Source: Sialis fuliginosa (Eukaryota > Arthropoda > Insecta > Megaloptera > Sialidae). Taken from it: a stretch of DNA of 64,000 bases. The notes beneath the pieces were generated by a model. The model saw only the letters and a list, made by a program, of their open reading frames with translations. It was not told the origin of the DNA and did not search any database. The position numbers and the translations under genes were made by a program. The DNA is taken from NCBI GenBank assembly GCA_961205875.1, contig OY540821.1:14446001-14510000 (forward strand), read 5' to 3'. The stretch's first letter is position 1, and each line of letters begins with the position of its first letter. Shown here piece after piece: positions 1 through 64,000 of the stretch.

Positions 1-274
1 GCAGACATACAGTCCGTTAACTTTAGCATGTGTTGTTGCTTGAATATATTAATATAACGCTATTTGCACAAAGTAGTTTGTGGAATATATTTTAATACAA
101 ATATTGTATTTAGGTGCAATGTAATATGATAGTTTGATTGTTTATAAACTATATATGCAAGATTCTATTTATTTTCTTATAACTGTGTCATAGTACGAAG
201 GTATATATTTGCAGTTCAATGTTTTTAATATGCAAATGGATGGAATCACATAATAGGTAGTTATTATATATCTC

Positions 275-356
275 AAATCGTTCTCGAGATATATCATCTC
301 AATGTTTTAGTTTTTTCAAATTTTTGGAGAAAAAAGGCCATAACTTTTGAACGGGT
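275..356. repeat. Arm fragment of the fold-back element family
   Basis: The stretch from the TCTCAAATCGTTCTCGAGATAT block to AACTTTTGAACGGG repeats, in the same orientation, the sequence at about 586-672 inside the neighbouring fold-back element. It looks like a leftover arm piece beside copy 1, from an older insertion or a rearrangement. A short tail at 160-210 also resembles 4760-4805. Confidence 0.6.
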
Positions 357-388
357 GGTTATTATTATTATTATTTATGCGTAAATCA

Positions 389-1363
389 AACACTTACACG
401 CTAAATTATAAAACTATAATACTTCTATGTCTTATTTTCTTTTATTTTGGTCGATATTTGTATGACGAGTTGAAGTTCACTGCAGGAAATTTCACTAAAA
501 AATTTCGAATTTTTTATTTCATTAAAAGTATGTTTATTGTATAGAAAATGACGCGAAAAGTAGACTGTTTCAAACCGCAGGTCTGTATCTCAAACCGTTC
601 TCGAGATATAGCCTCTCAAAGTTTCAGTTTTTTCAAATTGTTGGAGAAAAAAGGCCATAACTTTTGAACGCGTGGTCGGAATTGATTTTAGTTGACGGAT
701 TTGGAATCAGCGTGTCAAAATCTATATATTGACATATATAATACCTTAAAACTCGAAAAAAAAATCGAAAAAATTCAAAGGGGTATACCTTAAAAAAATG
801 TCGATTTTTGACCAAATTTTTTTTGTCGAATTTTAAAGTATTATACATGTCACTATATAGATTTTGACACGCTGATTTCAAATCCGTCAACTAAAATCAA
901 TTCCGATCACGCGTTCAAAAGTTATGGCCTTTTTTCTCCAAAAATTTGAAAAAACTAAAACTTTGAGAGGCTATATCTCGAGAACGGTTTGAGATACAGA
1001 CCTGCGGTTTGAAACAGTCAACTTTTCGCGTCATTTTCTATACAATAAACATACTTTTAACGAAATCAAAAATTCGAAATTTTTTAGTGAAATTTCCTGC
1101 AGTGAACTTCAACTTGTCATACAAATATCGACTAAAATACAAGAAAGTAAGACGTAGAGGTATTATAGTTTTATAATTGAGCGTGTAAATTATATTAAAT
1201 GTTATTTTTGACTTAAAAAAATGGTTAAAATGTTTGGGTTGTGCATAAAGATGAATATTCTAATAACATTTTTAAATTATTTATTAACTGAAAACACAGA
1301 TTTGTATTAATTTACTCATAAAGTAAGGGAAGTCCTGCTTCCATGGACGTTTCGCCATTGCTC
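389..1363 (+). mobile_element. Large fold-back (inverted-arm) element, copy 1
   Basis: A left arm (about 389-745) and a right arm (about 838-1190) are inverted copies of each other, including the block GGCCATAACTTTTGAACGCG and its complement. They are separated by an unpaired core of about 90 bases. A non-inverted tail (about 1191-1363) ends in CCATGGACGTTTCGCCATTG. Read on the other strand, the tail tip in sister copies is CAGTGGCGAAGCGTCCATGG, which resembles a hAT terminus. No matching left terminus was found, so the class is uncertain. The core is inverted relative to copies 2 and 3. The ORFs in the arms are by-products of the palindrome. Confidence 0.8.
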
Positions 1364-2240
1364 AAAGTTTATTTTTTCCGTCTCAAAAAATTCACAAAAA
1401 AGCTTAAAGATCAGCCTCCTAATTTGATTTTCCCCTTGGAAAGGTATCATTTACATTTAAAAAGTTTTACTGTATTTTTAATTTTGAAATTCCTTGTATG
1501 AAAAACTGAACTTTCAAGGAACGCTACTGAATTGAATCAATGACAATACAGCTTGAATTTCCGTACACAATTTATAAAACATGCTTAATTAAAACACCGA
1601 TTTTGTTTCTTACAATAATTCGCTTGCACAGCTGTTTCAGCTTTGTTATGTTTTGCATATAATTCATATGAACGTGTCGTATGTTTAGAAAGTCACACAA
1701 GTTATCTTTGAAATTAAATTAGAACTCTTCGTGTATAGAAAACAAATGTAAACTTTACAATCTGATTTGACGTTGTAGGAAGTGCTACATTGAAATAGAG
1801 TCATATACTGAAATAATATTGTATCAGCTGTATGATATTATGTAAATAATTCATACAAGGGATGGAGCTTGTAATTAAACTTGGATTTTCATAAAAACAG
1901 CAGCTTTGAATTCAGTTTCATATCGTATTTGTAAGTATACATGAAAAATCTTATCGTTTTATCTACAAGGAATTAAAAGAGGTACTTATTTTTCAATTTA
2001 TTAACAAATTAATGAAGTATTGAACTGTTAAGTATTTCATTAATAAATAATCTGCTATGCAACTTAATTGTTTTGAACCTGATATATTAATAAACTTAAC
2101 TTCCTCGCGTTTATTTAGAAATTTAAACGTTTATATACATTTTATTATAATATACCATCGTGGTTTTTTTTCGATAAAAATCGAGAAAAAAATAAGAAAT
2201 TATTAATAAAAATTAATAATTGTATATAATACGATCAATA
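1364..2240. other. AT-rich stretch without recognised feature
   Basis: No coding frame, splice-supported exon or bounded repeat was recognised here. Confidence 0.5.
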
Positions 2241-2360
2241 CACAAACAACGTGTTAAAATTATAGCCCGATTGGTTGATTAAAGTTTCAGTAGAAATCCC
2301 ATCAAAATCGGTTCAGTAATTTTAGTATCGGAACAAAAAAACAGACAAACATACAGTAGA
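2241..2360. repeat. Dispersed repeat tail with 'AAAATCGGTTCAGTA' tract
   Basis: The text CATCAAAATCGGTTCAGTAA followed by AACAGACAAACATACAG is the short 'question of orientation' tail seen in many insect interspersed repeats. Relatives occur near 13240, 32470, 40320, 49140 and 50325. The parent element class cannot be decided from this fragment. Confidence 0.5.
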
Positions 2361-2681
2361 TTGAAAAACAGACAAAAATTATAAAAAATATAAAATTGGT
2401 TTATATTTAAAAATTGTAAAATATTTACATTGAACAGTTTTGATAATTTTTAAATTTTCAATCATTTACTTTGATACAAAAAAAAAATTGAAAATAGACG
2501 AAATGTAGAATTCGACGTTTTGGCTACGTAACAGTTTAATTATTTTATTTACTAGAATCTGAAATATTTACTTTTCTTGCAAAATAATACACAGAAATGT
2601 AATTAAAACTGTATCTATTTGTATCAAACTGCATTATAAAAACATCTGCCAAGTAAATGCAGTGCTTCCTTGTGCTAAGAC

Positions 2682-2795
2682 GGATAGACAGACACGGAAC
2701 GAGAAGTGAAAGATCGATTTAAAATTTTTCGTGTCAATCTAAAACGATCACAAAGCTTCTCGTATATTCGATATTGCGAGGAAGCAAAAATTTCA
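2682..2795 (-). repeat. Dispersed repeat family C (GACAGACACGGAACG...)
   Basis: GACAGACACGGAACGAGAAG plus a downstream TATTCGATATTGCGAGGAAGC recurs at 12140-12325 in the same orientation, and at 32351-32535 and 40436-40660 on the opposite strand. All copies are diverged. The family is a short non-coding interspersed repeat carrying a TGTC/GACA tract. Confidence 0.6.
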
Positions 2796-2905
2796 CAAAC
2801 AATTAAAATAAGGTAGAGTTAATGTTTTCATAAAACATAACATCACAACATTTATAAAAATTTGAATAATTCTAAGGTAGAATAAACATATACATTGTGA
2901 AAATT

Positions 2906-3085
2906 TTATGAAAAATCCTGCACAGCAGCCCTGTCGTACTTACTACAAACGTACATACTTCTATATGGGTTGTTAAGGAATCCGTTTGCAGCAGAAGCAA
3001 GTATTTCTGTGACTGTCAAAACAACAATACAGCACAACGGCGGAATCGCAATAAACACATGTCTGCCATGTATCTTACCAGCCGT
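2906..3085 (-). CDS. Possible exon of an unrecognised membrane protein
   Basis: On the - strand a frame stays open for 59 codons to a TAA at 2906-2908, with no ATG near its start. It begins just after an in-frame TAG. The frame contains a hydrophobic run (VFIAIPPLCCIVVLTV) followed by TEILASAANGFLNNPYR. Two good donor-like sites (GTATGT and GTAAGT) occur near its 3' part. The region is visibly richer in G+C than its surroundings. The opposite strand also has an open frame over the same bases, no strong acceptor was found, and no family was recognised. It may be an exon, a pseudo-exon or chance. Confidence 0.28.
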   Translation of the reverse strand, partial: TAGKIHGRHVFIAIPPLCCIVVLTVTEILASAANGFLNNPYRSMYVCSKYDRAAVQDFS

Positions 3086-3265
3086 CTACTTTTGCCATTA
3101 TCTCCAGAGCCGGATTTATTTCATACTATCAGATCTAGTGTCTGTCAAATTGGTATTGTTCAGATGAATATCTCGCTGCCTTCAGCTTGTTTGTTTCATG
3201 TTTCTTATTTACTGGGAAATGGGGTAGTATTGTTTATTCAAAAAATATATATTACATACCAACCT

Positions 3266-3480
3266 ACTAGCTGATACTCGTGACTTCGTTCGCGTTATAT
3301 TATAATAAGATATATATGGTTCACGTGGAATTTAGGTTAGGTAGGAACTGTCACCCATAAATCTGTATCTCAGAACAAAACGATTTTCACGTTATTACAA
3401 ATTTTGCAACGAGCCATAATAACGGAACTCCGTTAGAAATTCTCCTTTTATAATTTTACTAGGGTTATACGAGCTTAATT
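3266..3480 (-). mobile_element. Helitron-like 3' end, reverse orientation
   Basis: Reading the - strand, the sequence ends ...AACGCGAACGAAGTCACGAG...ATCAGCTAGT. It matches in layout the better preserved end at 13195-13392 (CACGCGAACAAAGTCCGCGG...ACAGCTAGT). A CTAG terminus shortly after a small GC-rich hairpin is typical of Helitrons. The interior to about 3480 is degraded and its far limit is uncertain. Confidence 0.45.
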
Positions 3481-4749
3481 CCTCACCTATGTTTGAGCTA
3501 GACAATACTAAATTAACTTAATACATAATGGCATAAGTAATTAACAACAGATAAAACATATATATTTTTATTGTTAACAACCAATTTTTACACTCAAATT
3601 CAAAATGCAAGCTTTTATGTTCTCCTGAAAAATTGGCGTAATGTAACTTATATTTGCCTGATTCTGAGGTACACTAATAAGAAGAAGAAGGTTAGGTAAA
3701 ACAGATTTCTGTTATAATATTCGATAAAACAGGTTGCGTGTACAATTGTCAAACTTCCATTTTTTAATCTAATAAATATTTCGCGATACAATTTTCGGGA
3801 TATTATAAGACCTATGTCCTTTCCCAGGATACAAGAATCTGTGAAAAGGTAACAAATAAAGAGACATATTTTAAAAGAGTTTGAATGTATATATTTCAAA
3901 CTATTTTTCCGGTTTAGTGATTATCACAAAATATAGGTAATGCACATCTTTTGTATATACAATAATAATTTTAAATTTCATGATTGTAAATTTCACCATC
4001 TTGGCTGTAGATAGTTCACAGACATACAGATATACAGATGTAATTGAAATAATGGTCGTACTCGATTAAAAATGTATAATTCCGTTTAGTCTTCTATTAA
4101 TTTTTTTATGATTTCTATACGTTATTATTTAAAATATATAAGTACATAAAAATTTTAAACGAATAAAAAAAATATAATAAATGATAATAAAAAAGTATAA
4201 TATATTTATCAAAATGGATTAAGTTAAATCTCTTTCCACAAATAAATAAATATCTAAAAATATGCATAACAATGTACAAAACCCAAGTGGTCGGACTTGT
4301 ATATATTTATATATATAATTCCGAATGACTATCGGGCGGGAAGTTTTACATCTGAATATAACCATAACGTTAAAAAGAAGCTGGCCTTATTGTTAAAGTT
4401 ACAGGTTGGAATCTAGACTATTGAATCGCTTATTGTCACACATCAAATCCGGTGTGAGAAACAGAATTCTTAAAGCGCGACTTTTCGACGTTTCACGGTA
4501 TCATGAAGTTAGGTATACAATTAATATAAGCACTGAATTTTTGTTCATACCAGTGCAAGTGGGTTATTTTATAACTGACACCTGTCTAAGATAATATGCC
4601 AGTGTTGGACAATACTAAATTATAAATATTTCTTGACATTTGATAATTGCCATTACCGTATCATAATCTATAAACACTTAACTGCAAATTTGATGACAAT
4701 TGGCTAATAGGTGTCAAAATGGTGGACATTTAAACTAATTATTAATTAT
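3481..4749. other. AT-rich stretch with minor repeat fragments
   Basis: Holds a weak echo (CGGTTTAGTGAT...GCACATCT...GTATA, about 3911-3960) of a sequence at 39370-39420. No gene was recognised. An open frame at about 4406-4594 is not supported by splice sites or similarity. Confidence 0.45.
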
Positions 4750-4857
4750 TATATTGTATATTTACGATTCTTTATTTTATAACTTTTGTGTCATGGTACG
4801 AATCATTTTGTAATCATTAACAAGTGTCCATCACTGGGTGCCCATTACTGTGGAAAA
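4750..4857 (+). repeat. Dispersed repeat family D
   Basis: The segment from TTACGATTCTTTATTTTATA through AACTTTTGTGTCATGGTACG to GTGTCCATCACTGGGTGCCC and CATTACTG reappears inverted and diverged at 18630-18728. A short piece also occurs at 160-210. The terminal CAGTAATGG-type end may be a transposon tip. Confidence 0.55.
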
Positions 4858-5690
4858 GAGATGACTATGATTTAAATAGCTTTCAATAAAGCCCCCTTTG
4901 CTTAGAGACACAAGAGAAATGAGACTTGTTTAACAAACAAAAATCCTATCCAACAAGTGAGATACCAAATGAAAGCTAACAACTTAGCAAAAGTGCAATT
5001 CACAATTAATAATATAATTCTCTTTAATAATTAGTTTTATTTTAATTGTCTTAAAAAATACACATAAAAATATATACACATTTTAATGGTACCTATGTTT
5101 CTACTCCTTGACTCAGGTATTAAAATGACTGACTTCTTGACGCGATTAATACTTTTTTGTTGGTGGTCTCATTGACTCCACATCAAGTTTGACGTAGCGA
5201 TACAGTCAGATATCACAAACTGATCCCCTCTTAGAAACAGGTGATACATTTTTTTTAATTATCAGTTACATCATGTGTCATTTATATGGTAAAAAATATT
5301 AAAAGTAAATCTGACTATTGGACATGTATCTTATCATCTCGATTATAATAATATATGAGTACCTACTTTACTCATATCTTCATACATAAAATAATCCATT
5401 CATCGGAAATGCTTTGTTGTACTGAAATATATTTACAAAGAGATTCTAAGAAATAAAATATTATGTAACCTTACAGAAAAATTGGATGCGTTATTAATAG
5501 AACAAGAATGTATTGTAAAGTAATTTTCGTTATGATGTCTGTCTGTCGGTATGTCTCATTTTTATGGAAGAAATCCACATATTTTTGAAAACAAAAATAC
5601 ATTTTTATTCTTTTTTTAAGTATTTTTAAAAAGGTGCGTATAAGTAAAAAATGTTGCAGGTAAATCTTGTAAATAATATTATTATCTATA
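4858..5690. other. No recognised feature
   Basis: AT-rich sequence. The slightly more complex block at 5080-5240 has no frame or repeat that I can identify. Confidence 0.45.
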
Positions 5691-5965
5691 ACACAGCTAC
5701 ATAAAAAAATGTGCGGAGCCAAAAAAGCGACCTATATAGCATTGTAGTATTGGTCGAGCATAGTCGAAATCCAAATTTTTGAAATTTTCTGCTTACCAGT
5801 TTTTTTTATTTGAGCTTGAATTTTTCCAAGTTGGTTAAATCTAAAATTCAAGCCCAAAAAAAACTGGTAAGCAGAAAATTCTAAAAATTTGAATTTAGAC
5901 TATGCTCGACCAATATGCTATATAGGTCGCTTTTTTTGCTCCGCACTTTTTTGTTGTAACTGTGG
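5691..5965. mobile_element. Palindromic MITE, about 275 bp (TA-type)
   Basis: The left half (ACACAGCTACA...GTGCGGAGCCAAAAAAGCGA...) and the right half (...GGTCGCTTTTTTTGCTCCGCAC...TGTAACTGTGG) are inverted copies over roughly 110 bases each, with a short AT-rich centre. TA lies on both sides, consistent with a Tc1/mariner-type MITE. A related left arm occurs at 37567-37730. Confidence 0.7.
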
Positions 5966-7555
5966 TAATTAATGTTTTATTCATTTAATTTTTTTTGTTT
6001 TCTTGGATCTTTGTATTAAAGTAAATAATATAAATTATTATTAATTTAGTTATCAACCAGTAGCTTGATGTCCCCTCCCCCCATTTTTCTAGTCTAACCC
6101 TGAGTCCTTTCTTTGAAAATATAAATATATTTTTTTTGCATTTACCAAGACCTCGTCGGTCTGACGGTACTAATAAATATATACTTAGTAGCTAAGACTA
6201 TACTAATATGCACTTTACAAATTCCACTATGCACATATTCAATTACATTATAATTTATAACGTTAAACTGTGAACAAATTATCAAACTCATAAAGGCATA
6301 ATAGTAATTTTAACAAGTTAACCCTTTTCCATATCATTTAACAACGTAAACTTACCTCTATTATTATTTCCATTTATTATATAGGAAAGTAGCCCAGATA
6401 TGGCGCACAGTGACCCTGATTTGAAAATTTGAGGCGAAAAATAATATATTTGAGATAATAATTACATTATAATCAATAATTTGTACCTGAAATTACCATA
6501 TAATTAAACTCCGTAAAAGATAATGCATCAGAGTACTAGATTATTGAGTATACTTTTTAAAAATGTATCGATTTTTTCGTCACAATGGCTTTCCTCCTTG
6601 ACTGATTCAATTATTACAGTAAATAAAGTTTAACTGCCCCTTTATTTAATTGACTGTACCTAATCAATTTTTGGAAGATTCAAAATAATATATTGTATAA
6701 TATTTCAAAAACTTTTTCAAGTCACAAGCTTGTATATGTAAGTAAAGTTTCTAATTTAAAATTTTCCAAATAGGTAGATATTATTTAGATATACAAGAAT
6801 AATCGATACAAATAAAATTTACCAGAATTCTAAACAGTTCAATCCCGTGCAATTATAAATAAGTATAAAATTATCAGTTTCAACATTTATTTTGGAGATG
6901 AATATAAATGCACGGTAGTAATTGGATGTTGCTGCTGTGCCTGGCAGAGCAAACATATTAATCGTTACTGTAGGGGTACACAATAGGGTAATTTGATAAT
7001 TTGTTTATTTTAAGCATTATAAACTAATAAATTTAATTGTTTGACATTAAAATAAAAACGTATAAGAAAATTATTTATATTTGGACAATATTTTAAATAT
7101 CACGGCCACTGTTCGACGCGGATGGTTCGAAACCAAACTAAAACAACTACTTACCTTCTATATACTTATCAGCATGTTGGAAAATTAATTACCAAATAAT
7201 ACAAGGGGCTATGGTAATGCTATTTCATGCTAAATGTCCATATTTCTCTCTCTAGTCATGTCGGAGTCACATACACCTAAGTTATGTGCTATAAATCTGT
7301 TGGTTGGTCGTTTATATAGGACAAGGCATTCATTAGACCCTTTCATAACCAACGTGTTATACTTAAAGTATATTTGAAATTCATACCTGCAGTATTTTAT
7401 TTTATATTTTGTAATAACATAGCTACATTTAAACATGCTATCTTATTGTAAGTGAAGTTAGTGGAACTATTATTTAAGATAAATTATGCATCGGCCAGCC
7501 ATTCAGATGCCAATGTGAATATCTTCATAAATGAAATAGATCCATACTAATTCAT
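5966..7555. other. AT-rich stretch, no gene recognised
   Basis: A block at 6397-6450 (TAGCCCAGATATGGCG...GTGACCCTGATTTGAAAATT) resembles the ends of common insect MITEs but has no visible partner. A small signal-peptide-like frame near 6909 is too short to call. A B-box-like GGTTCGAAACC occurs near 7124 without an A box. Confidence 0.4.
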
Positions 7556-7740
7556 TCTAATATTATAAATGCGAATGAAATTTTTTGTTGTAACTTTTTC
7601 ACAATTACACTGCTGATCTGATCTTGATGAAATTTTACAGGGATAGCTAACATCCTGAGGAAGAACATAGGCTACTTTGTATCCCAAAAAATTGATTAGA
7701 TAAAAAAATTGTAATTTATACCTACATATATAAAGTTTTA
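7556..7740 (+). mobile_element. Helitron-like 5' end fragment
   Basis: It starts TCTAATATTATAAATGCGAA and continues through 'TTTTACAGGGATAGCTAACATCC' and 'AACATAGGCTACTTTGTATCCC'-like tracts. This is the 5' counterpart of the repeat whose 3' end is seen at 13195-13392. Sequence similarity fades before any CTAG end, so the copy is truncated. Confidence 0.45.
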
Positions 7741-8789
7741 AATCAAAAATTAGTTCCCAGTCTTGTAAAATCCAAGTTGTAATATGTATTCAATTTTTAT
7801 TTTATAACTTCAATCTACCTAATTTAATTTAAATAAATTTCTATGGCTACTGTTTTAAAATTGGCGTGTCCCTTAATACATTTTCCGTAAAATTAATTAA
7901 AATTTAATTGATAAATTTAACAAAAACAATAAACAGAAACTTTACAGATGAAATATTTCAAAATAAGCTCCCTTTTAAATGTTGCACCATTTTGAAATGA
8001 TCGTTTGTATTTCTTAGTTTCTGATTTTAATAACGTTCTACGTTCGCTTGGTATAATCTTTATCGTGTTTTGGGGATAATTTCCATCAAAACCAGAAGTT
8101 CTCAACAAAATTTTGTTATTTTCGTTTTGCTAGTTTTTTTTATTTTATAGGTACGTATATAATAGAATTAATAATAGGAGGTACTTTTGCCTGTATAGAA
8201 AAATGGCCATGTACATGTACAGTACAGTGAAATGCAGAAATGGTCGTCCAGTTTTCATTGAAATTCGCTTATCACAAACTTAGTAGGTTCCTATCATTGG
8301 ATTATTATAATATTTAAATCATTTCTGCATGTACCAAAAAAGACAGATATTTTGAAACATTTGCTAGATAAAGAAGTACTCTTCTTTTATAGTACTAATA
8401 TATATTTGTGCGATTTAATTATTATGTAATCTATTGTATACGTAAATTTTGTGGCAATAAATATTTTATATTCCGAATTTTAGTATTTAAATACGTTAAA
8501 CTTGATGTAATATTAATTATTGAAATGGACGTATATTTGTGTTTTTATTTAGATAACCAATGATGTTTGTCTTAATATTTTGAAATTTGTTGTATGCGAT
8601 TCTGACCTTTAGGATGGCAGACGACTTCTGAAGCCTATAGTATATCTAAACTTATCTGAAAGAATACTAAATATAAGGATGGTTATTCTAGAACATACTG
8701 TATAGTTGATACATTAAATTTAAAAAAATGACATTTAAGTTTATTATTATACATATTTCCCAAACCATTACTCAAAATCAGCGAATTGT
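7741..8789. other. AT-rich stretch, no gene recognised
   Basis: Contains TACAGTGAAATGCAGAAATGG at about 8224, which superficially resembles a Tigger-type tip, and an imperfect inverted partner of its 'TGCAGAAATG' near 8315. Nothing else was recognised. Confidence 0.4.
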
Positions 8790-9055
8790 TGAGACACTTT
8801 GGCGTCACGACTTGTTACAGAGGGTAAATCTGCCCCGGTCCTGAGACACGGGACCGTGTGACAGAAGGTCAACCGAAACCTCGCAAGGACTGTTACCCTT
8901 GTCAGAGCGCGGTTTCCGTAGATTTAGTTCCGATGTTTTGCCGAATATCTCACAGACACTTATATCAGTCGTGCAGTTATAATATTGTTGATGTTGGTAT
9001 GTACGATATAGTGGAACCACTGTATGACGAAGTGCGAGAAAAGGATAAGAAATGA
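8790..9055 (+). CDS. GC-richer coding-like island, unrecognised
   Basis: A block visibly richer in G+C than all neighbouring DNA. On the + strand one frame is open from just after a TAA at 8825-8827 to TGA at 9053-9055. It ends MYDIVEPLYDEVREKDKK and includes PKPRKDCYPC. No ATG begins the frame and no family was recognised. A perfect 6-bp hairpin CGGTCC...GGACCG lies at 8836-8856. A Tigger-like right terminus follows 180 bases downstream, so the island may be transposon-borne, either a decayed coding part or a captured exon. The - strand also has an open frame here, so the orientation is not certain. Confidence 0.3.
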
Positions 9056-9179
9056 TTAAACGGTTTTTAGAAAGAAAAAATAGAAGACCGTTTAAAAAAA
9101 AGTTTTTTTCATTTCATTAGTTATGCGGATATTATATTATTATAAGTGTTATACAATGAAATTAAAATAAATTAGTACA

Positions 9180-9239
9180 TTTTGAACGTGTCAGGATTGG
9201 GACCATGGCAAAAGGGAGCGTTATATCGAAGTTTCACTG
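9180..9239 (+). mobile_element. Pogo/Tigger-like right terminus
   Basis: ATATCGAAGTTTCACTG followed by TA (9240-9241) is the inverse of the CAGTGAAACTTCGATAT terminus type used by pogo/Tigger elements, with TA as target. No matching left end was found upstream, so this is a solitary end. Confidence 0.45.
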
Positions 9240-9241
9240 TA

Positions 9242-11054
9242 CTTATTGAGTGCACATTCACTCATTCAAAAAATAATAACTAACTGAAAGTTAATCGTAC
9301 ATTACAAAGAACGTAATTTTATATCTATTTTAATTTTTTTGAGTGCTAACAGGTAAAACGCATACATATTTTCAAATCAGTTTTACATACAATTTCTATG
9401 TGCATTGAACATGTGCCTGGAAATAAACAAAAAAATGCATTAAAATCACTGTTGTGTGTTTGTGAATTTCTCGATCAATTATTTTCAGCAAATTAATAGA
9501 GCCGTATTGGTTCTGTATAGACGAACCTTCAATTACTGAGAATACAAAACACAAGCACGCCATTTCCATTCAAGTCAATTTAAATTTTTTTGCCAGTGAC
9601 GTCTCATCAATATTTTCATGATTAAAAGTATACCTACACAATTATTTAAAAATATATTACTAGGGTGAAGTGGGGCAAAAATAAACCTTATCGCTAATAT
9701 TGGATATTCTTTATCTTACTAATTTTTACTACATCGTTTTATATATAGTATTCCTTTTTGCTGAGGTGAATTGACCTATTTATTTTTAAATTGAAGTTTC
9801 CAACAGTCCAGTTATTTTATAATAATATTTAATAATAATAAATAATAATTCCTTCAACAACGAAAATAGGTAAATAGTCGACCAAGGGGTGTATGGGTAG
9901 TTTGGGGAAGGGGGGTGGCTGTAAAGGGTAAAATTTATATTTTCGCGAATAAAATCAAAGTGGCTAATTTTAATCAAAAATATTTTTTGTAGCTCTATAT
10001 TAAACCAATAAAAATTGACGTTGTATAATATATGTATGTACATATTATATAAATAATATATTTGAAGCTCGTTTTACATACATATTGTAAATAACTTTTT
10101 TTATAGATAATTTACGTATACTTAATCAATTTCTATATTAACCTAATTTAGCGTAAAACCAATATAAAATGAGAGATTTGCGAAAAAATTGGTTTTTGTA
10201 ATTTTAAACCATAAATAATTCACTACGCGAACATAATTTTGTAATGGGCTTTTTGCACTTTGTTTGTGATGCCAAAATAAAGAGATTTGTAAAAATAATT
10301 CTTCACTAGAAGCAAAATTCTAAAATGGACTATAAATATTTTAACCACTTATAAAAAATATGTATATTATTAAAGTTGGCCGTATCATATTAATTTCAAA
10401 ATACTCGTAGTGCCTACATATAAATATTTTCAGACTGCCTGCCACTGTCTGTCTGATATGCACATCAATAGAAATCACAAAACCATACATTACTAAAGAG
10501 CTATTATATGATTGAACTTCTGTACAATAATGTTGATTGTGCTCAGTCTTTATTTCCATAGAAATACAGGCACCAAAAAAATTCACTGCTCTAGGTGAAA
10601 TAAGAATATTCTTTTTATTTTTGTCTATAGTTTGGTATAAAATATACAATGAATTGGATGGAAAAAAATATTTTGCCAATTGAAACTTTTAGATAACATA
10701 CGCAATATAAAAAAAATAACTCTTTTGGGTCATAGAGTCTTATTGAAAAGTAAATTCTTTAACAAAAAATAGATAGAGATCCTTTCTTACAGGTATAGTG
10801 TTTTGTCAATTATAGTTTAAATATGACATTACATTAGGACGAAACCGAGATGATAGGTACTATTTGAATTTTATCGAGACGAGACTGATTTCCGTTATGA
10901 TTTTTGATTTTGATTGATAAATATGATATATATTTATGAATGACAGTGTATTATGTGTAATATAATAATTCTAGAGAAAGATAACAAAATAGTAAATATC
11001 AACTTGTAAAATTAAAAAAAATAATAATGTTTTATAAGGCCTTAATATACAAGT
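9242..11054. other. AT-rich stretch, low coding evidence
   Basis: On the - strand a 112-codon open frame (10341-10679) contains DKNKKNILISPRAV, faintly recalling the N-terminal strand of serpins, but the rest does not follow that fold. A 57-codon - strand frame near 9435-9570 has a hydrophobic start. Neither is supported well enough to call a gene. Confidence 0.35.
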
Positions 11055-11130
11055 TTTGAGGCTTCCGCGGTGATCTTTATTGACCTAAAACACGAACAAA
11101 TTGACGCAGCTTACATAAGCCAAGATCCCT
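11055..11130 (-). repeat. Fragment of the hammerhead-motif-bearing repeat
   Basis: GAGGCTTCCGCGGTGATCTT at the left and CTTACATAAGCCAAGATCC at the right correspond to GTGGCTTCCACGGTGATCTT and GGATCTTGGCTT...GTAAG at 12743-12790, but in a rearranged orientation. The ribozyme-like core present at 12814-12858 is missing here. Confidence 0.5.
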
Positions 11131-11415
11131 ATTTCAGTGATAATTCATTAACAAAGAAACGTCTATTTGGAATTATTTTTTGTAATTCAAAAAAACTGCG
11201 TAAAAAAATTATATCGACATAAAAACTAATAAAAAATAAATATGGCGTAGTCTTTTTTACCTACATGTATGTAAAATCGCAATTTCTATTTATGATATGC
11301 GTATAATACAAAATTGCATACATCAAAATAAATTTCAACTACGTACAAAGTTTCTAGACAAGCATCAGCATAATAGCATAACAGCTTCAACTCAATATTG
11401 ATTTAAACTGTCTAT

Positions 11416-11442
11416 ACCCTTTACAACCGCCCTGTAAAGGGT
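11416..11442. other. Perfect 10-bp hairpin
   Basis: ACCCTTTACA and TGTAAAGGGT are perfect inverted copies separated by a 7-base loop (ACCGCCC). Function unknown. Confidence 0.5.
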
Positions 11443-12139
11443 TGATATCGCCATTATCCGCCAAGTAACATCTATATAGTAGATATCTAAAACTTTATAT
11501 GCCATTTGTAGCAATCCATATATTTATTCGACAAAACTCTAATCAAATAAGACCGATTAAACATTTGAACGACTAGGGACCTTTATGTACATTAAAATAA
11601 CCATGTATGTGGTTCGGAATTATTCCCAATAGTTGTTATTCCCTTGTACCTACAACTAGTTTTGTCCACCTTTGGTTCGCCGCTGTGTTGTGGAATTATT
11701 ACATTATGACTTCCTACTTCATAATAGCATTGTTCATTTCATTTTAACCAGATCTGACTAACGATCGGTACTAGCCGAATGTCTATTTATTCAACAACAT
11801 ATACAGGGTGTAGAAATATGTAGATTAACCCAATCGTGACCGAGGTTTTTTTTTGTTACCGATATTGCTGATTTTTCTGTCGTCAATTCATACCAGAACG
11901 TTGGTAATTGCATTGTTGATGTATTCAGTCCAATACTCGAAAATAAGTATGATTTCAAACACATTCGAATTAAAATAATCTTACAGCAACGCAAAATCTT
12001 AACAAAAGTGTTCTGTGATACATATTAAGAAAGAAATGTCCTCGAGTTTGACCGTAAACACCGTAGGAATTTTCTACAATTAAATGATAAATTACGACCA
12101 AGTTTCAATAATATCAGTTCAGTGTATCATGAGTTATGC
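11443..12139. other. Transposon debris
   Basis: A mariner-type tip ACAGGGTGTAGAAATA occurs at about 11803. It belongs to an element extending right to about 11990, where the - strand keeps an open frame ending LGHDWVNLHIS. The frame is probably a repeat by-product. Confidence 0.35.
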
Positions 12140-12325
12140 ATGTGACAAGGATTCAGGGGACATACACACGGACGAACGGATGGACGGACAGACAGACACG
12201 AAACGAAAAGTGTTTGTCTTGACGTGAAACAGAAAGATCAATTTAAAATTTTGAAATCTGAGAAAAAAATGTTTGTCTCATTCTAAAATTTCGCGTATCT
12301 TCGATATTGCGAGAAAGCAATAATT
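12140..12325 (-). repeat. Dispersed repeat family C
   Basis: Contains GACAGACAGACACGAAACGA, AAAGTGTTTGTCTTGACGTG and a TCTTCGATATTGCGAGAAAG end, matching 2682-2795. It is the inverse of 32351-32535 and 40436-40660. Confidence 0.6.
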
Positions 12326-12734
12326 TTAATTTGTAATTTTAGTTACAATAATGAAAAAATGTATTAAATACCTTTAAGAAATTAATTTTCTACACTTTTT
12401 ATCTTTTATTAATTAGACAAGAAACCCGTTTCGAAAGTCGCCTTACAAAATGGGGTGTAATGTATTTAATAAGCCCTAACAAATGGAACTAAAAAGAGAT
12501 GAAAATGGAGACAAGACATTTGGAAATCATCAGAGAAAATGATATTCGATTTGCTGGAAATGTCATTACGTATTAGATGATTTCCTCTCTTCTCTTTTGC
12601 TGCAAAAATGTCCGTAAAAACACGGAGTAGTATAAAATAATAAGCGAATATTAAAAAAAAAACATATAAGTTTTCTAATATAAAATAAAATTGTAAATAC
12701 TAGTAAATTTAAATAGAGCTTACGTATATTTATA

Positions 12735-12905
12735 CAAGTCTTGTGGCTTCCACGGTGATCTTGATATGGATCTTGGCTTCAGGATGTAAGCCGCGTTGAT
12801 TTGATCGTATTATCGGCCAAAGTTTCGTCACACATTGCAGTGGACATCTTCAGGGCTCTTCTAAGCACTTTTAACGCGAATTACACCAAGAAGCCAAGAT
12901 TCATA
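12735..12905 (-). repeat. Repeat carrying a hammerhead-like core
   Basis: The block is bounded by inverted ATCTTGGCTTC (about 12769) and GAAGCCAAGAT (about 12890). Within it lies the motif described separately at 12814-12858. Part of the block recurs at 54120-54200, and another rearranged part at 11055-11130. Confidence 0.55.
12814..12858 (-). ncRNA. Hammerhead-ribozyme-like motif, copy 1
   Basis: Read on the - strand: GCC, then CUGAAGAU, then a helix GUC-CAC/GUG-GAC with a UGCAAU loop and one bulged U, then GAAAC, then after UUU the complement GGC. This matches the order of a hammerhead: stem I, CUGANGA, stem II, GAAA, minimal stem III, stem I. Against the canonical core there is one extra U after CUGANGA. 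The minimal stem III (AC/UU) looks broken in this copy. Activity is inferred only from layout and covariation with the other copies. Confidence 0.45.
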
Positions 12906-13156
12906 CGTATATTTATGTCTCGTTGAGATTATTGCCCAGAAATCTCGATTGTGATTTTTTTTCTGATCATTTCTTCTCTCGATATGCAGAGATATATTTT
13001 TTATAAATATTTAATACTAATTCATAAAGAAATCATACAAGTGTTGTATTTTTTGCATAAATTTATCTATTTGTTAAAATAGAGAAGTCGTGAGTGACTG
13101 ACTCATCAACACCCAGCCCAAACCCTTGTGAAATTGTAGAGATGTTTTCTTTTTAT

Positions 13157-13177
13157 GGGGGGGGGGGGGGGGGGGGG
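13157..13177 (+). repeat. Run of 21 G
   Basis: Uninterrupted G homopolymer immediately upstream of the Helitron-like repeat. The window has other long G/C runs at 15215-15225, 28994-29008, 34887-34898 and 35977-35991. Confidence 0.95.
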
Positions 13178-13194
13178 CAGAAAATATCTTAATA

Positions 13195-13392
13195 TGGTAC
13201 TGATTATTATCTGTCTGTCTGTATTATTTTTTCACGGCTAAACCGCTTAACCGATTTTGATGAAATTTGGCAGAGAGATAGCTTGAATCCTATGGAAGGA
13301 TATAGACTACTTACTTTTTATCCCAAAAATAGATTAGATAAAAAAATACAAATTCCACGCGAACAAAGTCCGCGGGTACAGCTAGTAAATTT
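13195..13392 (+). mobile_element. Helitron-like non-autonomous repeat with CTAG end
   Basis: Begins in CTGTCTGTCTGTATT and runs through AAACCGCTTAACCGATTTTG, ATGAAATTTGGCAGAGAGAT and TTTTTATCCCAAAAATAGAT to a GC-rich hairpin (ACGCG...CGCGG). It ends GTACAGCTAGT. A hairpin a few bases before CTAG is the Helitron 3' signature. The family is common in insect, especially lepidopteran, genomes. The 5' part is cut off by the G run. Confidence 0.6.
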
Positions 13393-14564
13393 TTTTTGTA
13401 GACTCCAGTCCTTCAACTCCATTTTTCTTGGAATCGGAATAAAATATTTTATATGTGAAATTAATGCAAACTAATGTATTAAATTACATTAACCTTTACC
13501 CACTATACAACACCGTAGAAGTTATATTACCCAGATAACAGACTCCGCCATTTTGTCATTATCAGAAATTCGAATTGATAACGATTAGCTATAACTTAAT
13601 GTATCTAATTTTTTCGAGTCACTATGGTTATCTGAGCGTAAAAACATTTCATATTTGAAATTAAATAAAGTGTTTTTAACCCGATAGTAGGCATGGTATT
13701 TCTAACCTACTTTTAAAATGTAATTTATTTAATAGGTTCTATTTCGTTTGTTCATTTCTAATGTAAGAATAAAGTGCGCTAATTGCTGGGTTAATATAAA
13801 AAGTGTATGAACAATATATAGTGATTATTATTATATCTGCAGACAATCGTCCTTTAAATACGTTCAAATCCTTTAAGGACTGTATGGTTCATTGTCTTCA
13901 AATATAGATCTTTTCATGTGCATAGAAATGGGTGAATAATTTCAGTCTACATTTAATTCAATTAGTTTCAAGACAAGCTCAAATTTACGTTAGTGTTTTT
14001 AGAATCTTGTACGAATCTTGTTCGTATTTTAATTTATTTACAAACTTGAGAATGTTATAATTAAATATTCGTATGTTTATGTACTATGATTAATGTTGTT
14101 TCATTAACAGAATAATAATTTTTACTTTCTTATACCCATGTATATGAAATATACATATACAGTGTAATCCAAGTTGATTAAGACATAGGAAATTTAACAT
14201 GGGGACAATTAGAAATGTTGTAGTAACCATGTGAACAATGTGGTTGATTCTAATAAATAAAATCTTTCTGACTAAATCATAAATATTGGAAAAAAATGTA
14301 TGGGAAATAAACTACATTTTTTATCTAAAACATTTTTTCTTATTTCAAAAATAATTATCTAAAGTAAATATCTAATACAGCCAATGGATTCTGAAGATTT
14401 TTTATTAGAAAATGGAAACTTATTAATAAATAATTGGGTCAAACAAAAACAAATGTGTTCTATTATAAGTACCATTTAATAACAATTAAATAACTAATTA
14501 TGGAACACCTTCTTTTCAATTATAGATCAATGAAATTGCGCCTCATCTGACTTAATTAAGTTGT
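13393..14564. other. Downstream flank of the 14.5-kb gene, no other feature
   Basis: AT-rich sequence. A TTTATT at 14401-14406 gives AATAAA on the - strand and could serve as polyadenylation signal for the gene ending at 14565. Confidence 0.4.
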
Positions 14565-15041
14565 TTATAGCATTTCGCTGAAACAGTGAACACACGACGC
14601 TAAACCGACAAAGTTACCATGGTTACTGACAATGCAGTCTGTATCAAAAAGGTCCTCAAACCACTTAAACTCATCCCCTCCATTGCATTCTGATACAATA
14701 TCATACAGAACACCGTCAAAATCCATTGGTGCATCCTTTATATTATTAATAAATATAAAATATAAATATATTTACGTACCCACTCTCTTTTAAATTAAAT
14801 TATTTTATTAATCGAGTTATATAACATAAGAACATATGCTTTTAAACATATAAAAGAATAGGTATTTAAAAAAAACGTTGTACCTACGCAGAATTTTCAT
14901 CTGTAGGATTTTTCATGAGCGTCTGTATTCCAAATAAAATGAACATCACGTCGTAGAAAATGAAAAGAAATGATACTTAAGAATTACCTTCACGTTTTCG
15001 TTTGTTTCACAGTTTCTCGCGCCCTTTTTCTGTGGCTCCAT
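14565..15041 (-). CDS. Two-exon gene for an unrecognised acidic 74-aa protein
   Basis: Exon 1 (15041-14988) encodes MEPQKKGARNCETNENVK and ends at a GTAATT donor. Exon 2 (14735-14565) begins after a ...TATAAAG acceptor and continues in phase 0 for 56 codons to TAA. Both exons are visibly richer in G+C than the intron and flanks. Exon 2 is acidic and includes FDGVLYDIVSEC and FKWFEDLFDTDC, with cysteines near the end. The ATG sits directly after a CAG in a TTTCGGCAG context, so it could also be the start of an internal exon. A GTAACT donor-like site inside exon 2 (after AACCATG) could allow a different C-terminus. AATAAA follows on the - strand at 14406-14401. No family was recognised. I am fairly sure it is coding, less sure it is complete. 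Confidence 0.55.
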
Positions 15042-17589
15042 CTGCCGAAATCACGGTATAATACAATGGGGCAACACATACCTATATTTACTTATTCTTA
15101 CAATTAACTAGGTATTTTAAACTTTTTTTTATAAATATACCTTTTATTAAAACATGTATGTACCAATATTTATTTATAGGATATATTTATCACCATATCG
15201 ACAAGAAGAAAGTACCCCCCCCCCCATTTTTTTAAATATATTTTGTGTGTGGTAAATTTTTATTTTCACTAATATACAATTTTATAATACAGTACCTAGT
15301 ATAGTTTATTTGATAAAATTATGTAGTTCCCTAAACAATATATTTTATATATACATTCGTAAACCACGTTTATATAGAAAGCAACCTTATTCAAGGGTTA
15401 AAATAATTTTTAATGAAAATATAATTCCCAAAAATATTATATCAATTCATCATCAATTTTCTAATCTGAAATAGAGTGTATTTAAAAAATTTTAACATTC
15501 AAAATACATACAATTAAAAATCGATCATGTAGGGTTGCAAATCCCAAAGTAAAAAAAAAAACGAAAATATAATAATAAAAACTAAAGCAATTAACTTTGA
15601 ATGTGCTATTACATACAATATTATACCGTGGTTCAATACTGAAGGAGAAAAATATAAAATATAATATTCCTAACGCAAAGTTGGATTTATTAGATTATAT
15701 GTTACGGTTCAGTTGCCTCTATGCGAATCTCTTATATTAAATTTTGTTCTTTCTATGTTAGCTTTAAATTAAAATAATAGGTTTGTTTGATTATTTAAAG
15801 AAAGCGCGGTAGAGTAGAAGGGGGGTATTGTCAAAGAAAATGAGGGGTGAGAAGTGCAGTGACAGGTCTTAAAATTATTTAAGGGGCATACAATTCTAAA
15901 ATTAAAAAAAACAGTTGTTATTAGCCATTTATTTTTATTAGTTTGTAAATTATATACATATAAGAAAGTCCTAATTTTCTCTTAAAATATACTCATTTTT
16001 GCATATACGGGGAGGGAGGGAGAAATAAAGTTGTATGTTATACTTAGATGAAAAATAAAAATAAATTTTCAAATTTTTTATCTGAAAAAAATGGATATTT
16101 TGAACAAAATATAACATTTTAATTTAAATTTTAAAAATTGGCCTGTATGCTAAGTTTCTTCCCTGTCCTTTTTTATGTTACGCGCCTGGAATGATGAGAA
16201 ATATAGCGTATGTTCATGGCGTAAGTAATAAAGGTAATTTTACTTAGGATTTTAATACAGTTTGTCCTAATTATATCTACTAAATTCAATATGAACGTTG
16301 AATAATTTATATTATGTAAATCTTTGAAGATGGAACAGGGACAAGAAAATTTCTTTATATAGGTAATTATTGTGGAAATCTTTTGAGAGTTTTATATTTA
16401 AATTAAGTACTAAAGAATAGTGCGAAAATTATAACTGGTTGCCGTATTTTTGAATTTTCAATGAGAGGAATTATTTCTTTATCTATAAAATAGATTAAAA
16501 TATGAATATATAATTATACAATATGCAATTATAGATATACCTGTTTTCATCAGATATCGGTACATTACCATTTCTTTTATTTCATGAATGAATGCAGATA
16601 TGAATAAATCAAACGAAGAAACACAAAACTAAATTTTTTTATCAGAAAATGGACAAAATGTAACCTAAGCCCATAGATTTATAAATAATAGTATTCAGAA
16701 GGTATTACATATAAATATGAAGATACCGCTTAGATTCTAGAAGTGAGGATTACATATTCTATAAAAATATTTTAGTAAGTTTTTTTTATGAAAATGAATA
16801 TTTTAATATTCATTTGAAACCTCCAACCGCCAAGTTAGTTTGCGTTAAAATATTTATGTACAAAAATATATAAAAAGTATACATGCACACAACAAGGGGA
16901 ACTGAAAAACATTTTAAAGGAAAATATATTAAAGTAAAATATTTGAAAGTTCGCCTTAAGCATTTCTAATTAAATCACGAACTTTGAGTAATAATTCAAA
17001 CTAAAAGCTTCGCTTTCGTCTCATCTTCTTCTTTTCTCATATATGGAAATAAGGTTTCGCAAATGCACAGACAGATTTTTGATAAAAAGTTTTAAATTTT
17101 GTTTCATTAAAATTGTATAAACATAAAAAAGGAAAATCTAAGTAACCAGAGCAAACCCAAAATGCTCAAAGTCATTTTCAGTACACGGTGAAATATGTCA
17201 ACAAAATTTACGCTATCAACTACCTTGGAACGTTTCTAGTTCATACAGAAATCACGGTGTTGTATCATTAGGTTAGTCAAATTTCTTAATAAATCATAAT
17301 TTTAAATTATTAAGATAAAAACTATAGCAAACATAAAACATCTAATGTTATAAATTAAAAAGTATAACAAAACGAAGACATTTTTGACTGAGAATATATT
17401 AGCGCAAAGTTTTGGTATTTTAAAAGGTCACGTAGTTTTGGGTCATTAATGATTGGGGACAAATCAAAAATCACTGCAATTGTTATTCAATCAAGGTGTT
17501 TTTTTTATGATCGGATAAGAATTGTAGTCTGTAGCAATTTTTAATTTGTGCGTGCCCAACACACAAGACTAAAGGGTTCGAATTAAAAG
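15042..17589. other. AT-rich stretch, no confident gene
   Basis: Contains a C11 run at 15215-15225 and a possible hAT-type tip at 16171-16189 (reverse-strand CAGGCGCGTAACATAAAAAA). At 17160-17275 three frames on two strands are open beside acceptor- and donor-like sites, so coding cannot be assigned. Confidence 0.4.
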
Positions 17590-17830
17590 GTCCTAAGAGA
17601 TTTTTTTGCATTTTAGGAGACCTATCTAATGACATCAATGGAATAAATAAAAAACATTTTTTTAATATACTTTTCAGTCTATAGAAAGAAGGTCCAAAAA
17701 AATATTTTCATTCATTTCTGTTTTACGTATACCCTATTTCATCTTAATCGGTATAAAATTTATATAGACAAACAGACAGAGAGACAGAGTGAAACTATAA
17801 GGGTTCGTAGTTTTCTACGGAACCCTAAAA
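17590..17830 (+). repeat. 3' part of dispersed repeat family E (GGGTTCCGTAG type)
   Basis: Starts near AGGAGACCTATCTAATGACA and passes through CAGTCTATAGAAAGAAGGTC and GACAAACAGACAGAGAGACA. It ends in the inverted pair GGGTTCGTAG...CTACGGAACCCTAAAAA. The 5' parts of the same family are at 43666-44040 and 61268-61610. This family is widespread in Lepidoptera and allies. Confidence 0.65.
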
Positions 17831-18629
17831 AACCATTATAATAACGGAATAATAATAAAAATGTAAGAAACATTTTCTCAACCTGATACATATTACTCCA
17901 TGAGCAGCTACTTGATCTTATACACCTCAAGTTGTCACAAACTCTCAAATTGAGTACTTTAAAGCGCATAAACTAATAGCGTACATGTAGCTATTCAAAT
18001 ATTCCTTTTGCAATATCAAACGACAGACCAATTTGGTTAGGACGTGTGTTTGACAAACTGTACATGTTGTAGCATGTTTGTGTTATTTAATTGGTTATAA
18101 AAATTAACAAATGTGTATATATAAATGTTATTTATTATTTACTTTCTTTTAATTAGAGTATTCATATTATAATATTAGATTTCACCCTTGGCTCCACCCG
18201 CGAGAACTACATCATTTGCATTATTTAATTTTTAAGCTTTGAACAGCGTGTTATACAGGGTGTGTTATTTTAATCAATGCATTTAAATATTTCAAAAAAA
18301 AAAATGTTTCAGACAAAAGATGAATAACTATTTGGAGGGGGGGTGGGGGAGAAGCTGATAACTTTTGTTAACCATAACAAGTGCATTTTTAGATTTGGGT
18401 TGCTTTTATATTTTAAATTTTCAGTTGATAACAATGATCTTGTTTAATGCAGCTTCTTTGAACTTCGTAACTAAAATTAAGGTCCTGATTGTTTTAAGAG
18501 CATGTAATACTGTTTTCTTGGAATTGATGGGCTTATTTGTTGTAATTGTTATGGAGTACCTCTTTATTTAATCAATTTAATTACCAAAGTCTGCAAGTAT
18601 AGTTTTTTTTATTATAGCCTTTTATTTTG

Positions 18630-18728
18630 TTTATGTTTTTTATCCAATAATGGACAAAGAAAACCCAGTAATGGACACTCAGTGATAGACACTGATTGCA
18701 AAACGATAAGTAGTACGACACAAAACTT
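18630..18728 (-). repeat. Dispersed repeat family D
   Basis: CCAATAATGGACA...CCAGTAATGGACACTCAGTG...GTAGTACGACACAAAACTTA is the diverged inverse of 4750-4857. Confidence 0.55.
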
Positions 18729-18778
18729 AATAATAAGACAATGTAAAGCAGATGTTATGAGATTAATAAATAGACTAA

Positions 18779-19053
18779 TGTCCGGTATTATAAAGGAGCT
18801 AGCAAAATTTGCTAGCTAGCAATTACTTTCAAATGGGGTATTAATTCTGTACTAGATCTATGGATTAGCTATGGAATTTAGAGCAGTGACACTTCAACTA
18901 ATTGTAACACAGTTGGCATCTTTGACCGTACAAAATAATTTTCATAACATCACCACTGTTTTAATACCAAAATAACTGTCATATAAGTTTGATATCTCAG
19001 TAGAAAGTGCTTGCTAGCTAGCAAATTTGCTAGCTCTTTTATAATACCGGACA
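18779..19053. mobile_element. PIF/Harbinger-like MITE with TAA target duplication, copy 1
   Basis: The terminus TGTCCGGTATTATAAAGGAG at the left is mirrored by ...CTCTTTTATAATACCGGACA at the right. TAA flanks both sides (18776-18778 and 19054-19056). The subterminal GCTAGC-rich block is self-complementary (TTTGCTAGCTAGCAA). The interior has no transposase. The 3-bp TAA duplication is the PIF/Harbinger signature. Copy 2 is at 31401-31655. Confidence 0.8.
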
Positions 19054-19056
19054 TAA

Positions 19057-19800
19057 TTGTTAAAATATAACATATATTTTACATGTTTTAGATAACAAAT
19101 CTGTTATGCATAATTAGGTATAATAAAATCTCGTCATTTCACATTTCCCTCCGTTTTTAAATTACATTACATACACATATATGGATCTAGATATCCAATA
19201 ATGTACATGTACCAGGTTAATAATATTAAAGTACGTACTTCTTTATGAATTTGTCCTATAATTGAAGGCTGGCGCATACACACTCATCCTCCATATACAC
19301 TTTTCCCATCCGTACATATATGTATATAGATACCAGGTCAAGTCGGTAAGATCGTTCTCTGCCCCATACACATACACATGCACGTTTCAGAATAATTCTA
19401 ACTAAGTGGACTGCCACTAGAGTCGCTACTGGTTAATACTAATTAGGCCTGCGTTATACCCAAGGGCCGTTTTAATGAAAATATACTATCTGTTATGTTT
19501 AAACCAGTAGCTTGCTATATAAAAATATATTTTTATACAATATATTAATTTTTATTGAAAGATTGAATTTTATGTTCATTGGTTCTACATTTAGAATTAT
19601 TGTACCTATTTCAATTACAATTATGATATTTGGTAATAACAAATATACGAAACTGTTACCAAAAATGTTGGTAGCCATCTTTTATCAAATGTCAAATGTG
19701 TTAATAAATTATCACTAAAATACTTTATAAATTGAAACGTAGTACATTTTTACGGAGCACACTGGTAACAACGCTAGATTAAAATTCACTACCATAGAAA
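19057..19800. other. Upstream region of the four-TM gene
   Basis: AT-rich with a more complex block at 19260-19480. A stretch at 19645-19715 (ACGAAACTGTTACCAAAA...AATTATCACTAAAAT) recurs at 46680-46815 with an insertion. No gene was recognised. Confidence 0.4.
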
Positions 19801-19805
19801 CAATG

Positions 19806-19811
19806 TCAGTT
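19806..19811 (+). promoter_or_regulatory. Possible initiator (TCAGTT)
   Basis: TCAGTT matches the arthropod initiator consensus and lies 18 bases before the proposed start codon. A second TCAGTC occurs at 19819. With no TATA box seen at the expected spacing, this is a suggestion only. Confidence 0.2.
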
Positions 19812-19828
19812 TAGAAATTTCAGTCATA

Positions 19829-22800
19829 ATGAATAATGACAGTTATTCGCAATTCAGATCAGGAAAAGATTTAAGTTTATTTAATGGTATTTAACGAAAA
19901 ATAAAAACAAATAATTGTACCCAAAATATAATCTATTTAAATAAGGTAATCATTATAATAGTAATATTATTATAGATAAAACTAGAAATTATGTTAAATA
20001 TACTAATTTAAAATTTATGTAACCTTAAATTTTTGTTTTGTTAGGCACATTCGAATAACCTTAACCGTTTTTTTTTGTGTTTTTTTTTTTTTGCTTGACT
20101 TGATAGTCTGGATCGACCCTTATGATATTAACATTTAATTTTATGAAATCATTTATTAAAATGTTAAATTGTTTATTATTATTTTGTTGCTGTTGAATTT
20201 TTTGTTATTTATATAAATCTCACCCCTTTTACCTACTATCCAAAATAGAGATGGGATGATTAAAAAATGTATATAAATAATAATTTTATCATAACAAAAT
20301 GAATAAATTAAAATATGTTATTTCCATTTTTTATAGTACCTACAATCATGCTGCATCGTTTGAAAGTAGAATCATGTTGTAGACTTTCTGATTTACATAC
20401 AGGAGCTTTAATACATGCAACTGTGTCTATGGTAAGTTAAACATTTAAGAATTGTTTTGTATATTATTTATTTTTTTGTACTATTCGTGTTCTAAAATAT
20501 GAAAAAATGTATATTTTTTTATCATATAACAAACCTTGTTGCTCTCTGAGAAATACCTTAACAATATCCTCATAAAATAGAAGTACTTAAGACCATATTT
20601 ATATATGTAAAATAAATAACATATTTTTTTCTAGATAACTGGAGTTGTTTTTTTGTTGAATACTTATAGTCTCGATATATTTGGTAAAATATTTTTTTTA
20701 TTTTTCATATTTTATATTAAATAACTTTTTATGTTATTTCTGATATTAATATAGCATTTTATTTTTTAAGAGGACGATATAAAATTGATAAAATATGGTG
20801 TTTTCGGATATGTAACAATTACGTCATTGATAACAGCTGTTGCTGTTTGGTATGTAAGTAATATATTTTTAATTTTAAAATTTATTTAAGATATTTAAAC
20901 AACATTTGGGGATAAGATTTATATCGATTTAAAATAACCTTAGTATATGTTAAAAAATACAATCAAAGCGTCGTAAAAAAATAAGGCAACCGTGCATTTT
21001 GAATATGCAGCGATTTTTTAGGGGTTTCGTAGGGGAGTCGGTCGTGAGTTTTCGGGATTGTGAATGATGCCTTTTTGAAAATAAGGGTGCAATTAGTTTT
21101 TTTGATTATCTCCGTAACTGCGAGTCTGACAAAAATTTTGTAGAGCATTTTTGTAGGTATACCGATTCTCTACAACTGTTATATGTAACTTCTTAGATCA
21201 AAGATTTTTGACAAAGATTTGATCATATTTCTTTGATAAAATACGAGATTTTGTTCTATTACACTACATAAAATATTTGATAATATTTTCTCAGTGTATT
21301 ATCTAGGGATATTATCTTCTTTTTTGGTGTATTTTGATTATCAGTGCGTGGATGTTCGTTAGTTGACGCGATCGAGGTTTGAATTTACAACTGTGTATTG
21401 CAGTTTTCAAGCTTTTTCTTTTTAAAATAAATTCTTATATTTTTATATAGTAACTAAATGATTCTACGTCTAATTTTCTTGTATTTTAGTGGATATTTGT
21501 ATGACGAGTTGAAGTTCACTACAGGAAATTTCACTAAAAAATTTCGAATTTTTGATTTCGTTAAAAGTATGTTTATTGTATAGAAAATGACGCGAAAAGT
21601 TGACTGTTTCAAACCGCAGGTCTGTATCCCAAACCGTTCTCGAGATATAGCCTCTCAAAGTTTTAGTTTTTTCAAATTTTTGGAGAAAAAAGGCCATAAC
21701 TTTTGAACACGTGGTCGGAATTGATTTTAGTTGGCGGATTTGAAATCAGCATGTCAAAATCTACATAATGACATGTATAATACTTTAAAATCCGACAAAA
21801 AAAATTTCGTCAAAAATCGACATTTTTTTAAGGTATACCCCTTTGAATTTTTTCGATTTTTCGCGAAATTTTTTTTCTCGAGTTTTAAGGTATTATACAT
21901 GTCATTATATAGATTTTGACACGCTGATTTCAAATCCGTCAACTAAAATCAATTCCGACCACGCGGTCAAAAGTTATGGCCTTTTTTCTCCAAAAATTTG
22001 AAAAAACTAAAACTTTGAGAGGCTATATCTCGAGAACGGTTTGAGATACAGACCTGCGGTTTGAACAGTTCAACTTTTCACATCATTTTCTATACAATAA
22101 ACATACTTTTAACGAAATCAAAAATTCAAAATTTTTTAGTGAAATTTCCTGCAGTGAACTTCAAATCGTCATACAAATATCGACTAAAATACAAGAAAAT
22201 AAGACGTAGAGGTATTATAATTTTATAATTGAGCGTGTATATGAATTATAAATGCTATTTTTGATTATTGTTAAAATGTTTGAGTTGCGCATAATATTTT
22301 TAAATTATTTATTAACAGAAAACACATATTTGTATTAATTTACCCATAAAGTAAGGGAAGCACTGCTTCCCCTGCTTTCATAGACGCTTCGCCACTGATT
22401 AAATGCAAAAAAAAATATACACTATACAGTATAAAAACATAGATGTAGATATCTAATAGATCAAATAATTTCTAGGAATTTCTCTCCGTTATAAAAGCAG
22501 CGGTTATTATGACAATTATCGCATTTATTTTACTAATTCTAAGTATGGCGTTTGATATTACATTTATGCTAAAAAGAGAATATGGTCCTTTTTACATAGC
22601 AATGGAAGGTATATTCGTTGGCGGTTTTTCAGGTACCTACATTTTTTTCATTTGTACATATATTTTGGTAGAACTACATAGAATAAGTATAGATTCTTTT
22701 TTAAATAATCTTAATAATAATTAATCTTATGTTTTCGTTTACGGTTTATTGAATGGTTATATCAAATATTCTGAAATACCTTTTCCACTATACGAAAATT

Positions 22801-23149
22801 TGAAAATAAATAAAAACAAAAAAGTTTACTTAAAATAAGAGAAAATATTTCCTTGGAAATACTTTTTCAATAGAAAAATTACTGTTTTCTTCCAACAATA
22901 TTATTTTAAAATGATATTATAGATGACACTGTTTTCGTTATAGTTACCTATATTTAAAACAAAATTATCTTGGCCCAATGTAATTTACCTTGCATTAAGA
23001 TTTTTTTTCTGTGTAGACATATAATCTATTATTTATGTTTTGTTATTACAGTGTCTATTCTATATGCAATAGCAGTATTAAATTCTCTACACCACGAATT
23101 AAAAGAAGAATTTTATTCACAAGAAATTGATGATCCCGATCCATTATAA
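19829..23149 (+). CDS. Six-exon gene for a small four-TM protein (LAPTM4/DUF7027-like)
   Basis: Exons: 19829-19886, 20337-20431, 20635-20683, 20771-20853, 22476-22632 and 23052-23149. All introns are GT-AG, the phases run 1,0,1,0,1, and the total is 540 bases, giving 179 residues plus stop. An AATAAA follows at 23188-23193. The protein has a polar N-terminus, then ESCCRLSDLHTGALI at 31-45. Four hydrophobic segments lie at about 41-60, 76-95, 103-126 and 135-157. The tail is short and acidic, ending DDPDPL. A cysteine pair before 'L(R/H)TGALI' and four short TM segments are typical of small insect endomembrane proteins related to LAPTM4/DUF7027; their function is not established. The intron between exons 4 and 5 has been inflated by a fold-back element. 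Exon 1 rests on phase and a GTATTT donor only; the ATG at 20348 would give a 156-aa form. Confidence 0.8.
20960..21469. other. Intronic sequence, probably repeat-derived
   Basis: Part of the intron between exons 4 and 5 (20854-22475). The block at 20990-21130 is richer in G+C than a typical intron here and has no partner in this window. It does not occur beside fold-back copies 1 or 3, so it is a separate insertion or unique intron sequence. Confidence 0.35.
21470..22396 (+). mobile_element. Large fold-back element, copy 2 (intronic)
   Basis: Left arm about 21470-21800 and right arm about 21885-22215 are near-identical inverted copies. The tail ends ...CATAGACGCTTCGCCACTG at 22396. It lies within the intron between exons 4 and 5 of the four-TM gene. 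The core has the opposite orientation to copy 1. If transcribed with the host gene it would fold into a hairpin of more than 300 bp. Confidence 0.82.
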
Positions 23150-23193
23150 TTTGTATTTTGTATATTAATTTTAATTCTTAAAATTATAATAAA

Positions 23194-24504
23194 TACTATA
23201 CATATTATATATTATTAGTTTTATATATTTTTGCATTGTATTATAACAGATTTGTAATTACTATAATTGGAAAAATTTACTTTACCTTTAATTGGAGAGT
23301 GGGTACAGCCCTCAAATCTGCAACAATAAATACAAGTTTAGATTTAAAAAAATAAGTGTTGAACCTGAAAACCCATGAAAATTTTCTCAGAAAATTCGTT
23401 ATTTTCGAAATAATCCTCTGGAAAGTCTTTTAAAAAAAACACCCGGTGTATTTTTTTATATTAAAATATTATACATTTTTTCATATCTTAACAAAAAATA
23501 GATTGTTTTCTTTTATGGCCCCTATGCAAAATTATTATTTTTTTATAATAATAATAATAATATATTTTTTATAATAATAAATTTTACAATTTGATGCGCA
23601 CCATTTCCCCACCTTCCTTTGGTTCTAAATTAATGAAATTTAATGAATATTTTCTTATATATTATGAACATAACATAAACATTGATTAATTCACATTTGA
23701 ATATTTTATTACATACATGACATTTGTTGGAATCTCCTCTCCCACCGCCCTTCAATCTGTTTTCTTTTCGACGTTAACAAAATCCGTTGAAATACAGTAA
23801 CCCTGTAGCACTCACATTTATACTTGTATTTTATTTATAACTAAATCCACTGCCGATGAATAAATAATATATTCAATCCAATTTCACGGGCGCCACTGAC
23901 CGAGGGAAGAGGCTGAAAATCGACTTCAATTGATGACGTCACAATACAGTGAAATACTGCGTTTATTTATTTATAAGTGTATGTGTGTATGTATTACTTA
24001 TACATATATTGAAACTGATGATTTTTATATACTTATATTTCAACAAAATGATATGAGCAATTGAAAAATAAAGTGCTTCAAAAATTAATATTTCATAAAC
24101 GTAACTTACATAGTAGAAAATTATACCATGGTATTCAAAATAGTTAGGTATTGATTACAAAAATCAATTTTGTTTTTTCGAAATTATTTCTCAAAATTAC
24201 CATATACCATATACCATATCCAAAAAATAAGTGAAAGCTGTATGATCCTTTCTGAAAGCAGACAAAATTTTAGTCTGTCTGTCTGTCTGTCTGTCTCCTG
24301 GCCCTTGTCACACATAAATCATTAACTATTGTTGTTAGATAGTATAGGGTGCCTAAATTTCACCTTCTGATTTAATTGAACTTTTTTTAAATAAGATACA
24401 TTGATTCTACATCTTACAATTTTAACTTGATGAAAAAGTGAGGTTATGTTTACGATTTTTGTGTTGAATTATTATTATTTTATTATTGATTTTGAATTTA
24501 TATT
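23194..24504. other. Intergenic AT-rich DNA
   Basis: A hAT-type tip is seen on the - strand at 23884-23896 (CAGTGGCGCCCGT) without a partner. A (GTCT)6-like tract lies at about 24272-24296 within a family-C-like fragment. Short (ATA)n runs lie at 23545-23575. Confidence 0.4.
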
Positions 24505-24960
24505 AAACGTAATTTACGTTTGTTCTTCGAGAAATTATTTGATAGCAAAATCTCTCCCTTAAAAAATTCAGTGTTTCAACCGCTGTATGGCAAGTGGCAC
24601 CATCCTGTTGTAATCAAATGTTCTGGACATTCATATCTTAAAATTCATTCAATAAATAATTTGTTATCATAGGGGAAAGTTTTGCCGATCGAATAATTTC
24701 TCAAAGAGCTGACGTAAATTGGCCGCCTAAGTCTTGCGACCTTACACCCCTAGATTATTTCCTGTAGGGTCATTTGAAAGCAAGAGTTTACGCTAACAAT
24801 CCTTAAACAATTGAACATTACTAAGCAATTGGAGAAATTGAACAAAACTTTTCATTATTAACCGCAACATTTGTACTTCAAAATAAAATAATAAAATTTA
24901 AAGTGTTCTATGTGTTTAAAATTAAATTAAATCGGAAGATGAAATTTGGACACCTGTTAC
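24505..24960. pseudogene. Broken mariner-type transposase, two pieces head to head
   Basis: On the + strand from 24672 the frame reads RIISQRADVNWPP, then KSCDLTPLDYFL, then a TAG where a tryptophan is expected, then GHLKARVYANNP and further stops. This is the C-terminal catalytic stretch of mariner-like (IS630/Tc1/mariner superfamily) transposases. On the - strand (24655-24505) the preceding part reads LQQDGATCHTAVETL...RIISRRT. The two pieces overlap at the RIIS block, so they are inverted partial copies and not one cut gene. A terminus-like GGACACCTGTTA lies at the right edge. Both are dead. Confidence 0.72.
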
Positions 24961-26944
24961 CATATATATAAGTCATCAAAAGTCGGATGAAGGAGTTGTT
25001 ATTCTATAAAATGGTCCCTTTTAGAAAGTATCTCAAAAGTAACGCGTGTTACGTGAAAATTATATGCTATATTTTTTTGTGAAATAATCACAAAGAAAGA
25101 GATATCTCCATTTGCAGAAATTAGCACGAGGAAGAACTGTGTCATAACTTGCAGATGTTTCTCTAATTGAAATAAGAGCAAGAGTACAAAAAGTACTTAC
25201 AATACAATTATAAAGAGTTAAATAAGTATATTTATAACTACAAATTACGTAAGTATAAAACGTACTTATAAAAAGATATCCAAGTACAATAACATTTACT
25301 TTAATTTGAAAAGTAATTAAGTACAAAGTAAGTAATGGGGAAGTTATAATTAGCATTTATATGAATTCATAAAAAATATGTTAAAAGTTTACTTTTCGTG
25401 TAAGAATACGTATTTATTTATATTTTTAAATGTTAAATATAACCACTGTAATAAAGCACAGAACGTTTAACATGAGTACCGATGGTTCAAAATTTAATTC
25501 TCATAAATATCAGCATTAAATAATTTTATAAAACTTAATTCAAATAAAAACAATATAAAAATTACTTATCCATGGCCACATTAACGGTATTCTATTATAA
25601 AACAGAATAACATTGTTAAAAAAGTCATAAAAATAAAATAAAAAAATGAGGCGATGCTTAAAATCGACATCGGTGTAGTTAGTTCGCGGTTTTAGTTCCA
25701 ACATCTGCCGTTGTTCAGCGGAGCAGCGCTGATGTGTCGCTTCTTGGATGAATATGAAATATAATCCAGTAAGATTGCTATGGGATATCTCGTAGGTGCC
25801 GTTAATAATCCAAGAATTACATTTCATGATAATAATTATATAATTATACAATTTATATGATGCATGCATAGTCAATATAATCCCAGTTTATGTTTGCTTT
25901 TTATTACTTTATGACTATTTTACGATCGAAATCTTAATGCATAAAGAAAATTAACCTAAGTAAATTGAGAATAAAATATTACGAGTTAAATATTTAGGGC
26001 GTTATGAAAATAGCTAATCCCAACGGATGTGTAATTACTGTTTTGGATAAAATATATGTTTAAAATTCGTAATAATTGTTTGGGAATGTAATTTCTTAAT
26101 GTCCAGATATGTATAAAAAATTTAATGTCATCATAGCATTATTTTCAATGGTAAAAAATTAATAATTACACGTCTCACGATAAGTATAAAAAATGAAAAA
26201 TTGTTGAAGTTTTGTAATCTTATCTTTTCCAAATTATATATTTTGGAATTGTTCCTTCAGTGAAAAATATCTGTATCTACATGTTATTGTTATATCAGCC
26301 ATATTTAGTATAAAAACAATAAAAAAAATGAATACATTTTCATATATTTTTTGTAGAAATGTAACTTTCCTTACTTATCAACAAAATAAACTTACAAATA
26401 CTTTACATTTTACCTTTTGCAAAGTATGTTATTGTAAAATTATCAAATATTATTCAGTAAAAACATTTATTACATATTCTGTTCTTCTGTTTGATGGGAA
26501 TTTTCTTATTATTACACGTGTACCTTTTGAATGAAAGATGTTACTCGAATAGTAAAATATATTCAGTATTTTTTATATACAAAAAAGTTCTAGCATTCAT
26601 TAAAACAGTTCTATATAAGATATTCCATTTTGATCGATCAATATACCTACATAAGATATTACTGGCGTGATTTTTATATAATACTCGCCCCGTCTTCACA
26701 CGGAAGTTAATATTTAATACCCTGTATGGAGGGTTGTAATTAGCTTCATTTGATCCAGCTGGAAAAATACCACGGGGGTGAGATCTTTGCGAGGGGGGAA
26801 ACAATATCCTATCTCACATAAGAGCCGAAATATTTACGATTTTTCTGACTATTATTGTCAGTACTTATTCCTTATGTTACCTAACGTAACAAAATATATA
26901 CTAAAACCTGACCAGGTAACATATCTATGAATTAAAAAAAAACT
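24961..26944. other. AT-rich region with one GC-richer block
   Basis: The - strand at 25775-25655 holds a GC-richer tract (GCGACACATCAGCGCTGCTC...ACACCGATGTCGATTTTAAG) lying in a 111-codon open frame (25540-25875). It looks like an inserted repeat or decayed exon; no family was recognised. Near 26690-26790 is a repeat-like tract ACCCTGTATGGAGGGTTG that recurs at about 48985. Confidence 0.35.
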
Positions 26945-27018
26945 CGTAAATCGTATAAGTGGTTCTCGAGTGATTAGCACCCGAACGGACAGATAGACAG
27001 ACGTTGCGTTTTATAATT
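26945..27018 (-). repeat. Dispersed repeat family F
   Basis: The - strand reads GTCTGTCTATCTGTCCGTTC...CACTCGAGAACCACTTATAC, matching 53322-53395 on the + strand. Confidence 0.6.
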
Positions 27019-27989
27019 TATTATATATTGATAATAAAGAAATCGGTATTTATATTGAGACAAGAAAATAACTCGAAAAAGGGACTGTATGAAAAAATGA
27101 TTTTAATAAATTTTGTTAAGTTTTAAAGAGAAATAGGATGGTGATTGGTGATATCTTTTTCTTTTTTTTTTGGTAAATTTTTGGCCCTTTTTTGGTCCTA
27201 AATACCCCACTGTGCGGCGTTGTTAAATCCATTTTAATAATTTGTAAGTTGTAATATAATTTATAACAGGTAAAATCTTTGTAGAGAAAACTCATTATTT
27301 AAATAAAAGATATCAAAAACCGTTTTAGGCTTATCAGTTTGGAAACTAGTAGTATTCGAAACGCATTGATTCGAAAACAAAACATAAATTTAAGATAATG
27401 AACAAACGAAGAAACGATTCACACAAAAAAAACTTGTTATCTCAAGTCATTTGCAATTTGATGTGTATTTTACAGAAAATGTAATTTTTAAATAAGGATC
27501 AAAGCGATTTTCCATTAGCGAAGTAAAAAAAATATATGGGTATAAACTTTGTCCTCTTGATCGAGATTTTCAAGGTTAATGTTTCTTCGTACATTATACA
27601 TATGATGTAAAATTAATTAAAAATTATCTATTACTAGCAAATTATACACCTAAATCTTTATTAATTTAGGTTATATAGACAGATTATTTTAGTCTTTTGA
27701 TGTTGAATCTTAGATTTTCATAAAATATTGATAATTAAGAACATGCACTGAAAAATTATGAAATTATGTAAACCATTTTAAAATCGGTTCAGTAGTTTCC
27801 TTTTATAGAGATAGAGGTTAAGTATCTTAATATTTTCTTGCTCTAAAATTTAATTACAATGAAACTAATTGTTTTATGAAAATTATTGAAAGTTAAACAA
27901 TAATTTATTGTATTCAAAGACTTGCTTATTTTGTCAAGGAAAACAAATAATATATTCTACAAATAAAGTCTTCAAAGACGAAAAGTTGC
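27019..27989. other. No recognised feature
   Basis: AT-rich. An 'AAAATCGGTTCAGTAGTTTCC' repeat tail occurs near 27780. Confidence 0.45.
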
Positions 27990-28229
27990 ATGTCATCGAA
28001 GACAAATTCTAGTTTTTTGTGCTTGAGCTTCATTAAAACCACCCTAGATGGAGTTGACAGTTTTGTTCTCAATTTGAATGACAAATTACCCAGAGTTCCC
28101 TTACCCCAACAATACCGCGTAGCAAGAGAACATCGTGGTTTTGTGTTTGTTTTAAATTACATTCAACTTTTTTTAGTAGTATTTTATATACTGTGCATTA
28201 ATTCGGTTTGTATCTCCGGTGAGATTTAA
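27990..28229 (+). CDS. Possible small ORF, 79 aa, unrecognised
   Basis: An ATG-to-TAA frame whose middle (28070-28145) is clearly less AT-rich than the flanks. It encodes LNDKLPRVPLPQQYRVAREH followed by a hydrophobic segment (about residues 52-73) and a short polar end. The start context is weak and no splice partner or family was recognised. It could be a small membrane protein, an exon or a chance frame. Confidence 0.25.
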   Translation: MSSKTNSSFLCLSFIKTTLDGVDSFVLNLNDKLPRVPLPQQYRVAREHRGFVFVLNYIQLFLVVFYILCINSVCISGEI

Positions 28230-29248
28230 AAAATGCATTTTGATCTGGTTCAAACATGTGATAGATTATTATCAATGTATACAGTTATTACTCTACTGCA
28301 TTTTAATGAATATATGAATTATTATTTTCACTCGTTTAACTAGATTTTTCTTTAATACATTTATGAAGGTTTTTCTTATGATTTATCTTAATTAAATAAT
28401 TATATTGAAATTTTATTATGTTTGTGGATTAAAAAACGGTTTAACTATGTTTATATTAGGTATATAAAAATAATTGTATACATAGTATATTGTATAAGAA
28501 TAGAAAAATGTAAATAACGGAAAATAAAGACATAAATAATAATGTATAATAAATAAAATATATAAGAAAGTGAACCAAAAACAATGTCAGGAATCTACGT
28601 TCGTTTAAAAAAAGTATTTTCCTATTTGTATTCCTTTCATTGCTAAAACATCCACCAATTTTCTCTTCCGAATAAACATATACGCCATACATGAAAAACC
28701 GACTATAAATATTTGAATAGATCATCACAAATATGCTGACTTCCTGTTGGAAAGAGACAAAATGAAAATCCTTTTTGATTCTATATGGTTGTCTTTATCT
28801 TTATCTTTCATATAAATTTTTCTTTAATGTGTGTAATTTTTTATTTTTTTTTAGTTTATTAACTTTTTATTGGCTATCAAATAGTTTTAATATTATTATT
28901 TCTAGTAAATATTGATTTACGATATCGGCAAAAATAATTTTTGTTTAAAATTATCTGTATGTTTTATTCCTGCGATAAGTAACATCCGGGGGAGGGGGGG
29001 GGGGGGGGTCAAAATAGGAAAAAATACAAATTCCGGTTAGCTTTATGTCTGCTGTAAGTTATTATTATTTTTAATTGTGCGCATTCAATTTGAAATCATA
29101 AACAAAGTCCTTTTGATTTGTAATTTTGTATTTTTTTTGGAAAATTTTAATCTTATTAGACTATATAGTTTTTAAAGTATTTTAAAAACAACCCCAATTT
29201 TTAATAATAATTTCGAATTTCCATTTTATGTTGAATGAGTCATATGAG
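28230..29248. other. AT-rich DNA with a G15 run
   Basis: The only notable item is GGGGGAGG followed by 15 G at 28994-29008. No gene was recognised. Confidence 0.45.
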
Positions 29249-29433
29249 CAGGCCCAGATATAAGGGGGACTAGGAGGGCCATACGGCACGAGACCCTGGA
29301 ATTTAGGGGCCCCGAAAATTTTAAGGATAGTACAAAATTTGTTAGAAATTTTCTTACGCCCGTGAAACGAAGAGGTATGGAGCCCCCGAAATTTTATTTG
29401 TCCCGGGCCTCATTAAAGCTCTCTTAGAGCCTG
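29249..29433. mobile_element. hAT-like MITE, 185 bp, 8-bp target duplication
   Basis: Starts CAGGCCCAGATATAAGGG and ends CTCTTAGAGCCTG. Exact CATATGAG copies flank it at 29241-29248 and 29434-29441. Internal arms are also inverted (GGGGCCCCGAAAATTTTAAG against GAGCCCCCGAAATTTTATTT). An 8-bp duplication with CAGG tips is the hAT signature. Confidence 0.88.
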
Positions 29434-29656
29434 CATATGAGTATGAATTAATTGCAAGTAGATAGAGATATATGTATGCATATTCCAATTAACATCTTCT
29501 ACAATAACATAAGCTAATTTCCTAGTAACTCGCAGTTCAGTAGCTATCTTGAACGCGCTAAAAAAGCCTACACATTAAAGGCTTTCGCGGCATATTTGAG
29601 ATCCAGCCGCTTGTTGTAGATATAGCCGATTTAGCGTAAGCCGCTCTTCGACGCGT

Positions 29657-31119
29657 CTACACGGAGAGAAAAATCTTAGAAAAATTACTGTGCTCTGCAC
29701 TATAAACGATGTGCGAAAGTCGAATATGGTCAATTTTATACGGTAAAATAAGAAAAATTAAAATTCATAATATAAAAAGTAAAGGACACAATAGTATTTT
29801 TTAAAATACAGGCCAGCGAAATTTATAAAACAGCACAGTAAAAAGTTCCTATCTCGACAAATTTGTATTTTTTAATGGTTTTTCTTAAAAAAAATGCTAT
29901 TTAAGTTGATGTAAATTATTAGGCGGTCTGATAAATTTTACAATACTGACTTATAAAATTCAATGATATTTCAAAGATATCTGGCAAAAGCAGAAAGAAA
30001 GAAAAAGACAGAAGATACCAATTATGTTGAAAACACAAAAACTAAAAATGTGATATCTCATTAACTGTTTATCGTGGAGATGTATGTATGGTTTTATTTT
30101 GTTTGTAAAACGATTCTCTAAAAATCATACGCATCATGTCTAGATCTCAGATTTATGGTTTTCGATATATCTTAATAGAAAGTTAGGATATAAAGCAAAT
30201 TTTACTATCAGCATAAACAAGGTAGTAAGGTTCGAGTACAGTCGGCTATTTTCGATCTTCCGACGGCCTATAAGCTGACAGTTACATACATATTTAGAAT
30301 GTATATTTGTTTTAAAAGTACATATTGTAATTGTGTAGTGTTTTCTATTTTAAAGATATTTTTCTATGTTATCGTGATTTTAAAGTATTATATTTTAATT
30401 TATATTCAAAATTGTTTTTAGTGTGAATAATATTTAAAGCGGGACGTGTAGCATATTTAGATTTAAAATGGCTATGATTGTTTTTATTTTATTAAAATTA
30501 TTGTTTTGTGCGAATTTTAAATGAATGTGGGTGATAAATGTTTTACAATAATGTTTTGTTCGGTTTTAATGTGTTATTTTTAGAAGTTTTATTTGTAAAA
30601 TAAGTTTTGACAGATATAGGTTAGTTTAGATTTTAGATATTGAAAATACGTTATTTTATATTTAATTTGTTCTGTGAATCGGTCTCTTTGCACATGTATT
30701 GGTTGTCATATCTTTATGTAAATTGTTCTACAACTATATTTGTAAACTATTATTAGTTGTAAAATTCAAAACAATGTATATTATATAAATAAATCGATAA
30801 CTTTCTTAAAATGAAATTGCTTTTTATTGTTTTTACCTTTCTGTTTGAAAAAAAAAATAATAAGCTATAGAAATTTTACTGAATCGGTAAGGCCGGTAAG
30901 GCAGTTTTCTGATACAGCGTTCCAAATATTACCATGCTAGCACCGTAATTTCTACCGTGATAAAAAAGCAATTTATATAATGTAAGCACTGATAATTTTT
31001 ATATGGACGTATAAATATTTTTTACTTGTATCGTCGATTGCGCACGCATTATAAGAGAGCACAGTAATTTTTCTAAGATTTTCTGTATAAAAATTATCAT
31101 GACTTTTCTCTCTGTGTAG
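29657..31119. mobile_element. About 1.46-kb element with long imperfect inverted ends
   Basis: CTACACGGAGAGAAAAATCT followed by TAGAAAAATTACTGTGCTCT at the left is the inverse of AGAGAGCACAGTAATTTTTC...CTCTCTGTGTAG at the right, with a small insertion in the right arm. No certain target duplication was found and the interior has no long frame. A shorter relative beginning ACACGGAGAGAAC lies at 53723-53960. Class unknown. Confidence 0.55.
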
Positions 31120-31400
31120 GATATACTAAATGTACATTAGCATTTGCATAACAAACATGTATAACGTTTGCAAGATTATTTCCGGATGGTTAGTTCGTGA
31201 ATAACACGTACAGACCGACGTACTTTATAAAATTCCGAACAAGATGGAGTTGATCACATTACAAAGTGAAGACATTTTAAACTTTTAACCAGATCTGATT
31301 AGGGAATTACTTTTTATTGTTTAATTTAACTGTCAATAAATTATAGATTTTAATTCATTGATTAATTCAAAATTTTATCGTTTTAATTAAATTAAACTAA

Positions 31401-31655
31401 TGTCCGGTATAAAGGAGCTAGCAAATTTGCTAGCTAGCAAGCACTCTCAAATGAGGTATCAAACTTATATGAGTTTTGAACAGATATTTGCAAGCGCAAT
31501 AAGTTGGTTAATATACTTTACATATCTTTAATTTTATTCCTATGCATGAAATTATCTGTCAAAAACTCCAATAAAACTGTCATATAAGTTTGATACCCCA
31601 TTTGAAAGTGCTTGCTAGCTAGCAAATTTTGCTAGCTCCTTTATAATACCGGACA
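31401..31655. mobile_element. PIF/Harbinger-like MITE with TAA target duplication, copy 2
   Basis: Same ends and GCTAGC-rich subterminal palindromes as 18779-19053, flanked by TAA at 31398-31400 and 31656-31658. The inner arms also carry the inverted pair AAACTTATATGA.../...TCATATAAGTTTGAT. Six bases of the left end (TATAAT region) are shorter than in copy 1. Confidence 0.8.
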
Positions 31656-31658
31656 TAA

Positions 31659-32350
31659 GTATTGCTGTATTGCTGCGGTCCTCAATTAATGGCCCTTGCT
31701 TCATACCTATGATTATTTTTAACCTCATTTCAATGCTTGTGAATTTTTTCTATACTAACTCGATTTATGCTTACATTAATTAGCTAAAAATTGATTTGTT
31801 TTTATGTTTGCACTGTTATTAAAAAATCATGCTAAATTTTCTATAGATTATCAAAAATTATCATAATTCTAGTTATAATGTACCCATTGAAGACGGTTCA
31901 AAATATTAAATTATTGCAGGAAGGCTTAATTTTTTGATTTGTAAATGTTTATTTTGAATTCTCTAACAGATCAATATTTGAATGTTAATATTTTATATTG
32001 ATTAACCAAAACGTAGCTTACAAACAATTTCAACAGCATTTTAATTTTTCTACTTGTACATGCGATGAACCATTAACTAAATTAGTTAATAGTGATGATA
32101 TTAGCAATATACATAAAAATAGTACTTTAATTTGACGTGAAATAGTTAAGAAGATATGTGAGGATTTTATTTAATTGCTCATGTCTTCTACCAAATTACA
32201 GTTTATGTACGAGATTTCACATATACTAAACAATGATAAATTCGTTATTTAGTAGTAACATTAAATAAACTAGATTACTAGCACTTTCAATGTGATTTAG
32301 AATTTAATTTTTTTTTCTTATTACCTTAACTTAATAGAAAATTAAATATC
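31659..32350. other. No recognised feature
   Basis: AT-rich, no frame, no partner repeat seen. Confidence 0.45.
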
Positions 32351-32535
32351 CTCGAAGATACAAGAAGCTTTGTGATCGTTTTAAATCTTACCGATTCAAA
32401 TTAAGACAAACACTTTGCGTTCCGTGTCTATCTGTCGAGTGAATCTTTATCACACGCATAACTCATGAACCACTGAACCGATATTAATGAAACTTGGTTG
32501 GTTGGTTGGGTCTCATTTCAAAATCTTGTGTAAGG
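32351..32535 (+). repeat. Dispersed repeat family C
   Basis: CCTCGAAGATAC...GCTTTGTGATCGTTTTAAAT...GCGTTCCGTGTCTATCTGTC...AACCGATATTAATGAAACTT, inverse of 2682-2795 and parallel to 40436-40660. Confidence 0.6.
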
Positions 32536-33869
32536 GGGAGGGGCGATACTCAAGAATGACACGTTACGTGAAAATTTTATAAAATATTTTTTGTAGAGCA
32601 TTCAATTTCCTATAATATAGGTCACCACAACAAAGATTTATCTCAATTTGCTTTAAAAAATCGTCATTTGTTTTTTATAACCGCAGTTTACTTTGACGTT
32701 TTAAATGTCATTTTGACGTTTGCATAGCAGAAAAATTTAGATCTAGATTAAAATTGTATGAAAATTACATGGTTAAGCAATGGCAGGCAGTTTATCTGAA
32801 TACTTTATAGGTTTTTATTTAATATTGAGCATTTTCTTCTGGTTTCTTAAAAGTGTTAATAGTTGAATTGAATATAATTTAAACTATCTAATAATATTTC
32901 TATAACTACCTACATTTTTCAACCATCATTGTAGATATGTATAAAAACATGGGTTATTAAAAAAAGAATATTGAATATTGCATTTTACACGATATTTTTA
33001 TAAAATCATGATCTTGAGCACTTTTTACATGTCTCTCATGCCAAAAATTCTCCCTAGTAATGCTTACTTGGAAATCTTTCACCCGGGGAACGAGCAAATA
33101 TGGAATTTGTTACATCTAATATAAGTTTATAGCAGTTCAGGCTATATCCATCTTCCATGCAACACTTCGGTCACATCTGTTTGAAAAGGACAGGTGCATT
33201 TCTTTACGTACGTTTCGTATGTACCCGTCTTTGTTTAGTAGCAAGTTTTAGTGAAGTTTTGGGAATACGCATTTATAGCATACTGGCTCTGATGTGAATA
33301 TGCGTCAAATTCTAGCTTAAAACTTTAACAGGGGTAACCAAGTGATAGATTCGCATTCTTTAAAGAAAAAACTGTCGATAAAATATACTGATAGGTTTAT
33401 AAAGAAAAATATACGGTTAAATTAACTGAAAAATTGACAACCAAATTTTATAGTAACGATTTAGAAGTACTGATTGAAAGTTTTTTTTTACATGCTGCCG
33501 TTGCAGAATTTATAGTTTGATAGACAGTATATTATATGATTTATGGTATATTGGTATGAATATAAATCAATTTGATTCAACGTGAATACTAATTTAGTTT
33601 GTGTATTTGTATATTTGCTGATTTTTTTATAATTTTGTTACAAATTTATTTAAATTTATGCAATAATTAATTATATGTTTAAAATTCAATTCGTATAATC
33701 TCTATTTATAAAATATTTCAATTTATGATAAATATATGGGTTACTTATTTCATAAATATCAATAATAAAAAAGGGTTCCGAAATACATCCTACTTGAACT
33801 ATTTAGAGCCACAGGTGCATTTTTGAGTTGGAAAAATAATTTTTAAAAATAGGGTCATATTCTACTAAT
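32536..33869. other. No confident gene
   Basis: The stretch 33020-33320 is less AT-rich and has short open frames on both strands (38 codons + with NEQIWNLLHLI; 43 codons -), but no splice or family support. Confidence 0.35.
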
Positions 33870-34122
33870 TGAGATCTACATTTTGACACCCCACACGAAA
33901 ATAAAAAAATAAAAATTATATAACGCCCCTCTCTATTTTTCCAAAATTTGAAATGATATTGTTGACTTCTGCCTCGTTACCAAACTCTATTTACATAGCT
34001 AATTGCACATGTAAATAAATGTTCTAATAGGATTCCAACAAGTATATTTTTCGTCCGGCCCCCTATGTTTAAAAAAAAATCGATCCGGCCCGTTTCAAAA
34101 AAAGTTTGGTGACCCTTGTTGT
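33870..34122 (-). mobile_element. Degraded hAT-like end and associated repeat
   Basis: Ends in ...GTTTGGTGACCCTTG, whose inverse CAAGGGTCACCAAAC is a hAT-type tip. The left part (GAGATCTACATTTTGACACC...TTTCCAAAATTTGAAATG) recurs inverted at 38540-38640. The opposite terminus is not visible. Confidence 0.4.
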
Positions 34123-34861
34123 AGAGTATTAAATTTTCTATAAAAAGGTAATAACAACGTTTTAACTAAAATGTTTCCTTTGCAAAATTTATTAGTACGA
34201 TGTTTTTTGTTGTTCATGTTAATGTTTGTACAACCTTGATTATAAATCAAACACATCATAAGTGAAACATCCTAAGGTATGAAATGGGGGGGGGTATGAG
34301 AAGTGTGTGGATGACTGTTGAGGGTGTGATGATGAAGAGAAGGTGGTGCTTTTCACCAGTCTATGTTAATTAGGAATTGTGCATTTGAGGTAAGACGCTG
34401 TAGGTACTTCATGCAGTGTTTGCCACACAAAGTAAAATGATTGAAGTGAATTTCTGGTTGGGAAACATGAAGACGCGTTATAGTAATCTGTTGTGAAATA
34501 TTTAATATACTGTATGATGATAGAATTGTAATAAACTTACTATCTTCATTTAGAACCTAAAATAACTTAAGTATCGTAATGAACATTTGTGTTAATATTT
34601 GTTTCATAGACTAGAAAATAATGGTTAAGAAATGTAGTACCTATGCTGCAATTTTAAGATAAAGTTGTTCAATATTAACAAGTAAGAAGTACTAGAATAA
34701 TTATTAATAACATACAAAGTACAATTTTATTAGTGTATAGCTAACAAAAAACAATAAGAATACCTATATGTATACTAACTACACATTAATTACCTATTTA
34801 TAAATAATAAAATTAATAGTACAAACATTACTCACATTGGCGCTGATGGTATCATATAAAC
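34123..34861. other. No recognised feature
   Basis: AT-rich. A G9 run lies at 34287-34295. TSD of the next element begins at 34854. Confidence 0.45.
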
Positions 34862-35280
34862 CAGTGTTTTTCAATCACAATTCTAACCCCCCCCCCCCTC
34901 ATACAATAGTTTTCACTGAAATCGTGCTGTAATTGTAGGTAATATAAGTTTCTATGTAATTTAATTGTATTTTCTTTTCGAAAAACAAGACAGGCCCAAG
35001 GGAGTCACTAATAATTATTAATCTTATTTTTAATTTATAATTGATAAGTTAATTATTAAATACATTGTGCAGTACTGATACAATCTTATTTATTTTTAAT
35101 CAGTGTAAATGTAAACGTGTATTTTATTTTTATTATGTCAAATTGTATTTTATTGCTTTTTTTCAGTAAATTAAATATTAATATTTTTTATTATTTTTTT
35201 TTCAATATACTCGCGTGCCCCTTTTAGTATTATCACGTCCCCCTAGGGGAGGGGGGCGCCCCACAGGTTGAGAATCGCTG
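34862..35280. mobile_element. hAT-like element, 419 bp, 8-bp target duplication
   Basis: The left tip CAGTGTTTTTCAATCACAAT and the right tip (inverse) CAGCGATTCTCAACCTGTGG belong to the 'CAGTGGTTCTCAACC' hAT group. ATATAAAC is duplicated exactly at 34854-34861 and 35281-35288. A C12 run (34887-34898) and a GGGGGG-rich right arm lie just inside the ends. The interior is AT-rich without coding capacity. Confidence 0.85.
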
Positions 35281-35891
35281 ATATAAACCATGATGAACTA
35301 GCCTATCTGTAGAACTGGTTATTTTATGTTCCTATTGATTCTATTTTTTTTTCAAACCGCCAGGAATATAATAGATAAGTACCAAAGTTTCTGAAAATAC
35401 AGGAAAATTCAAAGAAAATTTTTAAATATCGTTTTATATGAGTTTGTTTAGAGTTTTATTTATTCCAAAAATCTTTCTCAAGAAATATCGAGTAAAGGGA
35501 AACACTATCTATCTAAATATAAAATATTAAAATAAACTTACTATTAGTTTTTTTTTTTTGTAGTTTTGCATTGATGTATAGTAAAAAGTAGATGATGCGT
35601 AAAAATGAGATACAGTTCGTGAGTAGTTAGAAGCTAAATAGCATACACGTCTACTTGAAAGTGATAAAGCAAAGAATTTGCTGTCAGTGAGAATCGATGA
35701 TTGATATATGTACCAAGCCGCACATGCACCTCGTCAACTTGATGGTTTAGTGGCGGGTTTTATTTTTTAACAAGATCCAAGTTTGTTCGCGAACATTGTT
35801 CGTGACATTGATCTTTAAACCATTACCTTTTTATTTTGCTTCGTCAAGTTGAAAATGCGTTAATAAATAATGTAAATATGTATTATGTAAT
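35281..35891. other. No recognised gene
   Basis: A slightly GC-richer block at 35690-35830 (GCACATGCACCTCGTCAACT; TTTAGTGGCGGG) could be regulatory, but nothing specific is visible. Confidence 0.35.
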
Positions 35892-36000
35892 ACAGTGTCG
35901 CCAAAGCTGCGGGCAGGAGGAGGCAGTTGTCCCCTCAAAATTTTCAGTGGTGGGGCAATGACTTTGAAACTTTTTACCCCCCCCCCCCCCCAATTTTTTG
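35892..36000 (+). mobile_element. hAT-like terminus (solitary)
   Basis: CAGTGTCGCCAAAGCTGCGG followed by GCAGGAGGAGGCAGTTGTCC and a C15 run (35977-35991) resembles the 'CAGTGGCG...GGCAG...CCCC' hAT termini. No partner terminus was located. Confidence 0.4.
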
Positions 36001-36155
36001 TTTTTTACGGCGGGTTATTGAAGCGACGTGCAATTATAAAATCAGTTTCTGTAATTTTTTACTCTTAAAGATCCTTTAATTTTTGTAAACAACGAATAAA
36101 TTATAAAATGTAACCACGAGTCTAGTGAGAGACAAAGAAAAATAAAAAGAGAGTA

Positions 36156-36306
36156 CAGTGAAACCTCGGTAGTACGTTTTTTCTTTTTTTTAGGTCCCGG
36201 CGTTCTTCTATAAGATCCAATGTTAAAATATTTCGTAAGAACGTTTTTCTCGTTAATACGTGTTTTCCCCCAGTCCCTTTAAAAACGTACTAACGAAGTT
36301 CCATTG
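36156..36306. mobile_element. Pogo/Tigger-like MITE, 151 bp
   Basis: CAGTGAAACCTCGGTAGTAC at the left mirrors GTACTAACGAAGTTCCATTG at the right, with TA on both sides (36154-36155 and 36307-36308). CAGTG(A)AACCTCG tips plus TA targets are the pogo/Tigger hallmark. Confidence 0.8.
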
Positions 36307-36308
36307 TA

Positions 36309-37170
36309 TTTATTTTTATTTTTATTTTTTAACAATTAATCAAACTAAAGAAGAGTGAAGTCAATTTTGAATTTTAAAAACTCCAAGCCCTGTTCTAAAT
36401 AAAATATAAATCCCGTATTCATGAAATACAAAAATTATAATTAGGAACAAATATACTCAAAGCAAGATTTTTAAAACAATTTAAATTTTTACAGTTTTTT
36501 ATCCCAATTTGTAGTTGTTAGAACTTTTTGTTTGTTTGTTGTTACAAACAATTTGTAACAAAGTTTAAACAATTAATAATGTATACCTACTGGCGATATT
36601 ATTAATGTTCTGTCTACCCTTAAAACTTTTTATTATCTCTATTATTTATCTCTCGTCTCATAATCAGTCATTTGTAATAATTGTAATGGAGGTTAGAAAA
36701 AACAGAATTTTTGTTTTAAATTTATTAAATCATTACGAAATTTTTCTAAAATATAAATACCAATAACAAATAACAATGATAGTGAATTATACGAAAGAAA
36801 ATATTATATCTAAAATGAAAAGCATGCGTGAGTGAAAATTGATAATGATACGTTTTCGTGCCGATTTTTCTTTTCAAATATTCTATACCTGTAATTTTAA
36901 GATTGATGTTATTTGAAATCGAATATGATTCTTCAGTTTAATCATTCAGTCATATCAGAGAGTGAGAAAGAAAGAAAATACAATTCATAAATAATAAAAA
37001 TCAAGTAGAAAATTTAAAATACAAAAATAAATAAAAGTCTTTTTTATCGTTGGAACAAAATCAAGAAATTTGATATTTTTGTTATAAAGTAGTATTCAGT
37101 TACATTCCACAACCGCTATATGTAGTGAAAAACCGTCTTGCAAATAAGTATTAACAGTATTTTTTTAAAT
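36309..37170. other. No recognised feature
   Basis: AT-rich with (ATTTTT)n-like and TTTG-rich tracts. Confidence 0.45.
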
Positions 37171-37510
37171 AATAGACGAAGGCGGTCTCGAAGGTCTTCG
37201 GGCATTAGATAGTCTTAAAGATAATGGTGTAAGCTATATTTAAAAAAAAACTGGAGTCTGCTCGATCGCGCCAAGCTGACATATTAACTATTCAACTTAT
37301 TTGTTAAATTTTCAATTTAAATTTCTTAATAATAGCCGAAGGCGCACTCGAAGGTCTTCGGGCATTAGATAGTCTTAAAGATAATGGTGTAAGCTATATT
37401 TAAAAAAAAAACTGGAGTCTCCTCGATCGCGCCAAGCTGACATATTAACTATTAAACTTATTTGTTAAATTTTCAATTTAAATTTCTTAATAATAGCCGA
37501 AGGAGGTCTC
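37171..37510 (+). repeat. Tandem repeat, 160-161 bp unit, 2.1 copies
   Basis: Units begin at 37171, 37331 and 37492 (the last partial), each with AATAG(A/C)CGAAGG. They share GGTCTTCGGGCATTAGATAG, TCTTAAAGATAATGGTGTAA and CTCGATCGCGCCAAGCTGAC. Units 1 and 2 differ at few positions, pointing to recent duplication. Confidence 0.9.
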
Positions 37511-37566
37511 GAAAATTAACTGAGACTCCCTGAATCGAAAATTCGTCTGTCTGTTTATGAATTATA

Positions 37567-37730
37567 CAGCCACATACAAAAAAAGGTGTGCAATACCAAA
37601 AAAGCGAACATAGTCGAAATCCAAATTTTTGGAATTTTCTGATTTCCAGTTTTTTTTTATTTGAGCTTGAGTTTTGGGTTTAGGTTGATTTTTTTCCAAA
37701 AAAGGTGCGATACTAAAAAAGCGATCTATA
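37567..37730 (+). mobile_element. Left arm of the palindromic TA-type MITE
   Basis: ACAGCCACATACAAAAAAAG, CATAGTCGAAATCCAAATTT and the CCAGTTTTTTTT...TTGAGCTTGA tract match the left half of 5691-5965. A second partial GGTGCGATACTAAAAAAGCG follows at about 37703, suggesting a nested or rearranged copy. Confidence 0.55.
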
Positions 37731-37759
37731 GAATTATATATAATATAATTATAATATTA

Positions 37760-38300
37760 TTTTATTATACTATAATCTTTTAGCGGTCGCATATATTCCA
37801 CCGTTCGGACATCGTTCAATCACTAACATAAATCATATTCGCGCGCACACCCAAATAATGTATTGCCAACAAACAAAAATATGAAATCTGTGTGTACGTC
37901 GGATACTAAAGTTCCGCCAAAGTTTTTACAAGATACTAAAAACAACGAAACATTAATGTATTGTGCATAATAATATATATTCGTTTACAAATAAAAACAA
38001 CTATGGTTGATATATTAGATTAAATAATTTATTTGTTTAACGCCTCCGTGAGAATCAATATCGTTCCGCCTCTCCCTCGAAAAACAGTGGAAAATCGTTA
38101 GGAAAATTCATTGTAGACAAATTACGTTTCTCACTAAATCTGATCTAACCGAATTTCCACCGGAGAGAGAGAGAGAGAAAGTCAGATACTCCGGTAGCCT
38201 TGCCACAAAGATGTGGATATCTGTGGACAAATGAGACGATTCGGGAGAAGAGATTTTCACAGAGGCGCAGTTCTAAGGTTTTGAACTGATTTAAATTATT
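37760..38300. promoter_or_regulatory. GC-richer island with a (GA)n tract
   Basis: The composition rises sharply here. 38163-38180 is a GA repeat (GGAGAGAGAGAGAGAG), a type of sequence bound by GAGA-factor-like proteins at insect promoters. A 54-codon - strand frame (about 38280-38115) contains STDIHIFVARLPEYLTF, and a 34-codon + frame overlaps. No start codon, splice pair or family is convincing. Alternatives are a promoter with 5' exon, or a GC-rich repeat. Confidence 0.25.
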
Positions 38301-38539
38301 TTGCGGAAATGAAAACTACATTTATTATTAGTGATTATAATATCAGATCAAAAACTTAATAACGGTATTTCGGTAATTTTTATTTCAAAAACCGTTTTTC
38401 TTTTAAAAGGTAGCTATTTTAAAAATATAAAAACATTTGACCTAATTTTTAATTTATTTTTCTTTAAAATGGCACCTGCAGTCATTTATCCCCTCCCTCC
38501 TCTAAATAACTGAGTCAAAAAATATAAAAAGTCAACAAT

Positions 38540-38640
38540 ACTATTTTAAATTTTGGAGACATTAGGAGAGGGGTTATAGAGATTTTTTTTATAAAAGGCA
38601 TGTGAGGTGTCAAAATGTAGATCTCTCCATTTTTATTTTT
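38540..38640 (+). repeat. Repeat shared with 33870-33990
   Basis: CAACAATACTATTTTAAATT...GAGAGGGGTTATA...GAGGTGTCAAAATGTAGATC is the inverse of the tract beside the hAT-like end at 33870-33990. Confidence 0.55.
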
Positions 38641-40435
38641 TTCAATTTGTGGAAAATATACAAAAACGGGATAATCAAGTTTTTAAATGAACATACAGCC
38701 ACTAATTCTGAAATATTATAACTGTAAGATTAAGTTAATAAAACTTAATACTTAATTTCGTTTTTCCGTTTTTTGTGACGGATCAATGTAAGAAAAAATA
38801 TAATTATTAAGTGAGGTTATGTAATTTATTTATTATATTTTCAAATTAATGTACTTACATAATCACTATTAGTACTACAATTGACAAAGTTGAAAACTTC
38901 ATTAATTAATACATTTAAAAAAATTTAAGGCCAAATTTTAAACCAAAGAAAATAATATATTCGTACGCTTGTGTATTCTTGTATTCACTATCTATTCTAT
39001 CCGTGTTTCCCATTAGTGTCCATTAGTTCGAGGAATCTGAAGTTTGAAGTTAGCTAAACTAGAAATACGGAAAGGTATATAGCTCTAAAATAACAATGGG
39101 AAAAAGTATTTATACATTACGAATTCGATTACGACTTTTCTTAATTACTTCTCCGTCAGCCAACGTTTCTGTGTATTGATTACGAAAATGTCATCTTTGT
39201 ATCCCAAGTTTTAGTCACTCTCACATTTCAAACAAAAAATATTTAATTTAAAAGTTATGTAGTTAATTTTATTTTAATATTACAGTTTTTTTAAATTATT
39301 TTCTACAGCGCACCGTTTCAAAAATAAGTCGAAAAATTCGAAAATTGACATCAGTAAACATCCGTTTCCGGTTTAGTGATGGTTTTTAAAAATAAGAAGT
39401 GCACATCTACAGTATACAAGAACCTCAAGTTCAAAACTTCATTTTTGTAAATACCTTATGCTATTCGGGTAATCATGGATACATATGGTTTGGTTTTTGT
39501 CTTTAATTTTAATTTTATTCTTATATTTTATTCAACTTATTTAATAATAATACACATTTCATATAATAGTTTCTTACTTATGTTTTAATTTACTTGATTT
39601 GTCCCTTATTTTAAATTTTCAAAAAGAAATACAAATAGCTGTATTACTATATCGTTTTTCTCAAATAAAACATATAAATGAAAATACAATTTCTTGTTAT
39701 TATTATTACATTAATAAACTTGAAGTTAATTATTTATTTAGTAATGTAGTATATATATACCACTAAAAAACATATTTAGTTAAATTTCTTTAGAACAACA
39801 ATACACTTCAAATTACAAGAACTCTGTTCAACATAACCATATTTTCTTTAATTATGAATAGAAACAAGATTCTGTTGTTTATTTAAGAGAAAATTTGTTT
39901 ATTTAAACTTCCAAACAAAACCTCCGTGGTTTTGTTTGTATGCGAATTGTTTATTACAATGTTTACATTATTTAACATTACATATTGCTTGAAAATACCT
40001 TACATATAACCCGTATTACGATACAATTCAAATATTATCTAAATTGTTAGTTCCGGAGATGAAAGATAAATTGTAAGTATTTATTTATTATTAAAAATTT
40101 GTATAGTCTCTACAAATAACATTATGAATTTAATAATTAATTTTTGATGGATAATAGGTATAAAATATAATATTATGAGGTATTCAAACCTTCCTACTAT
40201 ATTTTCTTTTATTAAATTGAGTCAAATATATAACAAGGGTATCAATAACTTCAATATTCACCAATTTTCTTTTATATTATACTTGCTGTTGGAACACGTA
40301 GGAACATGTTGATGCAGATTTCATTTAAATCGGTTCAGTAGTTTTCGAGATTACCTCAGACACACACAGACAAACTTTAAATTTTTGTCTATTTAATGTA
40401 AAATGAGAAACATACATTTCATAAAAAAATGTTCT
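38641..40435. other. AT-rich stretch without gene
   Basis: Holds a small echo of 3911-3960 at about 39370 and, at 40300-40380, an 'AAATCGGTTCAGTAGTTTTC' + ACAGACAAAC repeat tail. Nothing else was recognised. Confidence 0.45.
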
Positions 40436-40660
40436 CCGATTTCAAAATTTTTACTTGATCTTTCCGTTCCAGGTCAAGACAAATACTTTTCGTTCCGTGT
40501 CTATCTGTCTGTGTGTGTGTCCCCTGACTCCTTGTTACACGCATAATTCATGAACCGCTGAACCGATATTAATGAAACTTGGTTGGTTGGTTTGGTCTGG
40601 CTTAAGGACGGTTCTATTTCAAAATTATTAAAATCGTGTGTAAGGGAGAACATTGTGCAT
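40436..40660 (+). repeat. Dispersed repeat family C, longest copy
   Basis: Includes GGTCAAGACAAATACTTTTC, GTTCCGTGTCTATCTGTCTG, CATGAACCGCTGAACCGATA and a (TTGG)n run. Parallel to 32351-32535. Confidence 0.65.
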
Positions 40661-42189
40661 TTATTTGGTAGATATTTTTTTTAAATTATATCGATCCGCA
40701 CTTAAAACAGTTTAATATATACTGTTCTAGAATACTGCGATACTGTTTTGGTTTTGGTATATTTGCAGCTTTCCGTTTGATAACCACTGCTCTAATATTA
40801 TGTAAAAAAAATATTCTGAATTTACCTGTCAATAATGTTACAACGAAGTTTATTTAACTAAAATAGAAAACTATAAAAAAAACTAAAAAATATTTAAATA
40901 CATATTATTAAAACTAATTAACGATACAAAAGTCAACTGTCTACAAGAAAAAAGAAACATACACAAGCCAATAATTAATAAACGAATTAAAATAACTGGA
41001 CGTCAAATTTCATATTGAAATATTCAAGTAAAAAATTATTAATTAAAAATCTCTAATTTTTCTTTCATAAAGAAAGACACGTTTATTTCATCACGTTGAA
41101 AGAACTGATACTATCTTTGTTTAGCAAATGACATATTTATTAATTGCTTTGTTTAATTTTTTATGCTATTTAACAGTAATTATTAAATATCAGAGACGTC
41201 TTCAGACAATTTTTATTTATTACAAAAAGCTGTAGAATATTCTATATTAACCGTCCCAAATAATCATGTCTTTTTAATTAACTAATTGTAAGTAAATATT
41301 TTTATTGCGAATTTTTCACTAATAATGTGAAAATAAAAATTATAGTCGATTAAAAATTTTGACAAAATTCCAAAAATAAAGATAATACCACATATAATTT
41401 ATGTTTATATATTTTAATTTGTCTGTCTGTTCTTTCATTGCAGCTTGGCAAGATAAAAGACCCTAGAATTAATTTAACTATACCTACTTATGATAATTGA
41501 TATTAAATGCCTGTCCTGAATAATTCAACGAAACACTAAACTGGTTAAGAAAAAGTGTACCTAATTGATAAAAAGAAAAAGTTTGATTTCAAAATAAACT
41601 CGGGCGAAACCTCTGTGAATATTAAATCATTAACAAATTAAAAGAAAACATAAAACAATTATTATTATATAAATATTCATAATATCTACATTATTTATTC
41701 AATTCATTAGTAAGTAATTAGTGAAAAATTGTATATCATTTATTTTATAATTAATACGTACTCCTTCTTTCGAAAAAAAGTTGAAATAAACTTTCACCAA
41801 ACTCTTCTTATCTATAGATATATTTATGCTAATGCATTTTTACGTTAGTACAGCCCTACTTACGAAGCGAGTTTTTGTCTATAATTAATCTATCAACTGT
41901 AGAGACAGTGTACTAACGCTGACAAGTAAATTTTAAAACTAGCTCCTTAATTGCTCTGATCTTAGCATTGACATGACTTGTCAGAAATATTAAAACATGA
42001 GTCGTTTTGTTTTTGAAACAACATTTACAAGAGTTTGTTGCTGTATACGTTTTTCATTATTATTTCAAATAAAGTTATTGATGTTTTCGTTCAAATAACT
42101 GCCATAAGGATCTACCTATTGCACATAGTAAGTGTCAAAAGTAACAATGAATGAGCATAAAATGATTTTGATTACAAACATAAAACTCT
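40661..42189. other. AT-rich stretch with one small inverted repeat
   Basis: At 41843-41918 perfect 10-bp ends CGTTAGTACA/TGTACTAACG enclose 56 bases; this may be a tiny MITE remnant. No gene was recognised. Confidence 0.45.
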
Positions 42190-42420
42190 ATATACAGGAT
42201 GATCATAAGAAGATCGGTTAAATGGGCAAAGTATTTGTATTTTTTCCGAAATGAATTATGGCGGTGTCAAAAATACTATGTAAACCACCCAATCTGAGTT
42301 GGGGTACTGCAGATTGGGAATAATCGGCCCCATTTGCCTATACACGACTCAATCTGCGGTGGGGGTACCGACAAATCGGCCCTGCAGATTGGATGGTAAA
42401 TAGAGGCCTTAACACATCAT
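42190..42420. other. Block with repeated CCAATCTG/CAGATTGG motifs
   Basis: Begins near a mariner-like tip ACAGGATGATCATAA (42194). At 42286-42400 it holds AATCTGAGTTGGGGTAC, GCAGATTGGG, AATCTGCGGTGGGGGTAC and GCAGATTGG, i.e. two diverged direct copies that each contain an inverted pair. Origin unknown. Confidence 0.4.
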
Positions 42421-42533
42421 ATTCAATTTTTTTTTGGCTAGCTCCAATAATAACAAAGTTGGCAATGATCACAAATATGAATAATTATGATAGCTGCCAT
42501 TGTAACTTAGGAAAAGCATAAATTGTTCAATTA

Positions 42534-42898
42534 CAGTACAACCTCGATATAACAAAACTGAAGGGAAGTAGAAAATATTCGTTACAGTGAAGTTTGTTAT
42601 ATAAAGGTTAGGTTGGTCTACAATTCGTTATAACATGGTAAGAATGTAGCGATGTCTATTTTTTTCGTTGTAGGATTCTCGTTTACATACTTAATGATTT
42701 CTCGTTTCTTTACGACGGTTAAGGAACACATTTTTGTTTTTCAACCATTGCAATTTTAAAACTACTTGTTGACAAATGTATTCGTAATATAAAGGTATAT
42801 TTTGCATTAGCTCTTACGGGCAGTTCTAGGGGATTTCGAAAAATTTGTTAAATCGAGGAAATCGTTATATTGAGGCTCGTTATATTAAGGTTACACTG
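42534..42898 (-). mobile_element. Pogo/Tigger-like MITE with transposase scrap, copy A
   Basis: Ends CAGTACAACCTCGATATAAC and ...CGTTATATTAAGGTTACACTG, with TA at 42532-42533 and 42899-42900. It is the inverse of 55248-55671, sharing the tract that encodes the transposase N-terminal piece in that copy, here on the - strand and with altered codons. Confidence 0.82.
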
Positions 42899-43280
42899 TA
42901 TTATTAAAATTTTAGAATTAGAGGTTGGAGTATGAAACATCCATGGGCATATAGTATAACAATAACTATAATAATATAAAAATATGTGTATGACAATCCT
43001 GCAAAGTTTAATTGCAAATACATACAGTAACATAATATTATTATATTGTTATTAATAACGAAGTTATACCGTATCCTCTTGCACAACATGTCAATTTTCC
43101 ATAAATACGTAATACGAAAAGCAATAACACATGATATAAGATATAGTATATACATACATACAATATGGTATATACATACATGGATAAATCTATTTTATGT
43201 GTTACGAGAAATCCCATATCCCTCTCGCGCGCGCATACATATTTACACGTAATAAAGTCTCTCACAGAGTAAGATTCCAT

Positions 43281-43400
43281 TATAAATGAAGTAACATGTG
43301 CTAGGTGCAACAACACAATGCTAGTCGCGACGACGCCTCAACACTGCCAAAGCTAGATCATATCACATGTGGGACGTTCTTCTGTTTATATACAGGGTGA
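43281..43400 (+). repeat. Direct repeat pair, unit 1
   Basis: ATGAAGTAACATGTG...GCAACAACACAATGCTAGTC...CTCAACACTG...TAGATCATATCACATGTG...TTCTGTTTATATACA is matched, with changes, by 44235-44360. A mariner-type tip ACAGGGTGAACC starts at 43394. Confidence 0.55.
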
Positions 43401-43665
43401 ACCAATATAAATACTGCAATTCAACAAACAAGAAACTACTCGCACTCAACTCAAATACGTTTTTCTATCATTCTATATCCTGCCCTGATCGCCCCGGGGC
43501 ATATCCCAATCCCATCCATGTTTGGTGTAGGCCGTGACGTCAATTATACAAATAGCTGGCTGCATATGTATAATTAAAGCCATGAAATAAAAAAAAATAA
43601 TAATTCTACTAATTACTTTTTTATTCAAGAAAAAACTGTATACATAAAAAATATTTAAAATAAAA

Positions 43666-44040
43666 ACGGCCAAGTGTGTGTTGGGCATGCATATGATAGG
43701 GTTCTGTAGCCATTCTCACTAGCTTTCTCTACTTGATAATACGTATCAAGAGTTTTTTCATGTTGACGAAAACTATTTTTGCTACAGTGTTCGTTATAAT
43801 TTTCATTGAAAGTACTAGTAAAAAGCTACATTTTTAATTTTTTTCAGATTTTTTAAATTGCTAGTTTTAAAAATAGGGAGGGGGACGCTCTGATAACGAC
43901 TTTGAACGCAAATGTATCGTAACTGAAGGGTTAAAATAAAACCTATCTAAAGATACGCCATTCAATGATTAGGTAAAAAAATTGAATTTACTTTTCAATC
44001 TATAGGAAGGAGTTCTAAAAAAATATTTTTTCAAAAATCT
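43666..44040 (+). repeat. 5' part of dispersed repeat family E
   Basis: ACGGCCAAGTGTGTGTTGGG, then GATAGGGTTCTGTAG, GTGTTCGTTATAATTTTCAT, GGGGGACGCTCTGATAACGA and TTCAATCTATAGGAAGGAGT. These match 61268-61610 and link to the 3' part at 17590-17830. Confidence 0.65.
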
Positions 44041-44234
44041 CATCATGGTGTATATTTAGAACACTAGCGCGAGTAGTTAAGGGTGAATAATGACGAAGAA
44101 AACTTTTCAAACATATAATTTTAAAAGGGGTATTATTTAATATTATTTGATAATCAATTATATTTTCCTAGATAAAATTGGGTTGTTATTTTTTTACACA
44201 AAATTATTTTTCGTAAATAATCTCTTTATAAATG

Positions 44235-44360
44235 AAGAAATATGTTAAATACGAGTATGCTACAACACAATGTTCGCCTCGACGCCAAGTTGTCGAGAAA
44301 GACACCTGAACACTGTTAGATCATATCACATATTGCGCTCTTCTCTGTTTATATATATAC
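44235..44360 (+). repeat. Direct repeat pair, unit 2
   Basis: GCTACAACACAATGTTCGCC...CTGAACACTGTTAGATCATA...CTCTGTTTATATATATAC parallels 43281-43400; about 950 bp separates them, with a family E repeat between. Confidence 0.55.
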
Positions 44361-45729
44361 ATATATGCATGTGTAGATGCAGTTGGGTTTTCTATATAAT
44401 ATATGAACCTATTTACTTGTACATATGCGCTGCGCGCTGTAATATTAATGCGTTTTAAGAAAAGTCATGAAAAGTTCTTCATTCCTTTTAGTGCTGGAGT
44501 TATATTTTGTGTGGACGCCACATTATATTTTTTTCATTCCTTAAAATTATTATGGTTTTAAAACTACGATACATTTTCAGTAGAACTTTTAGTATACTTC
44601 ATATTGGAGACTATCATATCCATAGATAAGGAAAGATAAAGGACAAATAACACATTACCTAACGTTGTTACCATATCGCTCCACAGTCATTGGCGTATCA
44701 TTCAGATTTTAAATTAAATATCAATTTAATTAACTAATAATAAATGTTTTATACTGTCTTTAAAAGTATTTCAGAGAAACGTTTTTTGGAACTATCATCT
44801 CTCATACAAACTAAATTCAATTGTAATTTAAAGCATATTTGCATATTATAAATTTTCAACTGACCCCTCTGGGATAATATGCATGGAAATGATGATTGTG
44901 ATATTTAAGAAAAGATGACCGCCGTAAAAGTTTGGTAACACTTTTATATTTTAATATATTGATTGATAAATTAAGAAATCGATATGGAGTGTCAGAATTC
45001 TTTACTATAAATATCTCTACACCTAGGAAACTTAATATTTAAAAGTATTTCGAAGATTAACTAAAACCTAGGTAATCCTAGATATACCGGTGTAACAGGC
45101 ATTAACGGTAACAAAATAATAGTTAATTTTGAATCGATATTATTTTCTGAAATATTATCACATCAACAATTTACAATTTATCTTTCACAACAAAATAATG
45201 CGGCATCAAAATATGCTTTCACATAAAAACATCCAATATATTTTTCTAAATTGTATTAGATTTCAACAAGTGATATTCACATACACATATTTCCTCTCAC
45301 ACCCCCATCAACTACCCATACGTAAAAGTAATTTTAGATAAAACAAAATCATAAAATGAAAATCTATGTCATTCACATTCCAACATAATGACTGTATATT
45401 CGACGTCATTCAGACTGCACGGCTATCAATGAAATAATCGGATAAACATTTGATAATAAAATTCATTTATGGAGTCACTGAAACAATGTTTTTGATACAA
45501 ACGTTGAAACGCGCGAATAACGGCAGATTTGTGTAAATATTTCTATTGTAAACAGAACACCAGTTGTATTGAAAATGTTTATGTGCATATTAATTCACTG
45601 CCGTTCTTTTCCAAATGTTATATAGTATTTGATTTGTAAACAAATACTCGTGAAAATTGTTTGTATGGATTTTAAAACGATACAATACTTTTTCTCGAAG
45701 TAATCTGTATATTTTACTTTTGTATACAT
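44361..45729. other. No recognised feature
   Basis: AT-rich; no bounded repeat or gene seen. Confidence 0.45.
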
Positions 45730-45930
45730 TAGAGTGGTCCTTATAATATGGGGTTAGGACGAATTTTGACCGGGCCGCCCCCCGAATCAACCCCAAATAA
45801 TTCCAAAAAAAATGTGGATAAGGTTTCAGCTCTCTATCTTGAAAAATGGCCATTACCAGAGGGGGGTGATTTTCCCATTTCAAATACACGTGTTTTTTCG
45901 ATTTTTCAAAGACTTGCATGCTAGAGGGTC
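45730..45930. repeat. Probable MITE end (AGAGTGGTCC...)
   Basis: AGAGTGGTCCTTATAATATG, GGGTTAGGACGAATTTTGAC, CGGGCCGCCCCCC and a long GC-rich tract stand out from the flanks and resemble a widespread insect repeat. The partner end is not visible. A 109-codon - strand frame over it is likely a by-product. Confidence 0.35.
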
Positions 45931-46679
45931 TTTTTTAGGAAATAGGTAGTATTTTTTCTCGAAAGAAAGTTAAATTTTAGATTTTTCATTTCTTGAGAAA
46001 TTTATAGCAAATTTATTATTTTTTAGTAGTAGTAGTAGCATCTCTATGGAAAGAAAAAGAAAAGAACTACATATAATATCAATTTAAAATAATTTTTAAA
46101 AATACAAACGATTTTATGTCTGTACCAGATAACTATTTGTTTTTCTTTATTCATTTAACTATGACAAAAAGAACAAACGTTTCAATATTCAAAAAGTAAT
46201 TTCAAAGTCACCATGGTTTCGCTAGAAATGAAATACTACTAAAAAAATGATCTCGTTATAGTAAGATTGTGTGAGACTTAACCTTGCTTTAGCGCCAGAT
46301 TACCTACATATAAAAAACAAAGAAGATTCAAACAAATGTATGTTAATATTATTATAAAGCATCTGTAGGTGACATAAATAATATATTTTTTACATGTCAC
46401 AAATACAAATAACAGTTTCAAAATGAACTGATGAAAAAATGATATTTCTTACTTACGTATTACAAAAGCTGTGGGATATCTTAAACTCTCTTAATGATTT
46501 TATAAAAAAAAGATCAATTAGAACTATGTAATAGCCAGTGGAAAAACATTTTTAATACGCTGTGCTTGTAACAGTGGTGTATATTTTACTATTATTGCAC
46601 AAACCAATAAAAGCGTGTAGTACTTACAATTAGATTAGGGATGTTTATGGATGCATAACAAGCCATCTAGTCAATTATA
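45931..46679. other. No recognised feature
   Basis: AT-rich; (TAG)5-6 microsatellite at 46024-46039. Confidence 0.45.
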
Positions 46680-46815
46680 CGAAACTGTTACCAAAACTTG
46701 ATGGTCATAAAAAAGTCAAATTCAATGCATATTTCTCATAGACATCGGTTTAAAATTGAATTTGGCGTGTGAGAGAGATGCTAGTTCCAAAAAGATGTTT
46801 CTATGAATTATCACT
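46680..46815 (+). repeat. Repeat shared with 19645-19715, containing a P-like tip
   Basis: ACGAAACTGTTACCAAAACT...GAATTATCACTAAATT matches the repeat upstream of the four-TM gene. Inside it, CATAGACATCGG at 46737 shares its first 10 bases with the P-like element end at 59916, and TTTCTATG at 46798-46805 could be its partner, but no target duplication is clear. Confidence 0.35.
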
Positions 46816-46852
46816 AAATTATTTTTAATGGCAAAAAAATATACTTATTACT

Positions 46853-46890
46853 AACTAGCTGAACGAACTGCCCGGATTTTCTCGTGGATT
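46853..46890 (-). mobile_element. Helitron-like 3' end, reverse orientation
   Basis: The - strand reads CCACGAGAAAATCCGGGCAG...TTCAGCTAGTTA, with the same CAGCTAGT end as 3266 and 13392. Confidence 0.35.
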
Positions 46891-47260
46891 AGTGATTTTT
46901 GTTTTTAAATTACACATTATTCTTGTTATTGTTATTAAATAGTTCATATAATTATTCGTAGATATCAAAACTTTATTTGTATGGCAAACCTGGCTGGAAA
47001 TAATGAAATCCATGTAATTTTTCAATTTGTTCACACAACATTAACAACGGCTCACCCGACATGCTCACCACACACAGCCCACCCATTATTAAAAATATGT
47101 TTAAATTACAGGTTATATTAGTAAAACAATTGTTTTAATAAGGGAAGCATATTTTGTCAAAATGTAGGTAAAAACCGTTTTAACAATGGGATTATCGAAT
47201 TCTCTCCCTCCTATTAACAAAAAATAATAATATGAAACACCTTAAGTTCAAGCTTTTACT

Positions 47261-48168
47261 TATTTTCTTGTATTTTAGTCGATATTTGTATGACGAAGTG
47301 AAGTTCACTGCAGGAAATTTCACTAAAAAATTTAGAATTTTAGATTTCGTTAAAAGTATGTTTATTGTATAGAAAATGACGCGAAAAGTTGACTGTTTCA
47401 AACCGCAGGTCTGTATCTCAAACCGTTCTCGAGATATAGTCTCTCAAAGTTTTAGTTTTTTCAAATTTTTGGAGAAAAAAGGCCATAACTTTTGAACGCG
47501 TGGTCGGAATTGATTTTAGTTGACGGATTTGAAATCAGCGTGTCAAAATCTATAAAATGACATGTATAATACTTTAAAATTCGACAAAAAAAATTTCGTC
47601 AAAAATCGACATTTTTTTAAGGTATACCCCTTTGAATTTTTTCGATTTTTCACGAAAAATTTTTTTCCTAGTTTTAAGGTATTATACATGTCATTATATA
47701 GATTTTGACACTCTGATTCCAAATCCGTCAACTAAAATCAATTCCAACCACGCGTTCAAAAGTTATGGCCTTTTTTCTCCAAAAATTTGAAAAAACTAAA
47801 ACTTTGAGAGGCTATATCTCGAGAACGGTTTGAGATACAGACCTGCGGTTTGAAACAGTCAACTTTTCGTGTCATTTTCTATACAATTAACATAATTTTA
47901 ACGAAATAAAAAATTCGAAATTTTTTAGTGAAATTTCCTGCGGTGAACTTCAACTCGTCGTACAAATATCGACTAAAATACAAGAAAATAAGTGTAAAAT
48001 TAATATTAAATAATTTTTTTTTGGTTAAAATGTTTGATTTGCGCATAAAGATGAATATTCTAATAATATATTTAAATTATTTATTAACTGAAAACACAGC
48101 TTTGTATTAATTTGCCGCTAAAGTAAGGGAAGCACTGCTTCCCCTGCTTCCATGGACGCTTCGCCACT
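47261..48168 (+). mobile_element. Large fold-back element, copy 3
   Basis: Left arm about 47261-47585 and right arm about 47670-47993 are inverted copies. The core is oriented as in copy 2. The tail runs to ...CCATGGACGCTTCGCCACTG at 48168. It is the best preserved copy of the tail tip. Confidence 0.82.
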
Positions 48169-48879
48169 GTCATAATGACATAAATATTAATTACTTCCAT
48201 GTTCTGAAAGAAATGGAAGTATTGAGTTCGTAATTTTTAATATCATTATAAAATTAAAATAAATTTGCAATAATTAATAATCGTTTTCTATCAAATATTA
48301 TTCACAAAAATAGATTAAATTTGGCAAACATGCTGACTGTTGACTATTCGAATTGTTTCCTAGCCTACACCAGTAATGTTATCATCTAATGTTCAATTCC
48401 AAACACAGTTACATTGATTCTAACAATAAGTACGTTGTCCTTTTTTCTAGCAAAAAGACAGTGACAGAGTAACGTTTTGTATTTTTATCTTTATTTACAT
48501 TGCAATAAACATTGTTTGTACGGTAGTTATACTTAAAATAAATGTAACCATTAGCGAATGCGGCCGCTGCTACTGCTAAAAGACAGCCAATGATGATTTT
48601 ATCTTATTGAAATATTCTATGGATGTTGACATCATTTTAAAATGTTATATCGTCTCTAAAATGTGCTGCAATTGTTGTATGTGCCTCTGTCTTTCTTTTG
48701 TCATTGCATCCTTTCCAGAAATTATTACGTTAATGTATTTCAGCACGAAGAATGTGAATTAACCCTTTAACTGACTATTTCAACCAAAAATATGTTTTGT
48801 AAGGGAAATCTGGCGATAAAAACTTCAGAAGATGGAATTTTCAAATGTTAATAATACCCATCAAAGTATTTTAGATACT
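48169..48879. other. No recognised feature
   Basis: A NotI-like GCGGCCGC occurs near 48560 in an otherwise AT-rich stretch; no frame was recognised. Confidence 0.45.
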
Positions 48880-49190
48880 TATATATACAATTTGTCTCTG
48901 GATCGACCTATGCGTAGTATACAAGCAAAGTCGAGTTGAGACTCCCGTAATTTTTCTATTTATTCAATTAATATTTCACCCCCTGTCACGTATGGAGGGT
49001 TGTAAGGGTGTAAAAAAAAACGTTTACATATTTGGTAACCCATTTGACTACCTTAGAAATCACTAAAAACTTTAAAAAATATTTTTATAACTCAGGTTTA
49101 TTTTGGTCCACAATTCTTCTTATGCCAAATTTCAGCTTTTTAGGTTAAACGGTTCAGTAGTTAGAAGGCTATGATAGACAGACACTGATT
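48880..49190 (+). repeat. Dispersed repeat with 'TTAAACGGTTCAGTAGTTAG' tail
   Basis: Contains GTATGGAGGGTTGTAAGGGT, TATGCCAAATTTCAGCTTTT and GATAGACAGACAC. The tail type is common in insect interspersed repeats, and a related head is near 26720. Confidence 0.5.
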
Positions 49191-49203
49191 TGATTTCATA
49201 GAG

Positions 49204-49411
49204 CAGTGGTTCTTAAACTAGAATCCTCTGAACTTTTATCGGGGGTCCGTGAAATATGTTTGGCATAAATTAAAGTACTTTTACATTTCTATTTACTAGT
49301 TATTAATTAGTATCTAACGATTTTATTTATTTTTTTATCCGGGGAGAGGGTTCCCTTAAAAATAATTGTTCAAAAGAGAGTCCTTAGACCATATAAGTTT
49401 AAGAACCGCTG
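49204..49411. mobile_element. hAT-like MITE, 208 bp
   Basis: The tip CAGTGGTTCTTAAACTAG mirrors GTTTAAGAACCGCTG. Flanks TCATAGAG (49196-49203) and TAATACAG (49412-49419) match at 6 of 8 positions, consistent with a decayed 8-bp duplication. Confidence 0.75.
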
Positions 49412-49419
49412 TAATACAG

Positions 49420-50092
49420 ATAGAATATTATTGGAGTGATAACTTTAATGGGCTGATAAAAATAAATTTCAAAGTACCACAATGTTTCTACCATAACGTA
49501 CGAATCCAATGTTTTTAGTACAGAGAGTTATTACTTGTCTCTTTCTGTTTTCGGTACATTCATTACTTGACCGTTTTGATTTCTGATTGGTTCATATAGT
49601 ATTATTTTAATGTATTTTACAAATATACAATTGTTTTGTAAGTTTCATTTTATTTTATTTCGGCTTAAATATTACAAAAATAAATATATAATGCTGGAAA
49701 GTGAAGAAAATGGTAATTCGTGTATTATTCATAAGAATAAAAATTGAGTTTGTCCAACTTTATGTTTCTATGTAGAAAGGGTTAACATTGTATAAAGGGA
49801 TAATTCAATAAACTTATCTTTTCAGAAAATCTTTGGTCGAACTTCATTGTCAAGAAAAAATTTTATCTGTTATAATGCGTTTTCTCTTTTTGCTCTACAT
49901 AAAACATATTCTTATTTTATTTACAATGTAAGAATGTTTTTATATGTATTTTTATATAGTCCTTTCAAAATATCGTAAATTCGATTTAAAATAGACATGC
50001 ATATATGTATTTCAAAATATTTGTTTTGCTGCAGTAATATATATTTATTTATTTGTGCTGGTGAAAAATTCCGCGTTCTATTTTGTCTTTTT
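49420..50092. other. No recognised feature
   Basis: AT-rich; no gene or bounded repeat. Confidence 0.45.
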
Positions 50093-50118
50093 GACGACGT
50101 TTCGGCCATCTTCAGGTC
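50093..50118 (-). ncRNA. Hammerhead-ribozyme-like motif, copy 3 (minimal)
   Basis: The - strand reads GAC, CUGAAGAU, GGCC, GAAAC, GUC, GUC. Stem I is GAC/GUC, stem II is only the self-complementary GGCC with no loop, and stem III is AC/GU with no loop. Such a form could only close as a dimer. It keeps the same extra U as the other copies. Confidence 0.4.
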
Positions 50119-51487
50119 TGGTCTGAACTTAGTTCTTTGAACTTCGTTTGACTACTGTCTTATTTATTTTTCTGTATATGTAAATAAAGTGGAACAAAAA
50201 AGATTATATAATATAAATCTGTATATATATATGTATAGTTAAAATATCTGCGAATTTTTAATTATATACGTCGTTTTATAGACAATAATTATGTATCTGT
50301 TCGTTTGTTTCGATTCAAAACTACTGAACCGATTTTAATAAAACTTTTACTGTTTCAAAAACTAAGATGTTAGAATTACTTTAAAGTATATACCTCCGTA
50401 TTTAAATTAAATAAAATACCTTAATAATTAGGTCAGACTATTCAGTTGCAATTTAAAAAAATGATAATTTTGAAGAAGTTAGTTAATTTAAATTAATTTC
50501 GATGTATAAATTCATTTAATGCATTTTTTTACTGAAATTTATAGTTGACCATATTTTGTTGTCCCATTTTATACATTACACATAACCTAAAAATAATATA
50601 ATAAATAACGTTTAAAATTATACCAATTTAAATACAGGGACTATTAGAGATTACAATTTTTGTACCGCAAATTCTTTTAAATTGCTTTCGAAATTTGTTA
50701 CAAATAGCTTAAAATATGTAAAACGGGCGATACTCGGTGAATTCATAAATATGCATAGGGGTATTGTGGTATTTGCAATTCTAACTAGATGACACTACTG
50801 TAGGTTAGGGAAAGCCTTTTATCAAAGGACACACTGATTCACACGACAATTATCCTTGTTACATAAACCAGTGGCAATCAAAAAAGTACATTAAAAATTA
50901 ACACAAGATACAGACATTGCTACATTTTCAGTAGTATTTCAACTGTTTTGAAAATGTTCTTATTCACAATTAACTTGTTATTTGTTGAAATAGTAATATC
51001 GTAATAAGAAATAATTATTCATTGTTCAAAATACATTAAAATGTTGGATGGAAATGGGGAAAAAATATATAGAAAGAATTAAAAAATAAAAATATGATTA
51101 GTTTTGTCTTATTCTTCCAATGTACACATATAACAGGGTTGTCCAACAAGTTAAGGGGCTAAATTAATATTAGTACAAGATATATACATATTTATTAATA
51201 TACACTATATTATTATGAATGTAAAACAATTTAATACTAAATCAAGAAAAATACACACCATTTAAATAAAATAAATATTAATTCAATAACAAGAAAAATA
51301 GCAATTCTCTTTATTTTATAGTTCAAAGTATGATTTGTATTTTCTTTACCTTTTCTTCTGTTACATCTTGTATTTCTGAACGAAACAAGTATCTCTTAAC
51401 TTGTTATTTTACGTTTGTTTTTAAAAGCAACGTATTTGAATTTTGATTAAAAATAAATGCATTCTATATTTTAAAATAGGTAGGAAT
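50119..51487. other. AT-rich stretch with repeat tails
   Basis: 'CAAAACTACTGAACCGATTT' at about 50315 is a dispersed repeat tail. CAGGGTTGTCCAAC at 51135 resembles a hAT tip without partner. No gene was recognised. Confidence 0.4.
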
Positions 51488-52200
51488 TAGAGCTGGGCGC
51501 GGGCCGTGAATTTTTCGGGTCACGTTGGGTCACGGCCGTGACCCGACGTGACGTGAGCGATTTTCAAATATTGAATCGTGAGCGGGCGTGATCGTGAGTC
51601 AAATTAAAACAATCGGGCGTGACCGTGCGTGAGTACATTTTTCTCGTGCGTGAGTTCGTGAGTATATTTTGAAGATAATTTTTTTATAAACTTATTTGAT
51701 CTTTTTTTTAATATCTGAACTATTAATGCATAAATATAATAATGTTTTAAAACGAATTTTGACATTAAAACATATAGTATGAAAAATAAATGTCATTTTA
51801 GGAAGCACTTTCACATGGTCAGTATTGCCAACTATATCAGAACACCAAAAAAAGATTTAAAAATGCATTGTAGCTTTATTTTCTTATTGTTTTGTTTGTA
51901 ATTTCTTTTACTAGAATGCAGTTTAGAAGAAATAATATGAATATAAAATACACACAATATATTGCACGTAAAAACATTAATTTTCATCATTTCAGAATTT
52001 AATTTACAACAATTACATTAAATCGGGTCACGCGCGTGACCCGTCGTGCGTGATCGGGCGTGAGTAAAAAAATAGTATTCGTGAGCGTGCGTGATCGTGA
52101 ATACTTTTTTTGTAACCGTGAGTGAGCGGGCGTGACTAAAAAATTTTCTCTCGTGAGCGTGCGTGATCGTGAGCAAAAATTACTCACGCGCCCAGCTCTA
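51488..52200. mobile_element. hAT-like element, 713 bp, GTGAGCG-rich, 8-bp target duplication
   Basis: The 14-bp perfect end TAGAGCTGGGCGCG is mirrored at the right. GTAGGAAT is duplicated exactly at 51480-51487 and 52201-52208. Just inside both ends lie arrays of a degenerate GTGAGCGTGCGTGATCGTGA motif, running in the same direction on both sides. Each side also has a perfect palindrome: GGGTCACGGCCGTGACCC (51527-51544) and CGGGTCACGCGCGTGACCCG (52024-52043). The centre is AT-rich and non-coding. The arrays may be transposase binding sites; that is inference. Confidence 0.88.
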
Positions 52201-52208
52201 GTAGGAAT

Positions 52209-53321
52209 ACCTACGTACACAGGAATAAATACAAAATGAGGATTTAACATACTGTATTTGTAATGAACACAAATATTTTCATTGTTTTATATTTTAAATT
52301 ATTTTTAAATAAACAAAAAATCCTTATATTTATATAAATGTGTATATTTTAAATTATTTTGTATGTACCTACTTACATTTTATAAAAAAAAAGTTTAATA
52401 ATAATGTACAGGATTGTTGGACTTACTGTCATACAAAAAATAATCTATTAAAAAAATTATTTACACGTTTTTTGTAAAATTTCATCCTTCTACGATGTGT
52501 CGTATTAGAGTTACAACGCTTACAGACAGACAGACACACAGACATCATGGCGAAAATAGTCAGAATGGATTAAAGGAAGGTCAAATGGATAAATCCATCA
52601 AAATCCGAATTTCGAAAAAATCAGCTTTACAATACTTAATTATACATACAGCATAAAAGTTTAACTAATTTTCTACTGTTCTCCTATATCTTTTATTCCA
52701 TAGATATATATTTTAAAATTGATGAAAAGAAAATTTTTAAGAAAAATCATTAGTAGTAATTAAATTTTTCAAGAGAACTTTTTTGTCTTACATTACACGA
52801 ATTTTTATTTATATTAGTGTAAAATGTACGAGAATGAAAAACAATTCTTTTGTAAGTGAACATATATTTTCCAATTGAAGTATCACACAAATACCAAAAT
52901 TTACATATTTTCCAAGAAACATTTCTTTGAAAAAGAAAGATGAAAGCAATGTCATTCTTGTTCAATTTAAAACAAGTATAAAAAATAAACAAGTCAGCAA
53001 TATTTTTTCCCTCGTATTGCAAATATAATTTCTTTTGTATAATGTCGAATCGACAAGAAATATCATAAAAGATTTTTTTCTGTTACGTCCAGTCTAATTT
53101 TCTCGTGTCATATTTTTATATTGTCAGATATTTTTTTCAGATATTGAACATATCAAAGTGTTGGAAAAAATAAATTATTGTCATATTTGAATTCTATTTG
53201 GGTTCAGCGATATTCAAAAGAATCATTGATATTGTTAAAAATACAATAAATTTTCAATGGTTTATTATTTAATTCTTAAATTACTATTAACTTTTTTTTA
53301 GTTATTGTATCTTCTATATAT
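52209..53321. other. No recognised gene
   Basis: A GACAGACAGACACACAGACA tract at 52525 belongs to a dispersed repeat. The rest is AT-rich. Confidence 0.45.
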
Positions 53322-53395
53322 ATATAAAGCTCAACGCGTCTCTGTCTGTCTGTCTGTCCGTTAGTGCACTTATCACTCGAGAACCACTTATCATT
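53322..53395 (+). repeat. Dispersed repeat family F
   Basis: CAACGCGTCTCTGTCTGTCT...CACTCGAGAACCACTTATCA, inverse of 26945-27018. A 78-codon frame starts just after it at 53431 but is not supported. Confidence 0.6.
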
Positions 53396-53722
53396 TCTAC
53401 AGAAGAATATATATTGTATTTTAATTAAATATGTCTTCTGTTTGGCGACATAGAAATCACACAAACATTAAAATGGTCTCTAAACAATTGTTAAATAATG
53501 TTTTAAATTGTAAAATGATTGCGACTAGTACCTACTTTATTAGTTACAAGTTTACAACCGTTTTAAATAAAAACATCAAAAACTTTGGCGCTCGAAGAGT
53601 AAATGGACCATTTTACTGTAAATTGAATGTTTTTAAGTCCACAAAATCTCAACTATTCGATGCTTGATCGACTTGTTTTGAAATGAATTTAAAATGTTGA
53701 TGTACCAAAAATCAGTTTCGTA

Positions 53723-53960
53723 CACGGAGAGAACTTTTAAGTTTTTAACGTAAAATTCACTATAAAAAATAACATGGTGAATTATAACGAGGGAATAGCA
53801 AGTTGTTATCACTGTATTTTTTTATAAAAAAAAGTAATTTTTCATTTACTACAAGCATAAAAATATAATGTAATTTTATGTAATATAATTTTTTTTATAG
53901 TTTACTCTGTTAACTAGCACAGTGCATAGTAAAATTTTTAAATCTCCCTTGTCTCCACCG
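53723..53960. repeat. Short relative of the ACACGGAGAGAA-ended element
   Basis: Begins TACACGGAGAGAACTTTTAA and ends near AAATTTTTAAATCTCCCTTG, weakly inverted. The start matches the left end at 29657. Confidence 0.35.
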
Positions 53961-54124
53961 ATAAGCATTATGTCGCCAATATAAATATAAATTCAAATAT
54001 ATTTTGATTTGCAAAAAAATAATTTTAATGTTTTAAATTCAATACAGGAAGAAGGAGGGAGTACGAGCTAGTGGGTAGTAAAAACCAGTACCTTTTGGCA
54101 ACAATTATACAAACAAATGGCTTC

Positions 54125-54200
54125 TGGGTCACATCGATTTGGTCGTGTTATCGGTCAACGTTTCGTCACACATTGCAGTGGACATCTTCAGGACTCTTCT
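54125..54200 (-). repeat. Repeat carrying a hammerhead-like core
   Basis: Shares ATCGATTTGGTCGTGTTATC-type flanking sequence and the core with 12735-12905. Confidence 0.55.
54154..54196 (-). ncRNA. Hammerhead-ribozyme-like motif, copy 2
   Basis: The - strand reads GUC, CUGAAGAU, helix GUC-CAC/GUG-GAC with loop UGCAAU and one bulge, GAAAC, GUU, GAC. Compared with copy 1 the stem I pair changes from GCC/GGC to GUC/GAC with both sides altered, keeping pairing. The minimal stem III is AC/GU. Confidence 0.45.
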
Positions 54201-54424
54201 AAAAGTGCGGTTAACTATCTCGTGTTCCCCACTTCTCTACATACCAACACTTAATATTTTCAGAATTTAACTCTTATTCTGTTAAGCTAGTTAAAACATC
54301 ATTTTGATTAATTTAGAAAACGTTAGTATTTCAACATTTATTTACTGGATAAAATGAACCAAAATGTATTGTTCATTTAAATAAAAAATATGCATCATTT
54401 GTACGTTTTTAAACAGCGAATTTG

Positions 54425-54661
54425 AGTAAAATGTACAAAGCTCGATTTCATTCCAGTCAGTAAATATACGAACTCCCTAACTTCATTCCAGTGTCTCCAC
54501 GCCGCGCCCGTTAGACTCCGACAACCTCCGCGCCTTTTGGAAGCCCACATACCTCAAGGTTTCGCATTTTCGGACATAAAGGGAATAATAAATGTTCAGT
54601 GTTATTTCAAATAGCAGAAATAGAGACTGACAGGTTCAAAGCAATGTCGAAGGCAGTAGGG
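54425..54661 (+). CDS. GC-rich island, candidate first coding exon
   Basis: A CpG-containing block (54490-54560) stands out from the flanks. On the + strand one frame is open from about 54516, includes an ATG at 54644 (GCAATGTCG), encodes MSKAVG and ends at a consensus donor GTAAGT after GGGGA. A different + frame is open from about 54424 to a TAG near 54617 and crosses a good acceptor-like TTCCAG before TGTCTCC. The data fit either a promoter with a first exon or two alternative exons. No downstream exon or family was recognised, and the rest of the gene could lie beyond the window. Confidence 0.3.
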
Positions 54662-54699
54662 GAGTAAGTAAAAATGTCACTATATTCTTCTGTCTATTT

Positions 54700-55245
54700 T
54701 GTTCGTTATGAGTTATTCAGATGAAAAAAAAATAGGATTTTTTATTGTTTTTAGAAACAATTAAACATATTAATAGTTGAAATTTTAATTGGCGTAAGGG
54801 GCAACCCACAACTTTTCAGTACGAGAAAAAAAAAATTTTAGAGAAAAAAAAATTTTGGAAAACAATTTTTAATTGTTCGTATATGAATCCGATTGACGTT
54901 AAGAGAGAAAATGTTTAAATTTAAAATTATTAACGGTCTCATACGAAGTTTCATATAAAAATCATGTCTATGCCTCGAAAAAATAGGAATTTTAAGAGAA
55001 AGATATTGAAATTTTAAATATACCAATCGATAAAGAAAAATTATTTTCACATTTTTGTCCCTTAGATTATAAATGGAATTTAACTAATTTCACTTGTTCT
55101 AGCGAAATTATATAAGTATGCTAAGCTTGTGAATTAAAGGAGCTCCCACAGAACAATTAAAAATACAAAAGAATGATTACAAAATAGCATTAAAGTTTGC
55201 ATTTGTAAAATAACGAATAAAAAATACTGATTTATTATTTCTATA
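54700..55245. other. No recognised feature
   Basis: AT-rich, possibly intron if the preceding donor is real. Confidence 0.4.
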
Positions 55246-55247
55246 TA

Positions 55248-55671
55248 CAGTGTAACCTTAATATAACGAGCCTCAATATAACGATTTCCTCGATTTAACA
55301 AATTTTTCGAAATCCCCTAGAACTGCCCGTAAGAGCTAATGCAAAATATACTTTTATATTACGAATACATTTGTCAACAACCTCTTTACAACGAATTTTT
55401 CGACAGGTTCAGATACGTTAAATTTTTCGTAAGACAATCGTTATTGTTTTTTTGCTGTTTGTCACTGTTGCTAGTTTTAAAGTTGCAAGGGGTGAAAAAC
55501 AAAAAAGGTGTTCCTTAACCGTCGCAAATAAACGAGAAATCATTAAGTATGTAGACGAGAATCCTACAACGAAAAAAAATAGATATCGCTACATTCTTAC
55601 CTGTAACAAATTACTTGGTATAACGAATATTTTCTACTTCCCTTCAGTTTTGTTATATCGAGGTTGCACTG
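55248..55671 (+). mobile_element. Pogo/Tigger-like MITE with transposase scrap, copy B
   Basis: Ends CAGTGTAACCTTAATATAAC and ...GTTATATCGAGGTTGCACTG, flanked by TA (55246-55247 and 55672-55673). An internal frame (55452-55715) includes KRCSLTVANKREIIKYVDEN, which resembles the N-terminal helix-turn-helix (CENP-B type) of pogo/Tigger transposases, then runs out into the right end. The catalytic domain is missing, so the element is an internal deletion derivative. Confidence 0.85.
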
Positions 55672-55673
55672 TA

Positions 55674-57748
55674 TTATACATTATTATTTTCCATAAACTT
55701 ATAAACAAATCCTAATCGCTTACATATTCTGAACAAGTTATTTATATCGAATCAGCGATTTTTCCGAAAAATAACCCACCATGGTAGTTTGGGAAAACTT
55801 TAAGCACACGTGAACAATAGTCAATTAGATAACTAAATGACGAGATATAGGCTACAAATTCTTTGCTACTCTCCTGAGGAACAATAGGTACATACATACA
55901 CACACACTCGCATACTAGCATGTACACACCATGTATACAAACGAATGTTCAGTATAAGGCAAAGTGTAGAAGAGTGGGGAAACGAATGGATGGGGTAAAA
56001 TAGAAAACACACGAAGGCGGGAAAGAAGATGGCTGTGGAATACTAAACAGATCTGAGAAAAGCATGCTTTTTTTAGTTAACCTCATGTATTGGTGGTGTC
56101 GGGATATGTCTGTATATATGTATCACGTGAATTTACAATAGAACTTGTAAAAATCGTTTTTTTTATATCTTTAAAGATAGGCCCTTACTAGAAAATACCT
56201 TGCTTTTTAGCATGCGTTATCAAACATGTAAATTTTTTTATTAGAGTTCATATCATTTCTCGTAGCGATTTAATTGTAGGTATTAATTTACTTTTATATT
56301 TCTCTTCATGTTTTAATCATAAAAAAAATATTATGTTTATGTATGTATATACGAGTATCCCTACTAACAAATGTATTCTAGAAAATTATTTATTATTTAT
56401 TTGAAAATAAATTCATTATAATAAAAATAAAAAACTAAAAAAGTTATTAATAACTATTGAATACATTCAATACAGATATTTTTTTTTAATTGTTTATACC
56501 ATTTTGTATTTATTTTTGAGAATGAAAAATGATACCTAAATATAAATTAATGAAGTAGGTGCCATACATTTTTTTAAATATTTTTTACCATTTAAGAACT
56601 ATAAAATAAAAATCAAAATTCCCCTTAAGAGTAAAAAAAAGGAACAATAAAAAATTGCTACCCTAGACTCCCTCTACATATTCTCAAATTTTCATATTAT
56701 TATTTTAATTTTCGAATTGGAGATATTACTTTTGCAATTCCTTTTATTGGGTAAAACAAAAATATTAATAAATGTTTTCTTATTTCAATAGTACCAAAAG
56801 TTACAAATGAACAAAAATATGAAATTACTTACACTAGAAACACATATAACATGTCCAAAAAACATTTGTTGTAGCGAATTGGGATGGTTTGGAAGAATCT
56901 TATATAAGACACTCTTGCAATCTCTTAAGAAAAAAATATTTTTTTGATATACGAAATTAATTAAAACATAATTAAAGTTATCTTACAAAAAGAAAATTAT
57001 AGCTTCCGCTTATGTCTAAGATAAGAAATAACCGTAGAAATAGCATGTGCTTTTTTGTGTACATGACTAGATAGTGTCTGTCAAGTTGAAAAAAAATTTA
57101 ATTAGTATTTCCTCAAGATGCGTGTTTTTTTCCGTTGCGAGATAATTATATAAGATATTTTGGTTCAGTAGCTGATGAAATTTCTTATTTTTCGTCCTGG
57201 TTTTAAGAGATAAGACTCGATGTTTACATAGACTTGAGATTTAGTATTTTTAGATGATTTATGTGAAATCTTTGAAGGTGTGTTTTCAAAAACAAATACA
57301 TTAAGCAAGGATGGCCAAAAAAATATCATTTTACATCATGGAACTTACAGGTTTTGAAGGATAGTCAATTTGTCAATGTTAGTCGATTTCAGTTTTAGTT
57401 TTTTTTTTAATAAGTGATTTATTTAGTACTATATTCACTCAAGGAGTTTGTTATAATATTATAAACAATATAAGTAAAATATGCAGTTTTAATTTTTTAC
57501 AAAAATGTTTAAATATACAAATTTTACGTTATTTATAGTTGTAATAAAACAAAGAAGAAATTAATTAACACAATAGAAGTAATTTTCAAAAACAACACTA
57601 TATAAACTTACTCCATTTTCTTCTAAATGATAAATAATACATGTATGTTGCTGCACCGGCATTCAAATGAAACATATACAATTTGAAATATTTTCCTCGA
57701 GCGAGTGAAACGTAATTTTTCTCTTTTTTTCTCGAAAACAAATTATGT
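55674..57748. other. AT-rich stretch without gene
   Basis: (AC)n-rich tract at 55890-55935. No other feature recognised. Confidence 0.45.
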
Positions 57749-57812
57749 AATCTAAATAAAAATAAAGCTCGAGAAGAATCTTCATGATGTTTTCATTTCA
57801 TACAGAACCGTC
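57749..57812 (+). repeat. Direct repeat pair, unit 1
   Basis: TAATCTAAATAAAAATAAAG...TGATGTTTTCATTTCATACA is matched at 58457-58518 (TAATCTAAATAAAAATAAAG...TGATGTTTTCATTTCATGTA), about 700 bp apart. Confidence 0.7.
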
Positions 57813-58456
57813 TTAAGATTTTATGGAACCCTGGATACTATAAAAGTTAGTTTACTTAAAATATAATGGACCCCGCATACATACAGTAAAATCAGCTGAA
57901 ACTGAAATATGATGTAGTTTTTAGGACTATACAGTTTTCAGGAAATAAATTACTGAACCCAAAATTTTGTTTAGTAAATTACCAGGTTGAAAAAGCGTCG
58001 TCTATTAAAATATGATTAAAACACCTGATACGAAGAGAAGGAAAACAAAAGAAACGTGATTCGTGGAACGTAAAGGAGATAAAATATTTTTTAGATTTCT
58101 TGTTGGTACGCCATCGAACTTATAGCGTATTTCAAATCGGAATTATAATTCCAGCTGACGTTACTTATTCTCATATGTGTAAACAGCACCACTTAAAACG
58201 GTTTAACTGCATCGGTTATAATAAAACCGGAATAACGGCGTTGTGTAAACGGACAAAATACTCTTGTGCTGTCAACTTTAATTTTTTTGCACTCACTTTA
58301 ACAATACACCTGATTATTTAAGTTGTTACCAAATCGTATTGAGACGTTAGTTCAATAGAAAACATTAGTTAATCGAATGATCCTTTATTTTTTTCTCTAT
58401 GCAATCCATTAGAAATATTATGTATGGATCTTTCTACCCATAAGCCAGTCCTGAAG
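57813..58456. other. Sequence between direct repeats
   Basis: A 73-codon + frame (58100-58321) covers a tract with inverted AACGGTTTAA/CGGTTATAATAAAACCG motifs. It is more likely a structured repeat than a gene. Confidence 0.35.
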
Positions 58457-58518
58457 TAATCTAAATAAAAATAAAGCTGGAGAAAGAACTACATGATGTT
58501 TTCATTTCATGTAGGAAA
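58457..58518 (+). repeat. Direct repeat pair, unit 2
   Basis: Second copy of the 57749-57812 repeat; differs in the GCT(C/G)GAGAA part. Confidence 0.7.
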
Positions 58519-59755
58519 TGCAACAATGTGTTTTCTTATTCTTTACATTTTTAAACATCCAAGATCAGGACTACAGTCGCGTCCGCGGGGATTCTAACCT
58601 CATTGCAGAGTTTTGTCTGGGGTGCCATTTTTGAAAATGGCATTTTGCATATATAACCTTAAAACTAAAAAGAGTTAAGAAATATGCTTTTCGTTAAAAG
58701 TTTGTTCTATTTTTTTTTCGGTTACAAAGTTCTCTGCTTATTATTATTATTTTTGAATTATTAATATCCATGCGGATGGAATTCTATATGAGAATATCTT
58801 ATTAATATAAATAAACATTTTTACTCTTATGTACTTGAAAATCTATAACTAATTTTAACTCATAAGAAAAATGTTTTTATAATTTTCATGGCCTTTTCTA
58901 ATTAATATCAGCTGTCCAAAGTACTAAAATTTATTTTTTAGGTACATTTATAACACATAAATTTAATAAAAAAATACAGGATCTGTAATTGAATCAACTT
59001 AATTTTGTTTTAGTCATAATAAACAAAAACTGTTTTTAAAATCATGAAATATGCAATAAAACGCCTATTTTAATTTTTAAATAATACTACAGTAAATACT
59101 AGATAATTTTAACTTTTTGGTAAAAGTTTATTTTTTGACCCGTTTGAAATTGTTTGATTTCATCGACCCTCAAACATTTTGGTATCTCCACTGCATCAAT
59201 GCAGACAACAATACCTGCATGCATTAAAAACAAGTACCTAACGTTAAAACGCAAGCAAACAAGTAAGTAAGAAAGTTAGTAAAGACTAATACCTACTGCT
59301 TCTGTTTTTGTTATCATTTGAACGGCGTAAATTGAAAACAACGTTGTTACGTAGATTTTAAATTTCCCGCTTTGATGAGTGTTTCCAGTGTTTTACACCA
59401 GGTGGCTCTTTGTAAGCATCGGCAGTGTTTTGTTTTGCAGCATGTTTAATTAAGTAAATGAATGGTATCTTTTGATGTAAGTATGGTGAATGCTTAAAAT
59501 CTACAGCTAGGCCCTTTGTAACGTGTTTTCTCCTTGAAATTGTTTTTTGCCATGTTTTTGTTACTACAAAATGATGTGTAAATGTCTCTCGTTTTATGAG
59601 GAAAAATATCAGTACATACCTACATTTATATGTATAATATATGTATATAGTATATATGATAATAATATAATAGTAGTGACGTAAAATATAAATAAAAACA
59701 AACTTAATATGAATATTATTGAGATAACAACATCGTTCTCAAAAAATCTTTATTA
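58519..59755. other. No recognised gene
   Basis: Contains a perfect hairpin TGCCATTTTTGAAAATGGCA at 58622-58641. An acceptor-like TTTCCAG at about 59380 precedes a short open stretch, not convincing. Confidence 0.4.
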
Positions 59756-59795
59756 ATAGCCTGACGATGATTCTGTGAATCGAAAGCTTGCGATT
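59756..59795 (+). ncRNA. Hammerhead-ribozyme-like motif, copy 4
   Basis: The + strand reads AUAGC, CUGACGAU, perfect 5-bp helix GAUUC/GAAUC with loop UGU, GAAAG, CUU, GCGAU. Stem I pairs 4 of 5 positions. The minimal stem III is AG/CU instead of AC/GU, a compensatory difference from copies 2 and 3. The extra U after CUGANGA is kept. Confidence 0.45.
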
Positions 59796-59915
59796 ACCTT
59801 TTCTTAATTAAATTTTTTGACGTTTAAACAAACAAGTTTGTTTTTATAGTATATATGTATACAACGTGTCCTTTATACATTAATATCTTTTGTAAATTTA
59901 AGATTAGGTATAAAC

Positions 59916-60666
59916 CATAGACATCTGATTCAAAAACAAAGACATGTCAAAAGAAAGAGATGGAAACAGGTTTGGAATATACTTGTATTTTCTTTAACAG
60001 GACTGTAACTATTCATTCTTGGCCCCGAATATTAAAAATATTCATAGATACATACATACTTATAATGAGGCTAAAATACAAAAAATAATTAACGTTATAA
60101 AAAAAATTTATTTATTTATTAATAAATTTTTATTAGTTGATTTCTAAATAATATAAGTTTCGTAGACCATAATAGAAACAGCTTTCATCAAAATGTAAGC
60201 AACACAGCATTGTCCATTTACTTACAATTGCATTTTTTTCACCAATAATATTTAACCATTTTTGTTTTTCATCTTCTTTAAGTGAGAATCTGTGACAACA
60301 GATTTATAATTAATTAATTACCAATAAGTATTATTAAATATTATTGAAAATATTATTTACTTAACGGCGAAAATATCATTTAGGATCTTTATCCAACCGC
60401 CACTTACACAAAAAATAAATATGAACCATTATAGTATGTTTATTGTTTACATTATTTACTTTTCTAATAAAAAACTTATTGCACAAGAATCACAAGATGA
60501 ATATATCTGACAGAAATACTATCCTGAACTGTAGTAAGCTACCAACAGATTCTTAGAAAAAGAGATAGATATATTCCCAACTACACTGCATCTCTCTCTC
60601 ACTTTTTGAACAAATGTTACACCATTGTGTTAATACAGAATGCACTGTCCATGCTCTATGTCTATG
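59916..60666 (-). mobile_element. P-element-like remnant, 751 bp, 8-bp target duplication
   Basis: The ends are inverted over CATAGACAT (left CATAGACATCTGA; right, inverse, CATAGACATAGAG). GTATAAAC is duplicated exactly at 59908-59915 and 60667-60674. Inside, on the - strand, is a THAP-domain exon. An 8-bp duplication, ends starting with CA and an N-terminal THAP DNA-binding domain together define the P superfamily. The catalytic part is gone, so this is an internal deletion derivative. Confidence 0.75.
60133..60289 (-). pseudogene. THAP-domain exon of a P-like transposase (truncated)
   Basis: The - strand exon follows an acceptor TGTTGTCACAG and reads FSLKEDEKQKW, LNIIGEKN, SKWTMLCCLHFDESCF, YYGLRNLYYLEIN and stop. 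The pattern F-x-L-(x)n-W, then C-x2-H-F with the following acidic and phenylalanine residues, is the C-terminal half of a THAP zinc finger, which binds DNA in P-element transposases. The first half should lie upstream on the - strand: an ATG at 60429 opens a frame reading FLCKWRLDKDPK, which then meets a stop, so the N-terminal exon is frameshifted. A perfect donor GTAAGT occurs inside the exon after AAT-GCA-ATT. Translation would stop shortly after the THAP domain. Confidence 0.7.
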
Positions 60667-60674
60667 GTATAAAC

Positions 60675-61267
60675 AAATTTTTAAATATACCTTGCCACAA
60701 TTAGTAGGTAGATTTGTCTTAACCTTTAATTACCCCCCCCTCCCCCGAATGTTCTAAAAAACGTATGTAAGTAAAAAAAGTATATGTATATAAGACCTCA
60801 TCCCAATAACTCAATAAAAAATACAATGGCTTCATACATATTAATTAGAATCATTTGACCTTGATATTTTTAGGAGTCCTATTTGTAATGTAATCGAATC
60901 TTCATAATTTCGATGGAAATGAAATAACTAAACATCGGCAGAAAAAAGTGTAGTAGATAAAAATTCTCGTAGAGATCTGTTCAGTGGAATGATGCATTCC
61001 TCACACGCGTGTATCCACATCCGTTTTCCGTCTTTATGCTACGGCTTCCGGTTTCGTCTTCTTAGACTGTCTATTGATTTTTATCCCATGTACATGAAAT
61101 ACTATTCATTCTGCAAACATTCTCTGTCGGTCCGATTATTCTAATGTCCCGTTCATGAATTATTTTTATGACATTTTCGGTTATTATTATTATTATGGAT
61201 AGATATATTTTTAAAAGTTGGAATATGTTCGGTGAACTTTTATTTTTAGTTTACTTGATATAATAAA
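60675..61267. other. No recognised feature
   Basis: AT-rich; C8 run at about 60734. Confidence 0.45.
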
Positions 61268-61610
61268 ACGGCTAAGTGCGTGTTGGGCACGCACATGATA
61301 GGTTTCCGTAGTCATTACGATTTATAAAAAAGAGTTATTTCAATTTTTTTTATAAACTATTCTAGCTACAGTGTTCGTTATAATTTTCATTGAAAGTACT
61401 AACTAAAAGCTTGATTCTGGATATTTTTTTTAAGATTTTTTGCATCGGTAGATTAGAAAGTAGAAGGGGGAGAGGACGCTCTGATAACGACATTTAAATG
61501 CAAAAGGCCATTTAACATTTTTTGTTTCATTTTAAGAGACCTATCTAATGACACCCCACTCAATGGGTAAGTGAAAAAAAAAACAGAGTATTTTGAACCG
61601 ATTGTAAAAA
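61268..61610 (+). repeat. 5' part of dispersed repeat family E
   Basis: ACGGCTAAGTGCGTGTTGGG, GTGTTCGTTATAATTTTCAT, GAGGACGCTCTGATAACGAC and GACCTATCTAATGACACCCC; parallel to 43666-44040. Confidence 0.65.
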
Positions 61611-62162
61611 TTATATTTTATAGATAAACATAGTTAAAAAGACAGCTATTTAAAATACAGACAATAATCTCCAAAACGGATCGATAAATTTTCAAAACTT
61701 TAACTTGATTATAAACATACTTTTTTTATTCCTCGAAGTATTTAAATATTTCAATTTTATAATTTTTTTGATCGGTTTGATCGGTTCATAAAAAATAATA
61801 ACCAAATAAACCAAAAAATTAATTAAAATTAAACGTAGTAACCTCTACTATTGTATTTCTAATCAACCGCTTCATTCAAATACGTTAATTATAAAAATAT
61901 ATATATAAATACTAAACCACCTTCGCATTTGATCCGACGTGCATGGTAGAAAGACGAACACAACATGGTAACATAATAAAACAGAAAGAGGATAATGTTA
62001 CTAGCAATAAGCCGATTAAACAGGAGGAACTCAGTTTACTGTAAGTTGAAGGTACATGATTCAAATAATTACATAAGAACAAAAGATCCGATTGCAAAAT
62101 AACAAATGAATTGCTGCTCGGAATGAAGATTCAGTGTAATTAAATCGCACTGCAACAACTTA
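61611..62162. other. No recognised feature
   Basis: AT-rich; no gene seen. Confidence 0.45.
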
Positions 62163-62518
62163 CAGTAGAACCTCCCTAAGCGTATATATACACTTGGGAC
62201 TTGATAACCTCTCTAAAAGCATCTTTCTCCTCTACCCCACACATACTAAATAAACACTTATTTTACACCTAATTAAACTACAAAATTGTTTCTAGTTTTA
62301 CTATTTTTGATTTGTATATATATATATTAATAGTTGCTCGATTTCTTCTATCTATGTTACCAGTTTGTTTGTGTTGACACATCTGTTAAATAGCAAATGC
62401 TGGGTTCTGATAGGTCCATTTAGATTTACATGGCTAGTACTAAAAAATTAAATAATTAATAATAATATACGTTTAAGAAGGTAATAATAATTGTATACTT
62501 ATGAAAGAGGTTGTACTG
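62163..62518. mobile_element. Pogo/Tigger-like MITE, 356 bp
   Basis: CAGTAGAACCTCCCTAAGCG at the left and ...CATAAGTATAC-type right end, read inverse as CAGTACAACCTCTTTCATAA, with TA at 62161-62162 and 62519-62520. The interior does not match the other pogo copies, so this is a separate subfamily. Confidence 0.75.
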
Positions 62519-62520
62519 TA

Positions 62521-63182
62521 TCTGAATTTTGGGTGTTAGTCATGCCTTTATGACAAACATTTGATTATAGATTTAATTTATTCAAATTAAGCGTTTTGCG
62601 CCAATTTCACAAAATCAATTGCGATAAATGTTTAATACGAATTCTGTATATTTTTCTATAAATCTTTATTAATATTGTGTGAAGAAAATCAGTAGATTGA
62701 AGATCGTTTCTGTGTTTTGCACTAATGTTTCAACCCATACAAAGCTTATTTCCATAAATGTTCTTTTTAATTTATACTTTGCTTATTATATCGTTATAAA
62801 ATCTATCATAGAAAAAACACCAAATGTTTTCATAACGCATATAACTTTTATCTATACCAGCTATTGTGCGAAGGTCGTGCGTTTTTCATAATTTAGGTTT
62901 TGAACAAGAGTAATGTCCAATAGAAACTCCGTTGCATACGGATGTAGTGTATATAAATAAATAAGGTGTTTGCAGCTTCTATCTTCTGTTGATATACTGC
63001 CTATGTGTAATCATTATTTATATAATATATATTGCCATTACATTGTTGTTATTACTTGTTTCGGTGACAAAAATTTCGTGGCATTTTTTCATCTACTATA
63101 TATATATTGTACCTACTAGCGACAGATAACTTTTATAATACCAACCTTTTTGTTTCGATGTATTCCAAATCTTTTCACTTAT
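62521..63182. other. No recognised feature
   Basis: AT-rich; no gene seen. Confidence 0.45.
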
Positions 63183-63189
63183 ACTGTAT

Positions 63190-63290
63190 AAGGGCCGTTC
63201 ATAAAATTCGTACGAAAATAGGGGAGAGGGGGTCCAATCAAACATAACGTGACGCGACATTTGAAATACATGGACAGTGTCGCCTCTGAA
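63190..63290 (+). repeat. Widespread 'GGGCCGTTCATAAA' MITE end
   Basis: GGGCCGTTCATAAAATTCGT, GGGGAGAGGGGGTCC and ACGTGACGCGACATTTGAAA follow the layout of a repeat found across many insect genomes. It lies inside the longest open frame of the window (63096-63518, - strand), which is therefore probably not a gene. Confidence 0.55.
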
Positions 63291-63595
63291 CAACTTGTGG
63301 GATTTGCCCGTAACATATAGGTATATATAATACATGTACATTATAGTAAACGATAAATAATAAATAAAATTGATGATACTGAAAAAGTTATTAAATGTGG
63401 TTCTGAAGGTATGGACAATTCTAAAATCCGGATAGATTATAATTTGATGACGTAGGGCATAAAAGTACAAGAGGTAGATACTAAAGATAGGAAAAAGATT
63501 CATTGCGTTTAAATCCAATTTAATATTTTTACTGAATTATTTCAAATGGCGCTTTTCCAATCTCTAATATCCAGCTTTTGTTTATTTATGTTACA

Positions 63596-63790
63596 GGCCT
63601 AAACCACTGGACGTATCGAAGTCTTATTCACACCATATGTTCGTTTGGTGCTCCAATAAGTTTATAGATTTTTTGGACCCGCGCTTATTTTGTAAAATTG
63701 TGTTTTTTCCATATAAAAAATGCATCAAAACATCAAAACCTAAACCACTGGACGTATTGAAGTCATATTCACACTTTCAGGAACCTGTTA
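63596..63790 (+). repeat. Short tandem duplication within a repeat
   Basis: CCTAAACCACTGGACGTATC and CCTAAACCACTGGACGTATT, each followed by GAAGTC(T/A)TATTCACAC, lie 141 bases apart. The surrounding sequence to 64000 has no other recognised feature. Confidence 0.75.
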
Positions 63791-64000
63791 TGCACGAAAA
63801 TCTATGTAGGTCGCAAAACAGGAAATTTATTTATAAACCCAATACGAGTATATATATGTATAATGTATATAGATCCAATATAAAAATATTATTGCAAAAA
63901 ATTCCGCAATTTGAAGTTTGCTTAGGGAGGCATATCTTTTTGCGTATAAAATATTTTTCTTTGATATATTTCACAACGATTTATTTTCATTTTATACAAT

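Follow-up and report, generated by a model that had tools for sequence, protein, structure and literature searches.

Hammerhead-like motifs with one extra U in the core, probable relics of Penelope-like retrotransposons, in a contig of Sialis fuliginosa

Short hammerhead-like sequences scattered over a single stretch of insect DNA raise the question of whether they are remnants of a ribozyme or chance resemblances to one. We addressed this question in 64,000 nucleotides of the Sialis fuliginosa genome (assembly GCA_961205875.1, contig OY540821.1, positions 14,446,001 to 14,510,000), hereafter the window. Direct reading of this DNA, which is AT-rich, poor in genes and rich in repeats, found four short hammerhead-like stretches, all at the positions and on the strands given in an earlier note, which had taken them for small ribozymes of the kind found in Penelope-like elements and had pointed out one extra U in every copy. 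The extra base was confirmed at all four sites, where a single T follows CTGANGA and precedes the G-C pair that opens helix II. We consider it probable that the four sites are dispersed relics of a minimal type I hammerhead ribozyme of Penelope-like retrotransposons, most likely as solitary remnants.

The order of parts is the same in each copy (Table 1): CUGA(A/C)GA, one U, helix II and GAAA, with helix I enclosing the core. The CUGANGA and GAAA core with H17 is present at all four sites, and A9 is separated from helix II by the one U in every copy. Helices I, II and III are complete only in copies 2 and 4. The GGCC of copy 3, which lacks a loop, cannot close its own hairpin, so that pairing would be possible only between two molecules.

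Table 1. Positions of the hammerhead-like motifs and of the repeats around copies 1 and 2 in the window
Feature	Positions	Strand	Helix I	Core (C3)	Extra U	Helix II	GAAA	Helix III (no loop)	Predicted cut	Remark
Copy 1 motif	12816–12856	−	GCC 12854–12856 / GGC 12816–12818	CUGAAGA 12847–12853 (12853)	12846	12827–12845	12823–12826	one pair; second pair C.U	after U at 12819	
Copy 2 motif	54154–54194	−	GUC 54192–54194 / GAC 54154–54156	54185–54191 (54191)	54184	54165–54183 (6 bp + bulge)	54161–54164	two pairs, AC/GU	after U at 54157	strict descriptor match
Copy 3 motif	50093–50118	−	GAC/GUC	50109–50115 (50115)	50108	GGCC, no loop	50100–50103	two pairs, AC/GU	after C at 50096	
Copy 4 motif	59754–59796	+	two pairs 59759–59760/59790–59791, A.G mismatch, four outer pairs 59754–59757/59793–59796	CUGACGA 59761–59767 (59761)	59768	GAUUC/GAAUC 59769–59781 (five pairs)	59782–59785	two pairs, AG/CU	after U at 59789	strict descriptor match
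Copy 1 block	12798–12864	−								67 nt, motif inside; 62/67 identical to 54136–54202
Copy 2 block	54136–54202	−								67 nt; match to copy 1
Palindrome around copy 1	12766–12904	−								arms 12873–12904 and 12766–12797, 28 bp

The loose pattern CTGANGA..GAAA occurred five times in the window against 2.4 expected, and 10 of 100 shuffles reached five; by itself this count is no more than chance allows. A strict descriptor with helices I, II and III in Watson-Crick pairs found two sites, 54154–54194 on the minus strand and 59759–59791 on the plus strand, both with exactly one inserted base, and with zero, two or three inserted bases it found no site in the window. This descriptor had no match in 100 dinucleotide shuffles or in the reversed window, and with wobbles allowed it still found two sites, compared with a shuffle mean of 0.04 and a maximum of 1. 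When shorter helices were allowed in a softer scored scan, five sites with one inserted base scored at least 6 (0.27 expected), a number reached in none of 60 shuffles; the five were all four copies and 11338–11374. Without an inserted base, no site in the softer scan reached this score (0.23 expected), which is the chance level. The strict and soft descriptors were both designed with the claim of the earlier note already known, and the sites amount to three independent ones rather than four, because copies 1 and 2 are related. The site at 11338–11374 (minus strand) is a weak hammerhead-like match with one core mismatch and is probably due to chance.

One explanation is that only copies 1 and 2 form a true repeat, with copies 3 and 4 matching by chance. 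Comparison of copies 3 and 4 with copies 1 and 2, and with each other, gave no reported match at E 0.01, copy 3 has no foldable helix II, and the wobble descriptor yields about four matches per 100 shuffles. However, copy 4 fits the strict Watson-Crick descriptor that none of the 100 shuffles fitted, and the extra U occurs in both copies 3 and 4 while no insertion-free site passes. We regard chance as an unlikely, though not negligible, origin of these two copies.

The relationship of copies 1 and 2 rests on a shared 67-nt block, and no further match was reported when the 700-nt flanks on each side of the two were compared. By eye, the sequence GAAGCCA follows the block in both, 17 nt on in copy 1 and 11 nt on in copy 2. 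Two of the five differences within the block together turn the central pair of helix I from C-G into U-A, and the chance of some such double change was P 0.016 under random substitutions and 0.044 under transitions only; another of the five costs copy 1 the second pair of its helix III. For the compensatory changes proposed in the earlier note, the support within the window is mainly the one double change that separates copies 1 and 2 in helix I; the note put them more strongly than the window supports.

Copy 1 lies within a palindrome, the 3' arm of which abuts the conserved block while the 5' arm stops 8 nt short of it. The fold of 12757–12904 had an energy of −50.3 kcal/mol (z −5.06), with none of 200 shuffles as good, whereas the 111 nt folded around copy 2 contained no palindrome comparable to that of copy 1. 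The palindrome could be an extended helix I or the inverted junction of a Penelope insertion. A foldback element is present in three copies in the window (394–1188, 21463–22210 and 47242–48009), with arms of about 370–380 nt that are 91–95% complementary within a copy, and the copies gave sub-threshold matches to an Rfam microRNA family (MIR9563).

Helices I and II were both part of the minimum-energy fold in the 67-nt block of copy 2 and in 71 nt around copy 4. The fold of the copy 1 block retained both helices with extra pairs within the core, and in longer contexts (148 nt for copy 1 and 111 nt for copy 2) helix II was retained and helix I was replaced. The minimum-energy fold of copy 3 was not a hammerhead. 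Fold energies of copies 2, 3 and 4 were no better than those of shuffles, and among all folds only the long one of copy 1 (148 nt) beat shuffles in stability.

With the extra U in place, A9-U-G10.1 reads AUG in all four copies. The predicted cut follows the AUG by 26 nt in copies 1 and 2, by 11 nt in copy 3 and by 20 nt in copy 4, and the reading frames that begin at the AUG have 22, 18, 62 and 3 codons in copies 1 to 4, respectively. These sites could be read as the place where coding begins in Penelope-like ORFs whose protein sequence is conserved (M-S-T-A-M-C-D-E-T-L for copies 1 and 2), with an incidental likeness to hammerheads. The AUG does stand at the same place in all four copies, and the first ten codons are common to copies 1 and 2 save for one synonymous change. 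However, the shared block reaches 11 nt upstream of the core, the double change in helix I pairs a non-coding base with a coding base, and copy 4, for which no match to copies 1 and 2 was reported, stops at its fourth codon. We find a purely coding origin of the sites very unlikely.

A hammerhead origin, the reading that we prefer, can be compared with PAc (Poseidon), a Penelope-like element of Anolis carolinensis that has an ORF and a hammerhead described as tested in vitro (PMC11167929). As described there, the start codon of PAc lies at the beginning of stem II with C3 and G8 before it, and the cut falls 26 bp after it. Copies 1 and 2 match PAc in the spacing from AUG to cut, whereas copies 3 and 4 differ from it. 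PAc also sits in an element with an ORF, unlike the window copies, and it is known here by its description rather than its sequence; from the described geometry, we infer that PAc would have the extra U as well. Because the AUG and the 26-nt spacing in copies 1 and 2 are as in PAc, a hammerhead is compatible with the extra U. Loss of the PAc hammerhead is described as without effect on insertion in vitro, and a look for RNA-seq reads beginning or ending at the cut site is reported to have found none (PMC11167929).

The passages of the literature searched, in which the primary motif sets are known through citing papers, contain no statement of an inserted U in Penelope hammerheads. Insertions elsewhere in the core (after A6 or beside C3) are described as reducing activity (PMC3088659). 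In known hammerhead alignments, up to one or two inserted bases are said to separate A9 from helix II. Given insertions at this place in alignments, and the same U in predicted type I hammerheads of viruses (see below), a U before helix II is not disqualifying. A further comparison is a viroid hammerhead, probably that of chrysanthemum chlorotic mottle viroid, whose extra nucleotide would be an A at the foot of helix II. It would resemble the window copies in having one extra core nucleotide and differ from them in that this base would be an A rather than a U and in its viroid context. For a viroid hammerhead that the source leaves unnamed, one extra core nucleotide and weak activity are described (PMC11014351).

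We next considered the U in other genomes. Two scans of viral contigs for CTGANGATG..CGAAACGT(C/T) returned at least 120 and 23 stretches, with at least 112 distinct matches that had enough flank. Among the 112 matches listed, 15 had helices I, II and III of at least four pairs each, whereas a control in which the 3' part was swapped (200 swaps) averaged 1.07 and never exceeded 4; the 15 include close relatives (L081 and L092, and two in L161). Helix II had fewer than three pairs in 75 of the matches listed, and three of these still had helices I and III of at least four pairs. An initial viral scan with the end GACGAAACG had given 19 stretches, none of which was among the later three-helix candidates (score of at least 12, all loci).

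The U-inserted hammerheads from IMG/VR (L066, L125, L131, L139, L150, L161 and others) resemble the window copies in having CUGANGA followed by U, a G-C first pair of helix II and GAAAC. They are predicted to be type I with a closed helix III, mostly of at least four pairs, and a helix II of four to seven pairs, whereas helix III of the window copies is minimal. When the inserted base was left open, a viral scan found 15 stretches, 13 with T and two with G; the two G-inserted stretches read better as canonical cores. The 13 T-inserted stretches represent nine distinct motifs, and 12 of them, representing eight motifs, have full helices; the thirteenth (L077) has a mismatch in helix II. This proportion of T, with both G cases better read as canonical, points to a particular tolerance of U at this position. 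A comparable viral scan without insertion found 19 stretches, 13 with all helices of at least four pairs, including both G cases of the open-base scan, and six without. By these full-helix counts, the inserted U is about as common as the canonical core in the narrow GG..CCGAAACGUC subclass.

Rows of the viral set were also examined for pairing. In 15 of 20 rows, 205 of 210 cells were paired, against a shuffle mean of 159 and at most 173; L076, L114, L120 and L092 (duplicate motifs) and L082 (close to L066) were left out, and the counts are biased upward because the rows had been picked by a pairing descriptor, which makes the swap control the fairer test. In the MAFFT alignment A1, the 3' parts were misaligned because of the variable loop III, so that only helix II was counted from it and the rest was counted by script. 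Helix II had 100% of cells paired (versus 74.7%) and a covariation score of 0.70 (versus 0.18). Two of the five measures for this helix were not extreme: changes on both sides were matched in 112 of 500 shuffles and further pair types in 46 of 500.

The U-inserted viral motifs are likely located between genes. In 10 of the 20 U-inserted rows, a same-strand frame (at least 80 codons, called mechanically) ends 8–36 nt upstream, and in L030, L102, L131 and L139 the UGA inside CUGA is the stop of such a frame; many of the 20 rows are also overlapped by frames on either strand. The frame from the viral AUG is shorter than 70 codons in 17 of the 20 rows, has 115 and 538 codons in the L161 pair, and in L030 reaches the contig end after 159 codons. 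About 110 nt further on, each of the L161 pair has an in-frame AUG that is preceded by a purine-rich stretch (by eye). Because the AUG frames are mostly short, an account of the U as part of a start codon fails for most viral rows.

Predicted type I hammerheads can lie close together in these contigs. L150 has three in about 700 nt (about 3281–4042), two with the U and one canonical, and L161 has two, both with the U, a few hundred nt apart (12894–13322). Rfam reported none of these five, and nothing relevant in 13 viral loci at gathering scores or in five viral loci at E up to 1. A comparison by DNA similarity for phage relatives gave either four records whose short matches lay in regulator genes, or no record. 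A scan of bacterial and archaeal genomes gave nine stretches, of which eight lacked one or more of the three helices; the remaining one (L165:2449–2522), in a Paenibacillus zanthoxyli contig, is a predicted U-inserted type I hammerhead.

The earlier note had proposed an Rfam hammerhead search and a search for Penelope-like reverse transcriptase ORFs next to genomic copies, and both kinds of search were made within the window. The Rfam hammerhead models gave no match anywhere in the window at the gathering threshold or at E up to 5, and segments around copies 2 and 4 gave no hammerhead at E up to 10. We give this silence little weight because the predicted canonical hammerhead in L150 was missed as well. 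Ten stop-masked translations around the sites, each spanning about 15 kb, contained no reverse transcriptase or GIY-YIG domain (Pfam); they covered the three minus-strand frames at about 5–20 kb, the three minus-strand frames at 43.5–58.5 kb, and all three plus-strand frames and one minus-strand frame at 49–64 kb. In these ten stretches, a location of the motifs in a pseudo-LTR or next to a Penelope ORF for reverse transcriptase or GIY-YIG finds no support. The sole family listed in the domain scan was a weak CENP-B_N match at 55497–55577. An inverted repeat pair lies at 42532–42901 and 55245–55673, up to 99% complementary in parts, and together with the CENP-B_N match it is perhaps the remnant of a pogo/Tigger-type DNA transposon.

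Many metazoan genomes are described as containing thousands of minimal type I hammerheads, usually without the non-conserved part of helix III, that mostly lie scattered through non-coding DNA and sometimes within pseudo-LTRs of Penelope-like elements (PMC7761336). Such motifs are described from all available Penelope-like sequences (PMC6155905), and for one coral a count of over 6000 type I motifs of minimal or canonical form is given (PMC7229834). As far as the Penelope set of Cervera and de la Pena 2014 and of Lunse et al. 2017 is described in papers that cite them, the window copies share its core, a short helix I, a hairpin as helix II (in copies 1, 2 and 4), one or two pairs in helix III and non-coding dispersal. 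They differ from it in having no Penelope domain in the stretches scanned, and may differ in the extra U. The copies fit the published minimal type I motifs in core, helix III and dispersal; what may set them apart or falls short is the extra U, the absence of an element in the stretches scanned and the damage seen in copies 1 and 3.

Non-autonomous retrozymes, which give rise to small circular RNAs, could have left the sites in place of Penelope elements, and retrozyme-like repeats that contain type I hammerheads are described from insects and other invertebrates (PMC7229834). Retrozymes, however, are described as tandem repeats of about 150–400 nt with a helix III that is mostly stable in invertebrates (PMC7761336, PMC7229834), whereas no tandem array overlaps any of the four sites and their helix III is minimal. 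A retrozyme source is highly improbable. Tandem sequence occurs at other places in the window, as a duplication of 161 bp with 96% matches (37168–37503), and irregular CGTGAG/GCGTGA-rich repeats lie amid AT-rich DNA at 51542–52179.

Minimal Penelope-type hammerheads, as suggested in the earlier note, are the best reading of the sites, with the full descriptor matched only by copies 2 and 4 and no linked Penelope ORF found in the stretches scanned. If the copies derive from such elements, self-cleavage of the RNA would fall after nucleotide 17, where helix I has its base. Since helix III is no more than a palindrome of two base pairs (ACGU or AGCU), cleavage would require either a second ribozyme paired head to head with the first, the arrangement of tandem pseudo-LTRs, or assistance from the protein of the element. 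In an intact element, the extra U between A9 and helix II would create the AUG that starts the ORF. The copies in the window probably have no present function, since two of the four are damaged.

The viral motifs allow a broader proposal, which we put forward as speculative and on balance doubtful. The U between A9 and helix II may be a distinct, natural and widespread variant of the hammerhead core that has been little noticed, shared by Penelope-type elements of animals, in which it would also make the start codon and render self-cleavage and translation of the ORF mutually exclusive, and by type I hammerheads in viral, probably phage, genomes. The role of the minimal Penelope hammerheads is described as unknown (PMC7761336). 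If A9 and the first base of helix II double as the A and G of a start codon, one such role becomes testable. Were this true, cleavage would part the start codon from the ORF, a possible switch of the RNA from messenger to template.
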